From Fibrobacteria bacterium AD312 (lineage in GTDB: Bacteria; Fibrobacterota; Fibrobacteria; Fibrobacterales; Fibrobacteraceae): a stretch of DNA of 64,000 nt. Below the pieces are notes generated by a model, which did not search any database, had not been told where the DNA came from, and was given only the letters and a program-made list of their open reading frames with translations. Each line of letters begins with the position of its first letter. Position 1 is the stretch's first letter. The stretch spans positions 1-64,000 of the forward strand of contig LIUM01000018.1 of the NCBI GenBank assembly GCA_001462345.1, in the 5' to 3' direction. A program made the position numbers and the translations under genes. Below are positions 1-64,000 of this stretch, piece by piece.

Positions 1-45
1 CTTTAGAGCGACTCTTGTGTGGCACACAACGGAGCGAGAAAGCAA

Positions 46-175
46 AACCATTTCCGTCAACCATAGTATTATTGACTTTTAATGAAAAAACCATTTCCGT
101 CAACAATAGTATTAATGATGTTTAATGAAAATACCATTACCGTCAACAATAACTGTTTTTAGATGAAAAAACAAA
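46..175. repeat. Three-copy degenerate tandem repeat, about 43 bp
   Basis: Three copies of a unit containing ACCATTTCCGTCAACAATAG, followed by an AT-rich stretch ending near TTTAATGAAAA, start at about 47, 90 and 133. The third copy has ACCATTACCGTCAACAATAA. The array lies just past the stop codon of the SpmA/SpmB-like gene. No ORF explains it. Its upstream limit may extend beyond what is visible in the window. Confidence 0.75.
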
Positions 176-181
176 AGCCGA

Positions 182-1420
182 TTATGTTGGAGGGAAGAAT
201 AGGTAAGCGATAGAAATCGCTGCAATGATTCCTGCGAGGTCGGCTAATAACGCACATGGAATGGAATGCCTTGTTTTTCTAACGCCTACGGAACCAAAGT
301 ATACGGCAATGATATAGAATGTGGTGTCAGCTGCACCTTGGAACATACAACTCAAACGTCCTGCAAAACTATCTGGGCCATATACTTTCATGGCTTCAAT
401 CATCATCCCGCGGGCTCCACTTCCAGAAAGCGGCTTCATAAATGCCGTCGGTAATGCAGGAACAATATCGTTTCCAATACCAGCTAAAGATAATAGGTAA
501 GAAACTCCATTCAATAATAAATCCATGGCACCACTAGCTCGAAATACAGCAACACCTACAAGAATGGCAATCAAATAGGGAATGACCATCACAGCAGTAT
601 TAAATCCCTCTTTTGCCCCTTCTACAAAGGCTTCGAAGGCTTGAACCTTTTTATAAACAGCAAGGCCTAAGAAGGCGATAATAATCCCAAATAAGGCAAG
701 TCCACTAACAAATAAACTATTGGCTCCAAGCTCTTCTGCTGTGAGGCGTGAAAAATAAAAGAGCGTACCAAAAACGGCTGTAGTAAGGCCTAACAACCAG
801 GCTATAGTAACGGGGTGCTTGATCTCCACTTTTTGAAAGAAACTCGTGGCAATAATACCTGTGATGGTGCTGAAAAAAGTAGCAAGAAGGATAGGTAAAA
901 AGACGTCAGAAGGATTTGCTGCACCAAGTTGAGCTCTATAGGTCATGATGCTTACTGGAATTAAAGTAAGGCCGCTCGCATTTAATACAAGAAAGAGAAT
1001 TTGAGCATCACTTGCCACTTCTTTATTGGGGTTTAATTCCTGAAGCTCCTTCATGGCTTTTAAGCCCATAGGAGTGGCTGCGTTATCTAAACCAAGCATA
1101 TTGGCACTGATATTCATGAGCATGGTGCCTGTGACTGGGTGGTTCTTAGGAATGCTTGGAAATAGTCGTGTAAAAAGGGGATTGACTAGTTTAGCCAAAA
1201 TCTGTATGGCTCCAGCCTTTTCACCTATTTTTAAGATTCCTAACCAGAGAGATAAAATGCCTGTTAATCCAAGAGCAATTTCAAAGGCTGTTTTTGACAT
1301 TTCAAAAGCACTTTGTATGGTTGTATTAAAAATACCATTATCGCCAAAAAACAACCATTGAACAACGCACGCAATAAATGCACCAAAGAAGAATAGAAGC
1401 CAAATAATGTTTAAAACCAT
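182..1420 (-). CDS. SpmA/SpmB-type nucleoside-recognition (gate domain) membrane protein
   Basis: This 412-aa polytopic protein looks like a fusion of the spore maturation proteins SpmA (first half) and SpmB (second half). Each half carries a nucleoside-recognition/gate domain, and fused forms are common in non-spore-formers. The SpmA half shows NISANMLGLDNAATPMGLKA (about residues 103-122) and NASGLTLIPVS; the SpmB half shows PLSGSGARGMM and FQGAADTTFYI. Many hydrophobic segments place it in the inner membrane. The transported substrate, if any, is unknown; a nucleoside or small-molecule role is inference. The ATG at 1420 has no clear Shine-Dalgarno sequence. Confidence 0.85.
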   Translation of the reverse strand: MVLNIIWLLFFFGAFIACVVQWLFFGDNGIFNTTIQSAFEMSKTAFEIALGLTGILSLWLGILKIGEKAGAIQILAKLVNPLFTRLFPSIPKNHPVTGTMLMNISANMLGLDNAATPMGLKAMKELQELNPNKEVASDAQILFLVLNASGLTLIPVSIMTYRAQLGAANPSDVFLPILLATFFSTITGIIATSFFQKVEIKHPVTIAWLLGLTTAVFGTLFYFSRLTAEELGANSLFVSGLALFGIIIAFLGLAVYKKVQAFEAFVEGAKEGFNTAVMVIPYLIAILVGVAVFRASGAMDLLLNGVSYLLSLAGIGNDIVPALPTAFMKPLSGSGARGMMIEAMKVYGPDSFAGRLSCMFQGAADTTFYIIAVYFGSVGVRKTRHSIPCALLADLAGIIAAISIAYLFFPPT

Positions 1421-1474
1421 AAAAGTAAAAGTAGTTTTTTTTATGAAATGGTTTATTAAAAAAAATAATTACGC

Positions 1475-2023
1475 TTAAGGTAAGGCTAATTTTGCAATTT
1501 CTTCGCCTTGTTCTAGCAAGTGAATAGAAAATTTACCATGATTATAAAAGCCGAATGTGGGAGCGTATTCGCCTCTAGGTAAGCTAATGGAACCAGGGTT
1601 AAAGCAAAGAACTCCATTGACATTCAATTGTAATGAAGGACGATGGGTATGCCCTGAAAGAATAGCGTCTGTTTTATTTTTTGGGAATATAGAAGGTTCC
1701 CAGAGATGCCCATGCGTTAAAAAAAGACGGTAGGGCTGGTCTAATACGGGAGTATAATCAGCCATACAAGAAAAGGAGAGTAGTGTTTGATCCATTTCGG
1801 AGTCACAGTTTCCGCGTACGGCAATGATTTTTTCGGCTAAGGGATTTAATAGCTCTACAACTTCCATGGTATCGTGCCCGAGAGGAAGAGCATTCCTTGG
1901 CCCGTGATACAATAAATCGCCTAATAAAAAGAGATAATCGCAGTGATACGATTCAAAATAAGTCAATGCTTTTGCAGTGGCCGAAGCGCTTCCATGAATG
2001 TCTGATAAAATAAGAGCTTTCAT
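1475..2023 (-). CDS. YfcE-like metallophosphodiesterase
   Basis: A 182-aa calcineurin-like phosphoesterase of the YfcE/MJ0936 type. All metal-binding blocks are visible in order: SDIHGS (N-terminus), GDLLYHGP, RGNCDSE, THGH and SGHTHR. The family hydrolyses phosphodiesters in vitro and the physiological substrate is usually unknown. Full length for the family; cytoplasmic with no signal peptide. Its start codon lies only 24 bp from the divergent thiS start. Confidence 0.9.
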   Translation of the reverse strand: MKALILSDIHGSASATAKALTYFESYHCDYLFLLGDLLYHGPRNALPLGHDTMEVVELLNPLAEKIIAVRGNCDSEMDQTLLSFSCMADYTPVLDQPYRLFLTHGHLWEPSIFPKNKTDAILSGHTHRPSLQLNVNGVLCFNPGSISLPRGEYAPTFGFYNHGKFSIHLLEQGEEIAKLALP

Positions 2024-2047
2024 AAATTTTTATATATTAAGACGTAT

Positions 2048-2248
2048 ATGCAAATAAATTATAATAATACTAAGGTCGATGTGCCCACAAAAATATCACT
2101 TCATGCTTTTTTAGTTGATTTAGGGTGTGATCGTGCGGGTGTCGCTGCTTCAGTCAATGGACAAGTCATTTCACGTACAGAATGGCTAAAAACCCCTCTA
2201 AATGAGGGGGATTCCGTCATTGTTATCGAAATAGCTCAAGGTGGCTGA
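2048..2248 (+). CDS. thiS: Sulfur carrier protein ThiS
   Basis: A 66-aa ubiquitin-fold protein ending in the diagnostic Gly-Gly (VIEIAQGG), which is adenylated and thiocarboxylated to carry sulfur into the thiazole ring of thiamine. It also shows the family's RAGVAASVNGQVI-type core and RTEW. No other thiamine gene is within the window, so it is an orphan here. It could serve another ThiS/MoaD-type sulfur transfer, but length and tail fit ThiS best. Confidence 0.88.
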   Translation: MQINYNNTKVDVPTKISLHAFLVDLGCDRAGVAASVNGQVISRTEWLKTPLNEGDSVIVIEIAQGG

Positions 2249-2249
2249 T

Positions 2250-5200
2250 TTATTTCACCGTAATTAAGGGTGATGTTTCAGAAATGAGATAATTCCATTC
2301 GTCCCTTATTTTTTCATATTCATTTGGGTCTGCATAGAGAGCAAATGTGGACCAACGAATCCCTTCTTTCTTTTTCTCAAAAGAAACGTATTCGGGTTCT
2401 CTAGAAAGTTTACCAAGAGTAGTGGCTTCAAGAGTACCTGCATTTGATCTTAAATCAAATGTCGTTTCAAAATGAGTTTCGTGTGGCATACGGATAGGGT
2501 GGTGCCTTTTATTGACTTTAGGCATACGCATAAATTGGCGTTCCCAAGTATTAGGATAGCGCCCTTTAATGCCTCCATCGGATTTTCCAAAGTACCCTTG
2601 GCTTGTAAATACCGCCACTAAAATAAATGGCTTGTCAAAGGCGTTTGCATTTTCTGTTTTAATTTGTGAAATGGAAACATCTGGAATCCCTTGAGATAGG
2701 AGGGTTTCAAGCAATTGCTCTTGTTCTTTGAGGTCTTTGCCATAAAATTTATTTCTTAAGAAAGAAGCAAATTTGCCTTCTAATGATAAGGAATCCTTAA
2801 ATTCACTTTCTCCATTAGCATTAATAAACAATTGGTGGTGAATAAATACTTTATGCTCTTGATCATCTTCTAGAACAGGAGTCGTCGTTACTTTACTTTT
2901 TTCACCATCAATAATTAAAGCCACTTTCCCTTCCATGTCTAGAGGAATCGGGCGGTTATTGCCAAACTTATCCGTTGGATCTACCCACATTTCAGGGTAT
3001 TTTTCTCCTGCGGGGATGTGTACAATCATATGATTAAATTGTTGTATGGTAGGTAGTTTTTCAAAGCCCATATCGGTTAAATGAATGGCGACTAATTGAC
3101 TTGGAATCCCAATGACCTGAAGCATTTCTTTTAGGAGTAGACTTTGGTCTTTGCAATCACCACGACGTTCTTTTAATGTGAGTTCGGCTGTCTGAGGAAT
3201 TAAAGAATGGCCGCCAAAAGCAACTTCACGATAGCGAATATTTTCTCGAACAAATTGAATTACTGCAAATAGGGCTTCTTTTCCTATACGACTTCCCTTA
3301 ACTTCAAATGCTTTTTCACGAACAGAAACGGCACTCTTGAATTGATGGCGAATCATGTTTTCATAATCTTCGCCTACGTTTTGCCATTCTTGTTTTCCAG
3401 TCAATAAAATGCCAGCTCCAAAATCTCTATAGACAGGCATATAAAGTTCTTTGCGGATCACGACAGGCTCTTCTATTTTCCATTCTCTAGCATCAGGGTA
3501 ATCTATTCTTTGAAGAGGTCCATATTCTTCAGTGACGAATTTAGATGTGTCTGCATAGATTTTAAATGAAGTTTGAGCGACTGGGATATCTTTACTGGAC
3601 ATGTAATCGGTGTAAGGAATAATGCCTTTGTTTTCAAGACTCGTTCTAGAAACCTGATAATAAATAAAATCACCTGGTTCTAATGGAGGGAGTGGAAAAT
3701 GCGCTGTTTGTGATTCGTTGTCGCTACCAATTTCTGTGGCATAAGTGATATAGGCGTTTTGTAAAGTAGCTGTATGTTTTAAGGTCATTGTTGAATCATA
3801 TACTTCTAATGCATTCAAGAATATCCGATCAAATCCAGGTAAGAAATCAAATGCGAATTCTTGGTAGATGGCACTTCCTCTGCGATCTAAAATCTGCATA
3901 AGCATTTCTTCTGTTCTAACCCATGAGTTTCCTTTCTCTACTTTTAAAAGCTCTTTATTGTAGTGAATGACTGCTGGGTATTCTGCATCTTTCGCTTTAG
4001 TTGAAACCGTTGTATTAATAAGGCTATTTAAGCTTTTAGGGCGTGCTTCGATAGGAGTAATTGGTTTTTGTAATGTTCTATTGTCGGCTTTACCTAAAAA
4101 GGCTTTTGTCGCTGAAAGGAAACTTTTCGCTTCTTCGTTATCGCTTTTTAGTTGAATGGCTTGAGTTAAACTTTTTTCAGCTTGTCTAAAATTTTTAAGA
4201 TAAAATTGTGTTTTTCCGCGTTCTGTCCAAATGCGAGTGTCATTTTTGTCTTTTTGAATCACTTCTTCGCTAATCGCGAGAGCTTCATCATAACGTTTTA
4301 AGAATAGAAGAGCGTCCATTAAAGAAAGGCCTAAATCGATATTGGTACCAAAACGATTTCTGGAATGATAAAGTACTTCGACTGCTTCGGCGTATTGATC
4401 TAATCCCATATATGTTTTAGCAAGGTAGACTCCAAGTCTAGAGGAGGGCTGTTTGTCGTAAAGTCTTTGGACCACTAGTAATGATTGATTCCGTTGCCCT
4501 AATCCCCAGAGGGCATCGCTTAAGTTGATTACGTATTCTGGATTATTGGGGGTGTATTGTAAAGCAAGTTCAGCGAATTTTCTCGCGTTGGCGTAGTCAA
4601 AAAGCGCTTCGTACATTTCACCAAGAATAGAAAGCAACTTTCCGTTTTTTCGAACGAGATCCATTTGGGTAGAAAAGTAGCTGATGCCTGGGCCATAAAG
4701 CTCTTTTAATTGATATATAAAGCCACAGTTAATTAAATAAAGAGGCTCACTGGGATCTAAGCGATTGGCTCGTTCAAAGTAACTTAAGGCCACCAAAGGT
4801 TGGTTTTCAGATAGTCGTAGTAAACCCACTTGACTAAGAACAGCGGCATTAAATTTTTCTTGTTTTTCATCAGAAATTTTGGTGAAGTCTTTATTGAAAG
4901 TAAAGCCGTTGATTGCTCGATCCATTACTTTTTCATATTTTGGAAATAAAGCGCCTTGTGTCCAGCCAGCAATTAAAATGCCTCGACCGTTTTCCCAGAA
5001 AAAGCGTCCTTTGTATTTAAAATCGTATTTTCCAATATACTGGGTGAGTTCAAAATTTTGAATGTAAGAAGAGGCAGAACCACCACGTTCGCGAGATGTA
5101 GAAAGCGTGGAGTTGTTAGGGTCAACGCCTAGGCGTAAGAGCAGAACCTTAAACAAATCTTGAGAAGTGACTTCGTCAGGAGAAATAGTGGCTCCATATA

Positions 5201-6014
5201 CAAATAAAGTAAGGTCTTCTTTTTTGTTCGTGAGAACTAAATCAGGATCATTATTTTGCCTTGCAATACTTAGCCAATAATGCCATAGAGAATCTTTCGT
5301 AGTCCAAGTATAACCAAGGGACTTCGACTCGTGGTTCTTAATGACTTGTGGAGAAATTTCTGGGCCAGCTTCTTGAATGAAGGATTCCTCTATTTTGAAA
5401 GATTTATAAAGAGAATCCCATTCTTTTTTTAATTCATTTAGAGGTAATGCGGAATCGGAAAGTGAAAGCGAGAGCATATAAATATTCTGCTTCGCTCCAG
5501 CGACAAAACCACACGCCTGGTAGGGTTGGTTAGAGCGCGTGCCTTCAATTTCCCAAAACGCTCCCATGATGCCTAATTTAGTCGCACCTTCTACATTTGA
5601 AAAAGAGGCTTTTTTCCCTAGGGTTTCATAACTTTGCATTTCAATTTGAGCACGGTCCATTATTTGAAGGGCTTCACCAGATTCTAAGAAGAGGGATTGT
5701 ACTACGCCACGCAGTCCGTTTTTGCTATTGTAAAATTCGAGCGGTGCTCCTTCGTCGTTTAGATCACTTACCACTTCCCAGTCTGTACTTGGTAGTTCAA
5801 ATTGGTATCCATTTCTAACGATTAACCCTGTGGTTTTTCTGGATAGTTCAGCTGTTGTCGATTCTTCATCGTAATAGGAAGAGTTGTAATCCTGCTTTTG
5901 AAAATCACCTTCTCCTTTTTCTGTCAGAGGAGCCCCTGTAGAAGCACAGGAAATTACAAGAAATATGGAAAAAAAGAGGAAAAATTCAAAAAAAATGGAT
6001 TTTGATCGTTTCAT
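2250..6014 (-). CDS. TPR lipoprotein with DUF3857 and transglutaminase-like domains
   Basis: A 1254-aa protein from the ATG at 6014, chosen because AGGA lies 6 nt upstream and it opens a lipoprotein signal (basic KRSK, hydrophobic core, VISC lipobox); an upstream in-frame start would bury that signal. Residues about 380-640 hold TPR-like helices (VALSYFERANRLDPSEPLYL). A DUF3857-like region follows, then a transglutaminase core: Cys in RRGDCKDQS (about residue 954), His in FNHMIVHI and Asp in WVDPTD. The protein is probably anchored in the envelope. Its function is unknown; the catalytic triad suggests amide or peptide chemistry. Confidence 0.82.
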   Translation of the reverse strand: MKRSKSIFFEFFLFFSIFLVISCASTGAPLTEKGEGDFQKQDYNSSYYDEESTTAELSRKTTGLIVRNGYQFELPSTDWEVVSDLNDEGAPLEFYNSKNGLRGVVQSLFLESGEALQIMDRAQIEMQSYETLGKKASFSNVEGATKLGIMGAFWEIEGTRSNQPYQACGFVAGAKQNIYMLSLSLSDSALPLNELKKEWDSLYKSFKIEESFIQEAGPEISPQVIKNHESKSLGYTWTTKDSLWHYWLSIARQNNDPDLVLTNKKEDLTLFVYGATISPDEVTSQDLFKVLLLRLGVDPNNSTLSTSRERGGSASSYIQNFELTQYIGKYDFKYKGRFFWENGRGILIAGWTQGALFPKYEKVMDRAINGFTFNKDFTKISDEKQEKFNAAVLSQVGLLRLSENQPLVALSYFERANRLDPSEPLYLINCGFIYQLKELYGPGISYFSTQMDLVRKNGKLLSILGEMYEALFDYANARKFAELALQYTPNNPEYVINLSDALWGLGQRNQSLLVVQRLYDKQPSSRLGVYLAKTYMGLDQYAEAVEVLYHSRNRFGTNIDLGLSLMDALLFLKRYDEALAISEEVIQKDKNDTRIWTERGKTQFYLKNFRQAEKSLTQAIQLKSDNEEAKSFLSATKAFLGKADNRTLQKPITPIEARPKSLNSLINTTVSTKAKDAEYPAVIHYNKELLKVEKGNSWVRTEEMLMQILDRRGSAIYQEFAFDFLPGFDRIFLNALEVYDSTMTLKHTATLQNAYITYATEIGSDNESQTAHFPLPPLEPGDFIYYQVSRTSLENKGIIPYTDYMSSKDIPVAQTSFKIYADTSKFVTEEYGPLQRIDYPDAREWKIEEPVVIRKELYMPVYRDFGAGILLTGKQEWQNVGEDYENMIRHQFKSAVSVREKAFEVKGSRIGKEALFAVIQFVRENIRYREVAFGGHSLIPQTAELTLKERRGDCKDQSLLLKEMLQVIGIPSQLVAIHLTDMGFEKLPTIQQFNHMIVHIPAGEKYPEMWVDPTDKFGNNRPIPLDMEGKVALIIDGEKSKVTTTPVLEDDQEHKVFIHHQLFINANGESEFKDSLSLEGKFASFLRNKFYGKDLKEQEQLLETLLSQGIPDVSISQIKTENANAFDKPFILVAVFTSQGYFGKSDGGIKGRYPNTWERQFMRMPKVNKRHHPIRMPHETHFETTFDLRSNAGTLEATTLGKLSREPEYVSFEKKKEGIRWSTFALYADPNEYEKIRDEWNYLISETSPLITVK

Positions 6015-6042
6015 AGTGGTTCCTAGTGCAGAAAAAGAATAA

Positions 6043-7149
<1,107 letters not shown>

Positions 7150-7170
7150 TTTTTCTGAAAAGAAAGAAAA

Positions 7171-7200
7171 ATGCTCCGAATTTATTCGGAGCATTTTTTT
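7171..7200 (+). terminator. Rho-independent terminator of gapA
   Basis: A 10-bp perfect stem ATGCTCCGAA / TTCGGAGCAT with a 4-nt TTTA loop is followed by a T-run, 21 bp after the gapA stop. Confidence 0.93.
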
Positions 7201-7271
7201 GTATTTCTTCAAAACCGCCAGCTAGGCTGGCGGTCCAAAATAAGCCTTCTGGCGATGATGAAATGAATAAA

Positions 7272-7337
7272 AAAGTCCTTTGATTATATTTGAAATGCGG
7301 CCTGGTAACTGCATAGCAATTAAATCAAAGGACTTTA
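7272..7337 (+). promoter_or_regulatory. 5' UTR hairpin that hides the tnpA ribosome binding site
   Basis: AAAGTCCTTTGATT (7272-7285) is the reverse complement of AATCAAAGGACTTT (7323-7336). The right arm contains AAAGGA, the only Shine-Dalgarno for the tnpA ATG at 7339. Folding would bury the site. This matches the known translational repression by the IS200 5' UTR; function in this copy is inferred. Confidence 0.75.
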
Positions 7338-7338
7338 T

Positions 7339-7776
7339 ATGGAAAATATACAAACTTTAGCACACACAACATGGAATTGTAAATATCATATAGTTTTTGC
7401 ACCGAAATTCAGAAGAAAAGTATTTTATGGTGAAAAACGGCATGAAATAGGCAAAATGCTTCGATCGCTTTGTGAATGGAAAAAAATAAATATAGTGGAA
7501 GCGGAAGTGTGCTCTGACCATGTACATATGTTGTTGGAAATTCCGCCCAAATTTGCCGTATCAAGCGTAGTCGGTTTTTTAAAAGGGAAGAGTAGCTTAA
7601 AATTGTATGAAAGGTTTCCCGAGTTGAAATTTAAATACAAGAATAGGGAATTTTGGTGCCGAGGGTATTATGTTGACACGGCAGGAAAAAATGCAGTAAA
7701 AATAGCCAACTATATACGACATCAATTGGATGAAGATAAATATGGTGACCAGATAACGATGATGGGTAAATTGTAG
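7339..7776 (+). CDS. tnpA: IS200/IS605 family transposase TnpA
   Basis: A 145-aa Y1 HUH transposase. It shows the opening TTWNCKYHIVFAPKFRRKVF, the HUH pair in DHVHML (about residues 65-70) and the catalytic tyrosine region CRGYYVDTAGKN. The fold is complete, although the C-terminal tail stops early (MMGKL) compared with many relatives, which may not matter. It cuts and joins single-stranded DNA at subterminal hairpins. The element looks intact and potentially active. Confidence 0.95.
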   Translation: MENIQTLAHTTWNCKYHIVFAPKFRRKVFYGEKRHEIGKMLRSLCEWKKINIVEAEVCSDHVHMLLEIPPKFAVSSVVGFLKGKSSLKLYERFPELKFKYKNREFWCRGYYVDTAGKNAVKIANYIRHQLDEDKYGDQITMMGKL

Positions 7777-8026
7777 CCCGTTTACGGGCTGCCAGTAGGA
7801 ACCAATCGCAAGTACCAGAACCGTCAGCGCGTGCGACGCGCTGCTAGTATCCTAGGGCTATGCCCGTAAATGAAGAACCACCGGCTTGGCCGGTGGGTTT
7901 CTTTTTGTTTAAAACAAATCTTTGAAACTATTGATTAAAAAATGCCTTACAAAATAAGGCATATAAAGTAAGGCATTGTATATCTAAAATAAGTCTTTAT
8001 CCCTATTTTATAGGATGGATTATCAC

Positions 8027-9172
8027 TTATCCCTTCGCGAGCATTTCCATTAATTCAGAATCTAAACGCTCTGGATTATTGTACTGAGGAAGGCTGTTAT
8101 GGAGGCTTTCTCCCTTAGAAATCAAGCCAAAATCCAAATTCTTATAGTTCCAGTAACTAAACCCGACATCGGCTTCTTTTAAGATATCTAAAAAGTCTCT
8201 CATCCATGCAATCTGGTATTTACGAGGCGTTTGAACATAAACCCCAAACTCATTACAAGATACAGGTAAATTAAACTTGGCTCTAAAATCAAGGGCGTTT
8301 TGTAAAGAGGCTTGTAAGCGCGCTTTATCCCAGCGGCCATATTCGTAATTTAATCTAACCTTTTCATCGCCTGTTGGAGGAGTGTAGTCCCCAGGCCAAG
8401 AACGTTCTTGATGAAAGAATGGGTCTTGGATCCAAGCCGCTTTTTGATGTGTAAAGCAAACAGGGGTATAAGTATGAAAACTGTAGATGGCGTTATCATC
8501 TTCCATTGGGGTTAAATACTTAAATTCATGAGCACTATTCCAGCGATTAGAACCGACGACAATCGTATTTTTGGGAGCATGTTTTCGAATCGTCCAGAAA
8601 AGTTCATCTTTTAACTTATCCCAAACTTTTGAATCTTGACCAGCGGGCTCATTTAAGAGTTCCATCATTACCCTAGGTTCATTACTATAACGTTCGGCCA
8701 TATAAGCCCATATATCGCTTGTTTTTTTGCGCTCTACAGGGTCTGTAAAGAAAGGTTGATCGGTAGAGCAGCCTAAATGAAAATCGTGGCCTGGGCACTT
8801 GTGCAAATCTAAAATAACGTCTAAATCATTTGCTTGAATTTCTTTTAATGCTTTATCTAGGAGTAAAAAGAACTCTTCTTTAGGTTTTAGAGTGCTTTTT
8901 TCAAAAAGATTGAAGTAATCTACAGGTAAACGGACATGATTAAAGCCGACTTCACGAATACGCTTAAAATCAGAATTATCTAGAAATGTCTGAATATGTT
9001 GAAGAATACCAGGAAAGTGGGCGGGGTCTTTTTCTTCAATACAGTCTACTTGACTAAACCATCCACCCAAATTGACTCCGCGAAGGCGTTCCTTATTCAT
9101 CGTACCATCCATTGTTAAAGGTTTCTCTAATACAAAGTATTTTAAATGTAAATCTTCTTTTTGTGTATTCAA
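8027..9172 (-). CDS. GH5-family glycoside hydrolase without signal peptide
   Basis: A 381-aa TIM-barrel glycanase. It has the RGVNLGGWF opening seen in exo-beta-1,3-glucanase-like and related GH5 enzymes. The acid/base Glu is in LLNEPAG (about residue 175) and the nucleophile in SCNEFGVY (about 308). No signal peptide precedes the barrel, so it may act on imported oligosaccharides in the cytoplasm. The start is uncertain: TTG at 9172 lacks a Shine-Dalgarno, and ATG codons lie at 9112 and 9100. Subfamily and substrate cannot be set from sequence alone. Confidence 0.85.
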   Translation of the reverse strand: MNTQKEDLHLKYFVLEKPLTMDGTMNKERLRGVNLGGWFSQVDCIEEKDPAHFPGILQHIQTFLDNSDFKRIREVGFNHVRLPVDYFNLFEKSTLKPKEEFFLLLDKALKEIQANDLDVILDLHKCPGHDFHLGCSTDQPFFTDPVERKKTSDIWAYMAERYSNEPRVMMELLNEPAGQDSKVWDKLKDELFWTIRKHAPKNTIVVGSNRWNSAHEFKYLTPMEDDNAIYSFHTYTPVCFTHQKAAWIQDPFFHQERSWPGDYTPPTGDEKVRLNYEYGRWDKARLQASLQNALDFRAKFNLPVSCNEFGVYVQTPRKYQIAWMRDFLDILKEADVGFSYWNYKNLDFGLISKGESLHNSLPQYNNPERLDSELMEMLAKG

Positions 9173-9219
9173 ACAAGCAAAAATAAGAATCCTTTTACAT
9201 ATGTATACTAACCTATAAA

Positions 9220-9247
9220 AAAACCTCGAGCATTGCCCGAGGTTTAG
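9220..9247 (-). terminator. Terminator of valS
   Basis: An inverted repeat AAACCTCG ... CGAGGTTT with a GC-containing loop is followed on the minus strand by a run of T. It lies directly after the valS stop codon. Confidence 0.85.
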
Positions 9248-9263
9248 AAAATCTAAAATAGGT

Positions 9264-12020
9264 TTAGTTCAATTCAGCGAGCGCTTTTTGACATTTTTCG
9301 ATGATGTCTTGTTGCGTGGCGAGTTTTTGACGTTCGAGATCAAGAACTGCTGCTGGTGCTTTAGAAACAAAAGCTTCATTAGAAAGCTTTTTCTCTAAAT
9401 TAACGACAAACCCTTTAGCGTTTTCGATTTCTTTTTCTAAACGGGTTCTTTCTGCAACAGGATCGAGAATCCCTTCGAGAGGAATGTACATTTCTCCGCC
9501 AGGAATCACTGTGCTTGCACTAAATTTAGGCTTAGGAGCATTCAAGTCAACGTTTAATGTCTCTAGGCCACCAAGTTCTGTAATGATTGCCTCACATTCA
9601 ATCAATGCTTTTTTGGTTTCTTCATTTTCAGTCGAAATCACTGCTTTTAATCGAGTGGATGGAGATACGCCATAACGACCACGTACACCACGTACGTTTT
9701 CTACTACAGCAAACGCACGGTCGAAAGCTTTTTCAATATTAGAATCAATTAATTTTTGATCTGCTTTAGGCCAAGGGCGTGAAATGACAATTTCTGAATC
9801 AGGGAATAAGATTTTGTTTAGCTCTTCTGTAATAAAAGGCATTACAGGATGGAGTAAATCAATCACTTGACGTAATACAGAAGCAAGGAGAGCCATTGCA
9901 TTGGTTTTTTCTGCATCTAACTCTTCTCTGTTGATGACGGCCTTCTTGATTTCAAGATAACGGCTACAGACATCATCCCATACAAAACGATATAGAAATT
10001 GAGAGAGTTCTGCAAAGCGGAATTCTTCAATCATCGCTGTGGCATCGACAATCGTGCTGTTAAGACGGCTTAAAATCCAGCGGTCTTCTAAAGCAAAGAG
10101 ATTGGGGTTGATGACTAAAGGAGTGCCTTTGAGTGCTCCTGCGGCCTCTAAATGAGGGTATAAGAAGCGACAAGCGTTCCAGATTTTATTGCTGAAATTA
10201 CGGCCGATTTCAAATTTTTCAGAAGTATTGATGGTTCTGCCATCGGCTTGTTTTTCGGCTTTAACAGGTAAACGAACGTCTTGATTGTCTGTGCATAGGC
10301 TTGCCATCACAAAGCGAAGAGCGTCGGTACCGTATTTTTCTTCAATGTCTAAAGGATCTACGCCATTGCCCAAAGATTTACTCATGGTACGGCCTTGACC
10401 ATCCATGATTTTAGGGTGGATATAGACTTTCTTAAATGGAATGGTTCCCATATTTTCTTGGCTGAAAATAACCATGCGAGCGACCCATAGGGTAATGATA
10501 TCGCGACTGGTGACTAAGACAGAAGTAGGGTAGTACGTTTTAAGTTCTGGGGTAGATTCTGGCCAGCCCATGGTGCTATGAGGCCAAAGAGCACTGGAGA
10601 ACCAAGTATCTAAAACGTCTGGGTCTCTTTCTACGTGATGCCCTTCGATCTCATTTTCTTTCAAATCGGATTCTTGAGAGCAAATTAACCAGCCGCCTTG
10701 TTCTTTTTTAGAATAAAAGACGTCTTTTCTATTGGCAAAGGCTTTTTTCAAGTCTTCTTCAGAGGCTGTGGCACAGTACCAAATAGGAATCTGGTGACCC
10801 CACCATAACTGACGGCTAATGCACCAATCTCTTTTTTCACCAAGCCAATCAAGGTAGTTTTTGGCATAGCGTTCTGGGAGAATTTCAATTTCTTTATTTT
10901 GAACGGCACTCATGGCTTTTTCGGCAAGAGAGTCCATTTTTACAAACCACTGATCGCTCAAGTAAGGCTCAATGGCCGTTTTAGAACGGTCGCTGTGACC
11001 GACTTGCATTTCGTGGTCTTCTACTTTAATGAGTAAGTTTTGTTCTTCAAGAGCTTGAACAACGGCTTCACGAGCTTTTTTGCCTTTTAATCCACAAAAG
11101 ACGCCTGCGTTTTCATTAAGAGAACCGTCGTCATTCATGATGTTAATCATAGGGAGCTTGTGACGTAAGCCAGTGGCGTAGTCATTAGGATCATGAGCTG
11201 GAGTTACTTTTACAGAACCAGTACCAAATTCTGGATCGACTAAAAGACCGTCTGCAATCACTGGAATTTCACGATCAGTAAAAGGCACTTTGAGCATTTT
11301 ACCAATGTATTTTTGATAGCGTTCATCATCTGGGTGAACGGCAAGAGCAGTATCTCCGAGAATCGTTTCAGGACGTGTGGTAGACACAGGAATAAAGCCA
11401 GAACCATCGGCGAGAGGGTATTTGAATGTCCAGAAAAAACCTTTCACAGTTTCGTAATAGATTTCATCATCAGCGACGGCTGTTTGGAGATGAGTATCCC
11501 AGTTGACTAGGCGTTTACCACGGTAAATTAAGCCTTTCTGAAACAAATTAAAGAACGCGTGACGCACTGCTTTTGCACAAATGGGGTCTAGAGTAAAGCG
11601 TTGACGATCCCAATCACAGCTAGAACCTAAGCTTTTTAATTGCTTAGTGATGCGAGCTTCGTATTCTTCTTTCCATTTCCAAATACGTTCGACAAGAGCT
11701 TCGCGGCCAATGTCTCTGCGAGTCTTTTTCTCATCTTGGAGTAAGCGTTTTTCAACAACGGCTTGAGTCGCAATGCCTGCATGGTCTGTGCCTGGAATCC
11801 ATAAGGTATCACAACCTGTTTTTCTACGGTAGCGAACAAGAATATCTTGAATCGTATTGTTTAAAGCATGACCGAGATGCAAAGCACCAGTGACGTTTGG
11901 AGGCGGGATGACTACTGAAAAAGGAGTTCCTTTGCCAGAAGGGGTAAAACTTTTTTTCTTATTCCACTCGCTATGCCAGCGAGCTTCTACTTCTTGGGGA
12001 TTATATCGTGTTTCCATCAT
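9264..12020 (-). CDS. valS: Valyl-tRNA synthetase
   Basis: A class I aminoacyl-tRNA synthetase of about 918 aa. The HIGH motif is PNVTGALHLGHALN near residue 43 and the KMSKS motif is GRTMSKSLGNG. Editing-domain signatures (TTRPETILGDTA) and the C-terminal coiled coil that binds tRNA (EKEIENAKGFVVNLEKKL) are present. It charges tRNA-Val. Two adjacent ATGs (12020 and 12017) are the best starts; neither has a good Shine-Dalgarno, and a TTG sits at 12029. Confidence 0.97.
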   Translation of the reverse strand: MMETRYNPQEVEARWHSEWNKKKSFTPSGKGTPFSVVIPPPNVTGALHLGHALNNTIQDILVRYRRKTGCDTLWIPGTDHAGIATQAVVEKRLLQDEKKTRRDIGREALVERIWKWKEEYEARITKQLKSLGSSCDWDRQRFTLDPICAKAVRHAFFNLFQKGLIYRGKRLVNWDTHLQTAVADDEIYYETVKGFFWTFKYPLADGSGFIPVSTTRPETILGDTALAVHPDDERYQKYIGKMLKVPFTDREIPVIADGLLVDPEFGTGSVKVTPAHDPNDYATGLRHKLPMINIMNDDGSLNENAGVFCGLKGKKAREAVVQALEEQNLLIKVEDHEMQVGHSDRSKTAIEPYLSDQWFVKMDSLAEKAMSAVQNKEIEILPERYAKNYLDWLGEKRDWCISRQLWWGHQIPIWYCATASEEDLKKAFANRKDVFYSKKEQGGWLICSQESDLKENEIEGHHVERDPDVLDTWFSSALWPHSTMGWPESTPELKTYYPTSVLVTSRDIITLWVARMVIFSQENMGTIPFKKVYIHPKIMDGQGRTMSKSLGNGVDPLDIEEKYGTDALRFVMASLCTDNQDVRLPVKAEKQADGRTINTSEKFEIGRNFSNKIWNACRFLYPHLEAAGALKGTPLVINPNLFALEDRWILSRLNSTIVDATAMIEEFRFAELSQFLYRFVWDDVCSRYLEIKKAVINREELDAEKTNAMALLASVLRQVIDLLHPVMPFITEELNKILFPDSEIVISRPWPKADQKLIDSNIEKAFDRAFAVVENVRGVRGRYGVSPSTRLKAVISTENEETKKALIECEAIITELGGLETLNVDLNAPKPKFSASTVIPGGEMYIPLEGILDPVAERTRLEKEIENAKGFVVNLEKKLSNEAFVSKAPAAVLDLERQKLATQQDIIEKCQKALAELN

Positions 12021-12056
12021 GGAAAGCAAATGTAGAAAAAAATGAGGATTTTGTTA

Positions 12057-14624
12057 TTACTTCAAAGCGGCAATAGCATCTCCTTTACTTTTATTTAAAT
12101 GAATTTCGAGTGGTTCTTGTTTTAAATCCCAAATGTGAATCAAAGGCCAAAGTTCTGGATAGCTCGTGAGAATTTCTGATTGGAGATCGGGGAATTTTTG
12201 AATAAGTTCTGGCTTATAAATTTTGGTTTTTCCCCCTTCAGAAAGGGCTGCATAAAAGATTTCGGATTCGACTAAATCTTGAAACAAGTGACTTCCATAA
12301 GATAATTCAGGAGAAAAACCAGAGGACGAGTTTGAGACTTCACAAATTGCCGTATAATTGGAAATATCGGCAAAACAAACGGGAACTCCAAGTTCTGGAG
12401 AGGATGTGCCTATACGCCCAGGTACGAGAAGCAACGCCTTTTTATTTTTATGACGAATGAATTCATTAATTAATCCAACGGCACTGGCGATTTCTTTTTT
12501 CCTGTTGTAAGGGAATAAAAAATAATTTCTAGGATCTACTTCTACAATCAAGTCGATTTCTTGCATAGAAAAGTTTCCCATGGCGCTACCTTGTACTTCA
12601 AAAAGTGTTTTCTTCATTGAAAATAGGGGCGTTGAGGAGGATTCTTTGTTTTGATTACTTTGAAGAGGGCGGCATTGAAGTAAGTTGACTACAAAGTCAT
12701 TTTTTTCATTGGTATTGACGGTGAATTCGATATCTACTGGCGTACTATAAGCCTCTTGAAGAGTATGTAAAATCATTTTCATAAAATGAGTGAATACGTT
12801 ATTCTCTAGAAGGCCTTGGCAATTTGCAAAATACACGTCTTTTGATAAACCTCGATTTCTTAATGATTCTTCTGCTTCGTAGTCGCGTTCAAGTACTTGA
12901 TTCCGATACCAAAAAGGAAAATGGGGTAAAAGATTTTCAAGAGGGGTCTCAAGGAGTTGTCTTTTATTAAAATCTAGGACATCTAAATGGCTTTGAGAAA
13001 AACGGTGTTTTTGTGCAATACTTGTAGATACGGAAGCCGCAGGGCGATCTAGATTAGCAAGTCTCGGGTAATCAGACGAGGTTCGGTCTACAGCTCGTGT
13101 GCCAAGTCCAGCTACTAGGCGAAGCATTCCAGCGGAAGGATCCATTTCTTCTAACCATCTCCAAGAACTGTAAGAATAACCAACTCCTGCTGCCGCTGGC
13201 ATAAAGAAAGAGCCGTAGTTGTTACCAGAGACTCGTTGCACTAAAATGGCCATTTGCTCATCTTTTTCAGCTAAGCCTCTTTTTCGCCGATATTCTAAAG
13301 CGGATTTATCCATTGTACTAGCGTACACAATCCGAATGGCTTGTTCGAATTCAGCAAGACGTTCTGAAAATGTTCCGACATTTGTGCAAAAAACCGATTC
13401 ATATTTACCAGCAAAGGCATTGCCAAAACTATCCTCTAATAAACTACTTGAGCGAACAATAATAGGACTTTGTCCAAAGTAATCTAAGGTTCGTCTAAAT
13501 TGTTCCTGAATAGTATCTGGAAAATGACCGTGAAGAAGTTGCTCTTTTAGGTCTTTTGCTGCTGTAAACCAGCCATCTATTGTTTTTTGACGAATTCGCA
13601 AATTCCAGGCGTTATTGAGGACAATGTAAGTGTAAAAAACATCTGAGCCTATATAAAAAGAATCATGTGGTTCTAGGTAAGTATTGCTTTCTGGTAGAGA
13701 TTTAGAAATGATTTTTCGAGCAAGAAGCATACCACATGCTTTTCCTCCAATGGTACCTGTACCTATCATTCTTGAGCGTACTTCAAAAAAATCTTCTGCT
13801 TCAAAATATTGTAACACAAGTTCTTCCATTTTCTCTTCTCGAGAAATCATACTTTTACAAAGATCAGCTTTCGTTTTTTTAGAGAAAACACCTTGTTGAT
13901 ATTCTCTATGAACAGAGGCAAACCATCGTTGCCAGCTATCCAGATTCTGATCACTAGAATAAGAAGATTCTTGATTTAATATTTTATAAAAATGTGCAAT
14001 TTTAACTCCATCGGTTAGTGGTATAAAAGAATCGTTTTCAAATTGATGAGGTAAGAACATCGACGAAGAATAGCGATGCCAAACTTTTAAGGGATAGAGA
14101 AAAGTCTCCTCCTTTTCAGAGTAAACATCTAAAAGGAGTTGAGTGGTGTCTCGAATGCGTGCAATGGTATCAAAGCTATGTTTGCCTCTAAGAATGGGGA
14201 AATAGGCAACGGTATCCAAATCAAAAAGATGGGGACACGTTAATTGAAAAAAATTACCCATCATTAAATCAGCCCACCAAGCCGCTTGAAGTTCTGAAAG
14301 ACTATCAAAGACATAAAAGGCCTCTTTCCCTTCTTTGGAGATCATTTCATTGACTTTAATAGTAAAAGATTCAAAGCCTGATTCTGGATCAAAAGAAAAG
14401 ATTTTTAGGCCTTCGGTGGGTTCTAGTAAAGATTCGTGTTGTGCAAATCTTACGTAGATGACATTTCTTTTTTGCTCGATCGCTTTTTGAACAAAGGGTT
14501 TTATAAAAAAACGATAATCTTCTAATTGAGAAACTTGCCAGACGACATTATCGCCTAGGCGAATGGAATCTAAGGCATTGTCTAATCCTTGAAATCCTGA
14601 TTCAATGCGTTCAAATGCAGGCAT
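12057..14624 (-). CDS. KaiC-like/PEP-synthase-type ATP-binding fusion protein
   Basis: An 855-aa protein. The N-terminus (about 1-230) resembles a RecA/KaiC-type domain (ESGFQGLDNAL, VVWQV, FVFDSLSEL-like YVFDSLSEL) but lacks a clear Walker A. From about residue 290 it carries a pyruvate phosphate dikinase/PEP synthase ATP-grasp domain: GGKACGMLLARK and VRSSSLLEDSFGNAFAGKY. The phosphohistidine swivel domain and the PEP-binding barrel of true PPDK are missing. It therefore cannot be a complete PPDK. It may be a phosphotransferase acting on another protein, which is inference. Relatives annotated as PEP/pyruvate-binding proteins exist. Confidence 0.7.
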   Translation of the reverse strand: MPAFERIESGFQGLDNALDSIRLGDNVVWQVSQLEDYRFFIKPFVQKAIEQKRNVIYVRFAQHESLLEPTEGLKIFSFDPESGFESFTIKVNEMISKEGKEAFYVFDSLSELQAAWWADLMMGNFFQLTCPHLFDLDTVAYFPILRGKHSFDTIARIRDTTQLLLDVYSEKEETFLYPLKVWHRYSSSMFLPHQFENDSFIPLTDGVKIAHFYKILNQESSYSSDQNLDSWQRWFASVHREYQQGVFSKKTKADLCKSMISREEKMEELVLQYFEAEDFFEVRSRMIGTGTIGGKACGMLLARKIISKSLPESNTYLEPHDSFYIGSDVFYTYIVLNNAWNLRIRQKTIDGWFTAAKDLKEQLLHGHFPDTIQEQFRRTLDYFGQSPIIVRSSSLLEDSFGNAFAGKYESVFCTNVGTFSERLAEFEQAIRIVYASTMDKSALEYRRKRGLAEKDEQMAILVQRVSGNNYGSFFMPAAAGVGYSYSSWRWLEEMDPSAGMLRLVAGLGTRAVDRTSSDYPRLANLDRPAASVSTSIAQKHRFSQSHLDVLDFNKRQLLETPLENLLPHFPFWYRNQVLERDYEAEESLRNRGLSKDVYFANCQGLLENNVFTHFMKMILHTLQEAYSTPVDIEFTVNTNEKNDFVVNLLQCRPLQSNQNKESSSTPLFSMKKTLFEVQGSAMGNFSMQEIDLIVEVDPRNYFLFPYNRKKEIASAVGLINEFIRHKNKKALLLVPGRIGTSSPELGVPVCFADISNYTAICEVSNSSSGFSPELSYGSHLFQDLVESEIFYAALSEGGKTKIYKPELIQKFPDLQSEILTSYPELWPLIHIWDLKQEPLEIHLNKSKGDAIAALK

Positions 14625-14869
14625 AAAACCTCTGTGATGCCTCGCTTAAAGAGCGAAAACTTAGGATGAATTACTTTTGCAAAAAATAGATTTTATTATT
14701 TGTGTTTAATCTTTTTTTTTATAATACCATATTTTTGGCATTATGGGAAAATACATTTTCATTAAAAATGGGTGACTTAAAACATGCCTTAAGCTTCTAG
14801 CCAGCTGATTTTACTTTAAGTTTTCATTTTTGCGAAAGGTCGTTCCTAAAAAAAACTAAATTATAGGGT

Positions 14870-15220
14870 ATGGATTCAATTCAAATGACATGTCCCCATT
14901 GTGGGTTGAGTATGGACGTTTTACTACGAGGAAAACCGTCGTCTATGATTGTTTTTATTTGTTCTCGCTGTAAATCACCGTTAATGCGTTATGAAGGAGA
15001 AATCTTCGAATTAGATCATGAAGAATTTGAATCTTTACGTAAAAAATTATCAAGGGTTTTAGATGCATTAGTTGAGGAATCTTCTGAAATTAATCGAGAA
15101 GGGCTTGCTGAAATACCGCTTTGGAATTCAGACGATTCTATTACCCCAGAAGCGGTAGATGAAATGCTTAAGCTCTTAGACGAAAGTCAAGATGTGGATG
15201 ATTTCATTAATCAGATTTGA
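14870..15220 (+). CDS. Small zinc-ribbon protein of unknown function
   Basis: A 116-aa protein with two Cys pairs, CPHCG near residue 9 and CSRCK near residue 32, that would form a zinc ribbon, followed by an acidic helical tail (LDHEEFESLRKKLSRVLDAL). I do not recognise a named family. It is the first gene of a co-directional run toward lysE and hrpA and is almost joined to the next gene. No Shine-Dalgarno is obvious. Confidence 0.7.
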   Translation: MDSIQMTCPHCGLSMDVLLRGKPSSMIVFICSRCKSPLMRYEGEIFELDHEEFESLRKKLSRVLDALVEESSEINREGLAEIPLWNSDDSITPEAVDEMLKLLDESQDVDDFINQI

Positions 15221-15222
15221 TT

Positions 15223-15828
15223 ATGTGGAGTTTTTTTCTTGCTTCTTTAGTTGTCGCTTTAGTTCCTGGACCTGATAATCTCTTCGTTCTTTCTCAGAGT
15301 GCTGCTTTTGGTAGAAAAGCGGGCTTTGTCGTTATTGCAGGGCTTTCGACAGGGATTTGCATTCAGATTTTGTTATTAGTGACGGGCTTATCTTTAGTTC
15401 TTGTGAATTCTCCAAAGGCCTTTTTTGTTTTACAGTGTTTAGGAGCATTGTATCTTTTATACTTGGCTTTTCTTTCTTTTAGGGTTCAAAAGGGCGTTAT
15501 CTCTGTAGAAAAAACGAAAGCTCTATCGCCTTTTAAGCTTTATCGTAGAGGGGCTTTTATGAACTTAACAAACCCTAAAGCGGTGATTTTTTTACTTGCA
15601 TTTTTACCGCCTGCTGTCAATACTTCACTCTCTTTATCACCCTCGACTCAGATTATTGTTTTAGGGCTTCTTTTTATCCTTTCGGTTTGGATTGTCTTTG
15701 GGGCTTTTGCTTTTTTTGGAGGATGGGTTTATCACTTTTTTAGTAGTTCTCCAAAAGCGAATCTATACTTAAATAGGGCGGCGGGGACTGTTTTTATTTT
15801 TTTAGCTCTCTCTCTTTTTATATGGTAG
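15223..15828 (+). CDS. LysE/RhtB family amino-acid exporter
   Basis: A 201-aa inner-membrane protein with the family signature PGPDNLFVLSQS near the N-terminus, the NLTNPKAVIF motif in the middle, and about six hydrophobic segments. The family exports amino acids or related solutes; the substrate here is unknown. ATG 15223 is preferred over the TTG at 15217, which overlaps the preceding stop codon. It is tightly packed between the zinc-ribbon gene and hrpA. Confidence 0.9.
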   Translation: MWSFFLASLVVALVPGPDNLFVLSQSAAFGRKAGFVVIAGLSTGICIQILLLVTGLSLVLVNSPKAFFVLQCLGALYLLYLAFLSFRVQKGVISVEKTKALSPFKLYRRGAFMNLTNPKAVIFLLAFLPPAVNTSLSLSPSTQIIVLGLLFILSVWIVFGAFAFFGGWVYHFFSSSPKANLYLNRAAGTVFIFLALSLFIW

Positions 15829-15837
15829 TCCGTTTAT

Positions 15838-18800
15838 ATGTTTGATTCCTCTCTTTTGAAAATAGAATATCCTGATCTTCCAGTAGTAGAAAAAAAAGAG
15901 GAATTTCTCTCTCTTCTAAAAAGCCATTCTGTGATTATTGTACAGGCCGATACGGGGTCTGGTAAGTCGACTCAACTTCCTAAATTTCTATTAGAATCAG
16001 GCATTGTAGCACAAGGTCGTATAGGCGTTACTGAACCAAGACGCCTGGCTGCATTATCGATTGCAGATCGTCTTCGAGAAGAACTAAAAGACGAATCTCT
16101 TGTCGCTACACGTATTCGCTTTTTAGAAGAAGGGTCTGCCAAAGCTCCTATTAAGGTCATGACCGATGGTATTTTATTGCAGGAGTTTCGTCGAGATCCT
16201 CTTTTTAAGCAGTACTCTGTAGTGATGATTGATGAGGCTCATGAACGTTCCTTAAACATCGACATTTTACTTGGTATTTTTAAAAACGTTTTAGAAAAAA
16301 GGCCTGATTTTCGTTTGATTATTGCGTCTGCGACGCTCGATGGAGAATTATTTGCTGAATTTTATCAGAACGCTAAGATTCTAAAAGCCGAAGGGCGATT
16401 GTATCCAGTAGATGTGGAATATCGTTTTTTAACTCCAGAAGAAGAAAGAGAAGAAAGCGATGTCAATTTAATGGAACAAGCTCGAGACGCTATTCTTGAG
16501 CTACTCTCTAGAGCAAGAGATCACTTGCTTTGCTTTTTACCGACAGAAAGAGATATTCAAGATTTAGCTATAGAATTACAAAAAGATTTAGATTCAAACA
16601 CCTTTGAAATTCTTCCGCTCTTTGGTCGAATGAGCCCCAAAGAACAAAGAAAAGTATTTCAATCGACGTCAAAAACACGCGTTGTATTATCCACGAATAT
16701 TGCTGAAACTTCTTTAACGATTCCAGGGATTGCTTATGTAGTCGATTCTGGCCTCGCTCGTGTTTCAAGATATAACGCTCAAGCGAGAATCCAAGGACTA
16801 CCTATTGAGGCCGTTTCTCAAGCGAGTGCCCGCCAGAGAACTGGTCGTGCTGGTCGTGTGAAACCAGGCACTTGTATTCGATTATACGATGAAAAAAGCT
16901 TTAGTGAAAGAGATCTTTTTACAGAGCCTGAGATTCGTCGTTCGAACCTCGCGAACGTTGTTTTGCAATTGCAGAGTTTAGGTTTAGAGGTTGAAAATTT
17001 TCCCTTTATACAACCGCCACCAAAATCCGCTTTTAGAGGAGCGTATAAAACCCTTCATGAATTAGGGGCGTTGAGTTTTGCAGAAGCAGGGGCTTCGGTC
17101 ACTGATTTTGGTCTTGAAATGGCAAAATTGCCGATGGATGTAGCTCTTTCGGCAGTGCTATTAAAAGCCCGTGAATTTGGTGTTTTACAGCCAGCGATTA
17201 TTATCTCTGCGGCGTTATCGATTCAAGACCCAAGGGTTTTGCCTTCAGAAGAACCAGAAAGAACGCGAGCTCGAGAGGCGCACCGTCGTTTTGGAGGCCA
17301 TAAGAGCGATTTTTTACTTTACCTTTCGATTTGGAATGCGTTTAGTGAAGATTTCGAAAATACCTCTTGGAATAAATTAAGGCGTTTTTGTGAAAAAAAA
17401 TATTTGCATTTTTTACGTATTCGAGAATGGATTGATTTATACGAACAATATTCTCGCTTGTTAAAAGTGCAATATAAAGATCGTGTTTGCTCTTTGAACA
17501 GTTTTCATCGAGATTTTTTACATATGGCTTTGCTTGCAGGCTTTTTAGGCGGTATCGCGCGCCGTGATATTGAGAATAGCTGTTATCGCTTAACGAATGG
17601 GCGTGAAACGCATGTGTTTCCAGGGAGTGACCTTTATGGAAAAAGTGCAGAATGGCTTTTTTCTGCAGAAGTTCGCGAAACGAGCCGAGTCTTTTTAACT
17701 AAAAATGCAGAAATCCGTTCCGACTGGATTTTAAAAGTCGCCGAATCTTTTTGTACTCGACGATATTATGAGCCCGAGTGGAATCGCGAGCGTGGTTTTG
17801 TAGAAGTCCGTGAAGAAGTTTCTTTTAGAGGCTTTGTCATTGCAGGCGGTCGTCGTGTAGACTATGCTCGAATTGACCCCAAAGAATGTGCACGTATCTT
17901 TTTTAGAGAAGCCGTTGTGTTAATGAATATGGCTCGTCCTTTTGCTTTTATGGAGCATAATGATCGTGTGATTCAAAATCTTCATGCTCAAGAAGCGCGT
18001 GAACGAAAATTTGGATTAGCCCCTAACGAAGAAATGCAAGTCGATTATTTGATGTCTGTAGCTCCTGGTGTCTGTTCTATAAGGACTTTGAAAACCTTTA
18101 TTTTAGAACATACCGATGCGGCCTTACGTTTTGATCCAAATTATTTTATTGAACAAAGCCATCGTGGGGTAGAATACCATGATTCTTTTCAAAATAAAAT
18201 ACAATGGCCTTCCAAAAGTCAAAAGCAAGAAACTCCTACTCTCACAGAAAAGGGCACGAGTATTGAATTTTTTAGAATTGCGGGCGAGTCGGTGCAAGGA
18301 GAATTGGTCTTTGATGCAACGCAAATAAATGATGGCCTTTCTCTAAAAATTCCTCATTCTTTAATTCCTTCTCTTTCGCCTACTTTTTTAGCGCTACAAC
18401 TTTCTCGGTGGCGTCATTGGATGCTAGAAGCCATGATTCGCGAACTCCCTAAAACGATTCGCAAGTCAGTCAAAAATCAGTGGGAAGAAATAGATGATCA
18501 TTTTTGTACAAACCTAGAAAAGCATGACGATGCTTCTCCTTTTGCTGCTTTGTATGAAGCCCTTTCAGAAATAAAAGGCCTAGAAGAAATACGCTTAAAT
18601 TTAAATCCAGAAAAAGAACATCATCTTCGACTTCACTTGACCTTCTTTAGAGAGTCTTTTTCAGAAGAAAAAAAAATAGAATTATCTCCAGAATGGGGCG
18701 TATTTCGGTTTTTTACAGAGATTCGTCCTTTAATTTCTCTATTTGGAATTGATGTTCATCTGGGTGATTTTAGATATGGGTATCGTCTTGGTGAAAATGC

Positions 18801-19620
18801 TTTGATGATGCGAGAAGAATCTGATTTTTGGCAACGAAGATTAAGAAAACTTGAAAAAGGGGCATGCCAACAGTCAGTGATGATTTTGATGGATCGACTT
18901 TCTTTTTTGGAAAATGCGGGCTTTTATATCAATGAAAACCCATTACCCAAAAAAGACGATGTGTTTCGTACTTTAGCTACAGAACTTTTCGAGGCAGATG
19001 AAATTGAGCGCTTTAGTCATATGCATTTTGCTCATTCTAAAAAAGTTAAGGATTTCAAAGAACTCAATACACAAACAAAACCAGAACAAGAAACACTACG
19101 CTTGATTCTAAATCGAATGACTTTTGAATCGGGCTTATTAGGCAAAGAGATTTTCCTTCAATGCTATAATATCTTAAGGCGTTTTTGTGAGAATACGCGT
19201 TCATATCAGTTGATGGATGTGAACATAAAAAAGAAAATACTGGCGTTTCCTGAAATACCTTCTCAGTTTAATCGATTAAAGTATATCGAAGATTGGCTTG
19301 AAAACGGGAATACTTTTTCATTAGTGGAAGATCCGATGGATTTAATTCAATCGAAAACGATTCGAGAATCATTTAGACCCTTTTTTACGGCCCGTTTCTT
19401 AAAAGAGGAAGAACGCTTAAAAATGCGTCAACTTCTTTCTAATTTTGAAAAGGAATCGAAATCATCGAAAGAATTTTTTGAAAAGTGGCTTGAAATTCAA
19501 TTGCTTCTAGAAGAGTTTACGTATTTCAAGTACAAAAGAGCCTCTCTTTTTGATTACGATAGTCTTGAGGTCGAAAAATCATCGTTAGTGAAGCTAAAAG
19601 GACGTTTTGGAAAGCTTTAA
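15838..19620 (+). CDS. hrpA: ATP-dependent RNA helicase HrpA
   Basis: A 1260-aa DEAH-box helicase close to the usual HrpA length (about 1300). It has Walker A ADTGSGKSTQLPK (about 38-50), DEAH box MIDEAHERS, SAT motif IIASATLDGE and motif VI QRTGRAGRVKPGTC. Helicase-associated and OB-fold regions and the long DUF3418-type C-terminus follow. HrpA is implicated in mRNA processing and rescue of collided ribosomes. It starts 10 nt after lysE. Confidence 0.95.
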   Translation: MFDSSLLKIEYPDLPVVEKKEEFLSLLKSHSVIIVQADTGSGKSTQLPKFLLESGIVAQGRIGVTEPRRLAALSIADRLREELKDESLVATRIRFLEEGSAKAPIKVMTDGILLQEFRRDPLFKQYSVVMIDEAHERSLNIDILLGIFKNVLEKRPDFRLIIASATLDGELFAEFYQNAKILKAEGRLYPVDVEYRFLTPEEEREESDVNLMEQARDAILELLSRARDHLLCFLPTERDIQDLAIELQKDLDSNTFEILPLFGRMSPKEQRKVFQSTSKTRVVLSTNIAETSLTIPGIAYVVDSGLARVSRYNAQARIQGLPIEAVSQASARQRTGRAGRVKPGTCIRLYDEKSFSERDLFTEPEIRRSNLANVVLQLQSLGLEVENFPFIQPPPKSAFRGAYKTLHELGALSFAEAGASVTDFGLEMAKLPMDVALSAVLLKAREFGVLQPAIIISAALSIQDPRVLPSEEPERTRAREAHRRFGGHKSDFLLYLSIWNAFSEDFENTSWNKLRRFCEKKYLHFLRIREWIDLYEQYSRLLKVQYKDRVCSLNSFHRDFLHMALLAGFLGGIARRDIENSCYRLTNGRETHVFPGSDLYGKSAEWLFSAEVRETSRVFLTKNAEIRSDWILKVAESFCTRRYYEPEWNRERGFVEVREEVSFRGFVIAGGRRVDYARIDPKECARIFFREAVVLMNMARPFAFMEHNDRVIQNLHAQEARERKFGLAPNEEMQVDYLMSVAPGVCSIRTLKTFILEHTDAALRFDPNYFIEQSHRGVEYHDSFQNKIQWPSKSQKQETPTLTEKGTSIEFFRIAGESVQGELVFDATQINDGLSLKIPHSLIPSLSPTFLALQLSRWRHWMLEAMIRELPKTIRKSVKNQWEEIDDHFCTNLEKHDDASPFAALYEALSEIKGLEEIRLNLNPEKEHHLRLHLTFFRESFSEEKKIELSPEWGVFRFFTEIRPLISLFGIDVHLGDFRYGYRLGENALMMREESDFWQRRLRKLEKGACQQSVMILMDRLSFLENAGFYINENPLPKKDDVFRTLATELFEADEIERFSHMHFAHSKKVKDFKELNTQTKPEQETLRLILNRMTFESGLLGKEIFLQCYNILRRFCENTRSYQLMDVNIKKKILAFPEIPSQFNRLKYIEDWLENGNTFSLVEDPMDLIQSKTIRESFRPFFTARFLKEEERLKMRQLLSNFEKESKSSKEFFEKWLEIQLLLEEFTYFKYKRASLFDYDSLEVEKSSLVKLKGRFGKL

Positions 19621-19659
19621 GCTTTTCCGAGCCCCATCTTTTTTCTAGTTTAGGGGGCA

Positions 19660-20481
19660 ATGAAATTATTAGTCTTATTTTTTACCGTTTTTGCTCTTTT
19701 TGGGTGTGATTTCTCTTGGTTTACTAAAGACCCAGTGGTGGTGACCGTAGGAGATGTGAAGTTAAAAGAGTCCGATCTAAGAGGTAAGGTAGATGGCTGG
19801 GATACCCTTTCAAATAGAGAAAAAATTGCTTGGGTAGAGGCTTGGATCAATGAAGAAGTTCTTTATCAAGAAGCCTTAAATCAAGGTATTCATAAAGAAA
19901 AAGACATTAAAGAACGCCTGTATTTAATAGAACGGAAAATCGTGGTGGAAGCTTTAATTTCAAAATTAAGAGATTCTTCTACGATGGATGTAAATGAAGC
20001 AAAGCGTTATTATGAAGCTCATCAAGAATCTTTTGTATACGACAAATGGCTCTGGTCTGGTTTTATTCTTTCCTATACGGATTGGAAATTAGCCTCAAAT
20101 TATTTTAAAGGAAAAAAAGAGACTGTTTTTGATAAAATACCGAATGAAGATTATCGATTGAAAAAAAGAATAGCATTTGATTCTGTCCCTGAAACCCCTG
20201 ATTCTTGTCTAGCAGCAGATCTTCGAGAGTTGCCTTTAAGGGTACTATCAAGTCCAATCCTTTGCGATGGTGCCTTAAAAAGTATCGTTATTACTAGTCG
20301 TCAAGATTCGGGAGCAGTGATTCCTTTTGAGCAAATTAAAGATCAAGCGCTTATTTTAGCTCAATTAAAAAAACAAAGAGATGCATTAGATTCTATCATT
20401 ATAGAATTAAAAAAGAAGCGTCCCATCTTTTCAAATCCACAATTATTTTCAGATTCATTAGATCAAAAGAGGAATAAATGA
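19660..20481 (+). CDS. SurA/PpiC-like periplasmic chaperone lipoprotein
   Basis: A 273-aa protein with a lipoprotein signal ending in ALFGC, then a SurA-type N-terminal helical region (VTVGDVKLKESDLRGKV, WINEEVLYQEALNQGI). The middle holds only a weak parvulin-like region, and the canonical PPIase residues are not evident. It overlaps surA by 4 nt (ATGA), so the two are translationally coupled. It probably helps escort outer-membrane proteins with SurA. AGGGGG precedes the ATG. Confidence 0.82.
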   Translation: MKLLVLFFTVFALFGCDFSWFTKDPVVVTVGDVKLKESDLRGKVDGWDTLSNREKIAWVEAWINEEVLYQEALNQGIHKEKDIKERLYLIERKIVVEALISKLRDSSTMDVNEAKRYYEAHQESFVYDKWLWSGFILSYTDWKLASNYFKGKKETVFDKIPNEDYRLKKRIAFDSVPETPDSCLAADLRELPLRVLSSPILCDGALKSIVITSRQDSGAVIPFEQIKDQALILAQLKKQRDALDSIIIELKKKRPIFSNPQLFSDSLDQKRNK

Positions 20482-21770
20482 TCCAGTGGCGTTATTTGCC
20501 TTTCTATTTAGTTTTATTCATTTTTACCGTTACTCCTTTATCTGCAAGAGAATTACTTGAATCTATTGCAGCCATTGTAGATGGTAAGCCTATTATGCGC
20601 TCTGAGGTCATGGGGAATTTATATCAGTTCAAAAATACTCCAGAAGCTAAATCCATGAGCGAATCAGAACAGATGAAGTTTGTTTTGGACCAGCTGATTG
20701 ATGAAAAAGTCCTTTTAAGCCGTATTTCCAGAGATTCCATTGTCGTTTCTGATGAAGAAGTGGATCAGAGAGTCTCCATGCATTTGAATAACTTAGCGGC
20801 TTCTCAAAATACCGATTTAGCGACATTAGAAAAAGCTATTCGTATGCAGTTAGGGATAAGCATGACTCAATATAGAGACCAGTTATCTAAACAAATTCGA
20901 GATCATATTTACGTGGCTCGTATTCGTCAAATCCATGTCGGGCCAATGGCTCCCACAAAAAAAGAAGTCGTGGCGTTTTATACTGAGTATAAAGATTCTT
21001 TACCACTCCAATACAATTGCATTTCTGTAAGTCATTTGCAATTAAATATCGAGCCAAGTCAGTCTATTTTAGATTCAGTAAAAAAAGAAGCTATGCGTTT
21101 GATTGATAGCTTAGATCGAGGCATGAACTGGGAAATTCTTGCCAAACGTTATTCTCAAGATGCTTCTGCAGCAAAGGGTGGAGATATTGGCTTTGCTCGT
21201 AAAGGAACACTTGACCCTGATTATGAACGAAGCATGGAAAGATTAAAAAATGGTCAATATGCAGATCAACCTGTGAAAACCCCTTTAGGATATCATATCA
21301 TCAAGGTTCTTGGCCGTAAAGAAGATGGTGTTCGTTCGGCACATATTTTATTAAGAACTATTCCTTCTTCACAAGATTCATTAAAAATAATAAATCAAAT
21401 TGAGGCCATGCGTGAAGGGATTAAGACTAAAGAAGCCTTTGCTGAAAAAGCAAAGCAGTATAGCCAAGACAAACAGACTAGTTTTAAGGGCGGTGATTTA
21501 GGCTGGTTCCAAAGAACTGAATTTGATTCAAATTACGTACAAACTATATCAAGACTTTCTGTGGGTGAAATTTCAGAGCCCGTTTTAATTGAAAACGCTT
21601 ACCATTTATTCCGTTTAGATGACGAACGCCAAGAACGTTCTTTGACTTTAGAAGAAGATTATCCTAAAATCGAAGCTTTAGCAGCGAATCAAATGGAAAC
21701 CAAAAAATTAGAATCATTGGTAAAAAAATGGCGCCAAGAAGTCCACATCGAAATCCGTCTGAAGGAATAA
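20478..21770 (+). CDS. surA: Periplasmic peptidyl-prolyl isomerase SurA
   Basis: A 430-aa protein with an N-terminal signal peptide (FYLVLFIFTVTPLSA), a SurA N domain (IAAIVDGKPIMRSEV) and two parvulin domains. The first has AKGGDIGFARKGTLDP and the second has FKGGDLGWFQR. This is the classical SurA layout for folding outer-membrane beta-barrels. It forms an operon with the preceding lipoprotein and runs into the methyltransferase. Confidence 0.93.
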   Translation: MIQWRYLPFYLVLFIFTVTPLSARELLESIAAIVDGKPIMRSEVMGNLYQFKNTPEAKSMSESEQMKFVLDQLIDEKVLLSRISRDSIVVSDEEVDQRVSMHLNNLAASQNTDLATLEKAIRMQLGISMTQYRDQLSKQIRDHIYVARIRQIHVGPMAPTKKEVVAFYTEYKDSLPLQYNCISVSHLQLNIEPSQSILDSVKKEAMRLIDSLDRGMNWEILAKRYSQDASAAKGGDIGFARKGTLDPDYERSMERLKNGQYADQPVKTPLGYHIIKVLGRKEDGVRSAHILLRTIPSSQDSLKIINQIEAMREGIKTKEAFAEKAKQYSQDKQTSFKGGDLGWFQRTEFDSNYVQTISRLSVGEISEPVLIENAYHLFRLDDERQERSLTLEEDYPKIEALAANQMETKKLESLVKKWRQEVHIEIRLKE

Positions 21771-22528
21771 AAACAGCGGCTCCCTACGAAAAACTAGCTC
21801 TTTATTATAAGAAAATAATGGAGCATGTGGATTATGTGGGGTGGGCTTTTTATTTAAATACGCTTTTAAAAAAGCACAAGCGTGAGCCATCTTCTCTCCT
21901 AGAATTGGGCGCTGGCACGGGTTTACTTGCCGAGCATTTTAAGCCAGCTTCCATTAAAAAAAGAGTGACAACGGATTATTCTTTTGAGATGATTCGTATG
22001 GCTTCCCCTAAAACAGCAGGGTATCGAGTTACTGCAGATGCCTCTTCTTTGCCTTTTACAGGTAATTTTGACATGGTGCTTATGACTTATGATGCCATCA
22101 ATTACCTTTCAAAATCAAAAATTGAAGCCTTATTTAAAGAAGTGTTTCGTTTATTATCAGAAAAAGGCGTTTTTATTTTTGATGTCACTACAGAATACAA
22201 TAGCCTAACCTATTTTGAAGATGCCGTGGATGCTGAAGAATGGGGTAATGATTTTATCGTACGCCGTTCTTGGTACACTTCTCGCACCCATAAACAATAT
22301 AATCAGTTTGATTTTTTTATACTTCAAAAAGATGGCTCTTATTTAAGAGAATCGGAAAAACATGAACAGACAATTCATCCAGTTTCTTTTTATATAGCGG
22401 CTGCCGAAAAGGCGTCGCTTGAAGTAGAAGGTGTTTATGCTGATTTTACAACAGAAACGGAACTCTCTTATGCCGAGCGGATCCATTTTGTTTTGTCAAA
22501 AAAGAAGAGTGCAAAAATAAGGTTATAA
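21728..22528 (+). CDS. Class I SAM-dependent methyltransferase
   Basis: A 266-aa Rossmann-fold methyltransferase with motif I LLELGAGTGLLAEHF (about 58-72), TDYSFEMIRMA, and MVLMTYDAINYL at motif IV. The substrate is unknown. The ORF overlaps the surA 3' end by 43 nt. The conserved-looking region starts at PYEKLALYYKK (about residue 19), so the true start may lie a little downstream; no ATG is suitably placed before 21820. AAGGAA near 21763 hints at initiation just after surA. Confidence 0.85.
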   Translation: MAPRSPHRNPSEGIKTAAPYEKLALYYKKIMEHVDYVGWAFYLNTLLKKHKREPSSLLELGAGTGLLAEHFKPASIKKRVTTDYSFEMIRMASPKTAGYRVTADASSLPFTGNFDMVLMTYDAINYLSKSKIEALFKEVFRLLSEKGVFIFDVTTEYNSLTYFEDAVDAEEWGNDFIVRRSWYTSRTHKQYNQFDFFILQKDGSYLRESEKHEQTIHPVSFYIAAAEKASLEVEGVYADFTTETELSYAERIHFVLSKKKSAKIRL

Positions 22529-22531
22529 AAT

Positions 22532-23221
22532 ATGATTCAATTTTCGCATGTCACAAAAACTTACGAAGACAACTGGAAAGCTCTTTCAGATGTGACTTGT
22601 CGGATTCATAAAGGTGAATTTGTTTTTTTAACAGGGCATTCTGGTGCTGGTAAATCGACTTTGCTTAAAATGGTGTATATGGACGAACGTCCTGATGAAG
22701 ATCGCGGCGGTCAGATTATGGTCAAATTTACACCAGATTCTGTTTATGATAGTAAAACGACTAAGGATTCCTCAATACAGCAATTAAGACGCCAAATGGG
22801 AATTGTTTTTCAGGATTTTAAGCTTTTAGGCGATCGCAATGTTTTTGAAAATGTGGCATTAGCTCTTCGAATCGTGGGCACTCGCGCCAAAGACATTAGG
22901 CCGATGGTCTATGAGGCTCTTGCTTTAGTTGGTATAAGCCAAAAACGTTTATCTATGCCTTATACTTTATCTGGCGGTGAGCAGCAACGTGTGGCGATTG
23001 CAAGAGCCATGGTTCATAATCCATATTTGCTTTTAGCGGATGAACCTACTGGTAATTTGGATCCTGATAATGCGAAAGAAGTTTTTTCCATTTTCAAAGA
23101 AATAAATGCCCGAGGGACAACGATTGTGATGGCCACTCATAACCCCGATTTTTACTTAAATAGCCCTTTTAGGCGCTTGACTTTAAGTCATGGGACCTTA
23201 TTAAATCGAGACATCCTTTAA
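22532..23221 (+). CDS. ftsE: Cell division ATP-binding protein FtsE
   Basis: A 229-aa ABC ATPase with Walker A GHSGAGKST, signature LSGGEQQRVAIARA and Walker B LLLADEPTGNLD. The opening MIQFSHVTKTYEDNWKAL and the short length fit FtsE, which with FtsX controls septal cell-wall hydrolases. The usual downstream ftsX is absent: scpB follows. Assignment to FtsE rather than another small ABC ATPase is likely but not certain for that reason. Confidence 0.82.
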   Translation: MIQFSHVTKTYEDNWKALSDVTCRIHKGEFVFLTGHSGAGKSTLLKMVYMDERPDEDRGGQIMVKFTPDSVYDSKTTKDSSIQQLRRQMGIVFQDFKLLGDRNVFENVALALRIVGTRAKDIRPMVYEALALVGISQKRLSMPYTLSGGEQQRVAIARAMVHNPYLLLADEPTGNLDPDNAKEVFSIFKEINARGTTIVMATHNPDFYLNSPFRRLTLSHGTLLNRDIL

Positions 23222-23282
23222 CACGGGCATTTTTTAAAGAACGCTTTTACAAAAACACTTTGGAATACTTAAATTGGTTTTT

Positions 23283-24029
23283 ATGGATCAGGAAAACTTA
23301 GAAGAAAAAGAAAAAATCGTTAATGACCCACAAGTCTCCTCTGAAGAAGAGATGGACGATGCTGCAGACCTTCCCAAAATAGATAGTAGTGAAGATCTTG
23401 CTCGCATTATTCAAGCATTAGTTTTTGCTTCTCCTGAAGTCGTGACGTTAAAAAAACTAAGAGAGATTTTAGGAGATTTTTTAGATTCTCGTTTAGTTTC
23501 AGATGCTCTTTTAGCGGCAAATGATTCCTTAAATAAAATCCAATCTCCTTTTGAAATTGTAGAACATGCTGGTGGGTATCGTTTTAGAACAAGAGCCAAG
23601 TATTACCCTTGGGTTCGAAAATTGTTCCCTGATATTACCGCAAGGCGGCTGTCTCAAGCGGCACTAGAAACTCTAGCGGTAGTGGCTTACCAACAGCCGA
23701 TTACACGTGCTGCCATAGAACAAGTGAGAGGGGTTTCTTGTGATGCTCCTCTTCGTAGTTTACTGGAAAAGAAATTTATAGCTCTTGGGGCTCGTGCAGA
23801 AACAGTTGGAAATCCGTATACTTATATTACGACTCAAGAATTTATGAAGTACTTTGGAATCAATCGTATTCCAGAAGACCTACCTCGTTTACGCGAATTT
23901 GATGATTTGATTTCTGCAGGGATGCTGATACCTCAGTATGAACGCTCTGATTCATTAATGGAACCTAAAGGCATTTCAGATGAGGGGACAAATCCTGATC
24001 AAGTTGAGTTGACAATGGGAGACCCATGA
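23283..24029 (+). CDS. scpB: Segregation and condensation protein ScpB
   Basis: A winged-helix kleisin-associated protein, 248 aa. The core ARIIQALVFASPEVVTLKKL and the second wing ALETLAVVAYQQPITRAAIEQVRG are typical. It works with ScpA and SMC in chromosome segregation; scpA is not in this window. ATG 23283 is preferred over an in-frame TTG at 23274. It overlaps mutS by 4 nt (ATGA), indicating translational coupling. Acidic N- and C-terminal tails are variable in the family. Confidence 0.93.
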   Translation: MDQENLEEKEKIVNDPQVSSEEEMDDAADLPKIDSSEDLARIIQALVFASPEVVTLKKLREILGDFLDSRLVSDALLAANDSLNKIQSPFEIVEHAGGYRFRTRAKYYPWVRKLFPDITARRLSQAALETLAVVAYQQPITRAAIEQVRGVSCDAPLRSLLEKKFIALGARAETVGNPYTYITTQEFMKYFGINRIPEDLPRLREFDDLISAGMLIPQYERSDSLMEPKGISDEGTNPDQVELTMGDP

Positions 24030-26629
24030 CCCCATTGATGCTCCAATATAATGAAATAAAAAAAGAAAATCCTGGTTGCGTTTTGTTTTTTCGCATGGGC
24101 GATTTTTTTGAACTCTTTGATACGGATGCAGAACTTGCCGCGGGCATTTTAGGAATTACATTAACTTCTAGAAATAATGGGGATGCGGCTTCCACTCCTC
24201 TATGTGGTTTTCCTCATCATGCGGCAGAACGCTATATCCCTAAAATGGTGGCAGCTGGCCATCGGGTGGCTATTTGTGAGCAAATAGAAGACCCAAAATT
24301 AGCGAAAGGGATTGTCAAGCGTGCTGTCGTGGAGATCATCAGTGCGGGCACCGCGATGAACGAAGGGAATCTTGTCGAAAAAGAATCCAATTATTTAAGT
24401 GCCTTGTTCCCTATAGGTGAAGACCAGCTCGCTTTTGCTTTTGCAGATGTGACAACAGGTTTCTTTACCGTTTCTGTGTCTGGATTGCAAGCTTTTGAAA
24501 GTGAATTTTCTAAGAGGATGCCTAAAGAAGTTTTAGTTTGTGCAGGTGCAAAAATTCCTAAGCAAATTCAAGATTTGATTTCTGCGGAATCTATTTTGAT
24601 AACTCCTTTAGATTGTTCGCTATTTGAAGAAACCGAAGCTCGTCGCTTACTAATGGGCCATTTTCAAGTGGAAAGCTTAGAGTCTTTAGGCTTAGATGGT
24701 AAAGAGGCAGAGACTCAAGTTGCAGGCGCGATGCTTGCTTACCTTATTGATCAAAAAAAATCAGAATTATCTCATATAACGCATCTCGAGTTTTTAGATC
24801 TTGGGGATTTCATGACTCTAGACCCGGCGACGCAACGCCATCTTGAGTTAGTGCGCCCCTTAAATGCCGACGATGCTTCTAGTACGCTTTGTTCTGTCTT
24901 AGACCATACCGTTACTGCAATGGGTGGCCGTCTTCTTAAAGAATGGCTGACGCACCCACTTGTGAAAGTGGATCGCATTGAAGCTCGAAGCGATGCTGTT
25001 GCCGAATTAGTTAAAAATCCAATTGTCTTAGATGAATTAAAAAAAGAACTCCAATCCATTTTAGATATGGAACGCCTAATGGGGCGAGTGGGTGCAGGCA
25101 GAGCAAATGCACGCGATTTAGCGGGCTTAGGGAATTCTTTAGAGCGTTCTGTTTCTGTAGCAGCGACTCTCGCTTCTTTACAATCACCTACATTTCAAAA
25201 ACTATATCAAGTACTTACCTTAGCACAGGGGCGTGGCAAAGAAATCCTTGGCTATTTGAATGAGGAACTCCCTTTGACGGTGCGCGAAGGCGGCATGATT
25301 CGTCCTGGAGCCAGTTCAGAATTAGATGAAATGAATGCCGAAATCAAAGACAAAAGGCAGTGGATTTCTTCTCTAGAAACAAGAGAAAAAGAACGACTTG
25401 GCATCACAACGTTAAAAGTGGGTTATAACAAAGTCTTTGGCTATTATATTGAAGTCACCAAAGCACAAACTTCAAAAGTCCCATCGGAATATATTCGAAA
25501 GCAAACGACCGTTAATTCAGAACGCTATATCACTCCAGAGATGAAGGAGTGTGAATCGATTATTTCTAATGCCGAAGTGCGAATCCATGCTGAAGAATAC
25601 AAGATTTTCTGTGAATTACGAGACAAAGTCAACTCGTGGCGAGCTGAACTTCAAAAAATAGCAGAAGCCATTTCTGAAACAGATGCCTTATACAGCTTAG
25701 CTGTTGCCGCTAGGCGTTATAATTATACAAGGCCAAAAGTACATGAGGGCAATGGCATTGAAATTAAAGCTGGATTTCATCCTGTCATTGTGGCCGTGAA
25801 TCCAGAAATTCAATTTGTGCCAAATGATGTCTCTTTAAGTTCTACGCAAGAGCGCTTGATGTTGATTACAGGCCCTAACATGGCTGGTAAATCAACTTAC
25901 TTAAGGCAGACTGGTTTAATTGTTTTAATGGCTCAAATTGGTTCTTTTGTCCCAGCAGAAAGTGCTGATATTGGTGTGGTCGACCGAATTTTTACTCGTG
26001 TAGGCGCTAGCGATAGGCTTTCAAGAGGCCTTTCTACTTTTATGGTGGAAATGGTGGAGACCGCAAATATCTTAAGAAACGCCACTCCTAAAAGTTTGAT
26101 TTTATTAGATGAAATAGGCCGAGGCACGAGTACTTTTGATGGGCTTTCTATTGCATGGGCGATTGTAGAAACGCTCCATGGAAAAGAAACCGACGTAGAA
26201 GCCCCGATGACCTTATTTGCTACGCATTACCATGAATTGACAGGTCTTGTAGACTCTCTTCCATTGGCAGGAAACTATCAAGTCCTTGTTCAAGAAAAAA
26301 ACGAAAAGCTTGTCTTTTTACATCAAATTGCAAAAGGGGCTTGTGACTCTAGTTATGGTATTCATGTGGCTGAAATGGCTGGATTACCAACACAAGTCGT
26401 TCGTCGTGCCCGTCGTATTCTTTTGAGATTAGAAAAGCATAAGATTGACCCAAGCGATACTTCTGCAGAAAAGAAAATAAAAGATACTCCTCAAGTGGAT
26501 ATTTTTGCTCCTCCTGATGAGAATACCAATTTACTTTGTCATGAATTAGCGCGTGTTAAACCCGAAGAAATGACCCCATTGCAGGCGTTACAATTTTTAT
26601 CGGATTTAAAGGAGCATTATCATTTATGA
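24026..26629 (+). CDS. mutS: DNA mismatch repair protein MutS
   Basis: An 867-aa MutS. The N-terminal mismatch-binding motif is RMGDFFELFDTDA (Phe-X-Glu within FFELF, near residue 27). The C-terminal ATPase has Walker A GPNMAGKSTYLRQ and DEIGRGTSTFDG, with the conserved THYHELTG. It is full length with all domains. It recognises mispaired bases and recruits MutL, which is not present here. It is coupled at both ends by ATGA overlaps with scpB and the HD gene. Confidence 0.97.
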   Translation: MTPLMLQYNEIKKENPGCVLFFRMGDFFELFDTDAELAAGILGITLTSRNNGDAASTPLCGFPHHAAERYIPKMVAAGHRVAICEQIEDPKLAKGIVKRAVVEIISAGTAMNEGNLVEKESNYLSALFPIGEDQLAFAFADVTTGFFTVSVSGLQAFESEFSKRMPKEVLVCAGAKIPKQIQDLISAESILITPLDCSLFEETEARRLLMGHFQVESLESLGLDGKEAETQVAGAMLAYLIDQKKSELSHITHLEFLDLGDFMTLDPATQRHLELVRPLNADDASSTLCSVLDHTVTAMGGRLLKEWLTHPLVKVDRIEARSDAVAELVKNPIVLDELKKELQSILDMERLMGRVGAGRANARDLAGLGNSLERSVSVAATLASLQSPTFQKLYQVLTLAQGRGKEILGYLNEELPLTVREGGMIRPGASSELDEMNAEIKDKRQWISSLETREKERLGITTLKVGYNKVFGYYIEVTKAQTSKVPSEYIRKQTTVNSERYITPEMKECESIISNAEVRIHAEEYKIFCELRDKVNSWRAELQKIAEAISETDALYSLAVAARRYNYTRPKVHEGNGIEIKAGFHPVIVAVNPEIQFVPNDVSLSSTQERLMLITGPNMAGKSTYLRQTGLIVLMAQIGSFVPAESADIGVVDRIFTRVGASDRLSRGLSTFMVEMVETANILRNATPKSLILLDEIGRGTSTFDGLSIAWAIVETLHGKETDVEAPMTLFATHYHELTGLVDSLPLAGNYQVLVQEKNEKLVFLHQIAKGACDSSYGIHVAEMAGLPTQVVRRARRILLRLEKHKIDPSDTSAEKKIKDTPQVDIFAPPDENTNLLCHELARVKPEEMTPLQALQFLSDLKEHYHL

Positions 26630-27129
26630 GTATGATTGATTTTGCAGCTTTACAAGCGATTGTTTTCTCTCAGAAAATGACATCAGATAATACAGTTCAT
26701 GGAATTGACCATTGGAATCAAGTAGAGTCTAATGCCTTATTACTTTCGCGCCATACGGGTGCTGACGAAACGGTCATTCGCCTTTTTGCCATATTCCATG
26801 ATTCGCGTCGTTATGATGATGGTTATGATCCAGAACATGGCCCTCGTGCAGCCGAATTTATTACTCAATGCAGAGGCAATCTTTTTGTATTAGATGATGC
26901 TCGTTTTGATTTATTATACCATGCGTGTTATTATCATACCAAAGAGCATGCGAGTGGTGATAAAACGATTGACACCTGCTATGATGCAGATCGTCTAGAT
27001 TTAGGGCGAGTCGGTATTCAACCAAATCCAGAAAAAATGGCCACATTGTATGGGCAAAAAATTGTAAAAAAATCAAAAGGGGTGCCATTATCTGAGATGA
27101 GAGAATGGCTAAATAAACTTACCCTTTAG
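26626..27129 (+). CDS. HD-domain phosphohydrolase
   Basis: A 167-aa HD-superfamily metal-dependent hydrolase. The metal ligands are visible as HGIDHW, FHDSRRYDDG and the later HTKEH/DADRLD. The family includes nucleotidases and phosphodiesterases; the substrate is unknown. It overlaps mutS by 4 nt and overlaps the convergent ridA-like gene by 11 nt at its 3' end. Confidence 0.85.
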   Translation: MSMIDFAALQAIVFSQKMTSDNTVHGIDHWNQVESNALLLSRHTGADETVIRLFAIFHDSRRYDDGYDPEHGPRAAEFITQCRGNLFVLDDARFDLLYHACYYHTKEHASGDKTIDTCYDADRLDLGRVGIQPNPEKMATLYGQKIVKKSKGVPLSEMREWLNKLTL

Positions 27130-27631
27130 TGGAATCAATCCATTCGTACCTGCCGCTGTAATTAGGCGTGCTGGTATCTAGAACATTAAAAACACAGGCG
27201 ATTTCAACGGGTGCATCTTTTGGCAAAGAAGCTACACCTACAGCGGTTCTAGCGTGAACCCCTTTGTCTTCCATAATTTGAATGGCTAATTCTGAAGCCC
27301 CATTAATCACTTGTGGTATCTCCTTAAAATCAGGAGTGCATTGCACAAACCCTTGAATTTGAACGAGTTGCAAGTCTTCTGTTTCGGTAATTAGAGAAAG
27401 TGCTGCAGAGAGAGCATTTAAAAAACAAGTAGCGGCTGCTTTTTGAGCATGGGGAATACTAATTTGAGAAGGAACAAACCCCGTAGGCATTGTATTTTCG
27501 CAAATAGGCAATTGCCCAGACACATAAATGGTGTCTTTGATGCGAATAGCTGGTACATACGCAGCGAGTGGTTTAGGGCAAGGTGGAAGTTTTAATCCTG
27601 ATTTTTCAATTTTATTAAAAATATTCATCAT
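27119..27631 (-). CDS. RidA (YjgF/YER057c/UK114) family protein
   Basis: A 170-aa protein, somewhat longer than classical RidA (about 130 aa). It has VSGQLPI, the active-site arginine in GVHARTAVGVASLP and the C-terminal VEIACV. RidA deaminates reactive enamine/imine intermediates; the YjgF-like subgroup with this SGQLP pattern is often less well defined. It is transcribed toward the HD gene. Confidence 0.9.
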   Translation of the reverse strand: MMNIFNKIEKSGLKLPPCPKPLAAYVPAIRIKDTIYVSGQLPICENTMPTGFVPSQISIPHAQKAAATCFLNALSAALSLITETEDLQLVQIQGFVQCTPDFKEIPQVINGASELAIQIMEDKGVHARTAVGVASLPKDAPVEIACVFNVLDTSTPNYSGRYEWIDSTKG

Positions 27632-27705
27632 AAGGGGAACTCGCTTTGTTATCTTTAATTAAAATAGCATTATTTTAAGGATAATGATTCGGGGAAAAAG
27701 AAATT

Positions 27706-28341
27706 ATGCTTTTACCGGCGTGGATCTCAAAATTAGAAAAAAAAATCGGTTGGCTGCACATTCCGCAGCTAGGGCTGATTCTTATTTGTTTGCAGATTCT
27801 TGGTTTTATTTTAATATATCAACGTCCTGAAATGGCTCAGGTTCTTTTCTTAGATCCTGTAGCTTTATTTAAAGGGGAGCTCTGGCGCTTATTCACCTTT
27901 ATCGCTATTCCTCTTACAAGTGATTTTTTGATGCTTTTTTTATGGTGGTTTCTTTACTACATCTTTAAGTCTCTTCGAGTGCAATGGGGTGATTTTAAGC
28001 TGACGCTTTATTTTGTATTAGGCTGGATGGGGACTGTTCTAGGTTCTATTATTTTCAAGGTGCCGGTGGATAGCTTTATGTTAATGCTCACCACTTTCTT
28101 TTTTGCAATCGCTACGCTCATTCCAGAATACGAAGTTTTATTTTTTTTTATTTTGCCTATCAAAATGAAATGGATAGCTTTATTCTCAGCGATTGTATTG
28201 TTTTTACAACAAGCTTTTTTTGGTGCATGGCAACTTACTCTTTGCCTCTTATTTTCTTGTATCAACTACCTCTTATTTTTCGGCCCGCATTTCTATCGAT
28301 TACTTCGAGATGAAATGAAAAAACGCCGAGAGAATATATAG
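27706..28341 (+). CDS. Rhomboid-like membrane protein, probably not a protease
   Basis: A 211-aa protein with about five or six hydrophobic segments and an opening like rhomboid/Derlin proteins (FLDPVALFKGELWRLFTFIAIP). The catalytic GxSG serine motif and a matching histidine are not evident, so proteolysis is unlikely. The C-terminus is basic (DEMKKRREN). Its role is unknown; pseudorhomboid is inference from topology and the GELWRLFTF signature. Confidence 0.65.
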   Translation: MLLPAWISKLEKKIGWLHIPQLGLILICLQILGFILIYQRPEMAQVLFLDPVALFKGELWRLFTFIAIPLTSDFLMLFLWWFLYYIFKSLRVQWGDFKLTLYFVLGWMGTVLGSIIFKVPVDSFMLMLTTFFFAIATLIPEYEVLFFFILPIKMKWIALFSAIVLFLQQAFFGAWQLTLCLLFSCINYLLFFGPHFYRLLRDEMKKRRENI

Positions 28342-28363
28342 GTCTATAATCTTGAGGGGAAAA

Positions 28364-28465
28364 GATGAATAAACTTTTTTCCTATATGAATATTAGGCTC
28401 AACACGTTTTGTGGACTAAAGATTTGCTATGTAATTCTCAAGGACGTTGCCATTGATTCGTTTTA
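28364..28465 (+). CDS. Possible 33-aa small ORF upstream of the broken lipoprotein gene
   Basis: The ATG at 28364 follows AGGGGA at good spacing and encodes 33 residues starting MNKLFSYMNIRLN, with no recognisable domain. The stop at 28465 lies inside the start of the next reading frame. It could be a leader peptide coupled to the lipoprotein, a remnant, or chance. Confidence 0.3.
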
Positions 28466-29103
28466 ATTTTTATATCATCGGATTATGTCTTATTTTATCG
28501 GGTTGTTATAGTTCCATTCCTTCTCATAATTGGAATTATGGCAATTACGGAAAGCAAGAATCCAAATTGAAAGGACGGACTCTTGTTGTTATTCCTTTTA
28601 ATAAAATGGAGGGGCTCTCATCGAATCAAGGGTTGGCCATTTCTTAAATGTTGTATAAGGAATTACGAAGAAAAACTTCAGTGAATATTATTTATGATGA
28701 TAAATTGAAAGACAAACAAATTCAAGTAAAAAATTATATAGAAGCAACATATTTTTTGAACGGAGTCACTCACGGGCTTTCCTCAGTCGACACAGAAAGT
28801 TTCTCACTTCCTGAGGGTGCAATCTGGACAACGAAATTCTATAGCTTTTCTTTTGTGGAGTTCAATGATTTTAAAACTTATTATGGTATAGAAAATCTTG
28901 CAATTGCTTTTAGCAATATATCGCTTCACAAAGAAGGAAACTCTAAATTTTAATTTAATGGTGAGTATTTAATTTGGGATTATAAAGAAAATCAATATGT
29001 TTCAAAGGGACGACTTGGTCCAATTGAAGAAAAATCTATTGATAAAATTGTGGAAAGTCTTGCTGAATTTATTTGTATAGGTAATTCTGCTTGGCTTTTT
29101 TGA
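28453..29103 (+). pseudogene. Lipoprotein gene interrupted by two in-frame TAA codons
   Basis: One continuous frame runs from TTG 28453 (AAGGA 9 nt upstream; TTG 28447 is an alternative) to TGA 29101, broken only by TAA at 28645 and TAA at 28951. The first piece has a lipoprotein signal ending LILSGC. The second starts MLYKELRRKTSVNI and the third continues NGEYLIWDYKENQYVS, so all three are parts of one protein of about 217 codons. Each stop is one C-to-T change from CAA (Gln). There is no frameshift, which suggests recent inactivation. The family is not recognised; it may be an envelope lipoprotein. Confidence 0.75.
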
Positions 29104-29120
29104 TGGAAAAGACTCTTTAA

Positions 29121-29150
29121 GAAAATAACCCGCTTAGAAATAAGCGGGCT
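29121..29150 (-). terminator. Terminator of the aconitase gene
   Basis: The stem CCCGCTTA / TAAGCGGG with a GAAA loop (29129-29148) is followed on the minus strand by TTATTTTC. It lies 24 bp past the aconitase stop codon. Confidence 0.88.
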
Positions 29151-29173
29151 AAAAATAGATTCTCTAGATGCAA

Positions 29174-31432
29174 TTAAGCTTTTGCAGAGATTAAATTCAA
29201 TGCACTACCCGCATTAAACCATTTCCACTGTTGTTCATTGTAAGTATGAGAAAGAGAAATTTTATCTTCAGAACCATTTGCGTGATGTGCGACTAAAGTA
29301 AAAGTAGCTTTTGGATCAAATTGTTCTAGACCAATAATATCAAAAACATCACCTTCTTGAATTTTATCATAATCAGATGGATTAGTAAAAGTCAAAGCGA
29401 GCATCCCTTGTTTTTTGAGGTTTGTCTCGTGAATTCGAGCAAAGCTTTTTACAATCACGGCTTTCACGCCTAAGAAACGTGGTTCCATAGCAGCGTGTTC
29501 ACGACTGGAGCCTTCGCCATAGTTTTCATCGCCTACGACAATGGAACCAGTCCCTTGATCACGGTATTTCTTTGCTAAAGCAGGCACTTCCATCCATTCG
29601 CCAGAAACGCTCTTGACTTTATTGGTTTCGCCATTAAAGGCATTTACTGCGCCAATCAACATGTTTCCAGAAATGTTTTCTAAGTGCCCGCGGAACTTGA
29701 GCCATGGACCAGCCATAGAAATATGGTCTGTGGTGCACTTGCCTTTGGCTTTAATTAAAAGAGGGACACCTTGAATGTCTTTTTTATTCCAGGGAGCAAA
29801 TGGTTTTAAGAGTTGTAAGCGACGACTCGTTTCTGAGACTACAATGGAAATAGAAGAGCCATCTTTTGCAGGAGCAGCATAGCCTGGGTCTTTCACGTCA
29901 AAACCATTTGCAGGTAATTCTACAGAAGGAGGAGGCGTGAGTTTTACGGCTTTCCCTTCTTCATTGATCAACGTATCAGTTTCAGGGTTAAATAATAAAG
30001 AACCACTTAAAGCGGCAATGACAGCCATCTGTGGGCTTGCGACAAAGGCGTGAGTATTTGGGTTACCATCGGCTCTTTTGGCAAAATTACGATTAAAAGA
30101 ATGAACAATGGAGTTCTTTTCTTTTTTATCGGCACCAAGACGATCCCACATACCAATACAAGGTCCACAAGCATTTGTCATAATGGTCGCTCCAAAGGCT
30201 TTGAAAAGATCCATTAAACCATCGCGTTCAGCTGTATAACGTACTTGTTCAGAACCTGGATTTATTAAAAGAGGGGCTTTAGGTTTTAATCCTTTTTCTA
30301 AGGCCTGTTTAATTAAACCAGCAGCTTGGTAAAGGTCTTCATAGCTAGAGTTGGTGCAACTTCCAATCAAAGCCGCACTCACGGTTTCTGGAGAGCCAAA
30401 TTCTTGCAATGACTTTTCCATATCGTTAATTACAAAAGAGCGATCAGGGCTAAATGGACCATTGTAATGAGGTTTTAAGGTCGATAAATCAATTTCAATT
30501 ACTCGATCAAAATAAAGTTCAGGATTCGCTTCGATTTCGGCGTCGCAGCGCAAGTGGTCTGCAATGGCATCGGCTGCATCGGCCACAGCACTACGTCCAG
30601 TCGCCCTTAAGAAGCGAGCCATCGAATCATCATAACTAAAAGTAGAACAGGTCGCTCCGACTTCGGCACCCATATTGGCAATCGTCGCTTTTCCAGTCGC
30701 AGAAATTTGACGAGCGCCCTCTCCAAAATATTCGATAATGGCGTTTGTGCCGCCTTTTACTGTTAAAATGCCAGCCAAAGCTAAAATAATGTCTTTAGGA
30801 GTGGCAAAGCCTTGGAGAGCCCCTTTTAATTTCACACCAATGATTTTAGGGTATTTGAGTTCCCAAGGTAAGCCGACCATAGCGTCTACGGCATCGGCAC
30901 CGCCCACGCCAATCGCAAGCATCCCTAAACCCCCAGCATTTACAGTATGGGAGTCTGTTCCAATCATCATACCGCCAGGAAACGCGTAGTTTTCAAGAAC
31001 GACTTGGTGGATAATGCCTGCACCTGGTTTCCAAAAATCGATACCATATTTTGCAGAAACAGAAGATAAGAAATCATAAACTTCTTTGTTTTCGACAAGA
31101 GCGTTAGGCAAGTCTTGATTGACACCATTTTTAGCGGTAATCAAGTGATCACAATGAACAGAAGAAGGCACTGCTGTTTGAGGCTTCCCAGCGGTGGTAA
31201 ACTGAAGAAGAGCCATTTGAGCGGTGGCATCTTGCATGGCTACGCGGTCTGGGTTAAATTCAGCAAAATCAGAACCACGAGCATAAACTCTGGCTTCTGA
31301 TCCATCGACTAAATGAGAGTATAAAATCTTTTCAGAAAGAGTGAGAGGACGTTTTAATTGACGGCGAGCCTCTTCTACTCGGGAAGGAATTTTAGAATAA
31401 ATTGATTGAATCATATCTAAATTGAACAGCAT
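29174..31432 (-). CDS. acn: Aconitate hydratase (mitochondrial-type)
   Basis: A 752-aa TCA-cycle enzyme that interconverts citrate and isocitrate through a [4Fe-4S] cluster. Cluster cysteines are in [10 protein letters not shown] and ACGPCIGMW. The swivel domain carries [19 protein letters not shown]. The length and order match the mitochondrial type rather than the larger AcnA or AcnB. The ATG at 31432 is followed by [14 protein letters not shown], and a second ATG is six codons in. Confidence 0.95.
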
Positions 31433-31542
31433 AGTACCTCTTTTTTTTAAAAGGTAGAAAAACTTGAAAATCCTTTCAAATTTTTTAATTAGTTTTAGTT
31501 CCGAATGGCTACGACTACATCACTTTTACTGAGTTTTTTATT

Positions 31543-32511
31543 GTGAAAAAGCATCGATTACATAAAAAGCAAAAAAGAGAAATTCTTTTTGATAAGAAAG
31601 ACATGGTAGCTTTAAAAGCTATAGAAGTGAAGACCTTAAGAGCAGGGATCTGGTTTAATGCCATTATGGCAATTTGTGGTTATGTGGGCTATTATTTTGC
31701 CGATTCTTATGCCCTTGCCTTTGACGGAAACTTTAGTTTAGTCTCTGCGCTTAGTTGTTATATTGCCATGCGCATTACTAAAAGAAAAGACGTTAGCAAT
31801 GCCGAATACCCTTATGGATATTACAGTTATGAAAATGTCTATGCTCTTTTACAAGGGATTCTTTTAATTGGGATTACATTTTATGCCATTCTCACAGGGG
31901 TCACCAATATCTTCCATTTTGTGAAAGGCGAGACTATTGAAACATTAAAAATCGCGCCCCTTTTGATATATACTGTAACGATGTTATTCTTCTGTGCGGC
32001 CGTGTGGCTTTATTATAGGCAGCAACTAGAGCGAAGTGGAGGCCAAAGCCCAGTTCTGAAAACGGAGACGGTCGCTGCTTTTATGGATACTTTTATCACT
32101 TTTGGTACAGGGGTGGCATTGATTTTAGTCGCTTTAATACCAGAAAATCATTCTCTTCGCTTTCTCTCCTATATTGGAGATTCGGTTATTGTGATTTTAA
32201 TATCGATTCTCATTATCCGAGAACCCATTCGTATAGTCTCTCAATCCTTCTTTTCGCTGGTGGGCCGTACAGTATCGAATAAAAAAGTCAGAAGGCGTGT
32301 TAAAGACATTGTTTTAGAAACAGCGAAAGGGGAGTATCAATTGAAGGAATTATACCTATTTCACATTGGTAGTAGTTTTCAAGTAGTACTTCATCTTCAC
32401 CCTTATTTTGTGGTGTTGGATATGGATAATTATAATGAATTCACTCAAAAACTAGAAACGCGATTACAAAAATTATTCCCTAACTTGATTCTTGAAGTAT
32501 TATTGAAATAG
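31543..32511 (+). CDS. Cation diffusion facilitator family transporter
   Basis: A 322-aa membrane protein of the CDF type. About five hydrophobic segments follow a basic N-terminus. It has the family features DGNFSLVSAL (metal-site aspartate in TM2), NAEYPYGYYSYENVYAL and a C-terminal cytoplasmic domain with HLHPYFVV. The first HxxxD ligand set is atypical, so metal specificity is unclear. The GTG at 31543 is a weak start; ATG 31603 would drop the basic tail. Confidence 0.82.
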   Translation: MKKHRLHKKQKREILFDKKDMVALKAIEVKTLRAGIWFNAIMAICGYVGYYFADSYALAFDGNFSLVSALSCYIAMRITKRKDVSNAEYPYGYYSYENVYALLQGILLIGITFYAILTGVTNIFHFVKGETIETLKIAPLLIYTVTMLFFCAAVWLYYRQQLERSGGQSPVLKTETVAAFMDTFITFGTGVALILVALIPENHSLRFLSYIGDSVIVILISILIIREPIRIVSQSFFSLVGRTVSNKKVRRRVKDIVLETAKGEYQLKELYLFHIGSSFQVVLHLHPYFVVLDMDNYNEFTQKLETRLQKLFPNLILEVLLK

Positions 32512-32648
32512 GTTCTTAATAATCATTATAATAATTAACATTTCTATATGATTTTAGTCGAACTTCGGAACCGTGCGATTATTTTTTTACATGATTGTGA
32601 TAGGATAATGATTTAGGATTTTGAAAGAGGCCAAGAACTCTGAAAACA

Positions 32649-32680
32649 AAAAATCCCTGCATTCGCTTGCAGGGATTTGA
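32649..32680 (-). terminator. Terminator downstream of the lipocalin-like lipoprotein
   Basis: An 11-bp perfect stem AAATCCCTGCA / TGCAGGGATTT (32651-32678) with a 6-nt loop has T-rich sequence on the minus-strand downstream side. Confidence 0.88.
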
Positions 32681-32699
32681 ATTTTAAGATTCAAAAAAA

Positions 32700-33212
32700 T
32701 TATTGACGAGTATATTTTTCAACTAAAACAAGATGAGAACCTACACCGCAAATTTCGGTATCATGAAATAAGCGTCCGTTTAAGCTCAAATTATCTTTAT
32801 CCACCGTGATGGTGAAAGGATATTCAGCAATAGGCATACAATCACCCGTAGGCTTTACATATAATGTACTCCCATCCATTCTCCAAGTACCAAATTGAGT
32901 TGGCGAACAGTTCTTTTTATCATAATTACATTCTGGAGCGACATAACTTGGAGTGGTTGCTGAAGTAAGGGTAAATTCAAACGTTTTGTCTGCATTAAAT
33001 TTGAATGTACTAGTAGGATTAAAAGAAACTTTTGGAGCAGATAAATCCATTCTATCATAAAGTCCTACTAAATTCCATGATCCTTCTAGGCATTTATCTA
33101 AAGCGCCATTTTCGCAATTTTCAGCTAATTTTTCTTCTGCTGTAGGGCTTGAGCTGCAAGCCATCAAAGAAAATAGGCCTAAGGAGAATAATAAAAGAGT
33201 CTTCTTGTTCAT
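32700..33212 (-). CDS. Small lipocalin-like lipoprotein
   Basis: A 170-aa lipoprotein with signal LLFSLGLFSLMAC and a SSSPT linker. The mature part contains a conserved Cys-rich stretch (ENCENGALDKCLEGSWNLVG) and a later FGTWRMDGSTLYV, the opening and middle strand pattern of lipocalin-like domains. Its ligand is unknown. It has a strong terminator and stands alone next to a truncated PD40 fragment. Confidence 0.72.
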   Translation of the reverse strand: MNKKTLLLFSLGLFSLMACSSSPTAEEKLAENCENGALDKCLEGSWNLVGLYDRMDLSAPKVSFNPTSTFKFNADKTFEFTLTSATTPSYVAPECNYDKKNCSPTQFGTWRMDGSTLYVKPTGDCMPIAEYPFTITVDKDNLSLNGRLFHDTEICGVGSHLVLVEKYTRQ

Positions 33213-33316
33213 ATAACCATCCCGATAAAATTTTCTCTAAAAAATATATATAAAATAAAAAGAATGAATTAGGAAATACTGAAATAGCCCCTCTTAATTT
33301 TTAGCGAAACCCCTTA

Positions 33317-33520
33317 TTATAGGCCAGAATAATAAAGGTCATAGCCTCCAAGACCTCCATCGCGGTTACTACTGAAGAAAATGACCCTTTTGAAATTAGA
33401 ATTTCCATCAACGTCAAGAACCATTGGGCGATACTCGTCTTCACTGTTGTTGATTTTTGAACCCAGATTCGTTATAGAAGTCCAACCAGATGTCGCGTTC
33501 CAATAAAACGTAGTTGAAAT
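33317..33520 (-). pseudogene. C-terminal remnant of a PD40 (WD40-like) repeat protein
   Basis: The last residues of this frame, DEYRPMVLDVDG then IFFSSNRDGGLGGYDLYYSG, match the typical PD40/TolB-like repeat found in OmpA-associated and envelope proteins. The upstream part of the frame (to 33607) is hydrophobic junk without a start that fits. The 5' end of the gene is therefore missing and this is a 3' remnant next to ssrA. Confidence 0.65.
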
Positions 33521-33734
33521 ATTTTTCTCATATAAATAATATAGGGCTCTTAAATTAAGAATACAAGTAAAAAAATGGTGGGTATAAAAAAAGGTGTAAA
33601 ATGACATTAAATAATGTTTTTAATGGGGCTTTTTATGTTGTATAGGGGTATTTCTTTGTGAAGTGTCTAAAAAGGCCTTATTATTAAAGAAGAGCTATAT
33701 CTTGATTATTTTACTATATTTGTAGGTATACTTC

Positions 33735-34087
33735 GGGGGTGCTCTGGTTTCGACAGGGTAGCTGAAGCGTAAGTTGCATGCCGAGGGTCTGGTTGGCCTC
33801 GTAAAAAAACCGGAAAAACATAAGTGCAAACGAAAACTACGCACTCGCAGCTTAATTAATTGCTGCGGCGGATCTCATCCCAAGCCCGGAGGGAGAAAGA
33901 TTCGCTCGCTAAACCGGGCTCTGGAAGTTTACATGCTTAGGGTAAATTTCCTAAATGTACTGAGCTGGATCTGAATTCAGCCGGCCTTCTCGGGCGGGAT
34001 CAGATCGAGACTAAAATCCGAAGGGAAAGCATGTAGGAGCGCACGGGGATGCCGCTTTGGACAGGAGTTCGACTCTCCTCACCTCCA
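33735..34087 (+). ncRNA. ssrA: Transfer-messenger RNA (tmRNA)
   Basis: The 5' end GGGGGTGCTCTGGTTTCGAC pairs with the 3' end CACCTCC to form the acceptor stem (one G-U pair). The T-arm contains GGAGTTCGACTCTCC. The tag frame begins at GCA 33826 and encodes ANENYALAA, ending at TAA 33853. The discriminator is A at 34087, followed by TAA, so CCA is not encoded and must be added. It rescues stalled ribosomes with SmpB. A terminator follows. The 3' end is repeated at 43421-43447. Confidence 0.96.
34046..34072 (+). repeat. ssrA 3'-end segment duplicated at 43421-43447 (att-like copy 1)
   Basis: These 27 bases of the tmRNA 3' end, beginning GGGATGCCGC and ending GGAGTTCGA in the T-loop, recur exactly at 43421-43447. 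Tyrosine recombinases commonly integrate islands at such ssrA 3' ends. Read as the left attachment site by inference. Confidence 0.8.
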
Positions 34088-34099
34088 TAAATAAAAAAA

Positions 34100-34128
34100 A
34101 GACTCACCATTAGGTGAGTTTTTTTTTA
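34100..34128 (+). terminator. Terminator of ssrA
   Basis: The stem ACTCACC (34102-34108) / GGTGAGT (34113-34119) with an ATTA loop is followed by T9. A diverged copy with the same flanks is at 47547-47564. Confidence 0.9.
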
Positions 34129-34163
34129 TTTATTTAGTTTGTAAAGCAGTCGAACTCTTTAGT

Positions 34164-34492
34164 GTTCGATGGCGTAGCTCTTAAGCTTTTCTACGCCCGG
34201 ATGAGTTCGCGTGCAATGACTCCTCTGCTACGAGCTTGCCGAGCGTTGTTGTTCCTCCTCGTCATAGCTGATGCTATGTTTTCGTCGTCACGCCTTGCCC
34301 AACAAATTCTCGCTATCGGATTCTTTTGCCTGCTCACGTCATCCGTGCTCCGTGGGATATTTTTTTAGCAAATTCTTTGGTGTTCGATGACGTGGTTGTT
34401 CTGCTTTAGCAGTCTACAACCACGGGATGCAGTCACAGTATGGCGTTGGTCTTAAGCTTTAGCTTTTAGAGCAACGGGATGCAGTCACAGTA
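34164..34492. repeat. Set of hairpin repeat modules downstream of ssrA
   Basis: Three modules share the form GTTCGATG or ATGGCG, then a stem-loop, then CGGGATG or CGGATGAG. Stems are GGCGTAG/CTACGCC (34171-34197), GTGGTTGT/ACAACCAC (34391-34422) and GTTG/CAAC (34444-34475). ACGGGATGCAGTCACAGTA occurs twice, at 34422-34440 and 34474-34492. The stretch 34191-34298 is repeated, diverged, at 47591-47699. Half of module one recurs at 43442-43467. Nothing here looks coding. Function unknown; they mark the ends of the island cassettes. Confidence 0.7.
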
Positions 34493-34523
34493 CTCTCTTC
34501 TCTTTCATTTTTTAAAAGCACAA

Positions 34524-34558
34524 AAGGGCGGTCATCTCCAAAGATGGTCGCTTTTTTT
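34524..34558 (+). terminator. Terminator-like hairpin
   Basis: GCGGTCATCT / AGATGGTCGC with two G-U pairs and a CCAA loop is followed by T7. No gene immediately upstream uses it, so it may be a leftover of a lost gene. Confidence 0.6.
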
Positions 34559-34754
34559 GTTTATTTCACTTTTATACTGGAAAAGCCGCGAATATGGTGA
34601 ATCTTTTCCAGTTTTTCTTTACAGTGATATCAAATTCTCTTTGTACTGAATTACCAAAATTGGCCTGTATTCAGAGCTAATATTTCCAGAATTCTTGGGC
34701 TATTTTTTTTCTCTCTCAATTTTTCTTCCACATTCCAATGAATTTTCTGCAGCT

Positions 34755-34958
34755 CTATTTGTTTCCAGTGACTGCTTGAGCTACTGCTGAAAAAGAACGA
34801 TAGGTCTGATAGTTATAGAGGAATCCTTCTTTGGTAGTCTCCATTCTAATGCGTTGATCTTGCCAGACTCGAATAAATTGAGTATCTGATAAAACATCAT
34901 TCTTCGAGAAAGTCTTGTTTTCTATTTTAATTTTTCGTGACTGTACCAATAACCTCAA
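34755..34958 (-). pseudogene. Possible DUF2924-type C-terminal remnant
   Basis: The 67-residue frame ends with RVWQDQRIRMETTKEGFLYN and YRSFSAVAQAVTG. This resembles the C-terminal part of DUF2924 proteins, which sit next to serine recombinases or phage genes. A normal start and the remaining N-terminal sequence are lacking. It stops right after TGNK where the family usually continues. Treated as a broken mobile-element leftover. Confidence 0.45.
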
Positions 34959-35200
34959 TTGTTTGGAATAAATCTATTCAATTCTGAAATGTGGACGAAA
35001 TATCTGGGGGTGTAGCGTTGGATACCCTGTTACGTGTTTTTTTATATTGGAGAGGAAATAGGAGTGACGAGGCGAGGTTCATTATAGATAAAAAAATAAA
35101 ACTTACGTAATTAAAGATTTTGATACAATTATATCTATCAAATGTTATCTTTATTTATCATATGGAACGAATGAATCCCTAAAAATGGTGTTTGTAAAAA

Positions 35201-35371
35201 ATGGATAAATGGCTGACCTTAGAAGAGCTGACTGCATACTTGAAACTGAGCAAGACCAAGCTATATGGCATGGCTCAGCGCGGGGAAATTCCTGCGGCTA
35301 AAATAGGGAGTCAGTGGCGCTTTGATCGAGAAGAAATTGATGCCTGGATGAAATCGCAGGGGAATAAATGA
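35201..35371 (+). CDS. Excisionase-family helix-turn-helix protein
   Basis: A 56-aa protein, MDKWLTLEELTAYLKLSKTK and onward, ending in IDAWMKSQGNK. This is the MerR-like HTH_17 'excisionase' fold: the LTLEELTAYLKLSKTKLYGM recognition unit is followed by IPAAKIGSQWRFDREEI. Such proteins act as recombination directionality factors or small regulators. It lies 51 bp upstream of the helicase gene, inside the segment bracketed by ssrA 3'-end copies. The start has poor Shine-Dalgarno sequence. Confidence 0.88.
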   Translation: MDKWLTLEELTAYLKLSKTKLYGMAQRGEIPAAKIGSQWRFDREEIDAWMKSQGNK

Positions 35372-35422
35372 GGGTGTCAGTTTTTGACATTGAGTTGTAG
35401 GTAGATTTATAAACAGGTAAAT

Positions 35423-38326
35423 ATGGTTAGTTTTCAATCAAATATTGCGCAGCAACAAGCCGTTGAAACGACGGAGGGACCGCTTTTAATAATTGCTGGT
35501 CCTGGAGCGGGGAAAACAAAAACCCTGGTTGATCGCGTTGTTCATATATTGAAGACCAAACCAGTTGATGCCTCAAATTTGTTGGTATCAACTTTTACAG
35601 AAAAAGCTGCAGCGGAACTGCTCTCCAGAATTTCCTATCGGCTAGATGCCGAGGGCATGAAAGCAAATCTCCAGGAAATGTATCTTGGGACTTTGCATTC
35701 CATTTTTCTTCGCATTCTTCAGGATTATCGAATCCAGGCAGGATTGAAACGAAGCTTTGCACTTCTGGAGCCATTTGATCAAGACTATTTGGTATATCGC
35801 AATCTGAAAAGATTAACTGAAGATGCCAGTCCTAACTTTTTAGACTTGCCGCCCATGATTTCACAGTGGCGGACAGCTGAGGCTTTAGTTGCTGCAATCA
35901 ATAAAGTAACCGAAAACGGTTTAAATTCAGAAGACCTGAAAAAACATGACCGCCTTGATTCTTTAGGCATTATCTACGAACGCTATGTGTCTCTGCTAGA
36001 TGAAGAAAATGTTCTTGATTTCTCTTTGATTCAGGCAAAATGTCTTTACCTGCTCAGGGAAAAACCAGATGTATTAAAAGAACTGCGCGAACGACTTCAA
36101 TATCTGATGGTTGATGAATACCAGGACACAAATCCAGTTCAAGAAAAAATACTTTTGTTGCTTGCGGGTGAGACGGAAAACCTTTGCGTCGTAGGTGATG
36201 ATGACCAGGCTCTCTATCGGTTCCGTGGCGCAACCATCGAAAATATTTTGAAATTTCCCAGTCGATTCGAAGCGGGAAAGTGTAAAAAGATAGTTCTCGA
36301 TACAAACTATCGCTCCCATCCAGGAATCATCCAGTTCTATGATGAATACATGGCAGCACAGCAGTGGTTTGATTCCGAAGGAAATTGTTTTCGCTATAAC
36401 AAAGAAATCAAATCTTGTGCATCTGAGTTTAAAGAATATCCCTCTGTGGTGAAATTAGGAGTAACTTACAATGCTGATCGGGCTCCTGAATTCAGTCAGC
36501 AAAAACACTTTGAAGAGGTAAAACAGTTTATTCGCAAATTGCAGGATTCGGGAAAACTTACTGATCTCAATCAAATCGCCTTTCTTTTTAAATCGGTAAA
36601 AGGTGATCGTGTACTTGGGCTTGCACGGTATTTGGAATCAAATGGTATCCCAGTGTTTTCTCCAAGATCGGCTCTATTTCTTGAGAGACATGAAGTTCGA
36701 TTGATGATTGGAGCCATAGTTTTTTTGTTCCCTATGTTAGACGATGTGCTACGGGAAAAATCTCGTTTTGAGCTGAAAGTTTGGGAATATTACCTCGATT
36801 GTAAACGCTATTTTGCCGACGAGATCCGTAAAGAAATTACGAAACACAAACCCATGTTGAATTGGCTTAACGAAAGAGTTCGTGAGCATCTAAATCTGGA
36901 ACGTCCAACAACCTATGCCTTCACAGCACTGATCTATCGTTTGTTGGCCTTCCCAATGTTTTCAGAGCTTGTAGATGTTTCGCTTCGCGAGAATGCCTTT
37001 GTTCAAAGAGCGGCATATAATCTTTCTCAGCTGACTCAGATTTTCCATCGATTCGAAGGGATTCACGATGTTTCCATTCTTACTGAGAAAAGTCTGAATT
37101 GGGTTCTGAAAACTTTGTTTAACGGATACTTTCGATATTTAGTGGAAGGAGGGATTGAGGAGTACGAAGATTTTGAAGGGGGACGTCCTTCAGGTGCAGT
37201 TTCGTTCATGACAATCCATCAATCAAAAGGCTTGGAATTTCCTGTTGTGATCTGTGGTTCCCTAAACACCGTTCCTTCTTCTCAAAACAACGACTTAGAT
37301 TTATGGCTTGCCGAAATTGAAGGGCGTAAACCTTACGAACCTCTGGACCAGATTAAAGGATTTGACTTCTGGAGAGCTTTTTACACCGCCTTTAGTCGAG
37401 CTCAAAACCTGCTGGTTCTCAGTGCCATTGAACGCGAAGGTCGTGGACGTGAACCTTCGAAATACTTTGATCCGTGGTATTTCAAACAGCCTAGTTGGAG
37501 AAAAGCTCGGTTAGATGAGTTAGAGCTCGCTGTTAACAGAGAAGCACAAATCAAGAAAGAGTACGCCTATACCTCAGATGTATTGCTTTATGAAAACTGC
37601 CCCATGCAATACAAGTTCTACAAAGAGATGGGCTTTGCTGAATCTCGCGTTGGTGGTGCAATCGGTGGTACTTTGCTACATCAGACGATTGAAGACATGC
37701 ATCGCCATGTGCTAGATGGAAAAGAATCAGAAATTCACGCAGATAATGTGGGTATATGGTTTGAACAGAACTATAACCTGCTACAAAAGACTCAGGGCGG
37801 TTATTTGTCCCCAGGTGTTCGTCGCAGCCTATTGGAACAAGTTCAAAATTATAGAATCCACCAAGAAAAGAATTGGGCTGCCATTGTTCAAGCAGAAGTA
37901 GATGTTTCTTTGGTCAAAGAAAGCTACATCTTGCATGGGACGATTGACCTTATTCGCAATAGCTCTGGAAATATTGAGATTGTGGATTTCAAGTCAGGTA
38001 AAAAGCCTGATATGGATTCTGATTGGGGACGCAAAATGCTGCGTCAATATCAGCGACAACTCGAAATTTATTCTCATTTGGTGGAAGAGCGCACAGGGTA
38101 CAGTGTTGAATCGATGAAACTCTACTATGCTGGCGAAGGAGATTCAAATTCTTATGTGAATTTTGCACGTACAGACGTAGACATTGAAAAGACTATTGCC
38201 CAGGTGGATAAAGTCATTGAGGCGATTGAAAATAAAGAGTTTAAGCAGACGGAAACCGCCAAGTGCGACAGGCTTTGTTCGAACTGTGACTTTCGATTTT
38301 ACTGCAATCCAGGTAAGTATGAGTAA
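35423..38326 (+). CDS. UvrD-like helicase fused to a Cas4/AddB-type iron-sulfur nuclease
   Basis: A 967-aa protein. Superfamily I helicase motifs: AGPGAGKTKT (about residue 26), MVDEYQDTNP (229), VVGDDDQALYRFRGA, TIHQSKGLEFP (596) and FYTAFSRAQN (652). From about 710 comes a PD-(D/E)XK nuclease with HGTIDLI and IVDFKSGKK (about 854). One cysteine in ENCPMQYKFY (about 725) and three in CDRLCSNCDFRFYC (946-960) would hold a [4Fe-4S] cluster, as in AddB and Cas4. It would unwind and cut DNA ends alone. It leads the operon with a 72-aa protein and type III Mod/Res, suggesting defence. Confidence 0.88.
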   Translation: MVSFQSNIAQQQAVETTEGPLLIIAGPGAGKTKTLVDRVVHILKTKPVDASNLLVSTFTEKAAAELLSRISYRLDAEGMKANLQEMYLGTLHSIFLRILQDYRIQAGLKRSFALLEPFDQDYLVYRNLKRLTEDASPNFLDLPPMISQWRTAEALVAAINKVTENGLNSEDLKKHDRLDSLGIIYERYVSLLDEENVLDFSLIQAKCLYLLREKPDVLKELRERLQYLMVDEYQDTNPVQEKILLLLAGETENLCVVGDDDQALYRFRGATIENILKFPSRFEAGKCKKIVLDTNYRSHPGIIQFYDEYMAAQQWFDSEGNCFRYNKEIKSCASEFKEYPSVVKLGVTYNADRAPEFSQQKHFEEVKQFIRKLQDSGKLTDLNQIAFLFKSVKGDRVLGLARYLESNGIPVFSPRSALFLERHEVRLMIGAIVFLFPMLDDVLREKSRFELKVWEYYLDCKRYFADEIRKEITKHKPMLNWLNERVREHLNLERPTTYAFTALIYRLLAFPMFSELVDVSLRENAFVQRAAYNLSQLTQIFHRFEGIHDVSILTEKSLNWVLKTLFNGYFRYLVEGGIEEYEDFEGGRPSGAVSFMTIHQSKGLEFPVVICGSLNTVPSSQNNDLDLWLAEIEGRKPYEPLDQIKGFDFWRAFYTAFSRAQNLLVLSAIEREGRGREPSKYFDPWYFKQPSWRKARLDELELAVNREAQIKKEYAYTSDVLLYENCPMQYKFYKEMGFAESRVGGAIGGTLLHQTIEDMHRHVLDGKESEIHADNVGIWFEQNYNLLQKTQGGYLSPGVRRSLLEQVQNYRIHQEKNWAAIVQAEVDVSLVKESYILHGTIDLIRNSSGNIEIVDFKSGKKPDMDSDWGRKMLRQYQRQLEIYSHLVEERTGYSVESMKLYYAGEGDSNSYVNFARTDVDIEKTIAQVDKVIEAIENKEFKQTETAKCDRLCSNCDFRFYCNPGKYE

Positions 38327-38343
38327 GGGTATGGAGATTTTTT

Positions 38344-38562
38344 ATGCTAAAAATCGAAGCTCGCCATATTAAGCAACTGAATCCAAATCAGCTTGCTAAA
38401 GTTGTTAGAATGCTTGTGCAGATGGAGATAATTCAAAATGACTTAGATCGCCAGTTTGCCAAATCGCACCAATACATTGAAGAATTAAAAGCGCAAATGC
38501 GAGAACGATTTGAACTCGAATTTAAGAAAGAACAAGCCCAAAAATGGCTAAACAGGAACTAA
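38344..38562 (+). CDS. Small helical protein between helicase-nuclease and type III Mod
   Basis: A 72-aa protein predicted almost wholly helical and highly charged (QFAKSHQYIEELKAQMRERF). It has no recognised domain. It starts 17 nt after the helicase-nuclease stop and ends 2 nt before the preferred mod start, so it is a true operon member. It could be a subunit or antitoxin-like modulator; this is inference. Confidence 0.65.
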   Translation: MLKIEARHIKQLNPNQLAKVVRMLVQMEIIQNDLDRQFAKSHQYIEELKAQMRERFELEFKKEQAQKWLNRN

Positions 38563-38564
38563 TC

Positions 38565-40460
38565 ATGACCCAACAAAACCTAAACATTCCTATCGATGCA
38601 ACCAACGTAGACGCCTTAGAATTCGAACCCATTCGCGGTTACCCCATGCTACATTGGAAGGGCAAACGCCCTTTTACTGGCACCCAATTCTACCCAGCAC
38701 AGCTCAAAGAAACCTATGGTGAGTCACAGAACAACTGGATTAATAAAATTTTTTGGGGCGATAACCTGCAGGTTATGAGTCATTTGCTCAAAGAGTATCG
38801 CGGTAAAGTGGATCTGGTGTATATCGACCCGCCTTTTGATTCTAAAGCAGATTATAAAAAGAAGATTTCTTTAAAGGGCAAGCAGGCGACCAATGACCAG
38901 AATGCTTTTGAAGAGAAGCAGTACACGGATATTTGGACGAATGACGAATACCTCCAGTTTATGTATGAGCGTCTGATTATGATTCGGGAGTTGTTGAGTG
39001 AGAAGGGGAGTTTGTATTTGCATTGTGATTGGCGAAAGTCTCATTATCTTAGACTGATGCTTGATGAAGTATTTGGGATTTCAAATTTCCAAGCTTGTAT
39101 TTCATGGAGAACGATGACTTCAAGTGGATATAAAGGAAAATTTTCTATTGGTCGTTCCCATGCAGACATCCTGTATTATGGAAAAACGAAGGAGCCAATT
39201 TACAATCCAGTTTATGGGGAGATGACCGATAAAATGAGAGCAAGGTACACCCATAAGGATGAGGATGGTAGACTGTGGAAGGACAGTTATTTAGGTGATG
39301 TAACAGAGGAAACTTTACAAAGATTACGCCAAGAAAATAAGCTTTATGAAACAAGCAATGGTGTACCTAGAATTAAGCACTACTTGGATGAAAACAAAGG
39401 ATTGCTTGTCGATGATCAATGGGACGATATTGATCCTGAAAACTCCCAATCTCCAAAGCAAACTGGATACCCTACACAAAAGCCTGAAGAGTTGCTGGCT
39501 CGAATTATTAAAATGTCTTCCAACCCTGGCGACTTGGTCTTCGACTGCTTTATGGGTTCTGGAACCACTCAAGCGGTGGCCATGAAACTAGGTCGACGTT
39601 TTATCGGTGCCGACATCAACCTTGGTGCCATTGACACCACCGTTAAGCGACTCACAAAAATCAGCGCAGAGATTCACAACCAGCCTCCTCAAATTGAAAT
39701 TGAATTGGGCGACTCCGAAGACGGCGGAAATAAGAAAAAGGTCGAGACCTTCTACACTGGCTTCGAAATTTATAACGTAAATCATTACGACGTATTCCGC
39801 AATCCTGTAGAGGCCAAACAGATTCTACTCCAAGCGCTCGAAGTGCAACAGCTCCCTGGAAACACCACCGCCTTCGACGGTGAAAAAGACGGGCGCATGG
39901 TCAAGATCATGCCAGTCAACCGCATCGCAACCCGTGCAGATCTCAACGAACTGCTGGCCAACATCAACGAAAAGTCCTATTCCAAAAAATTCTCCGACAA
40001 CCCCACCAAACCCGTAGAGCTCATCACACTGGTCTGTATGGGGCACGAACCCGATCTAGCAGCACAACTCAAAAACGAACTAAAGCCCTGGATCGTCGAT
40101 GTAGATGTGGTAGACATTTTACGCGATAAGTCGAAGCTAGAGTTCAAGCGCGATTCTGAACTCAAAGTGAGCTTGAAAGATGGTCAACTGATCATCGAAG
40201 AGTTTTATCCGATGAACTTGCTACAAAAGCTCTCTCTCCAAAAAGAATCCGTCGAAGATTACAAAGAACTGGTGGATTCGGTAAAGATTGACTGGAATTA
40301 CGATGGCGCTATTTTCAATCCAACCACGATTGACTTGCCCAGTAAAAACGATTTCATAACTGGTTCTTACGAGATCCCTGAAGACGCTGGAACCATTCGC
40401 ATCAAAGTTACAGATTTACTCTCCGAAAGTGTTGAAATGTCTGTAGAAGAGGATGGTTGA
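38565..40460 (+). CDS. mod: Type III restriction-modification methyltransferase Mod
   Basis: A 631-aa N6-adenine-type (beta class) methyltransferase. Motif IV is VYIDPPFDSK (about residue 88) and precedes motif I/FxGxG FDCFMGSGTTQA (about 327), the beta-class order. The region between should contain the target-recognition domain. ATG 38565 is chosen because AGGA lies 8 nt upstream; an ATG at 38544 overlaps the preceding gene. It overlaps or abuts res. With Res it methylates one strand of a short site; the site cannot be read from sequence. Confidence 0.92.
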   Translation: MTQQNLNIPIDATNVDALEFEPIRGYPMLHWKGKRPFTGTQFYPAQLKETYGESQNNWINKIFWGDNLQVMSHLLKEYRGKVDLVYIDPPFDSKADYKKKISLKGKQATNDQNAFEEKQYTDIWTNDEYLQFMYERLIMIRELLSEKGSLYLHCDWRKSHYLRLMLDEVFGISNFQACISWRTMTSSGYKGKFSIGRSHADILYYGKTKEPIYNPVYGEMTDKMRARYTHKDEDGRLWKDSYLGDVTEETLQRLRQENKLYETSNGVPRIKHYLDENKGLLVDDQWDDIDPENSQSPKQTGYPTQKPEELLARIIKMSSNPGDLVFDCFMGSGTTQAVAMKLGRRFIGADINLGAIDTTVKRLTKISAEIHNQPPQIEIELGDSEDGGNKKKVETFYTGFEIYNVNHYDVFRNPVEAKQILLQALEVQQLPGNTTAFDGEKDGRMVKIMPVNRIATRADLNELLANINEKSYSKKFSDNPTKPVELITLVCMGHEPDLAAQLKNELKPWIVDVDVVDILRDKSKLEFKRDSELKVSLKDGQLIIEEFYPMNLLQKLSLQKESVEDYKELVDSVKIDWNYDGAIFNPTTIDLPSKNDFITGSYEIPEDAGTIRIKVTDLLSESVEMSVEEDG

Positions 40461-40462
40461 GC

Positions 40463-43087
40463 ATGGCTGGTAAAAAAACAAAGAAGACAACGGATACCCA
40501 TTTAGCCGAACTCCCACACCCCTTCTACGAGCTATTGCGGAAATTCTACGTCGAAAACCGCGGGCTCATTCGCAAAAAATACCATGTTCTATCCAAAAAG
40601 TTTCTCGACCACAACGATCCGTCCCTAAACGGATGGCTACGGGTTCCTCAGTTCGAGGCTTTGGAGATGTATGTGTTCCTCAAGGAATTCTGCGAGAACC
40701 AGCAATTGGCATTGGTGTTTGAAAACTGGGCCTATAGAAAAGAGGGTTTTGAGGGACGAGCTAATGTGAAAGCACAACAAACCCTGCTTGACGAAATTGA
40801 TGAGAACACAAAAGAAGAAACTCGTCAGTTATATGAATCGGTAATTGACATCCTAAAAAAATTTCGTCAGGACTACCCTAACTACATCTTTGCTCTTACC
40901 ATGGGTCTCGGTAAAACTGTGTTGATGGCAACATCAATCTTCTACGAGTTTCTTTTGGCTAACAAGTGGCCTAAAGATGAGAAGTATTGTCACAACGCCT
41001 TGGTATTTGCTCCTGATAAAACCGTACTCCATTCACTTCGTGAAATTTCCACCATGGATAAATCCTTGGTTGTTCCTCCTGAATATGTTCCATGGCTAGA
41101 AGCTAATTTAAAATTCCATTTTCTTGATGATGCAGGAACCACATTAAACCTTTTAGATCATTCCAAATTCAATTTGGTTGTGTCAAATACGCAGAAAATT
41201 ATTCTAAAGAAAAAGAAAAAAGAAGATACGGCAGCAGGTTCTCTTTTTAAAGCAGAAGCGAATATCCATCAAGCCAAATCCATAAATGCAGAATTCATGG
41301 ATCTATACGATTTCGATGAAGCCGATTTGTCTACTAATCAGCGATTCGAAAAATTATTACGACTCGATCAGCTGGGAGTTTATGTTGATGAAGCGCATCA
41401 TGTATTTGGTGCGAACCTTGCTCAAGATTTAGGACTTGAAAAAAAAATCACCACAACATCTTTACGTTTGACGATTAACGAACTAGCGGCAGAGCTTAAA
41501 ACTAGAGGAGCGCGTGTCGTAGCCTGCTATAACTACACAGGTACTCCCTATGTAGGAACACAGCTTTTACCCGAAGTGGTCTATGCATTTGGATTGAAAG
41601 AATCTATTGATGCTGCTTACTTGAAAAAAGCATCTGTTTCTTCATTTTCTCATACAAGGTCCAAAGAGTTCCTAAAAATTTCTATCAAAGAATTCTGGGA
41701 AAAGTGCGGCGAAAATCGTGTTGAAGAAATGCTCCCCAAAATGGCCATATTCGGGACCACCATCGAAGAACTGCAAAAGGAAATCAGACCAGTAGTCGAA
41801 GAAATATTACATGAGCTAGGGGTTTCTACTTCTAAAATTCTGGTGAATGTGGGCGATGAAAAACTAACTTCAAACGATGACTTACGTGAATTCCGTCAAC
41901 TTGATACCCCAGCATCAGGCAAGCAATTTATCCTTTTGGTGAACAAAGGGAAAGAAGGATGGAACTGTAGATCGCTATTTGCAGTGGCCCTTCACAAAGA
42001 ACCGAAATCCAAAATCTTTGTTTTGCAGGCTACCATGCGTTGTTTACGTGCCATAGGAAAGTCTCAGGAAACAGGACTGGTCTATTTGAGCGAAGATAAT
42101 CGCAAATTACTGGAAAAGGAGCTCGAAGAAAACTTCCATTTATCAATCGACGGTCTCAATAATTCTGGTTCCTCCAAAAAAACATACCAGGTGCGCAAAC
42201 TCCCACCACCTGTGATGGTAAAAGTGAAGCGTGTACATAAAAGACACGAAATCAGAGAAAAACAGATTCCAGAAAAAGTGAACCTTGAACTGGATCAGGT
42301 CAATCTGGAAAACTATCAGATCGTACGAACAGACGCGTCATTGGATAAACTGAAAAAAGGAAAAAAGGTTGAGATAGAAAGTTCCAATCAGCGCTCCTAT
42401 TCAGCTCTGACGTTGGTTGCAGAGGTTGCCCGTTATTTGAATCGATCTCCAATTGAAATCAGGAAAATTCTCGAGAATTCTGAAGAAGGGATGTCTGATA
42501 TTATTGAGCTTGTGAACCGTCATAATGAGATTTTGTTTGACTGGGTGATTCCTCATCTGTTCAGAGATTTTTATGAAATCGATGAATTCGAAAAGAAAGT
42601 GGAAGATGAAATCGATTTGGTGAAAGAGCCTTCACCAGAGGATTTTTACACAGTACATGCCAGTGAAGAGTTGGTCTATAGAAATACCGATGATGATATA
42701 AATACCTTTGTTCACAAGAGCTTTCATCTGGATACCTATGCTTTTGACTCTAAACCAGAAAAAGAGCTCTTCTGGCGATTTCTGGAGAACCCTAAGGTCG
42801 CAAAAGTATGGTTCACGGGTATGCTCACCCACGGTCAGAGTGATTTCTACATCAACTATATCGACCCAGAAACCCATACAGTTCGTAGTTATTTCCCTGA
42901 CTTTTTAGTACAGACCGATGATGGCAAAATGATGTTGATCGAGGTGAAAGGCGACCACATGATGGAAGACCCTGTGGTGCTGGCTAAGGCACAAGCCGCC
43001 TCGGAACTTGCCGAACGCAATGGCTGGGGATATAAGATCATCAAGGGTTCGGATATTATGAATCGGAGTAGTGTGTTTTTAGGGTAA
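40463..43087 (+). CDS. res: Type III restriction endonuclease Res
   Basis: An 874-aa superfamily II translocase with nuclease. It has Walker A TMGLGKTVLMAT (about residue 148), VDEAHH (309), YNYTGTPYVG, KGKEGWNCRSLF and QATMRCLRAIG. A PD-(D/E)XK nuclease follows near the C-terminus (FPDFLV then LIEVKGD, about 810-830). Both activities appear intact. AGAGGA precedes ATG 40463; TTG 40457 is the alternative, overlapping mod by 4 nt. Confidence 0.92.
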   Translation: MAGKKTKKTTDTHLAELPHPFYELLRKFYVENRGLIRKKYHVLSKKFLDHNDPSLNGWLRVPQFEALEMYVFLKEFCENQQLALVFENWAYRKEGFEGRANVKAQQTLLDEIDENTKEETRQLYESVIDILKKFRQDYPNYIFALTMGLGKTVLMATSIFYEFLLANKWPKDEKYCHNALVFAPDKTVLHSLREISTMDKSLVVPPEYVPWLEANLKFHFLDDAGTTLNLLDHSKFNLVVSNTQKIILKKKKKEDTAAGSLFKAEANIHQAKSINAEFMDLYDFDEADLSTNQRFEKLLRLDQLGVYVDEAHHVFGANLAQDLGLEKKITTTSLRLTINELAAELKTRGARVVACYNYTGTPYVGTQLLPEVVYAFGLKESIDAAYLKKASVSSFSHTRSKEFLKISIKEFWEKCGENRVEEMLPKMAIFGTTIEELQKEIRPVVEEILHELGVSTSKILVNVGDEKLTSNDDLREFRQLDTPASGKQFILLVNKGKEGWNCRSLFAVALHKEPKSKIFVLQATMRCLRAIGKSQETGLVYLSEDNRKLLEKELEENFHLSIDGLNNSGSSKKTYQVRKLPPPVMVKVKRVHKRHEIREKQIPEKVNLELDQVNLENYQIVRTDASLDKLKKGKKVEIESSNQRSYSALTLVAEVARYLNRSPIEIRKILENSEEGMSDIIELVNRHNEILFDWVIPHLFRDFYEIDEFEKKVEDEIDLVKEPSPEDFYTVHASEELVYRNTDDDINTFVHKSFHLDTYAFDSKPEKELFWRFLENPKVAKVWFTGMLTHGQSDFYINYIDPETHTVRSYFPDFLVQTDDGKMMLIEVKGDHMMEDPVVLAKAQAASELAERNGWGYKIIKGSDIMNRSSVFLG

Positions 43088-43100
43088 TGGGAATTAGAGC

Positions 43101-43420
43101 ATGCAGTTCAAAATTAAAAATTGCACTAACACCGACTCTGCCAAAATTTCCCTTTCCGAAGGAAAGCTTAATATTAAGTTTGCTCCAAACGGAACAGGAA
43201 AAAGTACGATTGCACGTGCAGTACTTCTGGGGACGAATTAAGGTGGGGCGATACCTGAGCTTATGCCATTCAAACTCAGAGCCTCTAATCCTGACGATAA
43301 TTTAGTGGATATTGCTGTTGACGGCGAAAGACTAGAACTCTATCACCGCCTTTGTCGCTACTTGTATTCACTGAATCAGCAAAAACGCGTTCTTTTATCT
43401 TCAATCCTGGAAAGAAATAC
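43101..43420 (+). pseudogene. Truncated AAA ATPase (RecF/SMC-like, Walker A only)
   Basis: From ATG 43101 the frame reads MQFKIKNCTNTDSAKIS and then the Walker A FAPNGTGKSTIARAV. It is interrupted by TAA at 43239 and goes on in frame with ELMPFKLRASNPDD, which fits the next block of AAA_15-type ATPases. The remainder (VDGERLELYHRLCRYLYS) is not assigned. The frame runs into the ssrA-like junction at 43421, so the gene is both stop-interrupted and cut off. It follows res by 13 nt and may once have been part of that operon. Confidence 0.7.
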
Positions 43421-43467
43421 GGGATGCCGCTTTGGACAGGAGTTCGATGGCGTAGCTCTTAAGCTTT
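43421..43467 (+). repeat. ssrA 3'-end copy joined to hairpin-module sequence (att-like copy 2)
   Basis: 43421-43447 equals tmRNA positions 34046-34072. From 43442 the sequence GTTCGATGGCGTAGCTCTTA continues as at 34164-34183 and beyond. The two sources meet in a shared GTTCGA. This is what a crossover between the tmRNA T-loop and the first hairpin module would produce. It is read as a junction between island cassettes. Confidence 0.78.
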
Positions 43468-43475
43468 AGCTTTTT

Positions 43476-43739
43476 GGATCATGGTTTGATTTAATAAAAG
43501 CTCTAATTCGTTTTAGTGGCATCGCAGCAGAAGAAATGTTGCAAGAAAAATGGCATCCAAAGCAAAGGCTTGTCAAATCAGAGCAGAATGAACTACAATT
43601 GGAAATACCCTACAGTAATGACACAGAATTGTTGATGGATATCTTTCGCTGGGGTTCTCTGGCTAAAGTTTTAAGTCCACCCGAATTGCGAACCAAAGCC
43701 ATTGAGCAGCTTAAAACAACTCTCAAATCATACAAATAG
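43476..43739 (+). pseudogene. C-terminal remnant of a WYL-domain regulator
   Basis: The in-frame sequence IKALIRFSGIAAEEMLQEKW, then HPKQRLV, and FRWGSLAKVLSPPELR matches the C-terminal half of WYL-domain transcription factors. The N-terminal winged helix and the WYL core are missing; the frame begins right after the att-like junction. WYL regulators (CapW, BrxR) often control CBASS and BREX, and a CBASS operon starts 620 bp downstream. The truncation probably came with cassette integration. Confidence 0.68.
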
Positions 43740-43833
43740 TTGCTGATACACGTTATCTGCGTATCATCTGTTTGCTATTCGGGATACTTTCTACTATGTT
43801 TTGGATAAGTTAAACCAAATATAGGAGGATGCC

Positions 43834-43968
43834 ATGTCATCTACTGGAGAAAAACCCGGCAAAGGAACATACACCTGTAAAAAATGTGGTCAGAAAGTTG
43901 TATTAGACGATCACTCAGATACTTTGCCACCTTGTCCTAAATGCAACGCAACTGAATATACACCTTAA
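43834..43968 (+). CDS. 44-aa zinc-ribbon protein
   Basis: The ATG at 43834 follows a strong AGGAGG-like site (ATAGGAGGATGCC). The product, MSSTGEKPGKGTYTCKKCGQ onward, has two CxxC pairs (CKKCG and CPKCN), forming a rubredoxin-like zinc ribbon, as in small zinc ribbon-containing proteins. It is followed by its own terminator. Its role is unknown; position between the WYL remnant and CBASS is suggestive only. Confidence 0.75.
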   Translation: MSSTGEKPGKGTYTCKKCGQKVVLDDHSDTLPPCPKCNATEYTP

Positions 43969-43977
43969 CATATCTCA

Positions 43978-44005
43978 ACCAGAGTCATCATGGACTCTGG
44001 TTTTC
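43978..44005 (+). terminator. Terminator after the 44-aa zinc-ribbon gene
   Basis: A 9-bp perfect stem ACCAGAGTC / GACTCTGGT (43978-44001) with loop ATCATG is followed by TTTTC. It begins 10 nt after the stop codon. Confidence 0.85.
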
Positions 44006-44360
44006 ATTATAACTAGAGCGGTCATTGTCGTTTGAGCAAAATAGGGTTTGTTATAATCAATTTATCAAATTGTCAACGCAATATAATGAAACAGTGAAGT
44101 TGATTCATTATGAAACACCGTCACAGAATGCAGCTAGTATTCTTAGTTTATTTTACTTAAATCGCAATTTAAGCCTGTATTGCTTTTGGCATAAGTTTTG
44201 CTGATAGTGTATATATTTCCCCTATAGCTTTTGTTGTTTCTTCTCTTTCAATAAACCATTCAAATCAATCACCCCAAAAATTCAAGCGTTGTTTTTTGGT
44301 GTGGTGCAATCGTACATATTTTCTGCTTAGGTAATCTTAAGCTGTTTAAAGGGTATTCTC
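44006..44360 (+). promoter_or_regulatory. Upstream region of the CBASS operon with an extended -10 box
   Basis: No gene is supported in this 355-base stretch. TGTTATAAT at 44049-44057 is a good extended -10 (TGnTATAAT), about 300 bp before the first CBASS-associated gene, implying a long leader if used. A closer promoter could not be placed. The sequence is AT-rich. Confidence 0.4.
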
Positions 44361-44594
44361 ATGAACAAAGGAAAAAACCAACACGTAGTAAAACATTCCG
44401 ATGGCTGGGCTGTGAAAGGCTCTGGCAATTCCAGAGCGACAAAAGTTGTGGGAACTCAGCAACAAGCAATCTCAATTGCACAGGAGATTGCTAGGAATCA
44501 AAAATCAGACACTAAAGTGCATGGCCGAGATGGAAAAATTCGTGCGGGCAATAGCTACGGAAATGATCCATACCCGCCAAAGGATCGAAAATAG
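44361..44594 (+). CDS. DUF2188 domain protein
   Basis: A 77-aa protein matching DUF2188 over nearly its whole length: HVVKHSDGWAVKGSGNSRAT, then KVHGRDGKIRAGNSYGNDPY. The family is small, basic and often encoded by mobile or defence loci; its biochemical role is unknown. AAGGG precedes the ATG. The next start codon follows its stop directly, so it is the first gene of the CBASS operon here. Confidence 0.88.
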   Translation: MNKGKNQHVVKHSDGWAVKGSGNSRATKVVGTQQQAISIAQEIARNQKSDTKVHGRDGKIRAGNSYGNDPYPPKDRK

Positions 44595-45203
44595 ATGGAT
44601 ATCAATTTCAAGTATTACAAAACCAAATGGTTAATTCTCATTATCCTTATATTAGGAACATTAGTGGCTTATGTTCTTGAAGCCTTATGGAAAAATGGCT
44701 TCGCTTTAGGGTTTAGCAGCTCGGCGCTTGTTCTGAGCATACTTTGCTTGTATGATCGATTTCTTTGGAAGTGGCCCATTTTTTCCTTTTTCAATACCAT
44801 TCCCAATTTGAATGGCAATTACAAAGGTTTAATTCACTACAATCGCGAGGGAATTAATGAAACCAAAGCGGTCTATCTAAACATCAAACAGACATGCTCT
44901 CAAGTCAAAGTATTTTGCTGCTTTCATAAAGAAGGAGAGAACAATTCTTGGTCACAAAGTTCCCATGCTTATTTCACAAACGATTTGCTAGGAGACCAAG
45001 AGCTTCATTTCGTGTACCATAATACAGGTTCTCAAATGAATGGAGACACGTTATCTCCACATGATGGGATGAATATTTTACGGATACGTAAAGAAAAGGA
45101 GGGGTACGCCTTAGAGGGGCATTACTTCACAAACCGTGATCCCCAAACCAAAGGCACTATGAAAGTCACACAAATCAAATCAACCATGAGGAATAATAAA
45201 TGA
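44595..45203 (+). CDS. cap15: Cap15-like CBASS effector (two TM segments plus beta-barrel)
   Basis: A 202-aa protein. Two hydrophobic segments (ILIILILGTLVAYVLEAL and FSSSALVLSILCLY) are followed by a soluble part opening FFNTIPNLNGNYKG and ending near YALEGHYFTNRDPQTKGTMK. This is the layout of Cap15, whose beta-barrel binds the cyclic nucleotide so that the protein disrupts the inner membrane. It directly follows DUF2188 and overlaps the CD-NTase start by 4 nt (ATGA). Assignment rests on topology, the NLNGNY/TGTM-like pattern and context. Confidence 0.82.
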   Translation: MDINFKYYKTKWLILIILILGTLVAYVLEALWKNGFALGFSSSALVLSILCLYDRFLWKWPIFSFFNTIPNLNGNYKGLIHYNREGINETKAVYLNIKQTCSQVKVFCCFHKEGENNSWSQSSHAYFTNDLLGDQELHFVYHNTGSQMNGDTLSPHDGMNILRIRKEKEGYALEGHYFTNRDPQTKGTMKVTQIKSTMRNNK

Positions 45204-46213
45204 ATTGTCACAAACTATTCCAGGAGTTTAATGGAAAAATAACCCTTGCGAATTCCAAACAAGCTAGCTTGAAAAATTCTCGAAAAGCCTTGCGCAAAAA
45301 AATCCGAGATTACTTTGATGATAATAAATGGGATAGACCAAAATTTACCTCACAGGGATCTTTTCCATTGCAGACGAACCTTAATCCAATCAAGGAAAAG
45401 GATAAGGATGGCGAAACCATTGAGCCGTATGATTTGGATGATGGGGTGTATATAATTTGCGCAGAATCAGAGCGGTTGAGTGTCGATGCATACCATTCCC
45501 GCATACTGAATGCTGTTGAGAATCATGCAAAAGATGAAGTGGATAAAACGACTTGTGTGCGTGTGTGTTTTGCAGATGGTCATCATATTGATCTACCCAT
45601 TTACTGGCTAGAAAAGGATGGGGATATACCACTACTTGCCCATAAGGCAAAGGGTTATATTGAGAGTGATCCTAAGGCTTTCACAACATGGGTCCAAGAA
45701 CAGATTAACAAGGCGAATTTGATTCAATCAGGTCAATTGCTTCGACTGATCCGTTATGCCAAGGCATGGAAAAACTATAGGGAAACAGAGAATAGTAGCC
45801 TCAGGCTACCATCTGGTTTTTTACTAACAGTTCTATTCTGCGAGGAATATGTACCTTCCCAAAACGATGATGAAAGCTTAAAGATTACGCTAGAACGAAT
45901 ATTCTCTCGTCTCGAATACAATTACCAATGTTTTCGCCCCACTACACCCAACAATGAAGATTTGTTGGTTAAGTACCCAAAAGATTCTTTTCTACCAGAA
46001 TTAAAGAAATTCCGAGATTGGGCTTCAGATGCCATCAAAGCTGAAGACGAAAAAAAATCATCAGAAATTTGGCGTAAATGCTTTGGGGATCGTTTCCCTC
46101 TTGGGAAAGAAGACAGTGAAAAAGGTGATAAAGGAAAAACATCGACTACTGGAACAAACAGTTACACAAGGGTTCATCCTTCTAGGCCATATTATGCCAA
46201 ATTTAACAGATAG
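45200..46213 (+). CDS. CBASS cGAS/DncV-like nucleotidyltransferase (CD-NTase)
   Basis: A 337-aa enzyme. The nucleotidyltransferase signature GSFPLQT (about 53-59) is followed by the metal-binding aspartates in EPYDLDDGVYI (D78, D80) and the third acid in HHIDLPIYW (D131). These match the DncV arrangement closely. On phage infection it should make a cyclic di- or trinucleotide that activates the Cap15-like protein; the product cannot be read from sequence. The C-terminus is a Ser/Thr/Gly-rich linker ending YYAKFNR. It overlaps the E2-like gene by 20 nt. Confidence 0.88.
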   Translation: MNCHKLFQEFNGKITLANSKQASLKNSRKALRKKIRDYFDDNKWDRPKFTSQGSFPLQTNLNPIKEKDKDGETIEPYDLDDGVYIICAESERLSVDAYHSRILNAVENHAKDEVDKTTCVRVCFADGHHIDLPIYWLEKDGDIPLLAHKAKGYIESDPKAFTTWVQEQINKANLIQSGQLLRLIRYAKAWKNYRETENSSLRLPSGFLLTVLFCEEYVPSQNDDESLKITLERIFSRLEYNYQCFRPTTPNNEDLLVKYPKDSFLPELKKFRDWASDAIKAEDEKKSSEIWRKCFGDRFPLGKEDSEKGDKGKTSTTGTNSYTRVHPSRPYYAKFNR

Positions 46214-46781
46214 CGACCTCAGCGAAGTAGGGGTGATGTTTCCAGATTTGAATTGTTCTATAGCAAAACAAAGGATCTGGGGAACCCTCCAGTTCCAATG
46301 TAGCTATAGCTCCGTTTTAAAATTGCTTTCCTTTTCCAGTGAATATGATCACTTCATCGAAGATGATTATGAAGTCGAAATAGATTTCACAAATCAAGAT
46401 TTAAATAGTGTCCCAATTGTTTTTGAACGTTCTCAGATTGTTCGCTTATTTGCTGAATCTAATTGTATTCAGTTGCCTGATATGCATATCTATGAAGATG
46501 ACTCCTGTTGCCTCGGCGTATTTCCAGAGTATCAATGGCAAAGTGCTGTGCATTTTATTCAGCACAAAGTGATTCCATTCTTTTACTGGCAAAGTTACAG
46601 GAGATTATTTGGTTTAGAACCATGGGAATCTTTTTCCCATGGGAGGCTTGGTATTGCTGAGGCTCAGATAGATTTTTGGAAGAATAAAAAAGAATCGTTA
46701 AAGGGACGAAATCGTAATCAACCGTGCTTTTGTGGTAGTGGAAAAAAATCAAAGCAATGTTGTGGAAAAATGAATAGATGA
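46194..46781 (+). CDS. E2-like CBASS accessory protein with C-terminal SEC-C motif
   Basis: A 195-aa protein from ATG 46194, inside the end of the CD-NTase gene. The stretch LPDMHIYEDDSCCLGVFP (about 95-111) resembles the E2 ubiquitin-conjugating catalytic site (HPN-x-G-x-CL), with Cys105 or Cys106 the candidate nucleophile. The C-terminus NQPCFCGSGKKSKQCCG is a SEC-C zinc motif. Type II 'short' CBASS encodes such a lone E2 next to the CD-NTase, without E1 or JAB peptidase. A longer frame from 46029 exists but would lie inside the CD-NTase gene. Confidence 0.75.
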   Translation: MPNLTDSDLSEVGVMFPDLNCSIAKQRIWGTLQFQCSYSSVLKLLSFSSEYDHFIEDDYEVEIDFTNQDLNSVPIVFERSQIVRLFAESNCIQLPDMHIYEDDSCCLGVFPEYQWQSAVHFIQHKVIPFFYWQSYRRLFGLEPWESFSHGRLGIAEAQIDFWKNKKESLKGRNRNQPCFCGSGKKSKQCCGKMNR

Positions 46782-46809
46782 TTGACTGTAATTCTGATAA
46801 ATCCAAATC

Positions 46810-46992
46810 ATGATGCCGTTTTTAATTCTATTGATTATTCATCTAATTCTCTTCGCTTTTTTCAAATCTCCATGGTTTAATGGCAAGTGGGGCGAATTAT
46901 AAATCTCGCTTTTCTTCAAGTTCTTTCTTCCCAAAAAACGTTATACGGTACTGCACAACATCGTTTTACTCATAGAAAATTTACAAGGCATA
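46810..46992 (+). pseudogene. N-terminal remnant of a NERD-domain protein
   Basis: From ATG 46810 the frame gives a hydrophobic N-terminus and then FKSPWFNGKWGEL, stops at TAA 46900, and resumes in the same frame with LPKKRYTVLHNIVL. Both are typical of NERD proteins (membrane anchor, then nuclease-related domain). It stops again soon after, and the rest of the domain is absent. One in-frame TAA and a 3' truncation make it dead. NERD genes are frequent in defence islands. Confidence 0.65.
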
Positions 46993-47397
46993 TCATAAAT
47001 TCCAGATTCTTTTGCGTTAGAATTACAAGCATAATTGAATTCATGATTCCATAAAAATGTTTTAAGTGATTTTGCATGGTCAACCATTGGTGATAACGCT
47101 ATTTTTTCTCTGCTCATGTTTTTGATGTCCGTTTTCATAGCATTGATGATGTTTCTTTGATTGCCTACACTTGTGTCGTTTTTAGGTTCTCATGAGTGAG
47201 CTTAATTCTTTCTCGCTAGTCCGCTGGAAAAGGCTCTTGACTGAATGCAATGTTCCTTGTATTCAATACGAAGAATATCAGCCTCAATGAACGTTAAATA
47301 CTTACAGGTATTGGACTATCTCGTGATTTAATAAAAAGATAAATCGTGTAGTCATATTCATTATTAAATTCTAAAATAAAAAAATGTCAAGAGTCCA
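46993..47397. other. Gene-poor stretch between NERD and IS3 remnants
   Basis: I see no supportable gene. A 65-codon minus-strand frame at 46941-47138 has no domain or Shine-Dalgarno and overlaps the NERD remnant on the other strand, so it is not called. The sequence is consistent with decayed mobile DNA. Confidence 0.5.
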
Positions 47398-47487
47398 TTA
47401 ACTCTTGTCCTCAAAGGTGAACAGTCTGCCACCAAAATAGCTAAAGAAATCGGTTTAAATACCGATATCGTTTGTAGTTGTGTTTAG
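47398..47487 (+). pseudogene. Remnant of an IS3-type transposase OrfA
   Basis: The frame encodes LTLVLKGEQSATKIAKEIGL then NTDIVCSCV and a stop, matching the helix-turn-helix start of IS3-family OrfA proteins. It has no proper start and no downstream transposase, so only a fragment of about 30 codons remains. Confidence 0.6.
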
Positions 47488-47535
47488 GAACATTATCCAT
47501 TAAAACGTCACTAGTTCCATTAATCTATATGTCTT

Positions 47536-47724
47536 TATAAAAAAAGACTCACCTTTTGGTGAGTTTTTTTGTTTATTTAGTTTGAAACATACTACGCCAG
47601 GATGAGTTCGCTGACAGAGCCTCCTCTGCTACGAGCTTGCTGGGTGTTGTTGTTTCTCCTCGTCATAGCTGATGCTATGTCATCGTCGTCACGCCTTGTT
47701 TGGTACGTGCTCCACGGGATGCTT
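47536..47724. repeat. Right-end copy of ssrA terminator and hairpin-module sequence
   Basis: 47547-47564 repeats the ssrA terminator stem (ACTCACC/GGTGAGT) and is followed by TTTATTTAGTTTG, as at 34129-34141. From 47591 the sequence CTACGCC-GGATGAGTTCG through TCGTCATAGCTGATGCTATG to CACGCCTTG matches 34191-34298, with some substitutions. It ends CCACGGGATGC at about 47720. This is the right boundary of the island, directly beside the NifX-family gene. Confidence 0.75.
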
Positions 47725-48165
47725 TTAATGATCACATCCATTCGCACCAAGTACTAGCTTGTTTGTCATAAATTGATTTACAAGCACTTCAGGTTCTAAG
47801 CATGGAGCACCTGTTAATACTTGAATGCCTTTTCCTTCCATTAAATTTTTGGCTCTTTGTCCGAGACCACCTGCAATTACATGAGTTACACCTTGTTCGT
47901 GTAGCCATACAGGGAGTAAACCTGGTTTGTGGGGAGGAGCTTCTACTTCTGTTTTTTGAGTGATTGTGGTTTCACCGGTATTTACGGTAAGTAGAGCAAA
48001 GCTTTTACAATGACCAAAATGGGTTGTGAGCTTGCCTTCTGCTAAAGGAATTGCAAATTTCATGTATTCTCCTTGTGAATTTGTTTGAATATTTCCGTAA
48101 TTACGCGCATTTTGTGCGTGATCCAATGCTATTTCTGAATATTGGGTATGTGCTTGTACAGTCAT
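47725..48165 (-). CDS. NifX/NifB-family protein with short NifU-like N-terminal extension
   Basis: The last 112 residues (from ATG 48063) are a dinitrogenase Fe-Mo cofactor-type domain: FGHCKSFALLTV and VTHVIAGGLGQRAKNLM. A second in-frame start at 48165 adds 34 residues containing YSEIALDHAQNARNYG, which resembles the opening of IscU/NifU scaffolds. Both starts have good sites (AAGGA at 48165, AAGGAG at 48063), so two forms may be made. It probably binds metal or cofactor. It lies at the end of the Mrp/NifX gene run. Confidence 0.85.
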   Translation of the reverse strand: MTVQAHTQYSEIALDHAQNARNYGNIQTNSQGEYMKFAIPLAEGKLTTHFGHCKSFALLTVNTGETTITQKTEVEAPPHKPGLLPVWLHEQGVTHVIAGGLGQRAKNLMEGKGIQVLTGAPCLEPEVLVNQFMTNKLVLGANGCDH

Positions 48166-48238
48166 TCTTTTTTTCCTTGCATGAAAACCAGTTCTCCTTT
48201 TCTGATGGCCGTTAGCTTAGCCATGGTGTTAGACTTAC

Positions 48239-49147
48239 CTAGTCGTTTCTGGATATTTGCAACTCCATTTTATGTGACATTACATTGGTTATGGATTTAA
48301 TAGTCTTAGATTCGTTACTTTCAGGGAATACTTCAAGAATCGATTTTCCAAGAAGTTGGGCTTCAGTAAACAAAGGACTGTAGGGAATTTTTCCAACAAT
48401 AATGGAGTTGAATTGCTCTGAGGTTTCTTGAATGCGAGTACAGAATTCGTCACTAAGATCCGCTTTATTGATGATTACATAGGCGGGAATTCTAAAGTGT
48501 TTAGTTAGCGTTAAAATGCGTTCTAAATCATGATGACCAGATGGCGTTGGTTCTGTAACTATCAGCACTGCACTCGCTCCTGTAACAGAAGCAATCACTG
48601 GGCAGCCAATACCAGGTGGGCCATCGACTAAAATCAAAGGAATTTGATTTGACACGGCATATTGCTTCGCTTTTTCTCGTACATGACTCACTAGTTTGCC
48701 TGAGTTTTCTGCACCAGGGAAAAGCCGTGCATGGAACATGAGACCTTGTTCCGTATAGGTTTCTTTCCATACGCCAGTTTGAGATTCAATCCATTCAATC
48801 GCCTTGTTAGGGCAGGCATCTACACAGACTTTGCATCCTTCACAAGACTGTTTACTGATTTTGTATAAATTATCTGTTTGTGTAATCGCATCGAAACGAC
48901 AAAGTGTAGCACATAAGCCACAGTTTTGACATTTTTCTTCATTGATTTGAGCAATATGACCTGCTATGAAAGGATATTCCTTATAGGACTTTACTTTCAT
49001 CAGCAAATGCAAATCGGCAGCATCCACATCACAATCAGCGAGTACCTTTGTTGAAAAACATTGGGCTAATGCAGCGGTAATAGATGTTTTCCCTGTTCCA
49101 CCCTTTCCGCTGATAACCACAAGTTCCTTGGGCTTATTTATTTTCAT
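48239..49147 (-). CDS. Mrp/MinD-type ATPase with inserted ferredoxin domain (second copy)
   Basis: A 302-aa P-loop ATPase. The deviant Walker A is ISGKGGTGKTS near the N-terminus. Two [4Fe-4S] motifs follow, CQNCGLCATLCRF and CEGCKVCVDACP, then VDGPPGIGCP. ATG 49147 overlaps the preceding stop (ATGA), so it is coupled to its paralogue. A GTG lies at 49156. The family is linked to Fe-S or ORP-type complexes; the precise partner is unknown. Confidence 0.92.
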   Translation of the reverse strand: MKINKPKELVVISGKGGTGKTSITAALAQCFSTKVLADCDVDAADLHLLMKVKSYKEYPFIAGHIAQINEEKCQNCGLCATLCRFDAITQTDNLYKISKQSCEGCKVCVDACPNKAIEWIESQTGVWKETYTEQGLMFHARLFPGAENSGKLVSHVREKAKQYAVSNQIPLILVDGPPGIGCPVIASVTGASAVLIVTEPTPSGHHDLERILTLTKHFRIPAYVIINKADLSDEFCTRIQETSEQFNSIIVGKIPYSPLFTEAQLLGKSILEVFPESNESKTIKSITNVMSHKMELQISRND

Positions 49148-49980
49148 GGTTGACACCTGTCTAAAAGTTCACGCAACACTTTTTTTAATTCGGGTTTTAC
49201 ATCCAATAAATTGCCTCCGCGAGCATAGGTCTCTGCTATATGACGATCTTCTGGAATTTGCAGCCAAATTGGAAATCCTTGTTGGTTTGCATAATCAGTG
49301 ATTAAATTGGTTTCTGATTGTATTCGATTGACTATGATGGCAAATGGTAATTCCATATTAAGTAACGCCTCCACAGCTAGTTTTAAATCATTTAATCCAA
49401 AGGGAGTGGCTTCAGTAACAAGAAATACGAAATCAGAATCTTCAACTGCGGCAACGAAAGTACAAGCTGTACCTGGGGGAGAATCAATCAAAGTAAAAGG
49501 AACGTCTTGTAAGGGGAGTGCTTTTTTGGCGGCCTTGATGACTGCAGGTGCAGAAGCATGGCCAATTTCCAAAGTGCCCGTTAATAATTCAGCTTCATTT
49601 TTACAGCGTGATTGGCTTAATTCTCCGATCTTCACTGGAAATTCTTGGATGGCTCCATGTGGACAGATTCTTGCGCATCCTCCACAACTATGGCAAAGCT
49701 CATTGAAGATCATTACCTGATTTCCAGCTATGGCTATTGCATTAAATTGGCATGCTTCTACGCATTTTCCACAGAGCTTACATAAGTTAGGATTCACTTG
49801 AGGAATCAATAGTTCTACGGCCTTATGTCCTATAACAGTATGAGATAAGAATAGGTGACAATTGGGTTCTTCCACATCACAATCTAAAAGCCTTGCTCGC
49901 TCTGCATTTGCATGTAAAAGTGCAACAGCAAGACTTGTTTTACCCGTACCACCTTTGCCTGATGCTATTGCAATTTTCAT
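49144..49980 (-). CDS. Mrp/MinD-type ATPase with inserted ferredoxin domain (first copy)
   Basis: A 278-aa paralogue of the next gene: Walker A ASGKGGTGKTS, CKLCGKCVEACQF and CHSCGGCARICP, then IDSPPGTACTF. In anaerobes such ATPase pairs sit beside NifX-like proteins, as in the ORP operons of Desulfovibrio. It starts at ATG 49980, which shares a base with the stop codon of the NifX gene (TAATG), and is coupled downstream. Confidence 0.92.
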   Translation of the reverse strand: MKIAIASGKGGTGKTSLAVALLHANAERARLLDCDVEEPNCHLFLSHTVIGHKAVELLIPQVNPNLCKLCGKCVEACQFNAIAIAGNQVMIFNELCHSCGGCARICPHGAIQEFPVKIGELSQSRCKNEAELLTGTLEIGHASAPAVIKAAKKALPLQDVPFTLIDSPPGTACTFVAAVEDSDFVFLVTEATPFGLNDLKLAVEALLNMELPFAIIVNRIQSETNLITDYANQQGFPIWLQIPEDRHIAETYARGGNLLDVKPELKKVLRELLDRCQP

Positions 49981-50339
49981 TACCAATGCCCTTCTACGTC
50001 TGCTTCTTTTAATTGAAGTAAGGTTCCTTTTTCAAAAGAATCAATCAACTCTCGTATGGGTAGGCTTTCTGCAACGTAAATTGGTATTCCAGCGGCTTGA
50101 AGTACCTTGAATGCTTTAGGTCCACAATGTCCTGTTACTAAAGCTTCTGCACCAGTGTTAATTACATTCTGTGCAGACTGAATCCCAGCTCCTTGTGTTG
50201 CTTGTAAATTCTGTGAATTATCGACTAGTGTAAAAGAATTGGTTTCGAAATTCCATACCAAGAATCTAGGACATCGCCCAAAACGGGTGTCAAGGAGGGA
50301 CTCCAAGGATTCTCCTTCGGTTGAAAAAGCGATCTTCAT
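49980..50339 (-). CDS. NifX/NifB-family (ORP-like) protein
   Basis: A 119-aa dinitrogenase Fe-Mo cofactor-type protein: MKIAFSTEGESLESLLDTRF, FGRCPRFLVW, GAEALVTGHCGPKAF. The family includes the orange protein (ORP) that binds a Mo-Cu-S cluster. It is the second of the minus-strand run and overlaps the upstream DUF5320-like gene by 4 nt. Confidence 0.9.
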   Translation of the reverse strand: MKIAFSTEGESLESLLDTRFGRCPRFLVWNFETNSFTLVDNSQNLQATQGAGIQSAQNVINTGAEALVTGHCGPKAFKVLQAAGIPIYVAESLPIRELIDSFEKGTLLQLKEADVEGHW

Positions 50340-50557
50340 GATTGGCCTTCTCTAAAATTAGTGCTGTTAAATCTGTTGCCTATACCTTTTCCACCACAGC
50401 CTTTTCCACCATTACCTTTCCCTTTACGATTTCCTCGGTTCATGGCCCCTCCGAAAGATTGATTTGATGGAAATAATTGCTTGTTATTGCATGAACCTAA
50501 GGCTTTTCCTGTCTGTGAACCTTGTCCTAGTGGTCCTGTTCCGTCTCTATTTGGCAT
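50336..50557 (-). CDS. DUF5320-like Gly-rich small protein
   Basis: A 73-aa protein opening MPNRDGTGPLGQGSQTGKAL, the usual start of DUF5320 proteins, with a Gly/Lys/Asn-rich tail. Its function is unknown; such proteins nearly always accompany NifX, Mrp and DUF134 genes. AGGAGG lies upstream of the ATG. It is the first gene of the minus-strand run and is divergent from the DUF134 regulator. Confidence 0.85.
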   Translation of the reverse strand: MPNRDGTGPLGQGSQTGKALGSCNNKQLFPSNQSFGGAMNRGNRKGKGNGGKGCGGKGIGNRFNSTNFREGQS

Positions 50558-50578
50558 AATTCCTCCTATATTTTTGAA

Positions 50579-50627
50579 TTGTGCATATGCAAATATACAT
50601 TATTTTATTATATTTTGTGCATAAGCA
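50579..50627. promoter_or_regulatory. Paired palindromic operator between DUF5320-like and DUF134 genes
   Basis: Two near-identical sites, TTGTGCATATGCA (50579-50591) and TTGTGCATAAGCA (50615-50627), lie 36 bp apart in the 90-bp divergent region. The centres TGCATATGCA and GTGCATAAGCAC are palindromic. They are good candidates for autoregulatory binding by the DUF134 protein, controlling both directions. Binding is inferred. Confidence 0.6.
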
Positions 50628-50647
50628 CGTATTTTTTTGGAAATTTT

Positions 50648-50962
50648 ATGCCTAGACGTTTAAAACATCGTTGCTGTAGGTCAGATGCTTCTGGTTTATA
50701 TTATAAACCGAGGGGGGTTCCTATGGCTGATCTTGAAAGTGAATTATTGCAGCTCGATGAATTTGAAGCCATGCGTTTGTGTGATCTTGATGGCCTTGAA
50801 CAAGGGGCGGCTGGAGATAAAATGGGCGTGTCCCGTGGTACAATACAACGACTTCTTGAAACAGGAAGAAAGAAATTGATACAGGCCATAGTAGAAAAGA
50901 AATCAATTCAGATAGGGGAATTCCCTTCGTGTTGCAAACATGGAAAAAGGTGTGATGAATGA
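50648..50962 (+). CDS. DUF134 family helix-turn-helix regulator
   Basis: A 104-aa protein from ATG 50648 (MPRRLKHRCCRS), chosen because an upstream hydrophobic extension is not part of the family. It shows ESELLQLDEFEAMRLCDLDG and the sigma-70 region 4-like HTH DKMGVSRGTIQRLLETGRKK. It probably regulates the divergent NifX/Mrp operon. It overlaps the MBL gene by 4 nt (ATGA). Confidence 0.92.
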   Translation: MPRRLKHRCCRSDASGLYYKPRGVPMADLESELLQLDEFEAMRLCDLDGLEQGAAGDKMGVSRGTIQRLLETGRKKLIQAIVEKKSIQIGEFPSCCKHGKRCDE

Positions 50963-51786
50963 ATTCTGTAATGTTAACTGTAGTGGTAGATAATAATTCA
51001 GAGCTCTTAAATGCACCCAGTGAACATGGGCTCTCTTTGCATCTTCAAAGTGATAATCACAACATGTTATTTGATGCAGGTAAATCAGATCTCGTACTTG
51101 CTAATCTCGAGGCGCTTGGTCTTGCTGCAAAATCACCTGAATGGATTGCTCTTAGTCACGGTCATTATGATCATACCACTGGGGTACCAGCTCTTCTTTC
51201 TCGTTATCCAAAAGCCAAACTCCATTTTCATCCTAAACTACTTGAACAAAAATGGATATTAGATCCTGGAGATCAATGGCGATATGGTGGATTGCCTTCT
51301 GCTTTTTTTGAGCTAGACGCATTATATTTACAGCCTCATCAATGTGGTATGGAATTGATTCCAGGAGTTTTTGCAAGTGGTTCTGTGGCAGGAGATGATG
51401 CACAAAGTGCTGTTCGTTCTCGTTTTTTCAGAATTTCTAACGGTTGTAAATGTATCGATGCTTTCCCCGATGAACAAGTCTTATTTGTAAAAACAAATAA
51501 AGGCGTTTCAATCATCAGTGGTTGCATGCATACAGGCATTGAAGCAACCATTAAAAAAGCAAGAGAACTTTTTCCACAAGAACCATTCTATGCTTTAGTT
51601 GGTGGCCTTCATTTGGAAGGAAAAACACAAAAAGAATTTGAAACTATTTTGAATATTATTCACGAGGCAAATTTTCGAGTCGTAATGCCTTTACATTGTA
51701 CTGGAAAAGGATTCGTTGATTACCTTGCCAATAATAATCCAGAATTATTATTGGTTGGTTCTGTAGGGAAAACTATTGAACTCTAA
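50959..51786 (+). CDS. Metallo-beta-lactamase-fold hydrolase
   Basis: A 275-aa MBL-fold protein with the HxHxDH motif as SHGHYDHTTG (about residue 70), ISGCMHTGIE and GGLHLEGKT. It resembles the aminobenzene-phosphate synthase-like MBL proteins found beside Mrp/NifX genes. The substrate is unknown. It is translationally coupled to the DUF134 gene. Confidence 0.88.
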   Translation: MNSVMLTVVVDNNSELLNAPSEHGLSLHLQSDNHNMLFDAGKSDLVLANLEALGLAAKSPEWIALSHGHYDHTTGVPALLSRYPKAKLHFHPKLLEQKWILDPGDQWRYGGLPSAFFELDALYLQPHQCGMELIPGVFASGSVAGDDAQSAVRSRFFRISNGCKCIDAFPDEQVLFVKTNKGVSIISGCMHTGIEATIKKARELFPQEPFYALVGGLHLEGKTQKEFETILNIIHEANFRVVMPLHCTGKGFVDYLANNNPELLLVGSVGKTIEL

Positions 51787-51789
51787 TAT

Positions 51790-52684
51790 CTAATTTTTTA
51801 TACAACGGACGGAGTAGCCGACGATTTTAGATAAATTGACGGAACCTATATAGTTTTTACTGAACGTCATGTATCGAGGATTTGCATATATGGAGCTGTT
51901 TTCTGTTGCTGTCCACCAAGAGGTGGTATAGAGTCCATTATCAAAATTTAATGATAAGGTAAGGTGAATTTGACCTGCTGGGAAGGCTGAAAATCCAAAA
52001 GAATCTAGATTAGAGACATCAACATATTTTTTCCAACCAGCTTTTGATTTTAAATACGTTCCAGCTTCGGTGTTTCCACCTACAAAAGTTTCAAGAATCG
52101 TCCATTCTTCAGAAGAGGGGAGATGGAAGACTTCTGGGCAAATGCCTTGAACGGTTTCTGGCAAAGTGCATTCAACGTTTGTACAGCATGTGATTGGATT
52201 TTCGGAGTCTTCTGCAAGTGAAACAGAATCAATCGCTGCAGCCCAAGTGTACAAGCGACCTGCCACTTCGCCATTTTCAATTTTATTATGATAACACCAA
52301 GATTTTTCTAATAGACTGGGTGTTTTTACGCTATCGGCGTAGTCCAAGTTTTCTGCCATCCAAATTTGGCTACCAATAGTCACTATTTTATACACTTGAC
52401 CATCACGACTGTCAATGATAGTGTCGTAATTAATTTCTGGATTAAAAATATCTTCTTTTGAAAAACCATTATCAAAAAAAGTCATCTTTAAAGAGAGTAC
52501 TTGAGCTAGAAACAGGCGTTTTCGAAGAACTTGAAACTTTCACTGATGAGCTTGATACGGATGTATTTGAAGAGCTCAAAATGGTGCTGGATGAACTGAT
52601 GCCTTGTTCGTCATCATTATTGGGACTAGTGCTATTATTACTACAAGCGATAAAACTGAGAACGATACTTGTGATTGAGACCAT
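51790..52684 (-). pseudogene. FISUMP lipoprotein, frame broken at a T7 tract
   Basis: The first piece (from ATG 52684; the frame stays open to 52735) is a lipoprotein signal SIVLSFIAC, then a poly-Ser linker, ending TLFKDDFF stop. The second, to 51790, continues in the -1 frame with DNGFSKEDIF and a FISUMP domain (QIWMAENLDY, FHLPSSEEW, TTSWWTATENS, YSVRCIKN). On the coding strand the join is GAC-TTTTTTT-GAT (A7 at 52474-52480 on the + strand). Removing one T fuses the pieces cleanly. It could be phase variation, slippage, a sequencing error or a pseudogene. Confidence 0.78.
52509..52679. repeat. Direct repeat shared by the two FISUMP genes
   Basis: 52509-52679 matches 53519-53689 with one mismatch (52656/53666), at an offset of exactly 1010 bp. 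It spans the lipoprotein signal region and the poly-Ser linker. The identity points to recent duplication or gene conversion. Confidence 0.85.
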
Positions 52685-52773
52685 CTTGAAGACGTGTTTA
52701 ATCCTGTATTTTCCATATATTAAATTATGTTGCACAAAAATTGTAGTTCCGTTGGTTTTCTAAAGTGAGTCAT

Positions 52774-53715
52774 CTAATCTTTCACACAACGGACGGATAA
52801 TCCGGAGTAACTATAGCTGCTGCCCTTGTCAATAGAGGATTTTAGGTAGCTTATTTCCCTGTTGTAGGGGTCTCCGAAATTGTCTTTTGTAGCTGTCCAC
52901 CAGGAAGTGTAGCCGAGGAGACCAGTGTAGTTCGAAGAACCATAGTGGCCTGCAGGCAGGGCTGAAAATCCGTAAGAATCTGTTCCGCTGATATTACTCG
53001 TTGACCAACCAGAAGTCGCTTTTAGTTTGACTCCAGCCGAATCTCTACTTACATAGGTCTCGAGCGTATTCCATTCCGTAGTATCAGGCAAATGCCAGCC
53101 AGTTGGGCAAACAACCTTTGCTGCAGTCCAATTGTACAGTACTCCATATTTTGTGTAGTTGCTACTAGCCTTTGCTTCAGCTACAACTGTTCCATCGTAG
53201 TCGTATACATAGTATTTATCACTAAAACTTGATTTATCCGACATTGCATTCACGCTAGGCAAATAAGCTAGGTTTTCTGCCATCCAAGTTTGGGTACCAA
53301 TTTTAACCCACTTGTATTCTCTTGTAGGGGTTTCGCGAGAATCTGTGAATGTTCCACAACGACCCTCACTAACGCAAGTATTCCACTCTGGATATGAATA
53401 AGGAGTGCTTTCTACTGAAGACGAACTTGAAATAGAAGTATTTGAGGAACTCGAAACTTTCGCAGATGAACTAGAAACGGATGTATTTGAAGAACTAGAA
53501 TTTTTTATTGATGAACTTGAAACAGGCGTTTTCGAAGAACTTGAAACTTTCACTGATGAGCTTGATACGGATGTATTTGAAGAGCTCAAAATGGTGCTGG
53601 ATGAACTGATGCCTTGTTCGTCATCATTATTGGGACTAGTGCTATTATTACTACAAGCGATAAAATTGAGAACGATACTTGTGATTGAGGCCATTCCGAA
53701 GATGCGTTTGAACAT
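52774..53715 (-). CDS. FISUMP-domain lipoprotein with poly-Ser linker
   Basis: A 313-aa protein. The lipoprotein signal SIVLNFIAC is followed by a linker of repeated VSSSS/SSSSNTS units (about 30-100), then the Fibrobacter major paralogous domain: IGTQTWMAENLAYLPSV, LYNWTAAKVVCPTGWHLPDT, YGFSALPAGHYG, TSWWTATKDN, LSVRCVKD. Surface location is inferred from lipid anchor and linker. The domain's function is unknown. It is the intact neighbour of the frameshifted copy. Confidence 0.88.
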   Translation of the reverse strand: MFKRIFGMASITSIVLNFIACSNNSTSPNNDDEQGISSSSTILSSSNTSVSSSSVKVSSSSKTPVSSSSIKNSSSSNTSVSSSSAKVSSSSNTSISSSSSVESTPYSYPEWNTCVSEGRCGTFTDSRETPTREYKWVKIGTQTWMAENLAYLPSVNAMSDKSSFSDKYYVYDYDGTVVAEAKASSNYTKYGVLYNWTAAKVVCPTGWHLPDTTEWNTLETYVSRDSAGVKLKATSGWSTSNISGTDSYGFSALPAGHYGSSNYTGLLGYTSWWTATKDNFGDPYNREISYLKSSIDKGSSYSYSGLSVRCVKD

Positions 53716-53896
53716 GTGTTCTCCATATATTAATTTGTATGGTAAATATAATCACATAGCGAGAAAAGGGGAGATGATTTTATACAAAAATAATAATGAA
53801 TTTCAATTCATAACTAATGGCATTAAAACCGTACATTTCATCGAAAGTCTGGTGAATTTCAGGTTTTCAATGAAATGGAGTTATAGGGGAGTTCTT

Positions 53897-56320
53897 TTAC
53901 TTTACTTTGTTTATTAGCAAGCGGGATTTGGCGATGCCATTTTGTTCAATAATCGCAATATAAAGTCCTTGATTAGGAGCAAGTTCATCTAAAGCAAGTG
54001 TCCCTTGATTGGATGTAAGCTCTTGTCTACGTAGGATCTTTCCGTTTATTTGATATAAGACAATATGACTACCAGCATTTGATGTATTGTAGTAGAGTAG
54101 ATCTCCTGCTTGGCGAAGATTGAAATTTCCTCCGAGAGTCAAATTCATTGGATTAATTTCTGTTGACGCTTCACTCACATTATAAGTGATGATATTTGAA
54201 TTAATTACACTTCCAGCTGCTTCAGTGGCTTTTGCTACAAGATAATAGGTCCCTTCCGTAGATGGAGTCCAGTTAAAACTATAAGGAGCATCTGTATCTG
54301 TACCAAGAGTCGTCATTGTCATGGTTGCTTTGTCTGTGGCATAGAATGTCACTGATGAAATTCCCTTGGAGGATTCAACGTTTGCGGTTAATTCAACAGG
54401 TTCTTTTGCTTTGCTTGTATTTTGATTCGAAGGAGTCCCTAATGCCACTGATGTAGGGATGATCATGGTCATATTAGGTGCTGGAGGAGTATCCATTCCC
54501 ACTCCAAAGTAAAAGCCAAGATTGGGTGGCTGGTTATATGAATTTTGTTGCCAAGAAATAGCGGTGCGGTAGTTTGGATCGTGCATTAACGTGTACATTC
54601 TTTGGGTAGTAGTAAATGGTGTTACCATAATAACTATGGAATCGCTTTTTGAATTTCTGAAAATGAGTTCTTCGCGCCAATCCCCTAAAATATCGGCTGT
54701 TAAACAGGGGTTTGATTTTGTTCCATTGTTGTCTGCGACATCGGTGATATTGTATAGGGTAGCCACTCTGTCTGTCCCTTGTTTACTCGCGTTCCATTTG
54801 GTAATCACCGTTCTATCATATAATTCGCGCATCACATCGCCATCCCACCAAACGGCAAAATTATAAGTATTGCCATTGCCTGCAGTGGTCGGTTGTACGG
54901 TCGATATTTTGGTGCCTTTGCTGTTATAAATTCCAGAACCATCGCTAGCCCAGAATTCATAGCCTTTATGATTTTCATCGATATCGGCGGTTAGGCATCG
55001 GCCAATATCGCCACTGGAGGTAAGAGACCATTGCTTTTGACCTGTAGCGGCATTGCGTAATAATACGCCTGGAACAGTGCTTCCATTGGCTCCTTCTAGG
55101 CAACCATAGTGCTCTAAACCTTCTTTGTCTGGGTCAATATCGGCTAAATGTTGTGAGTCGCCATGTCCAAAACCGGTGGAGTAAATCCCTTTTCCATTTT
55201 CATCTACAGCCATAGATCCGTATATAATCTCATCTCTCCCATCACCATCAATATCGCCAACAATCATATTATGGTAGCCAGAGCCAGAATAATTTGTAGG
55301 TGTTCCATTAGGGTCACTATCGTATGCCCATTTTTTACTTAAAGAACCGTTTTTGAAATCCCAAGCTTCTATTTTGATTCTATGGTAAATGCCTCGAGTA
55401 ATTATAAAACTAGGATTTTTGCCATCGAGATACGCTACAGACCACATGCATTTTTCAGCTCTGTGGCTTAATTGCCCGTCACTCATGCCTGCAGAACCCC
55501 ATTGCACCATAGGATCACGAGCGATATACTTATCCCATGCGATTTCTTTTCCTGTTTGACCATCAAAAATGGAAATATAATCGGGACCATGGATTCTGTA
55601 ATAAGTTGTGTTTAAGGCGGCGGTGGAGCGGTAATTGGTTTTGCCGTCGTTATCCCTGTCTCCAATTTTATTCCCTGCACCATCGGTAAAATCATCGGAT
55701 GTTCTGGTTGCGACTTCTGCCTTGCCATCGCCATCTAAATCGTACACCAAAAAATTGATTTCAACAGCGTTGATCATATTGGGCCCCAAATTGATGGCCC
55801 ACATAAATGTTCCATCCATTTTATAAGCTTCTAAATAGTGATATGTGGTGGCTGTAACCGTAGCATCAATCGAAAGTCGTTTAATTACAATTTCGTATTC
55901 ACCATCTCCATCAAGGTCACCAACAGAGGCGTCGTTGATTTCGTATTTATCAAAGGCTCCGTTGATTGCACGTACAGGAATCTTAAAAAACTCCTTTTCT
56001 AAAGAAGCCACTTCTTCAGAGAGTCCTTGTTCTATACCATTGATGACTGCTCTTACGGCGTACTTTTCACCATTATTTTGAGTATCAAGATAGTTGGATA
56101 CCGTTAAATCGGATTTGATTAATTGAGAACCCCTATAGAGGTTATAAGTCGCGTTATCTTTATATTCTGGCCCTAAAATACGCCATTGGACTAAAACACC
56201 TGCACTTGTCTTGACAGCCACTAAACCTCGATTTAGGTTTTCCATTTGACGCTGTGCGTAAGAACTAGTGGAAATGACTAGAATAAGCAATAGCCCAAAT
56301 AAAGAAGAAAATGGCTTCAT
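53897..56320 (-). CDS. Secreted rhamnogalacturonan lyase (PL11) with Ig-like domain and T9SS-like tail
   Basis: An 807-aa protein. The signal peptide is LFGLLLILVISTSSYAQ. The catalytic beta-propeller of PL11 follows: NLNRGLVAVKTSAGVLVQWR, repeated VGDLDGDGEYEI-type calcium-binding loops, and HLADIDPDKEGLEHYGCLEG. An Ig-like domain is near 640-720 (SSVTFYATDK, YSFNWTPSTEGTYYLVA). The last 80 residues (QINGKILRRQEL, GLYIAIIEQNGIAKSRLLI) resemble a type IX sorting domain. It cleaves the rhamnogalacturonan I backbone of pectin. Confidence 0.92.
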   Translation of the reverse strand: MKPFSSLFGLLLILVISTSSYAQRQMENLNRGLVAVKTSAGVLVQWRILGPEYKDNATYNLYRGSQLIKSDLTVSNYLDTQNNGEKYAVRAVINGIEQGLSEEVASLEKEFFKIPVRAINGAFDKYEINDASVGDLDGDGEYEIVIKRLSIDATVTATTYHYLEAYKMDGTFMWAINLGPNMINAVEINFLVYDLDGDGKAEVATRTSDDFTDGAGNKIGDRDNDGKTNYRSTAALNTTYYRIHGPDYISIFDGQTGKEIAWDKYIARDPMVQWGSAGMSDGQLSHRAEKCMWSVAYLDGKNPSFIITRGIYHRIKIEAWDFKNGSLSKKWAYDSDPNGTPTNYSGSGYHNMIVGDIDGDGRDEIIYGSMAVDENGKGIYSTGFGHGDSQHLADIDPDKEGLEHYGCLEGANGSTVPGVLLRNAATGQKQWSLTSSGDIGRCLTADIDENHKGYEFWASDGSGIYNSKGTKISTVQPTTAGNGNTYNFAVWWDGDVMRELYDRTVITKWNASKQGTDRVATLYNITDVADNNGTKSNPCLTADILGDWREELIFRNSKSDSIVIMVTPFTTTQRMYTLMHDPNYRTAISWQQNSYNQPPNLGFYFGVGMDTPPAPNMTMIIPTSVALGTPSNQNTSKAKEPVELTANVESSKGISSVTFYATDKATMTMTTLGTDTDAPYSFNWTPSTEGTYYLVAKATEAAGSVINSNIITYNVSEASTEINPMNLTLGGNFNLRQAGDLLYYNTSNAGSHIVLYQINGKILRRQELTSNQGTLALDELAPNQGLYIAIIEQNGIAKSRLLINKVK

Positions 56321-56448
56321 TATAACACCTTATAGGGTAGTGAATATTAACTCAGTATAAATATACTTTATCCATATAATATGTGTTATCAGGGGACTCA
56401 TTCTCAGTTGTCCAAAGACACCAATAAATATAATGATTTTTTTACAGA

Positions 56449-57140
56449 TAATGGACGTTGGTATGATTTTCGCGGAGATGCAATCATAAAATGGAGTGAA
56501 TGCAGACATGAATTTCGCGGAAATTACAATTATATTGAAACTGTTTGAATTTTCGAATTTTCGCCATTTGTTGATATAAACGCTGTAATATAATTATAAA
56601 CAAAAAATAGGCATGATTTTCGTGGAAAATTATTTAAAAATTATTTGAAAATCGTAAAATTTGAAACAAACCAATTTTCGGAAAAACCGATTATGGGACA
56701 GTTTTTATGGATTCAAATGAATTGAAAATAGGCATGATTTTCGCGATTAAAGAGCGTTATATTCCAGCAAAAGTAGAAATAATGGACGCTCGCATGATTT
56801 TAGCGAAACGTCATAAATAACACGAAAAATCATAATAAAATGAATTGAAAATAGGCATGATTTTCGCAATTAAAGAGCGTTATATTCCAGCAAAAGTAGA
56901 GATAATGGACGCTAGCAGGATTTTCGCGGAGATGCAATCATAAAATGGAGTGAATGCAGGCATGATTTTCGCGATTAAAGAGCGTTATATTCCAGCAAAA
57001 GTAGAAATAATGGACGCTCGCAGGATTTTCGCGGAGATGCAATCATAAAATGGAGTGAATGCAGGCATGATTTTCGCGGAGACGCAATCATAAAATGAAA
57101 TGAAAATGGGTATGATTTTCGCAAAACGTTATTATAATAC
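56449..57140. repeat. Mosaic repeat array built on a GCATGATTTTCGCG core
   Basis: Eleven occurrences of a 14-bp core (GCATGATTTTCGCG and variants) start near 56462, 56507, 56612, 56733, 56793, 56856, 56917, 56961, 57021, 57066 and 57111. Two linkers alternate. An A unit of about 60 bp contains AAAGAGCGTTATATTCCAGC and AATGGACGCTCGC. A B unit of about 45 bp contains GAGATGCAATCATAAAATGG and AGTGAATGCAGG. Units are near-identical but mixed, so it is not CRISPR (no unique spacers). It lies between pgpA and the PL11 gene, both on the minus strand. Confidence 0.85.
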
Positions 57141-57231
57141 AAAAAATCATAAAAAAAACGAAAATGTTGTTAAAAAACCGAATGTCTTATAACACGAAAA
57201 AGTCATGTAAAAAATAGCGAAAGGGCCTTTT

Positions 57232-57723
57232 TTACATCAATACAAAATTCGTGAAAACAGTCAAAATAACCCCTGCATATAGGCCGCCGAGCATATCATC
57301 GGCCATCACACCCCAAGCTTTAGGCAATTTTTCTAATTGATGAATGCCTAAGGGTTTTAAAATATCAAAAAAACGAAATAACGTAAAGCCGAGTAATAAA
57401 AGCCACGGGTATTCTAAAATGAATGAGAAAGGAATAAACGCAAAAGCAAGCCATTGCCCAGCCACCTCGTCAATCACAATCCAGCCAGGGTCTTTTGTTT
57501 GAGATTGTATCATGGCTTTATTTACAAAAGGGATTGCCATAAAAAAAATGGCAATGGAAAAAACAGAAAGTAAATTAAAGGGGAGTAGTAACGCGATTGG
57601 AAAAACAACGGCTGCTGCAAAAAAGCTTCCATAAGTCCCAGGCATTTTAGGAAGCAAACCAGATCCTAAAAAGGTGGTGATTAGTAAAGTCAAAAGGTCT
57701 ACTTTTTTACATTCCGGTTTCAT
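57232..57723 (-). CDS. pgpA: Phosphatidylglycerophosphatase A
   Basis: A 163-aa inner-membrane lipid phosphatase that dephosphorylates phosphatidylglycerophosphate. Signature blocks are LPKMPGTYGSFFAA, GWIVIDEVAGQWLAF and WGVMADDMLGGLYAG, with several membrane segments. It is full length and overlaps hflX by 17 nt. Confidence 0.95.
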   Translation of the reverse strand: MKPECKKVDLLTLLITTFLGSGLLPKMPGTYGSFFAAAVVFPIALLLPFNLLSVFSIAIFFMAIPFVNKAMIQSQTKDPGWIVIDEVAGQWLAFAFIPFSFILEYPWLLLLGFTLFRFFDILKPLGIHQLEKLPKAWGVMADDMLGGLYAGVILTVFTNFVLM

Positions 57724-58924
57724 CGATCAAATTCTCCGTAACCCATCCGTCGGGAGCATTGAGTTCCATTTCTTTTTGAACTTCACGCTCTTTTTGCCAA
57801 AGGTCTTTCTTTTCAATTAATAACTCTTTTAGGGCTTCCATGCCAATATTTTCTTTAGCACTCACTTGAAGTACGTTCGGGTATTTTTCTAAAAGCTCAC
57901 GCCTTTTAGAATCATCAATCATTTCAGCCTTATTAAAAACTCGAATACGAGGGATTTTACCATCAATAATATTGTCCAAAACGCGGTGCGTCACTTCCAT
58001 GTGTTCTTCATAATCCACAGCCGAAGAATCAACTACTTCTAAAATACAATTCGCATGAGCTGCCACACCTAAAGTACTTTTGAATGTCTCTACAAGATGA
58101 TGAGGCAGTTTACGAATAAAACCAACCGTGTCACTCAAAATGATATTTTCGCCATTACCAATATAGAGCTGCCTTGTCGTACTATCTAAAGTGGCGAAAA
58201 GTTTGTTTTCTACGTACACATCGGCTTTGGTCAGGCGATTGATCAAAGTGCTTTTGCCTGCGTTCGTGTACCCGACAATCCCCACATGAAAAATATCACT
58301 ACGGTTTTCGGCTTGTCTCTCTCTTGCCGTTTCAATCTTTTTCAATTTCTTTTTTAGCTCTTGAATACGTTTTCGAATCAAGCGTCGGTCTGTTTCTAAT
58401 TGCGTTTCACCAGGGCCTTTTGTGCCAATACCACCATTATGCTGGCGGCATAAGTGAGTCCATGCATGAGTTAGACGAGGCATAAAATATTCAAGTTGAG
58501 CGACTTCAACCATCAAACGGCTTTCTGCTGTCTGGGCGTGCTTTGCAAAAATATCGAGAATTAATCCCGTACGATCTAAAATTTTAGTGCCAGGAAGGCG
58601 AGTCTCTAAATTACGAATTTGAGAACCAGATAAGTCTTCATCAAAAATGACCATCTTTGCTTCGTGTGCTGTTAAAGATTCTTTAATCTCTAAAACTTTG
58701 CCTTCGCCAATCAAAGTCGCAGGATTAAAACATTGCACTCGCTGTAAAAAAGTATCAACGACTTCGGCTTTGGCTGTATCGGCGAGGCGAGCCAACTCAT
58801 TCAGATGCTCTTCGGCTTGCCACATTCTTACTTTAGGAGTGGCAATCCCTACAAGAATTGTTTTTTCGCGTTCATTTTTTGAATGAACAATTACTTTTTC
58901 TTCAGTTAGTGGAATTTTATCCAT
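57707..58924 (-). CDS. hflX: GTPase HflX
   Basis: A 405-aa ribosome-associated GTPase. The N-terminal HflX domain is followed by the glycine-rich GTKGPGETQLETDRRLI and the G domain: GYTNAGKSTLINRL, DTVGFIRKLPHHLV and NKAEM. It splits stalled ribosomes and is helpful in heat stress. The C-terminal part (KKDLWQKEREV) is normal. It overlaps pgpA. Confidence 0.96.
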   Translation of the reverse strand: MDKIPLTEEKVIVHSKNEREKTILVGIATPKVRMWQAEEHLNELARLADTAKAEVVDTFLQRVQCFNPATLIGEGKVLEIKESLTAHEAKMVIFDEDLSGSQIRNLETRLPGTKILDRTGLILDIFAKHAQTAESRLMVEVAQLEYFMPRLTHAWTHLCRQHNGGIGTKGPGETQLETDRRLIRKRIQELKKKLKKIETARERQAENRSDIFHVGIVGYTNAGKSTLINRLTKADVYVENKLFATLDSTTRQLYIGNGENIILSDTVGFIRKLPHHLVETFKSTLGVAAHANCILEVVDSSAVDYEEHMEVTHRVLDNIIDGKIPRIRVFNKAEMIDDSKRRELLEKYPNVLQVSAKENIGMEALKELLIEKKDLWQKEREVQKEMELNAPDGWVTENLIDETGM

Positions 58925-59135
58925 TTAGATTCATTTTTGGTTTAAAGCGACTTTGTTTTCTTAAGCTAATCCATTTGGATTTTACTTGACAACATTGATA
59001 GCTAATGGTTTTGAAAAGTGGTGATAATATAAGCAAAAATAGAATTTAAAACAACTAGTATCCCCTTAGCACAGAAAGGGGTTGTAGTAAAAAGAACAGT
59101 TTTTTGTTTTATTTTAATAAGAATTGTCAAAAATA

Positions 59136-59144
59136 TGCTATAAT
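59136..59144 (+). promoter_or_regulatory. Extended -10 promoter of the 59194 lipoprotein
   Basis: TGCTATAAT (TGnTATAAT) has its -10 hexamer at 59139-59144. A start about 7 nt later gives a leader of about 43 nt, with AAAGGAG at 59181. No good -35 is present, as expected for an extended -10. Confidence 0.6.
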
Positions 59145-59193
59145 ATTACTCACTCTTTTTTCATGTTGAGAAGAGAAAAAAAAGGAGTTGATA

Positions 59194-60039
59194 ATGAAAA
59201 TGAAATTAATGCTTTTAGGAACGGCAGTGTTCCTATGCTCTTGTGCTGGTATTAATGTGAAACAACCTGAAATTGGCTCTGTAAAAAAAATTGCCATTTT
59301 AAGTGTTACAGGTAATGAAGAAATCAAAGACATTAAAGTGGAAAAAGGTGAAAAAGAAACCTTGCTTAAATCCATTGGAAATGCGATTAAAGATAATATT
59401 GATTATCTTACTGAAGAACAAGTCACTATCGTAACACATGGTGCCAATGAATTATTCAAAACATTCAATGAGATGAATGGCTGGACTGTGGTTCCTTTTG
59501 AAACAGTCACTGAAAGCCCAGAAGTAGAAGCGTTCTTTGTAGATAATAAAATCGAAGGCGAATCCATCAATGTGGGTGCAGTCAAACTCAAAGAAAAACA
59601 AGACGTTCGTCGCGTGGCTCCTAATGGAATGCGTGTACTTCCTTATAACAAAATAAATCCACAAGGCATGACATGGGTTAACGGTGAACGAGTGGAAGCT
59701 CCTATTCTTCGTGGTATCGGAAAACTTTGTGAAACCTTAGGCGTTGATGCCATTGCTGTGGCTGAATTTTATTTTGCCTATGAAACTGGCATGATGACAA
59801 AAGTAACAAGTAATGTCACACCAATCGTTGCTGTGAATGTAGTTCTTGTAGACAAAAATGGAAATAAGATTTTATACACCGATTACGGTTGGAAAACATT
59901 TGAATCGGATGATGCCGCCAAGATCAATCGTGATTATTTGAACTTAAAAGATAATCGCTCAGTCAAGGCCTACAAAAGAGGTGTTGATATTGCTGTGGCT
60001 GGCTTTAAAGAAAAAGCTGCTAAGAAGCTCGGCAAATAA
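59194..60039 (+). CDS. Hypothetical outer-envelope lipoprotein
   Basis: A 281-aa lipoprotein from ATG 59194, with AAAGGAG 6 nt upstream (an in-frame ATG at 59188 is less well placed). The signal LLGTAVFLCSC gives the lipobox. The mature part has mixed alpha/beta pattern (KKIAILSVTGNEEI, GKLCETLGVDAIAVAEFYFA, VAVNVVLVDKNGNKILYTDY) seen in CsgG/DUF799-like or DUF4136-like envelope proteins, but no family is secure. It ends in a strong terminator. Confidence 0.75.
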   Translation: MKMKLMLLGTAVFLCSCAGINVKQPEIGSVKKIAILSVTGNEEIKDIKVEKGEKETLLKSIGNAIKDNIDYLTEEQVTIVTHGANELFKTFNEMNGWTVVPFETVTESPEVEAFFVDNKIEGESINVGAVKLKEKQDVRRVAPNGMRVLPYNKINPQGMTWVNGERVEAPILRGIGKLCETLGVDAIAVAEFYFAYETGMMTKVTSNVTPIVAVNVVLVDKNGNKILYTDYGWKTFESDDAAKINRDYLNLKDNRSVKAYKRGVDIAVAGFKEKAAKKLGK

Positions 60040-60062
60040 TAATACGGGCTCCTTTAAAAATG

Positions 60063-60093
60063 AAGAGCTTCTCTAAATGAGAAGCTCTTTTTG
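60063..60093 (+). terminator. Terminator of the lipoprotein gene
   Basis: The 11-bp stem AAGAGCTTCTC / GAGAAGCTCTT (60063-60089) with loop TAAAT is followed by TTTTG. It may act in both directions between convergent genes. Confidence 0.9.
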
Positions 60094-60115
60094 TTTAAAA
60101 ATTTTAAATCGCTTT

Positions 60116-60664
60116 TTAGATCACTTTTTCTGTCACTACACGCCACTCGCCTGGCTGTAAGGAATCGAGTGAAATGTTTCCGATTTGAATGCGGATTAAT
60201 CGTAAAGTAGGGAAGCCAACCGAAGCCGTCATGCGGCGCACTTGACGATTTTTCCCTTCCGTTAAAGTTAGTTTTACCCAAGACGTTGGAATATTGGCCC
60301 TATGGCGAATCGGGGGATGACGCTCCCATAAAAAATCAGGCTCAGTGGCTACCTCGGCAATACACTTTTTCGTATGATACCCTTGAATCACCACCCCAGA
60401 CATTAACTTTTGAATTGCTTCTTTAGAAATTTTTCCTTCCACTTGCACCAAATAAGTACGAGGATGGTTCGTTTCAGGATCCAGCAATCTTTTGATCAAT
60501 TTGCCGTCATCGGTTAAAAGCAAAGCCCCTTCACTATCATAATCTAAACGCCCTGCCGCATAAACCCCTTCAGGAAACCCAAATTCATTCAATGCCCTAT
60601 GCCCCGCTTCGGGGGAGAACTGACTCAGCACACCATAAGGTTTATTAAATAAAATAACAGCCAT
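60116..60664 (-). CDS. RluE/RsuA-family pseudouridine synthase
   Basis: A 182-aa enzyme without S4 domain, as in RluE. The catalytic aspartate is in AAGRLDYDSEGALLLTDDG (about residue 41). It also shows FNKPYGVLSQF and EGKNRQVRRMTASVGFPTLR. RluE modifies 23S rRNA, but RsuA and RluE family members cannot be distinguished safely here. It is convergent with the lipoprotein gene. Confidence 0.92.
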   Translation of the reverse strand: MAVILFNKPYGVLSQFSPEAGHRALNEFGFPEGVYAAGRLDYDSEGALLLTDDGKLIKRLLDPETNHPRTYLVQVEGKISKEAIQKLMSGVVIQGYHTKKCIAEVATEPDFLWERHPPIRHRANIPTSWVKLTLTEGKNRQVRRMTASVGFPTLRLIRIQIGNISLDSLQPGEWRVVTEKVI

Positions 60665-61096
60665 ATTGTTTCAAATATAAGACCTCTCGAATATGAATAC
60701 AAGGGACTTTACCCTCTATTTCAGTTGGTTAGTGCTGCTACCCAGTTGAAAGGTAATGACATAATTACAGGCTTTCTCAAAATTTGCGACAACCACTCCT
60801 TTATTTCATTCTTTATTAGAAAACTCCAACAACACGCATTTTTTGCGTGCTCATTTTATTTACATCATAGTCAAAAAAGAACTTTTTTTACGAATCTTTT
60901 AATATTCGCAATAATATGCATTACTTCTTGAGCTTTTCATACCGCTAATTAAATATGGCTGAAGCAGATACAAGACTTAAATCAGTTAGCAAACACAAAA
61001 AAAAATACTACAGAAAGAAAGCGATGGCAGTTTATTGAATAAGGGAGAGAAAAACTGCTTTTTTATGAGTATTTTGAAAGTATATTATAACGTGCA
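60665..61096. other. Intergenic stretch before the second restriction-type locus
   Basis: No supported gene is seen. Positions 60719-60750 contain TCAGTTGGTTAGTGCTGCTA, which looks like a tRNA D-arm, but no acceptor, anticodon or T-arm follows. A 27-codon frame at 60955-61038 is basic and has no Shine-Dalgarno. AT-rich, probably holding the promoter of the 61097 operon. Confidence 0.5.
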
Positions 61097-62125
61097 ATGA
61101 ATAAACCAAACCCAGTAGAAAATATTGATATTAGCGAAGATTTTATCGACGAATTATCCGTTGATATATTAAAGTCGTTGCTCCAAGATCATACCAAATC
61201 AAAAGCAAAAGGGTATTCAGCCATTTTTTGGGCTACAGACAATTATAAAACAAAAGGCCCTGGATTTAGCTACTTTGACGAAATAAAACCAGAGAGCATT
61301 ACCCGAAAAAATGGAAAAGTAATTCAACCGCGAGTGGTCAAAGAACGTGCTGTGCAGATAAAGCGCAGTCGGGATATGGCTGAGGTTTTTACGCCAGCTT
61401 GGGTTTGCAATGCGCAAAACAATCTGGTTGATAACGTTTGGTTTGGGCGCGAGGGTGTATTTAACAATGAGATGGTTTCAAGCGAAGGAGTACACTCGTG
61501 GGTGGCCGAAGAGGCTAAAATTGAATTTCCCAAAGGAAAATCTTGGAAAGATTACGTTCTAAGTGCACGGCTTGAAATTACTTGCGGTGAAGCCCCTTAC
61601 ATTGTTAGTCGTTACGATGCGGCAAGCGGAATGAGTATTCCTATTAAACAGCGTATAGGCCTTTTAGACCGTAAATTACGTGTCGTTGGTGAAAATACAA
61701 CCGACGAACTCGAATGGTTTGAATGGGCCGAAAAGGCGTACAAAAGCACCTATGGTTATGAATGGCAGGGCGATAACCTGCTCCTTGCCCGCGAAGCTTT
61801 GCTAATGACGCTTGTGGATTACCATAAAGCTAAGTTTTGTAAAAAAGTGAGCAAATATAAAGAAATCCCCCTAGATATTTTGAATAATTTCGCGGTGATT
61901 ATTTCGTGGAATTTTTGGCAGATGGATGGTTTAAAAGGCGTTATTCCTTGTAGCTGTGAAGCAAAAAAAGAATCTTCATTCGATTTATTTAGCGGAGAAA
62001 CAATAAACAAAGTTGTTTGTGAAGGGTGTGAAAAAAACGACATCAAAAAGCATAACGGCATCTATTGTAAAATTATGGATTGGAACGCTGGGAAAAAGAT
62101 TAAGTTCATCGAGGTGATGAAATGA
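61097..62125 (+). CDS. 'Restriction endonuclease subunit M'-family protein
   Basis: A 342-aa protein with RDMAEVFTPAWVCNAQNN, VLSARLEITCGEAPYIVSRY, RIGLLDRKLRVV and YEWQGDNLLLAREALL, typical of proteins annotated as restriction subunit M in Bacteroidetes-type loci. No NPPY/DPPF catalytic tetrapeptide is visible, so methyltransferase activity in this chain alone is doubtful. Four cysteines in PCSCEAK and CEGCEK may bind zinc. It overlaps the Fic gene by 4 nt. Confidence 0.75.
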   Translation: MNKPNPVENIDISEDFIDELSVDILKSLLQDHTKSKAKGYSAIFWATDNYKTKGPGFSYFDEIKPESITRKNGKVIQPRVVKERAVQIKRSRDMAEVFTPAWVCNAQNNLVDNVWFGREGVFNNEMVSSEGVHSWVAEEAKIEFPKGKSWKDYVLSARLEITCGEAPYIVSRYDAASGMSIPIKQRIGLLDRKLRVVGENTTDELEWFEWAEKAYKSTYGYEWQGDNLLLAREALLMTLVDYHKAKFCKKVSKYKEIPLDILNNFAVIISWNFWQMDGLKGVIPCSCEAKKESSFDLFSGETINKVVCEGCEKNDIKKHNGIYCKIMDWNAGKKIKFIEVMK

Positions 62126-63105
62126 AGTTCCTTGCTAACGACACCATCATCTCATTAGTTGCAGATATTTCTGCTCAATTGGAACGATTTCAGATTCGCA
62201 TGGAACAAACCGATAGTTTAAAACTTCGTCGAATAAATCAAATCAAAAGCATTCATAGTTCACTAGCTATCGAAGGAAATACACTTAGCGAATCTCAGGT
62301 CAGTGCCGTTATTGAAGGAAAGCGAGTTGTTGCCCCTGCGCGTGAAATTTTAGAAGTAAAGAATGCGCTTGCAACCTATGAACTTTATCAAGAGCTTGAC
62401 GCTTATTCCGTACGCGATTTATTAAAGGCCCACGGAGTCATGATGAACGGGATAATGCCAGATGCAGGCCGCTTTAGAAATTGTGGTGAGGGTGTTTTTA
62501 AAGGAAACAAGTGCGTTCATCTTGCCCCACCACCAGATAGAGTTCCGTTTTTAATGAAAAATTTATTTCGATGGCTAAAGAGCAGCAAGGCTCATTGGCT
62601 TATTCGTTCTTGTGCGTTCCATTATGAATTTGAATTTATACATCCGTTCCGAGATGGAAATGGAAGAATGGGGCGTTTATGGCAAACACTCATTTTAAGC
62701 AAATGGAACCCGATTTTTGAACATTTGCCTGTAGAAAATTTAGTGTATGCGAATCAAAATGCTTATTATAATGCAATAAACGCATCTTCTGCAAAAGGGG
62801 AGTGCAGCCCTTTTGTAGAATTTATGTTAGAACAAATTTTGAAATCATTAAAACTGCTTCAAAATACAGGTGGTCAGAAAAGTGGTCAGAAAAGTGGTCA
62901 GAAAAAATCGACTATAGAAAAAGTTTTTGATTTGATAAGGAAAAATCCTTCGATTACCCGAAAAGAACTTGTTCAAGCTCTTTCGATTTCCCCTTCGGCA
63001 ATACAGAAGCATATTGCCAAATTAAAAACCGATGGGCGAATGAAGCGTATTGGTGGAGACAAGGGCGGGCATTGGGAAGTAAAAAAATTGGAGTTGCGTA
63101 AATGA
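62122..63105 (+). CDS. Fic-domain AMP-transferase with C-terminal winged helix
   Basis: A 327-aa Fic protein. The inhibitory helix motif SSLAIEGN (SxxxEG) is near residue 48, and the catalytic loop HPFRDGNGRMGR near 173. After a GQKSGQKSGQ repeat (12-bp tandem repeat in DNA) comes a winged helix (LVQALSISPSAIQKHIAKL). Both active site and inhibitory glutamate are intact. Fic enzymes AMPylate proteins; the target is unknown. It is sandwiched by 4-nt overlaps between the subunit M-like gene and the helicase. Confidence 0.92.
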   Translation: MKFLANDTIISLVADISAQLERFQIRMEQTDSLKLRRINQIKSIHSSLAIEGNTLSESQVSAVIEGKRVVAPAREILEVKNALATYELYQELDAYSVRDLLKAHGVMMNGIMPDAGRFRNCGEGVFKGNKCVHLAPPPDRVPFLMKNLFRWLKSSKAHWLIRSCAFHYEFEFIHPFRDGNGRMGRLWQTLILSKWNPIFEHLPVENLVYANQNAYYNAINASSAKGECSPFVEFMLEQILKSLKLLQNTGGQKSGQKSGQKKSTIEKVFDLIRKNPSITRKELVQALSISPSAIQKHIAKLKTDGRMKRIGGDKGGHWEVKKLELRK

Positions 63106-64000
63106 TATACCAGTCTTCTTTTGCTCCGAAGTTGATTTATGTGTTTCGAATTAACGATGATGCGCATAAAAATTGCTTGAAAATTGGCGATGCTACGCTT
63201 GATGATTGTGATTGGACCGCAATTTCCCCAAATAGCACTGCATTAAATACGGCAGCGAAAAAACGCATTAATCAGTACACGCAAACGGCTGGTATTCACT
63301 ATGAGTTGCTTTATACGGAACCAGCATTCTTTTTGAAAAATAAACGTAGCGTTGCGTTTCGCGATATCGATGTTCATAATATACTCAAACGCAGTGGTAT
63401 TCAGAAAAAAGCTTTCAATGGCATCAATGCAGACGAATGGTTTGTAACGGATCTTGAAACTGCAAAAAAAGCGATTGTTGCTGTTAAAGAAGGCCGAGAC
63501 GCGTTGAATGCGACTGAGATTACAAAGGGACTCGATCCCATTATATTTCGCCCAGAACAAGAAGATGCCATTGAAAAAACCATAAAGCGATTCAAGAAGG
63601 GCAATCAAATGCTTTGGAACGCCAAGATGCGTTTTGGCAAGACGCTCAGTGCCCTAGAAGTCGTTAAGCAGATGGGTATAAAGCGTACGTTGATTTTAAC
63701 GCACCGCCCTGTTGTAAACGAAGGCTGGTTCAATGATTTTAAGAAAATTTTTTCGGGAAGAAATGACTTCTTTAATTACGGCTCTAAGGATTCGGGAAAT
63801 TCTTTTGACCTTTTAGAACGAAATGCAAAGAAAGATTCGGAAAGTAAGTACATCTACTTTGCAAGCATGCAGGATTTACGTGGTTCAGAAACCGTAGGCG
63901 GTAACTTTAATAAGAACGATGAAATCTTTGATGCCGCATGGGACTTGTTGATTATTGACGAGGCGCATGAAGGCACTAAAACGGAACTTGGTGAATCGGT
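63102..64000 (+). CDS. GIY-YIG/superfamily II helicase restriction subunit (cut by window end)
   Basis: Starts at ATG 63102, overlapping the fic stop (ATGA), and is open for 299 codons to the window edge. The N-terminus LIYVFRINDDAHKNCLKIGD resembles a GIY-YIG/T5orf172 nuclease. From about residue 145 comes a helicase: FRPEQEDAIEK (Q-motif-like), NAKMRFGKTLSALEV (Walker A) and LLIIDEAHEGT (Walker B). It is probably the cleavage/translocation subunit of the M-Fic-R locus. The remainder, perhaps with a methyltransferase domain, lies outside. Confidence 0.85.
   Translation, partial: MIYQSSFAPKLIYVFRINDDAHKNCLKIGDATLDDCDWTAISPNSTALNTAAKKRINQYTQTAGIHYELLYTEPAFFLKNKRSVAFRDIDVHNILKRSGIQKKAFNGINADEWFVTDLETAKKAIVAVKEGRDALNATEITKGLDPIIFRPEQEDAIEKTIKRFKKGNQMLWNAKMRFGKTLSALEVVKQMGIKRTLILTHRPVVNEGWFNDFKKIFSGRNDFFNYGSKDSGNSFDLLERNAKKDSESKYIYFASMQDLRGSETVGGNFNKNDEIFDAAWDLLIIDEAHEGTKTELGES

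Follow-up and report, generated by a model that had tools for sequence, protein, structure and literature searches.

The array described here lies within an 81.7-kb contig, away from the contig ends, and is intergenic, between pgpA and a lyase gene, in the stretch of 64,000 nucleotides that was analyzed as a whole (the window). The preliminary description had placed it upstream of a pectin lyase gene, which is correct as to position, while the gene itself encodes a PL11 rhamnogalacturonan lyase. The GC content of the array is 33%, against 39% for the window. On the minus strand, which is the direction of both flanking genes, each unit from 57123 to 56449 opens with the core CGCGAAAATCATGC, and the features are as follows.

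57232..57723, minus strand, flanking gene pgpA, phosphatidylglycerophosphatase A (PF04608)
56449..57140, minus strand, whole mosaic core-plus-spacer array
57079..57123, minus strand, unit B' (45 bp), core TGCGAAAATCATAC
57034..57078, minus strand, unit B (45 bp), exact core
56974..57033, minus strand, unit A (60 bp), core CGCGAAAATCCTGC
56929..56973, minus strand, unit B (45 bp), same sequence as 57034-57078
56869..56928, minus strand, unit A (60 bp)
56806..56868, minus strand, unit C (63 bp), second half like the flank toward pgpA, at about 57124-57165
56746..56805, minus strand, unit A (60 bp), core CGCTAAAATCATGC, same spacer as 56974-57033
56625..56745, minus strand, unit D (121 bp), first 31 bp or so common to unit C
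56520..56624, minus strand, unit E (105 bp)
56475..56519, minus strand, unit B (45 bp), changed at two core positions
56449..56474, minus strand, truncated unit A, at the end toward the lyase gene
53897..56320, minus strand, flanking gene, PL11 rhamnogalacturonan lyase (PF21348, E 8e-155; PF18370)

Between 56461 and 57123 a motif scan finds 11 cores (GCATGATTTTCGCG, at most two mismatches), all on one strand, a copy number that is read from a draft assembly and may be wrong; dinucleotide-shuffled sequences hold a mean of 0.64 and a maximum of 3. The 11-fold core of the preliminary description is thus borne out, as are its coordinates, and the 14-mer quoted there matches 3 of the 11 cores exactly. 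The mosaic array is real, and the earlier account of its composition is partly confirmed: the order of units on the minus strand, B' B A B A C A D E B A(truncated), is irregular as claimed, but the claim of two interchangeable units covers only 7 of the 10 core-to-core intervals, namely four of 45 bp (three B and one diverged B') and three of 60 bp (A). The remaining three, of 63 bp (C), 121 bp (D), and 105 bp (E), are neither A nor B, and there is partial likeness among B', B, C, and D immediately after the core. No open reading frame of at least 80 amino acids was found in the gap between pgpA and the lyase gene, and every one of the six frames of the array is closed by 7 to 23 stops, with a longest stop-free stretch of 54 codons, so that the claimed lack of an open reading frame holds and a coding origin is ruled out.

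The internal history of the array can be read in part from its repeats. A higher-order duplication of B+A, with a period of 105 bp, 2.3 copies, and a 94% match (TRF), is present, and the differences between units of the same type fall largely in the core: the third B copy (56475-56519) differs from the two identical B copies at two positions, both in the core, and the A copies at 57033 and 56805 likewise show two differences, both in the core. Across same-type copies of A and B, 4 of 28 columns vary in the core and 2 of 77 in the spacer (Fisher p = 0.042, a small sample). Core columns are thus more variable than spacer columns and give no sign of stronger constraint on the core within the locus; a first test on units of another genome, G004 (see below), found fewer variable core than spacer columns, but misaligned end units were included in it and it was given no weight. 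The concentration of differences in the core fits exchanges that break in or near it, although the numbers are small, and together with the B+A duplication it supports the suggestion that the array was grown by recombination.

When the whole array was used as a query against its own genome (G000), no second copy of the A or B units was found, and only the core recurred. Read in the other direction, the core is GCGAAANNCRTGCC (minus strand, 14 bp), which can serve as a unified core, and further intergenic arrays of G000, at least on contigs C23 and C43, carry it between spacers unlike those found here. Only about three loci clearly belong to the core family in this genome; they and two weaker look-alikes are listed here without the array described above.

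C43:22416-22678, intergenic core array, GCGAAATGCGTGCC, 28-bp tandem with irregular spacers
C23:66477-66659, intergenic core array, GCGAAAATCATGCC and variants
C24:26716-27057, weaker look-alike, CTCGCGAAAATCATGTTCCC in three 164-bp units
C13, weaker look-alike, units of CGCGAAATGCTAATTC

None of the five G000 arrays contains an open reading frame of 80 amino acids, and the orientation of the core relative to genes varies among them. On C24, positions 1875-3205 of stretch L039 hold three adjoining tandem arrays, a coding one of 39-bp repeats followed by intergenic 106-bp and 164-bp repeats, the latter two both carrying modules of the CTTCGTTGTTCAAGC type.

Among the relatives, one genome stands out. 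In a census of 111 genomes of the family, one per species, with the reversed pattern as control, exact matches to GCGAAANNCRTGCC number 12 in G000 (control, 0) and 67 in G004 (control, 0), a complete genome of another genus (MAG 'Fibrobacter sp. isolate AS10tlH2TH_258', JAAYJH01). The other 109 genomes mostly have 0 to 5 matches, about the control level, and a few have up to 11; two other species of the same genus as G000 show no excess of the core, both being MAGs that are about 75% complete. The G004 arrays are intergenic or lie at contig ends and have units of 46 to 107 bp, for example, GCGAAAATCGTGCCAGAAATGCNGGGATGCGTGNTTGAAATG. Two variants of the core, with ATCATGCC and TGCGTGCC endings, are exactly common to both genomes. 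A scan of 84,980 species genomes for double cores matched G004 contigs and five others, from Cellulosimicrobium, Bacillota, Actinoplanes, Breoghania, and Kitasatospora, in which the matches lie in long open frames or palindromes and were judged to be coding or chance. Of the 10-mers shared by the five G000 and 22 G004 arrays, the top ones fall in the core (score of 30 versus at most 16 in 100 shuffles), but the total of 72 is near the shuffled level of 56; since the G004 arrays were collected by a search for the core, this test is not independent, and it is the genome-wide core counts that provide independent evidence. As far as these comparisons go, the core alone is common to G000 and G004, and the putative link between them rests on 14 bp.

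The core recurs in other arrays and in another genus, which makes it a dispersed repeat family and not a one-off: GCGAAANNCRTGCC is found at nonorthologous intergenic sites in both genomes, and the spacers are private to each locus. It could be argued instead that the array is a minisatellite of this locus only and that its likeness to G004 and to the other loci is coincidental, given that the rest of the genome lacks the A and B units and that 14 bp is short. With 67 copies in G004 against none of the reversed pattern, and with both core variants exactly common to the two genomes, we consider such a coincidence very improbable.

That the core alone is common to two genera and to unlike spacers, in the same two variants, would also be expected if a DNA-binding protein present in both G000 and G004 recognized GCGAAANNCRTGCC, the clustered sites serving nucleoid organization, segregation, or local regulation. 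We regard this as unlikely, as the spacings (45, 60, 63, 105, and 121 bp here; 46, 55, 57, and 103 bp in G004) are not in a constant helical phase, conservation among same-type units is no higher in core columns than in spacer columns, the core is not palindromic, unlike many binding sites, and most relatives lack it.

Neither the neighborhood nor the orientation of the array is kept. In G002, of the same genus, a different gene directly follows pgpA and no array is present there, and the pgpA regions of the other relatives that were compared hold no comparable tandem array according to TRF, so a conserved neighborhood was rejected. In G004, a leader, GTCTCACACACGCCTGGCT, occurs in 126 copies and adjoins many of the arrays, while many leaders have no core nearby; it has 0 copies in the six other genomes searched, G000 included. 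Among the distinct leaders read, 47 of 63 have an open frame ending upstream, at a median of 124 bp. Where there is a single leader, the core is usually directed back toward it, whereas at the G000 locus it runs with the upstream gene, which indicates that orientation relative to genes is not maintained. The proposal of a regulatory array for the lyase gene is not supported as a general role, since the same core lies beside unrelated genes in varying orientation; if the array did influence the lyase gene downstream of it, this would be a side effect. A scan of the array for promoters and terminators found no excess. As a separate observation, GTCTCACACACGCCTGGCT in the G004 stretches L101-L105, L139-L153, and L177-L216 is mostly 3' of genes and sometimes flanks an intergenic array as an inverted pair, one copy at each end.

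A transcribed array yielding a regulatory or noncoding RNA, whether within the 5' leader of the lyase mRNA or as a precursor, would suit the fact that the cores run in the same direction as both flanking genes. Folding of unit A on the minus strand is modestly better than that of shuffles (z -2.6), with a possible GAGCGT/ACGCTC hairpin, and for the array as a whole z is -2.2 on the plus strand, somewhat better than shuffles, and -1.3 on the minus strand. Unit B and the units of other arrays fold no better than shuffles, no Rfam family reaches its gathering threshold (SNORA69 appears below threshold, with 21.2 versus 47 bits), and the orientation to genes varies as described above. The suggested source of noncoding RNA is thus not supported, the modest hairpin being confined to unit A, and we judge this reading extremely unlikely.

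Phage and plasmid collections gave no match to the array, so an origin from either was rejected, and a search of papers found no sequence that matches it. Like a CRISPR array, it is built of a short repeat with spacers, but here the spacers A and B recur, the repeats are 14 bp long and imperfect, and the spacing is irregular, with intervals of 45 to 121 bp; a CRISPR array was therefore rejected. The MIRU/VNTR loci of mycobacteria are, as here, tandem intergenic units of about 40 to 100 bp at several loci, but MIRU loci share the whole unit, whereas the present loci have only 14 bp in common. BOX and REP/BIME elements are modular, mosaic intergenic repeats made of hairpin elements, and the likeness lies in the modular mosaic and the intergenic position; the units of our arrays, however, have no conserved hairpin, and REP/BIME was rejected, there being neither a palindromic hairpin unit nor a REP-associated tyrosine transposase. 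The IS200/IS605 transposase at 7339-7776 of the window scores 30.8 bits against a RAYT cut-off of 80, and no Y1_Tnp was found in G004, the genome richest in cores; with a transposase that is not of the REP type and a core-rich genome without Y1, RAYT-driven spread of the core family is unlikely. A degraded copy of the start of this transposase was also seen, at about 1730-1850 of stretch L040, directly before the C23 core array.

The closest counterpart in architecture is the STAR element (Staphylococcus aureus repeat) of Staphylococcus, with 14-bp cores, 40- to 44-bp spacers that are locus specific, and a start signature (Purves et al. 2012, PMC3532100). STAR elements are numerous in two staphylococci and few or absent in their relatives, their loci are not common between species, and their mechanism and function are unknown; the same authors asked whether such repeats occur beyond staphylococci (PMC3532100). 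The array at this locus is likewise intergenic and consists of direct repeats of a 14-bp core between spacers that recur and measure about 40 to 45 bp, and the family has several loci per genome, locus-specific spacers, loci that are not conserved between species, probable local changes in repeat number, and a very uneven distribution among related species. The leader GTCTCACACACGCCTGGCT, which stands beside many G004 arrays and is absent from G000, recalls the conserved STAR start signature GTGGGACAGAAATGAT. The differences are that the STAR core, T(G/A/T)TGTTG(G/T)GGCCC(C/A), is unrelated to GCGAAANNCRTGCC (the window holds 0 matches to TNTGTTGNGGCCC with one mismatch allowed), that the host belongs to another phylum, and that unit lengths here are more varied (45 to 121 bp). 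The STAR plan is present and the sequence definition is not, so we call these arrays STAR-like and not STAR elements. The earlier statement that no match was known is accurate for Rfam, phages, plasmids, and papers, but not for the core, which recurs elsewhere in the genome and in one relative, nor for the architecture; the first interpretation as a whole is partly supported.

Our results lead us to propose that the locus is probably one of a dispersed family of noncoding, intergenic core-plus-spacer arrays, built like STAR elements, unrelated to them in sequence, and growing by local duplication. The locus may have been seeded by a core-bearing unit and then have grown and shrunk through slipped-strand events or unequal recombination, exchanges tending to break at the core and thereby possibly joining the unlike units A, B, C, D, and E in irregular order. 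Arrival of the core at new loci may need a factor in trans. A more specific idea, which we think quite improbable, is that a few Fibrobacteraceae possess an enzyme or architectural protein that acts in trans, recognizes GCGAAANNCRTGCC, and joins or copies spacer units at the core; if so, a dedicated array-building system would have produced the arrays.

In the more than two decades since STAR elements were described, neither a mechanism nor a function has emerged for them. Meeting the same plan in a different phylum, around an unrelated core, suggests that a short core with locus-specific spacers is a general outcome. It is now possible to compare what the cores share and what core-rich species have that their relatives lack. 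Such arrays also cause breaks in MAG assemblies, and they are potential strain markers.

Another dispersed family, larger than the first, with the core GTTGACGGAAATGG and 43-bp units, was observed in G000. Copies lie at 44-151 of the window and on contigs C1, C2, C3, C6, C8, C10, C16, C19, C22, C26, C31, C34, C43, and C49, several contigs, including that of the window, starting or ending in this family. Matches number 70 in G000 (control, 1), 19 in G001 of the same genus, and 0 to 3 in six other genomes. At the end of these arrays there is often a long, imperfect palindrome with a loop that is palindromic in turn and varies between copies (TTGTGTGGCACACAA, TTGAATAGAATTCAA), which suggests selected hairpins.

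Elsewhere in the window, positions 51790-53715 encode FISUMP-type proteins with serine-rich tandem repeats (TIGR02145 confirmed for 52774-53715), and a short open reading frame at 52472-52735 carries a serine-rich stretch nearly identical to theirs, suggesting duplication. At 61097-63105, a type II DNA methyltransferase (PADLOC MTase_II, E 5e-113) adjoins a Fic-domain protein (SoFic-like, E 6e-45), and the two may possibly form a defense or modification pair.
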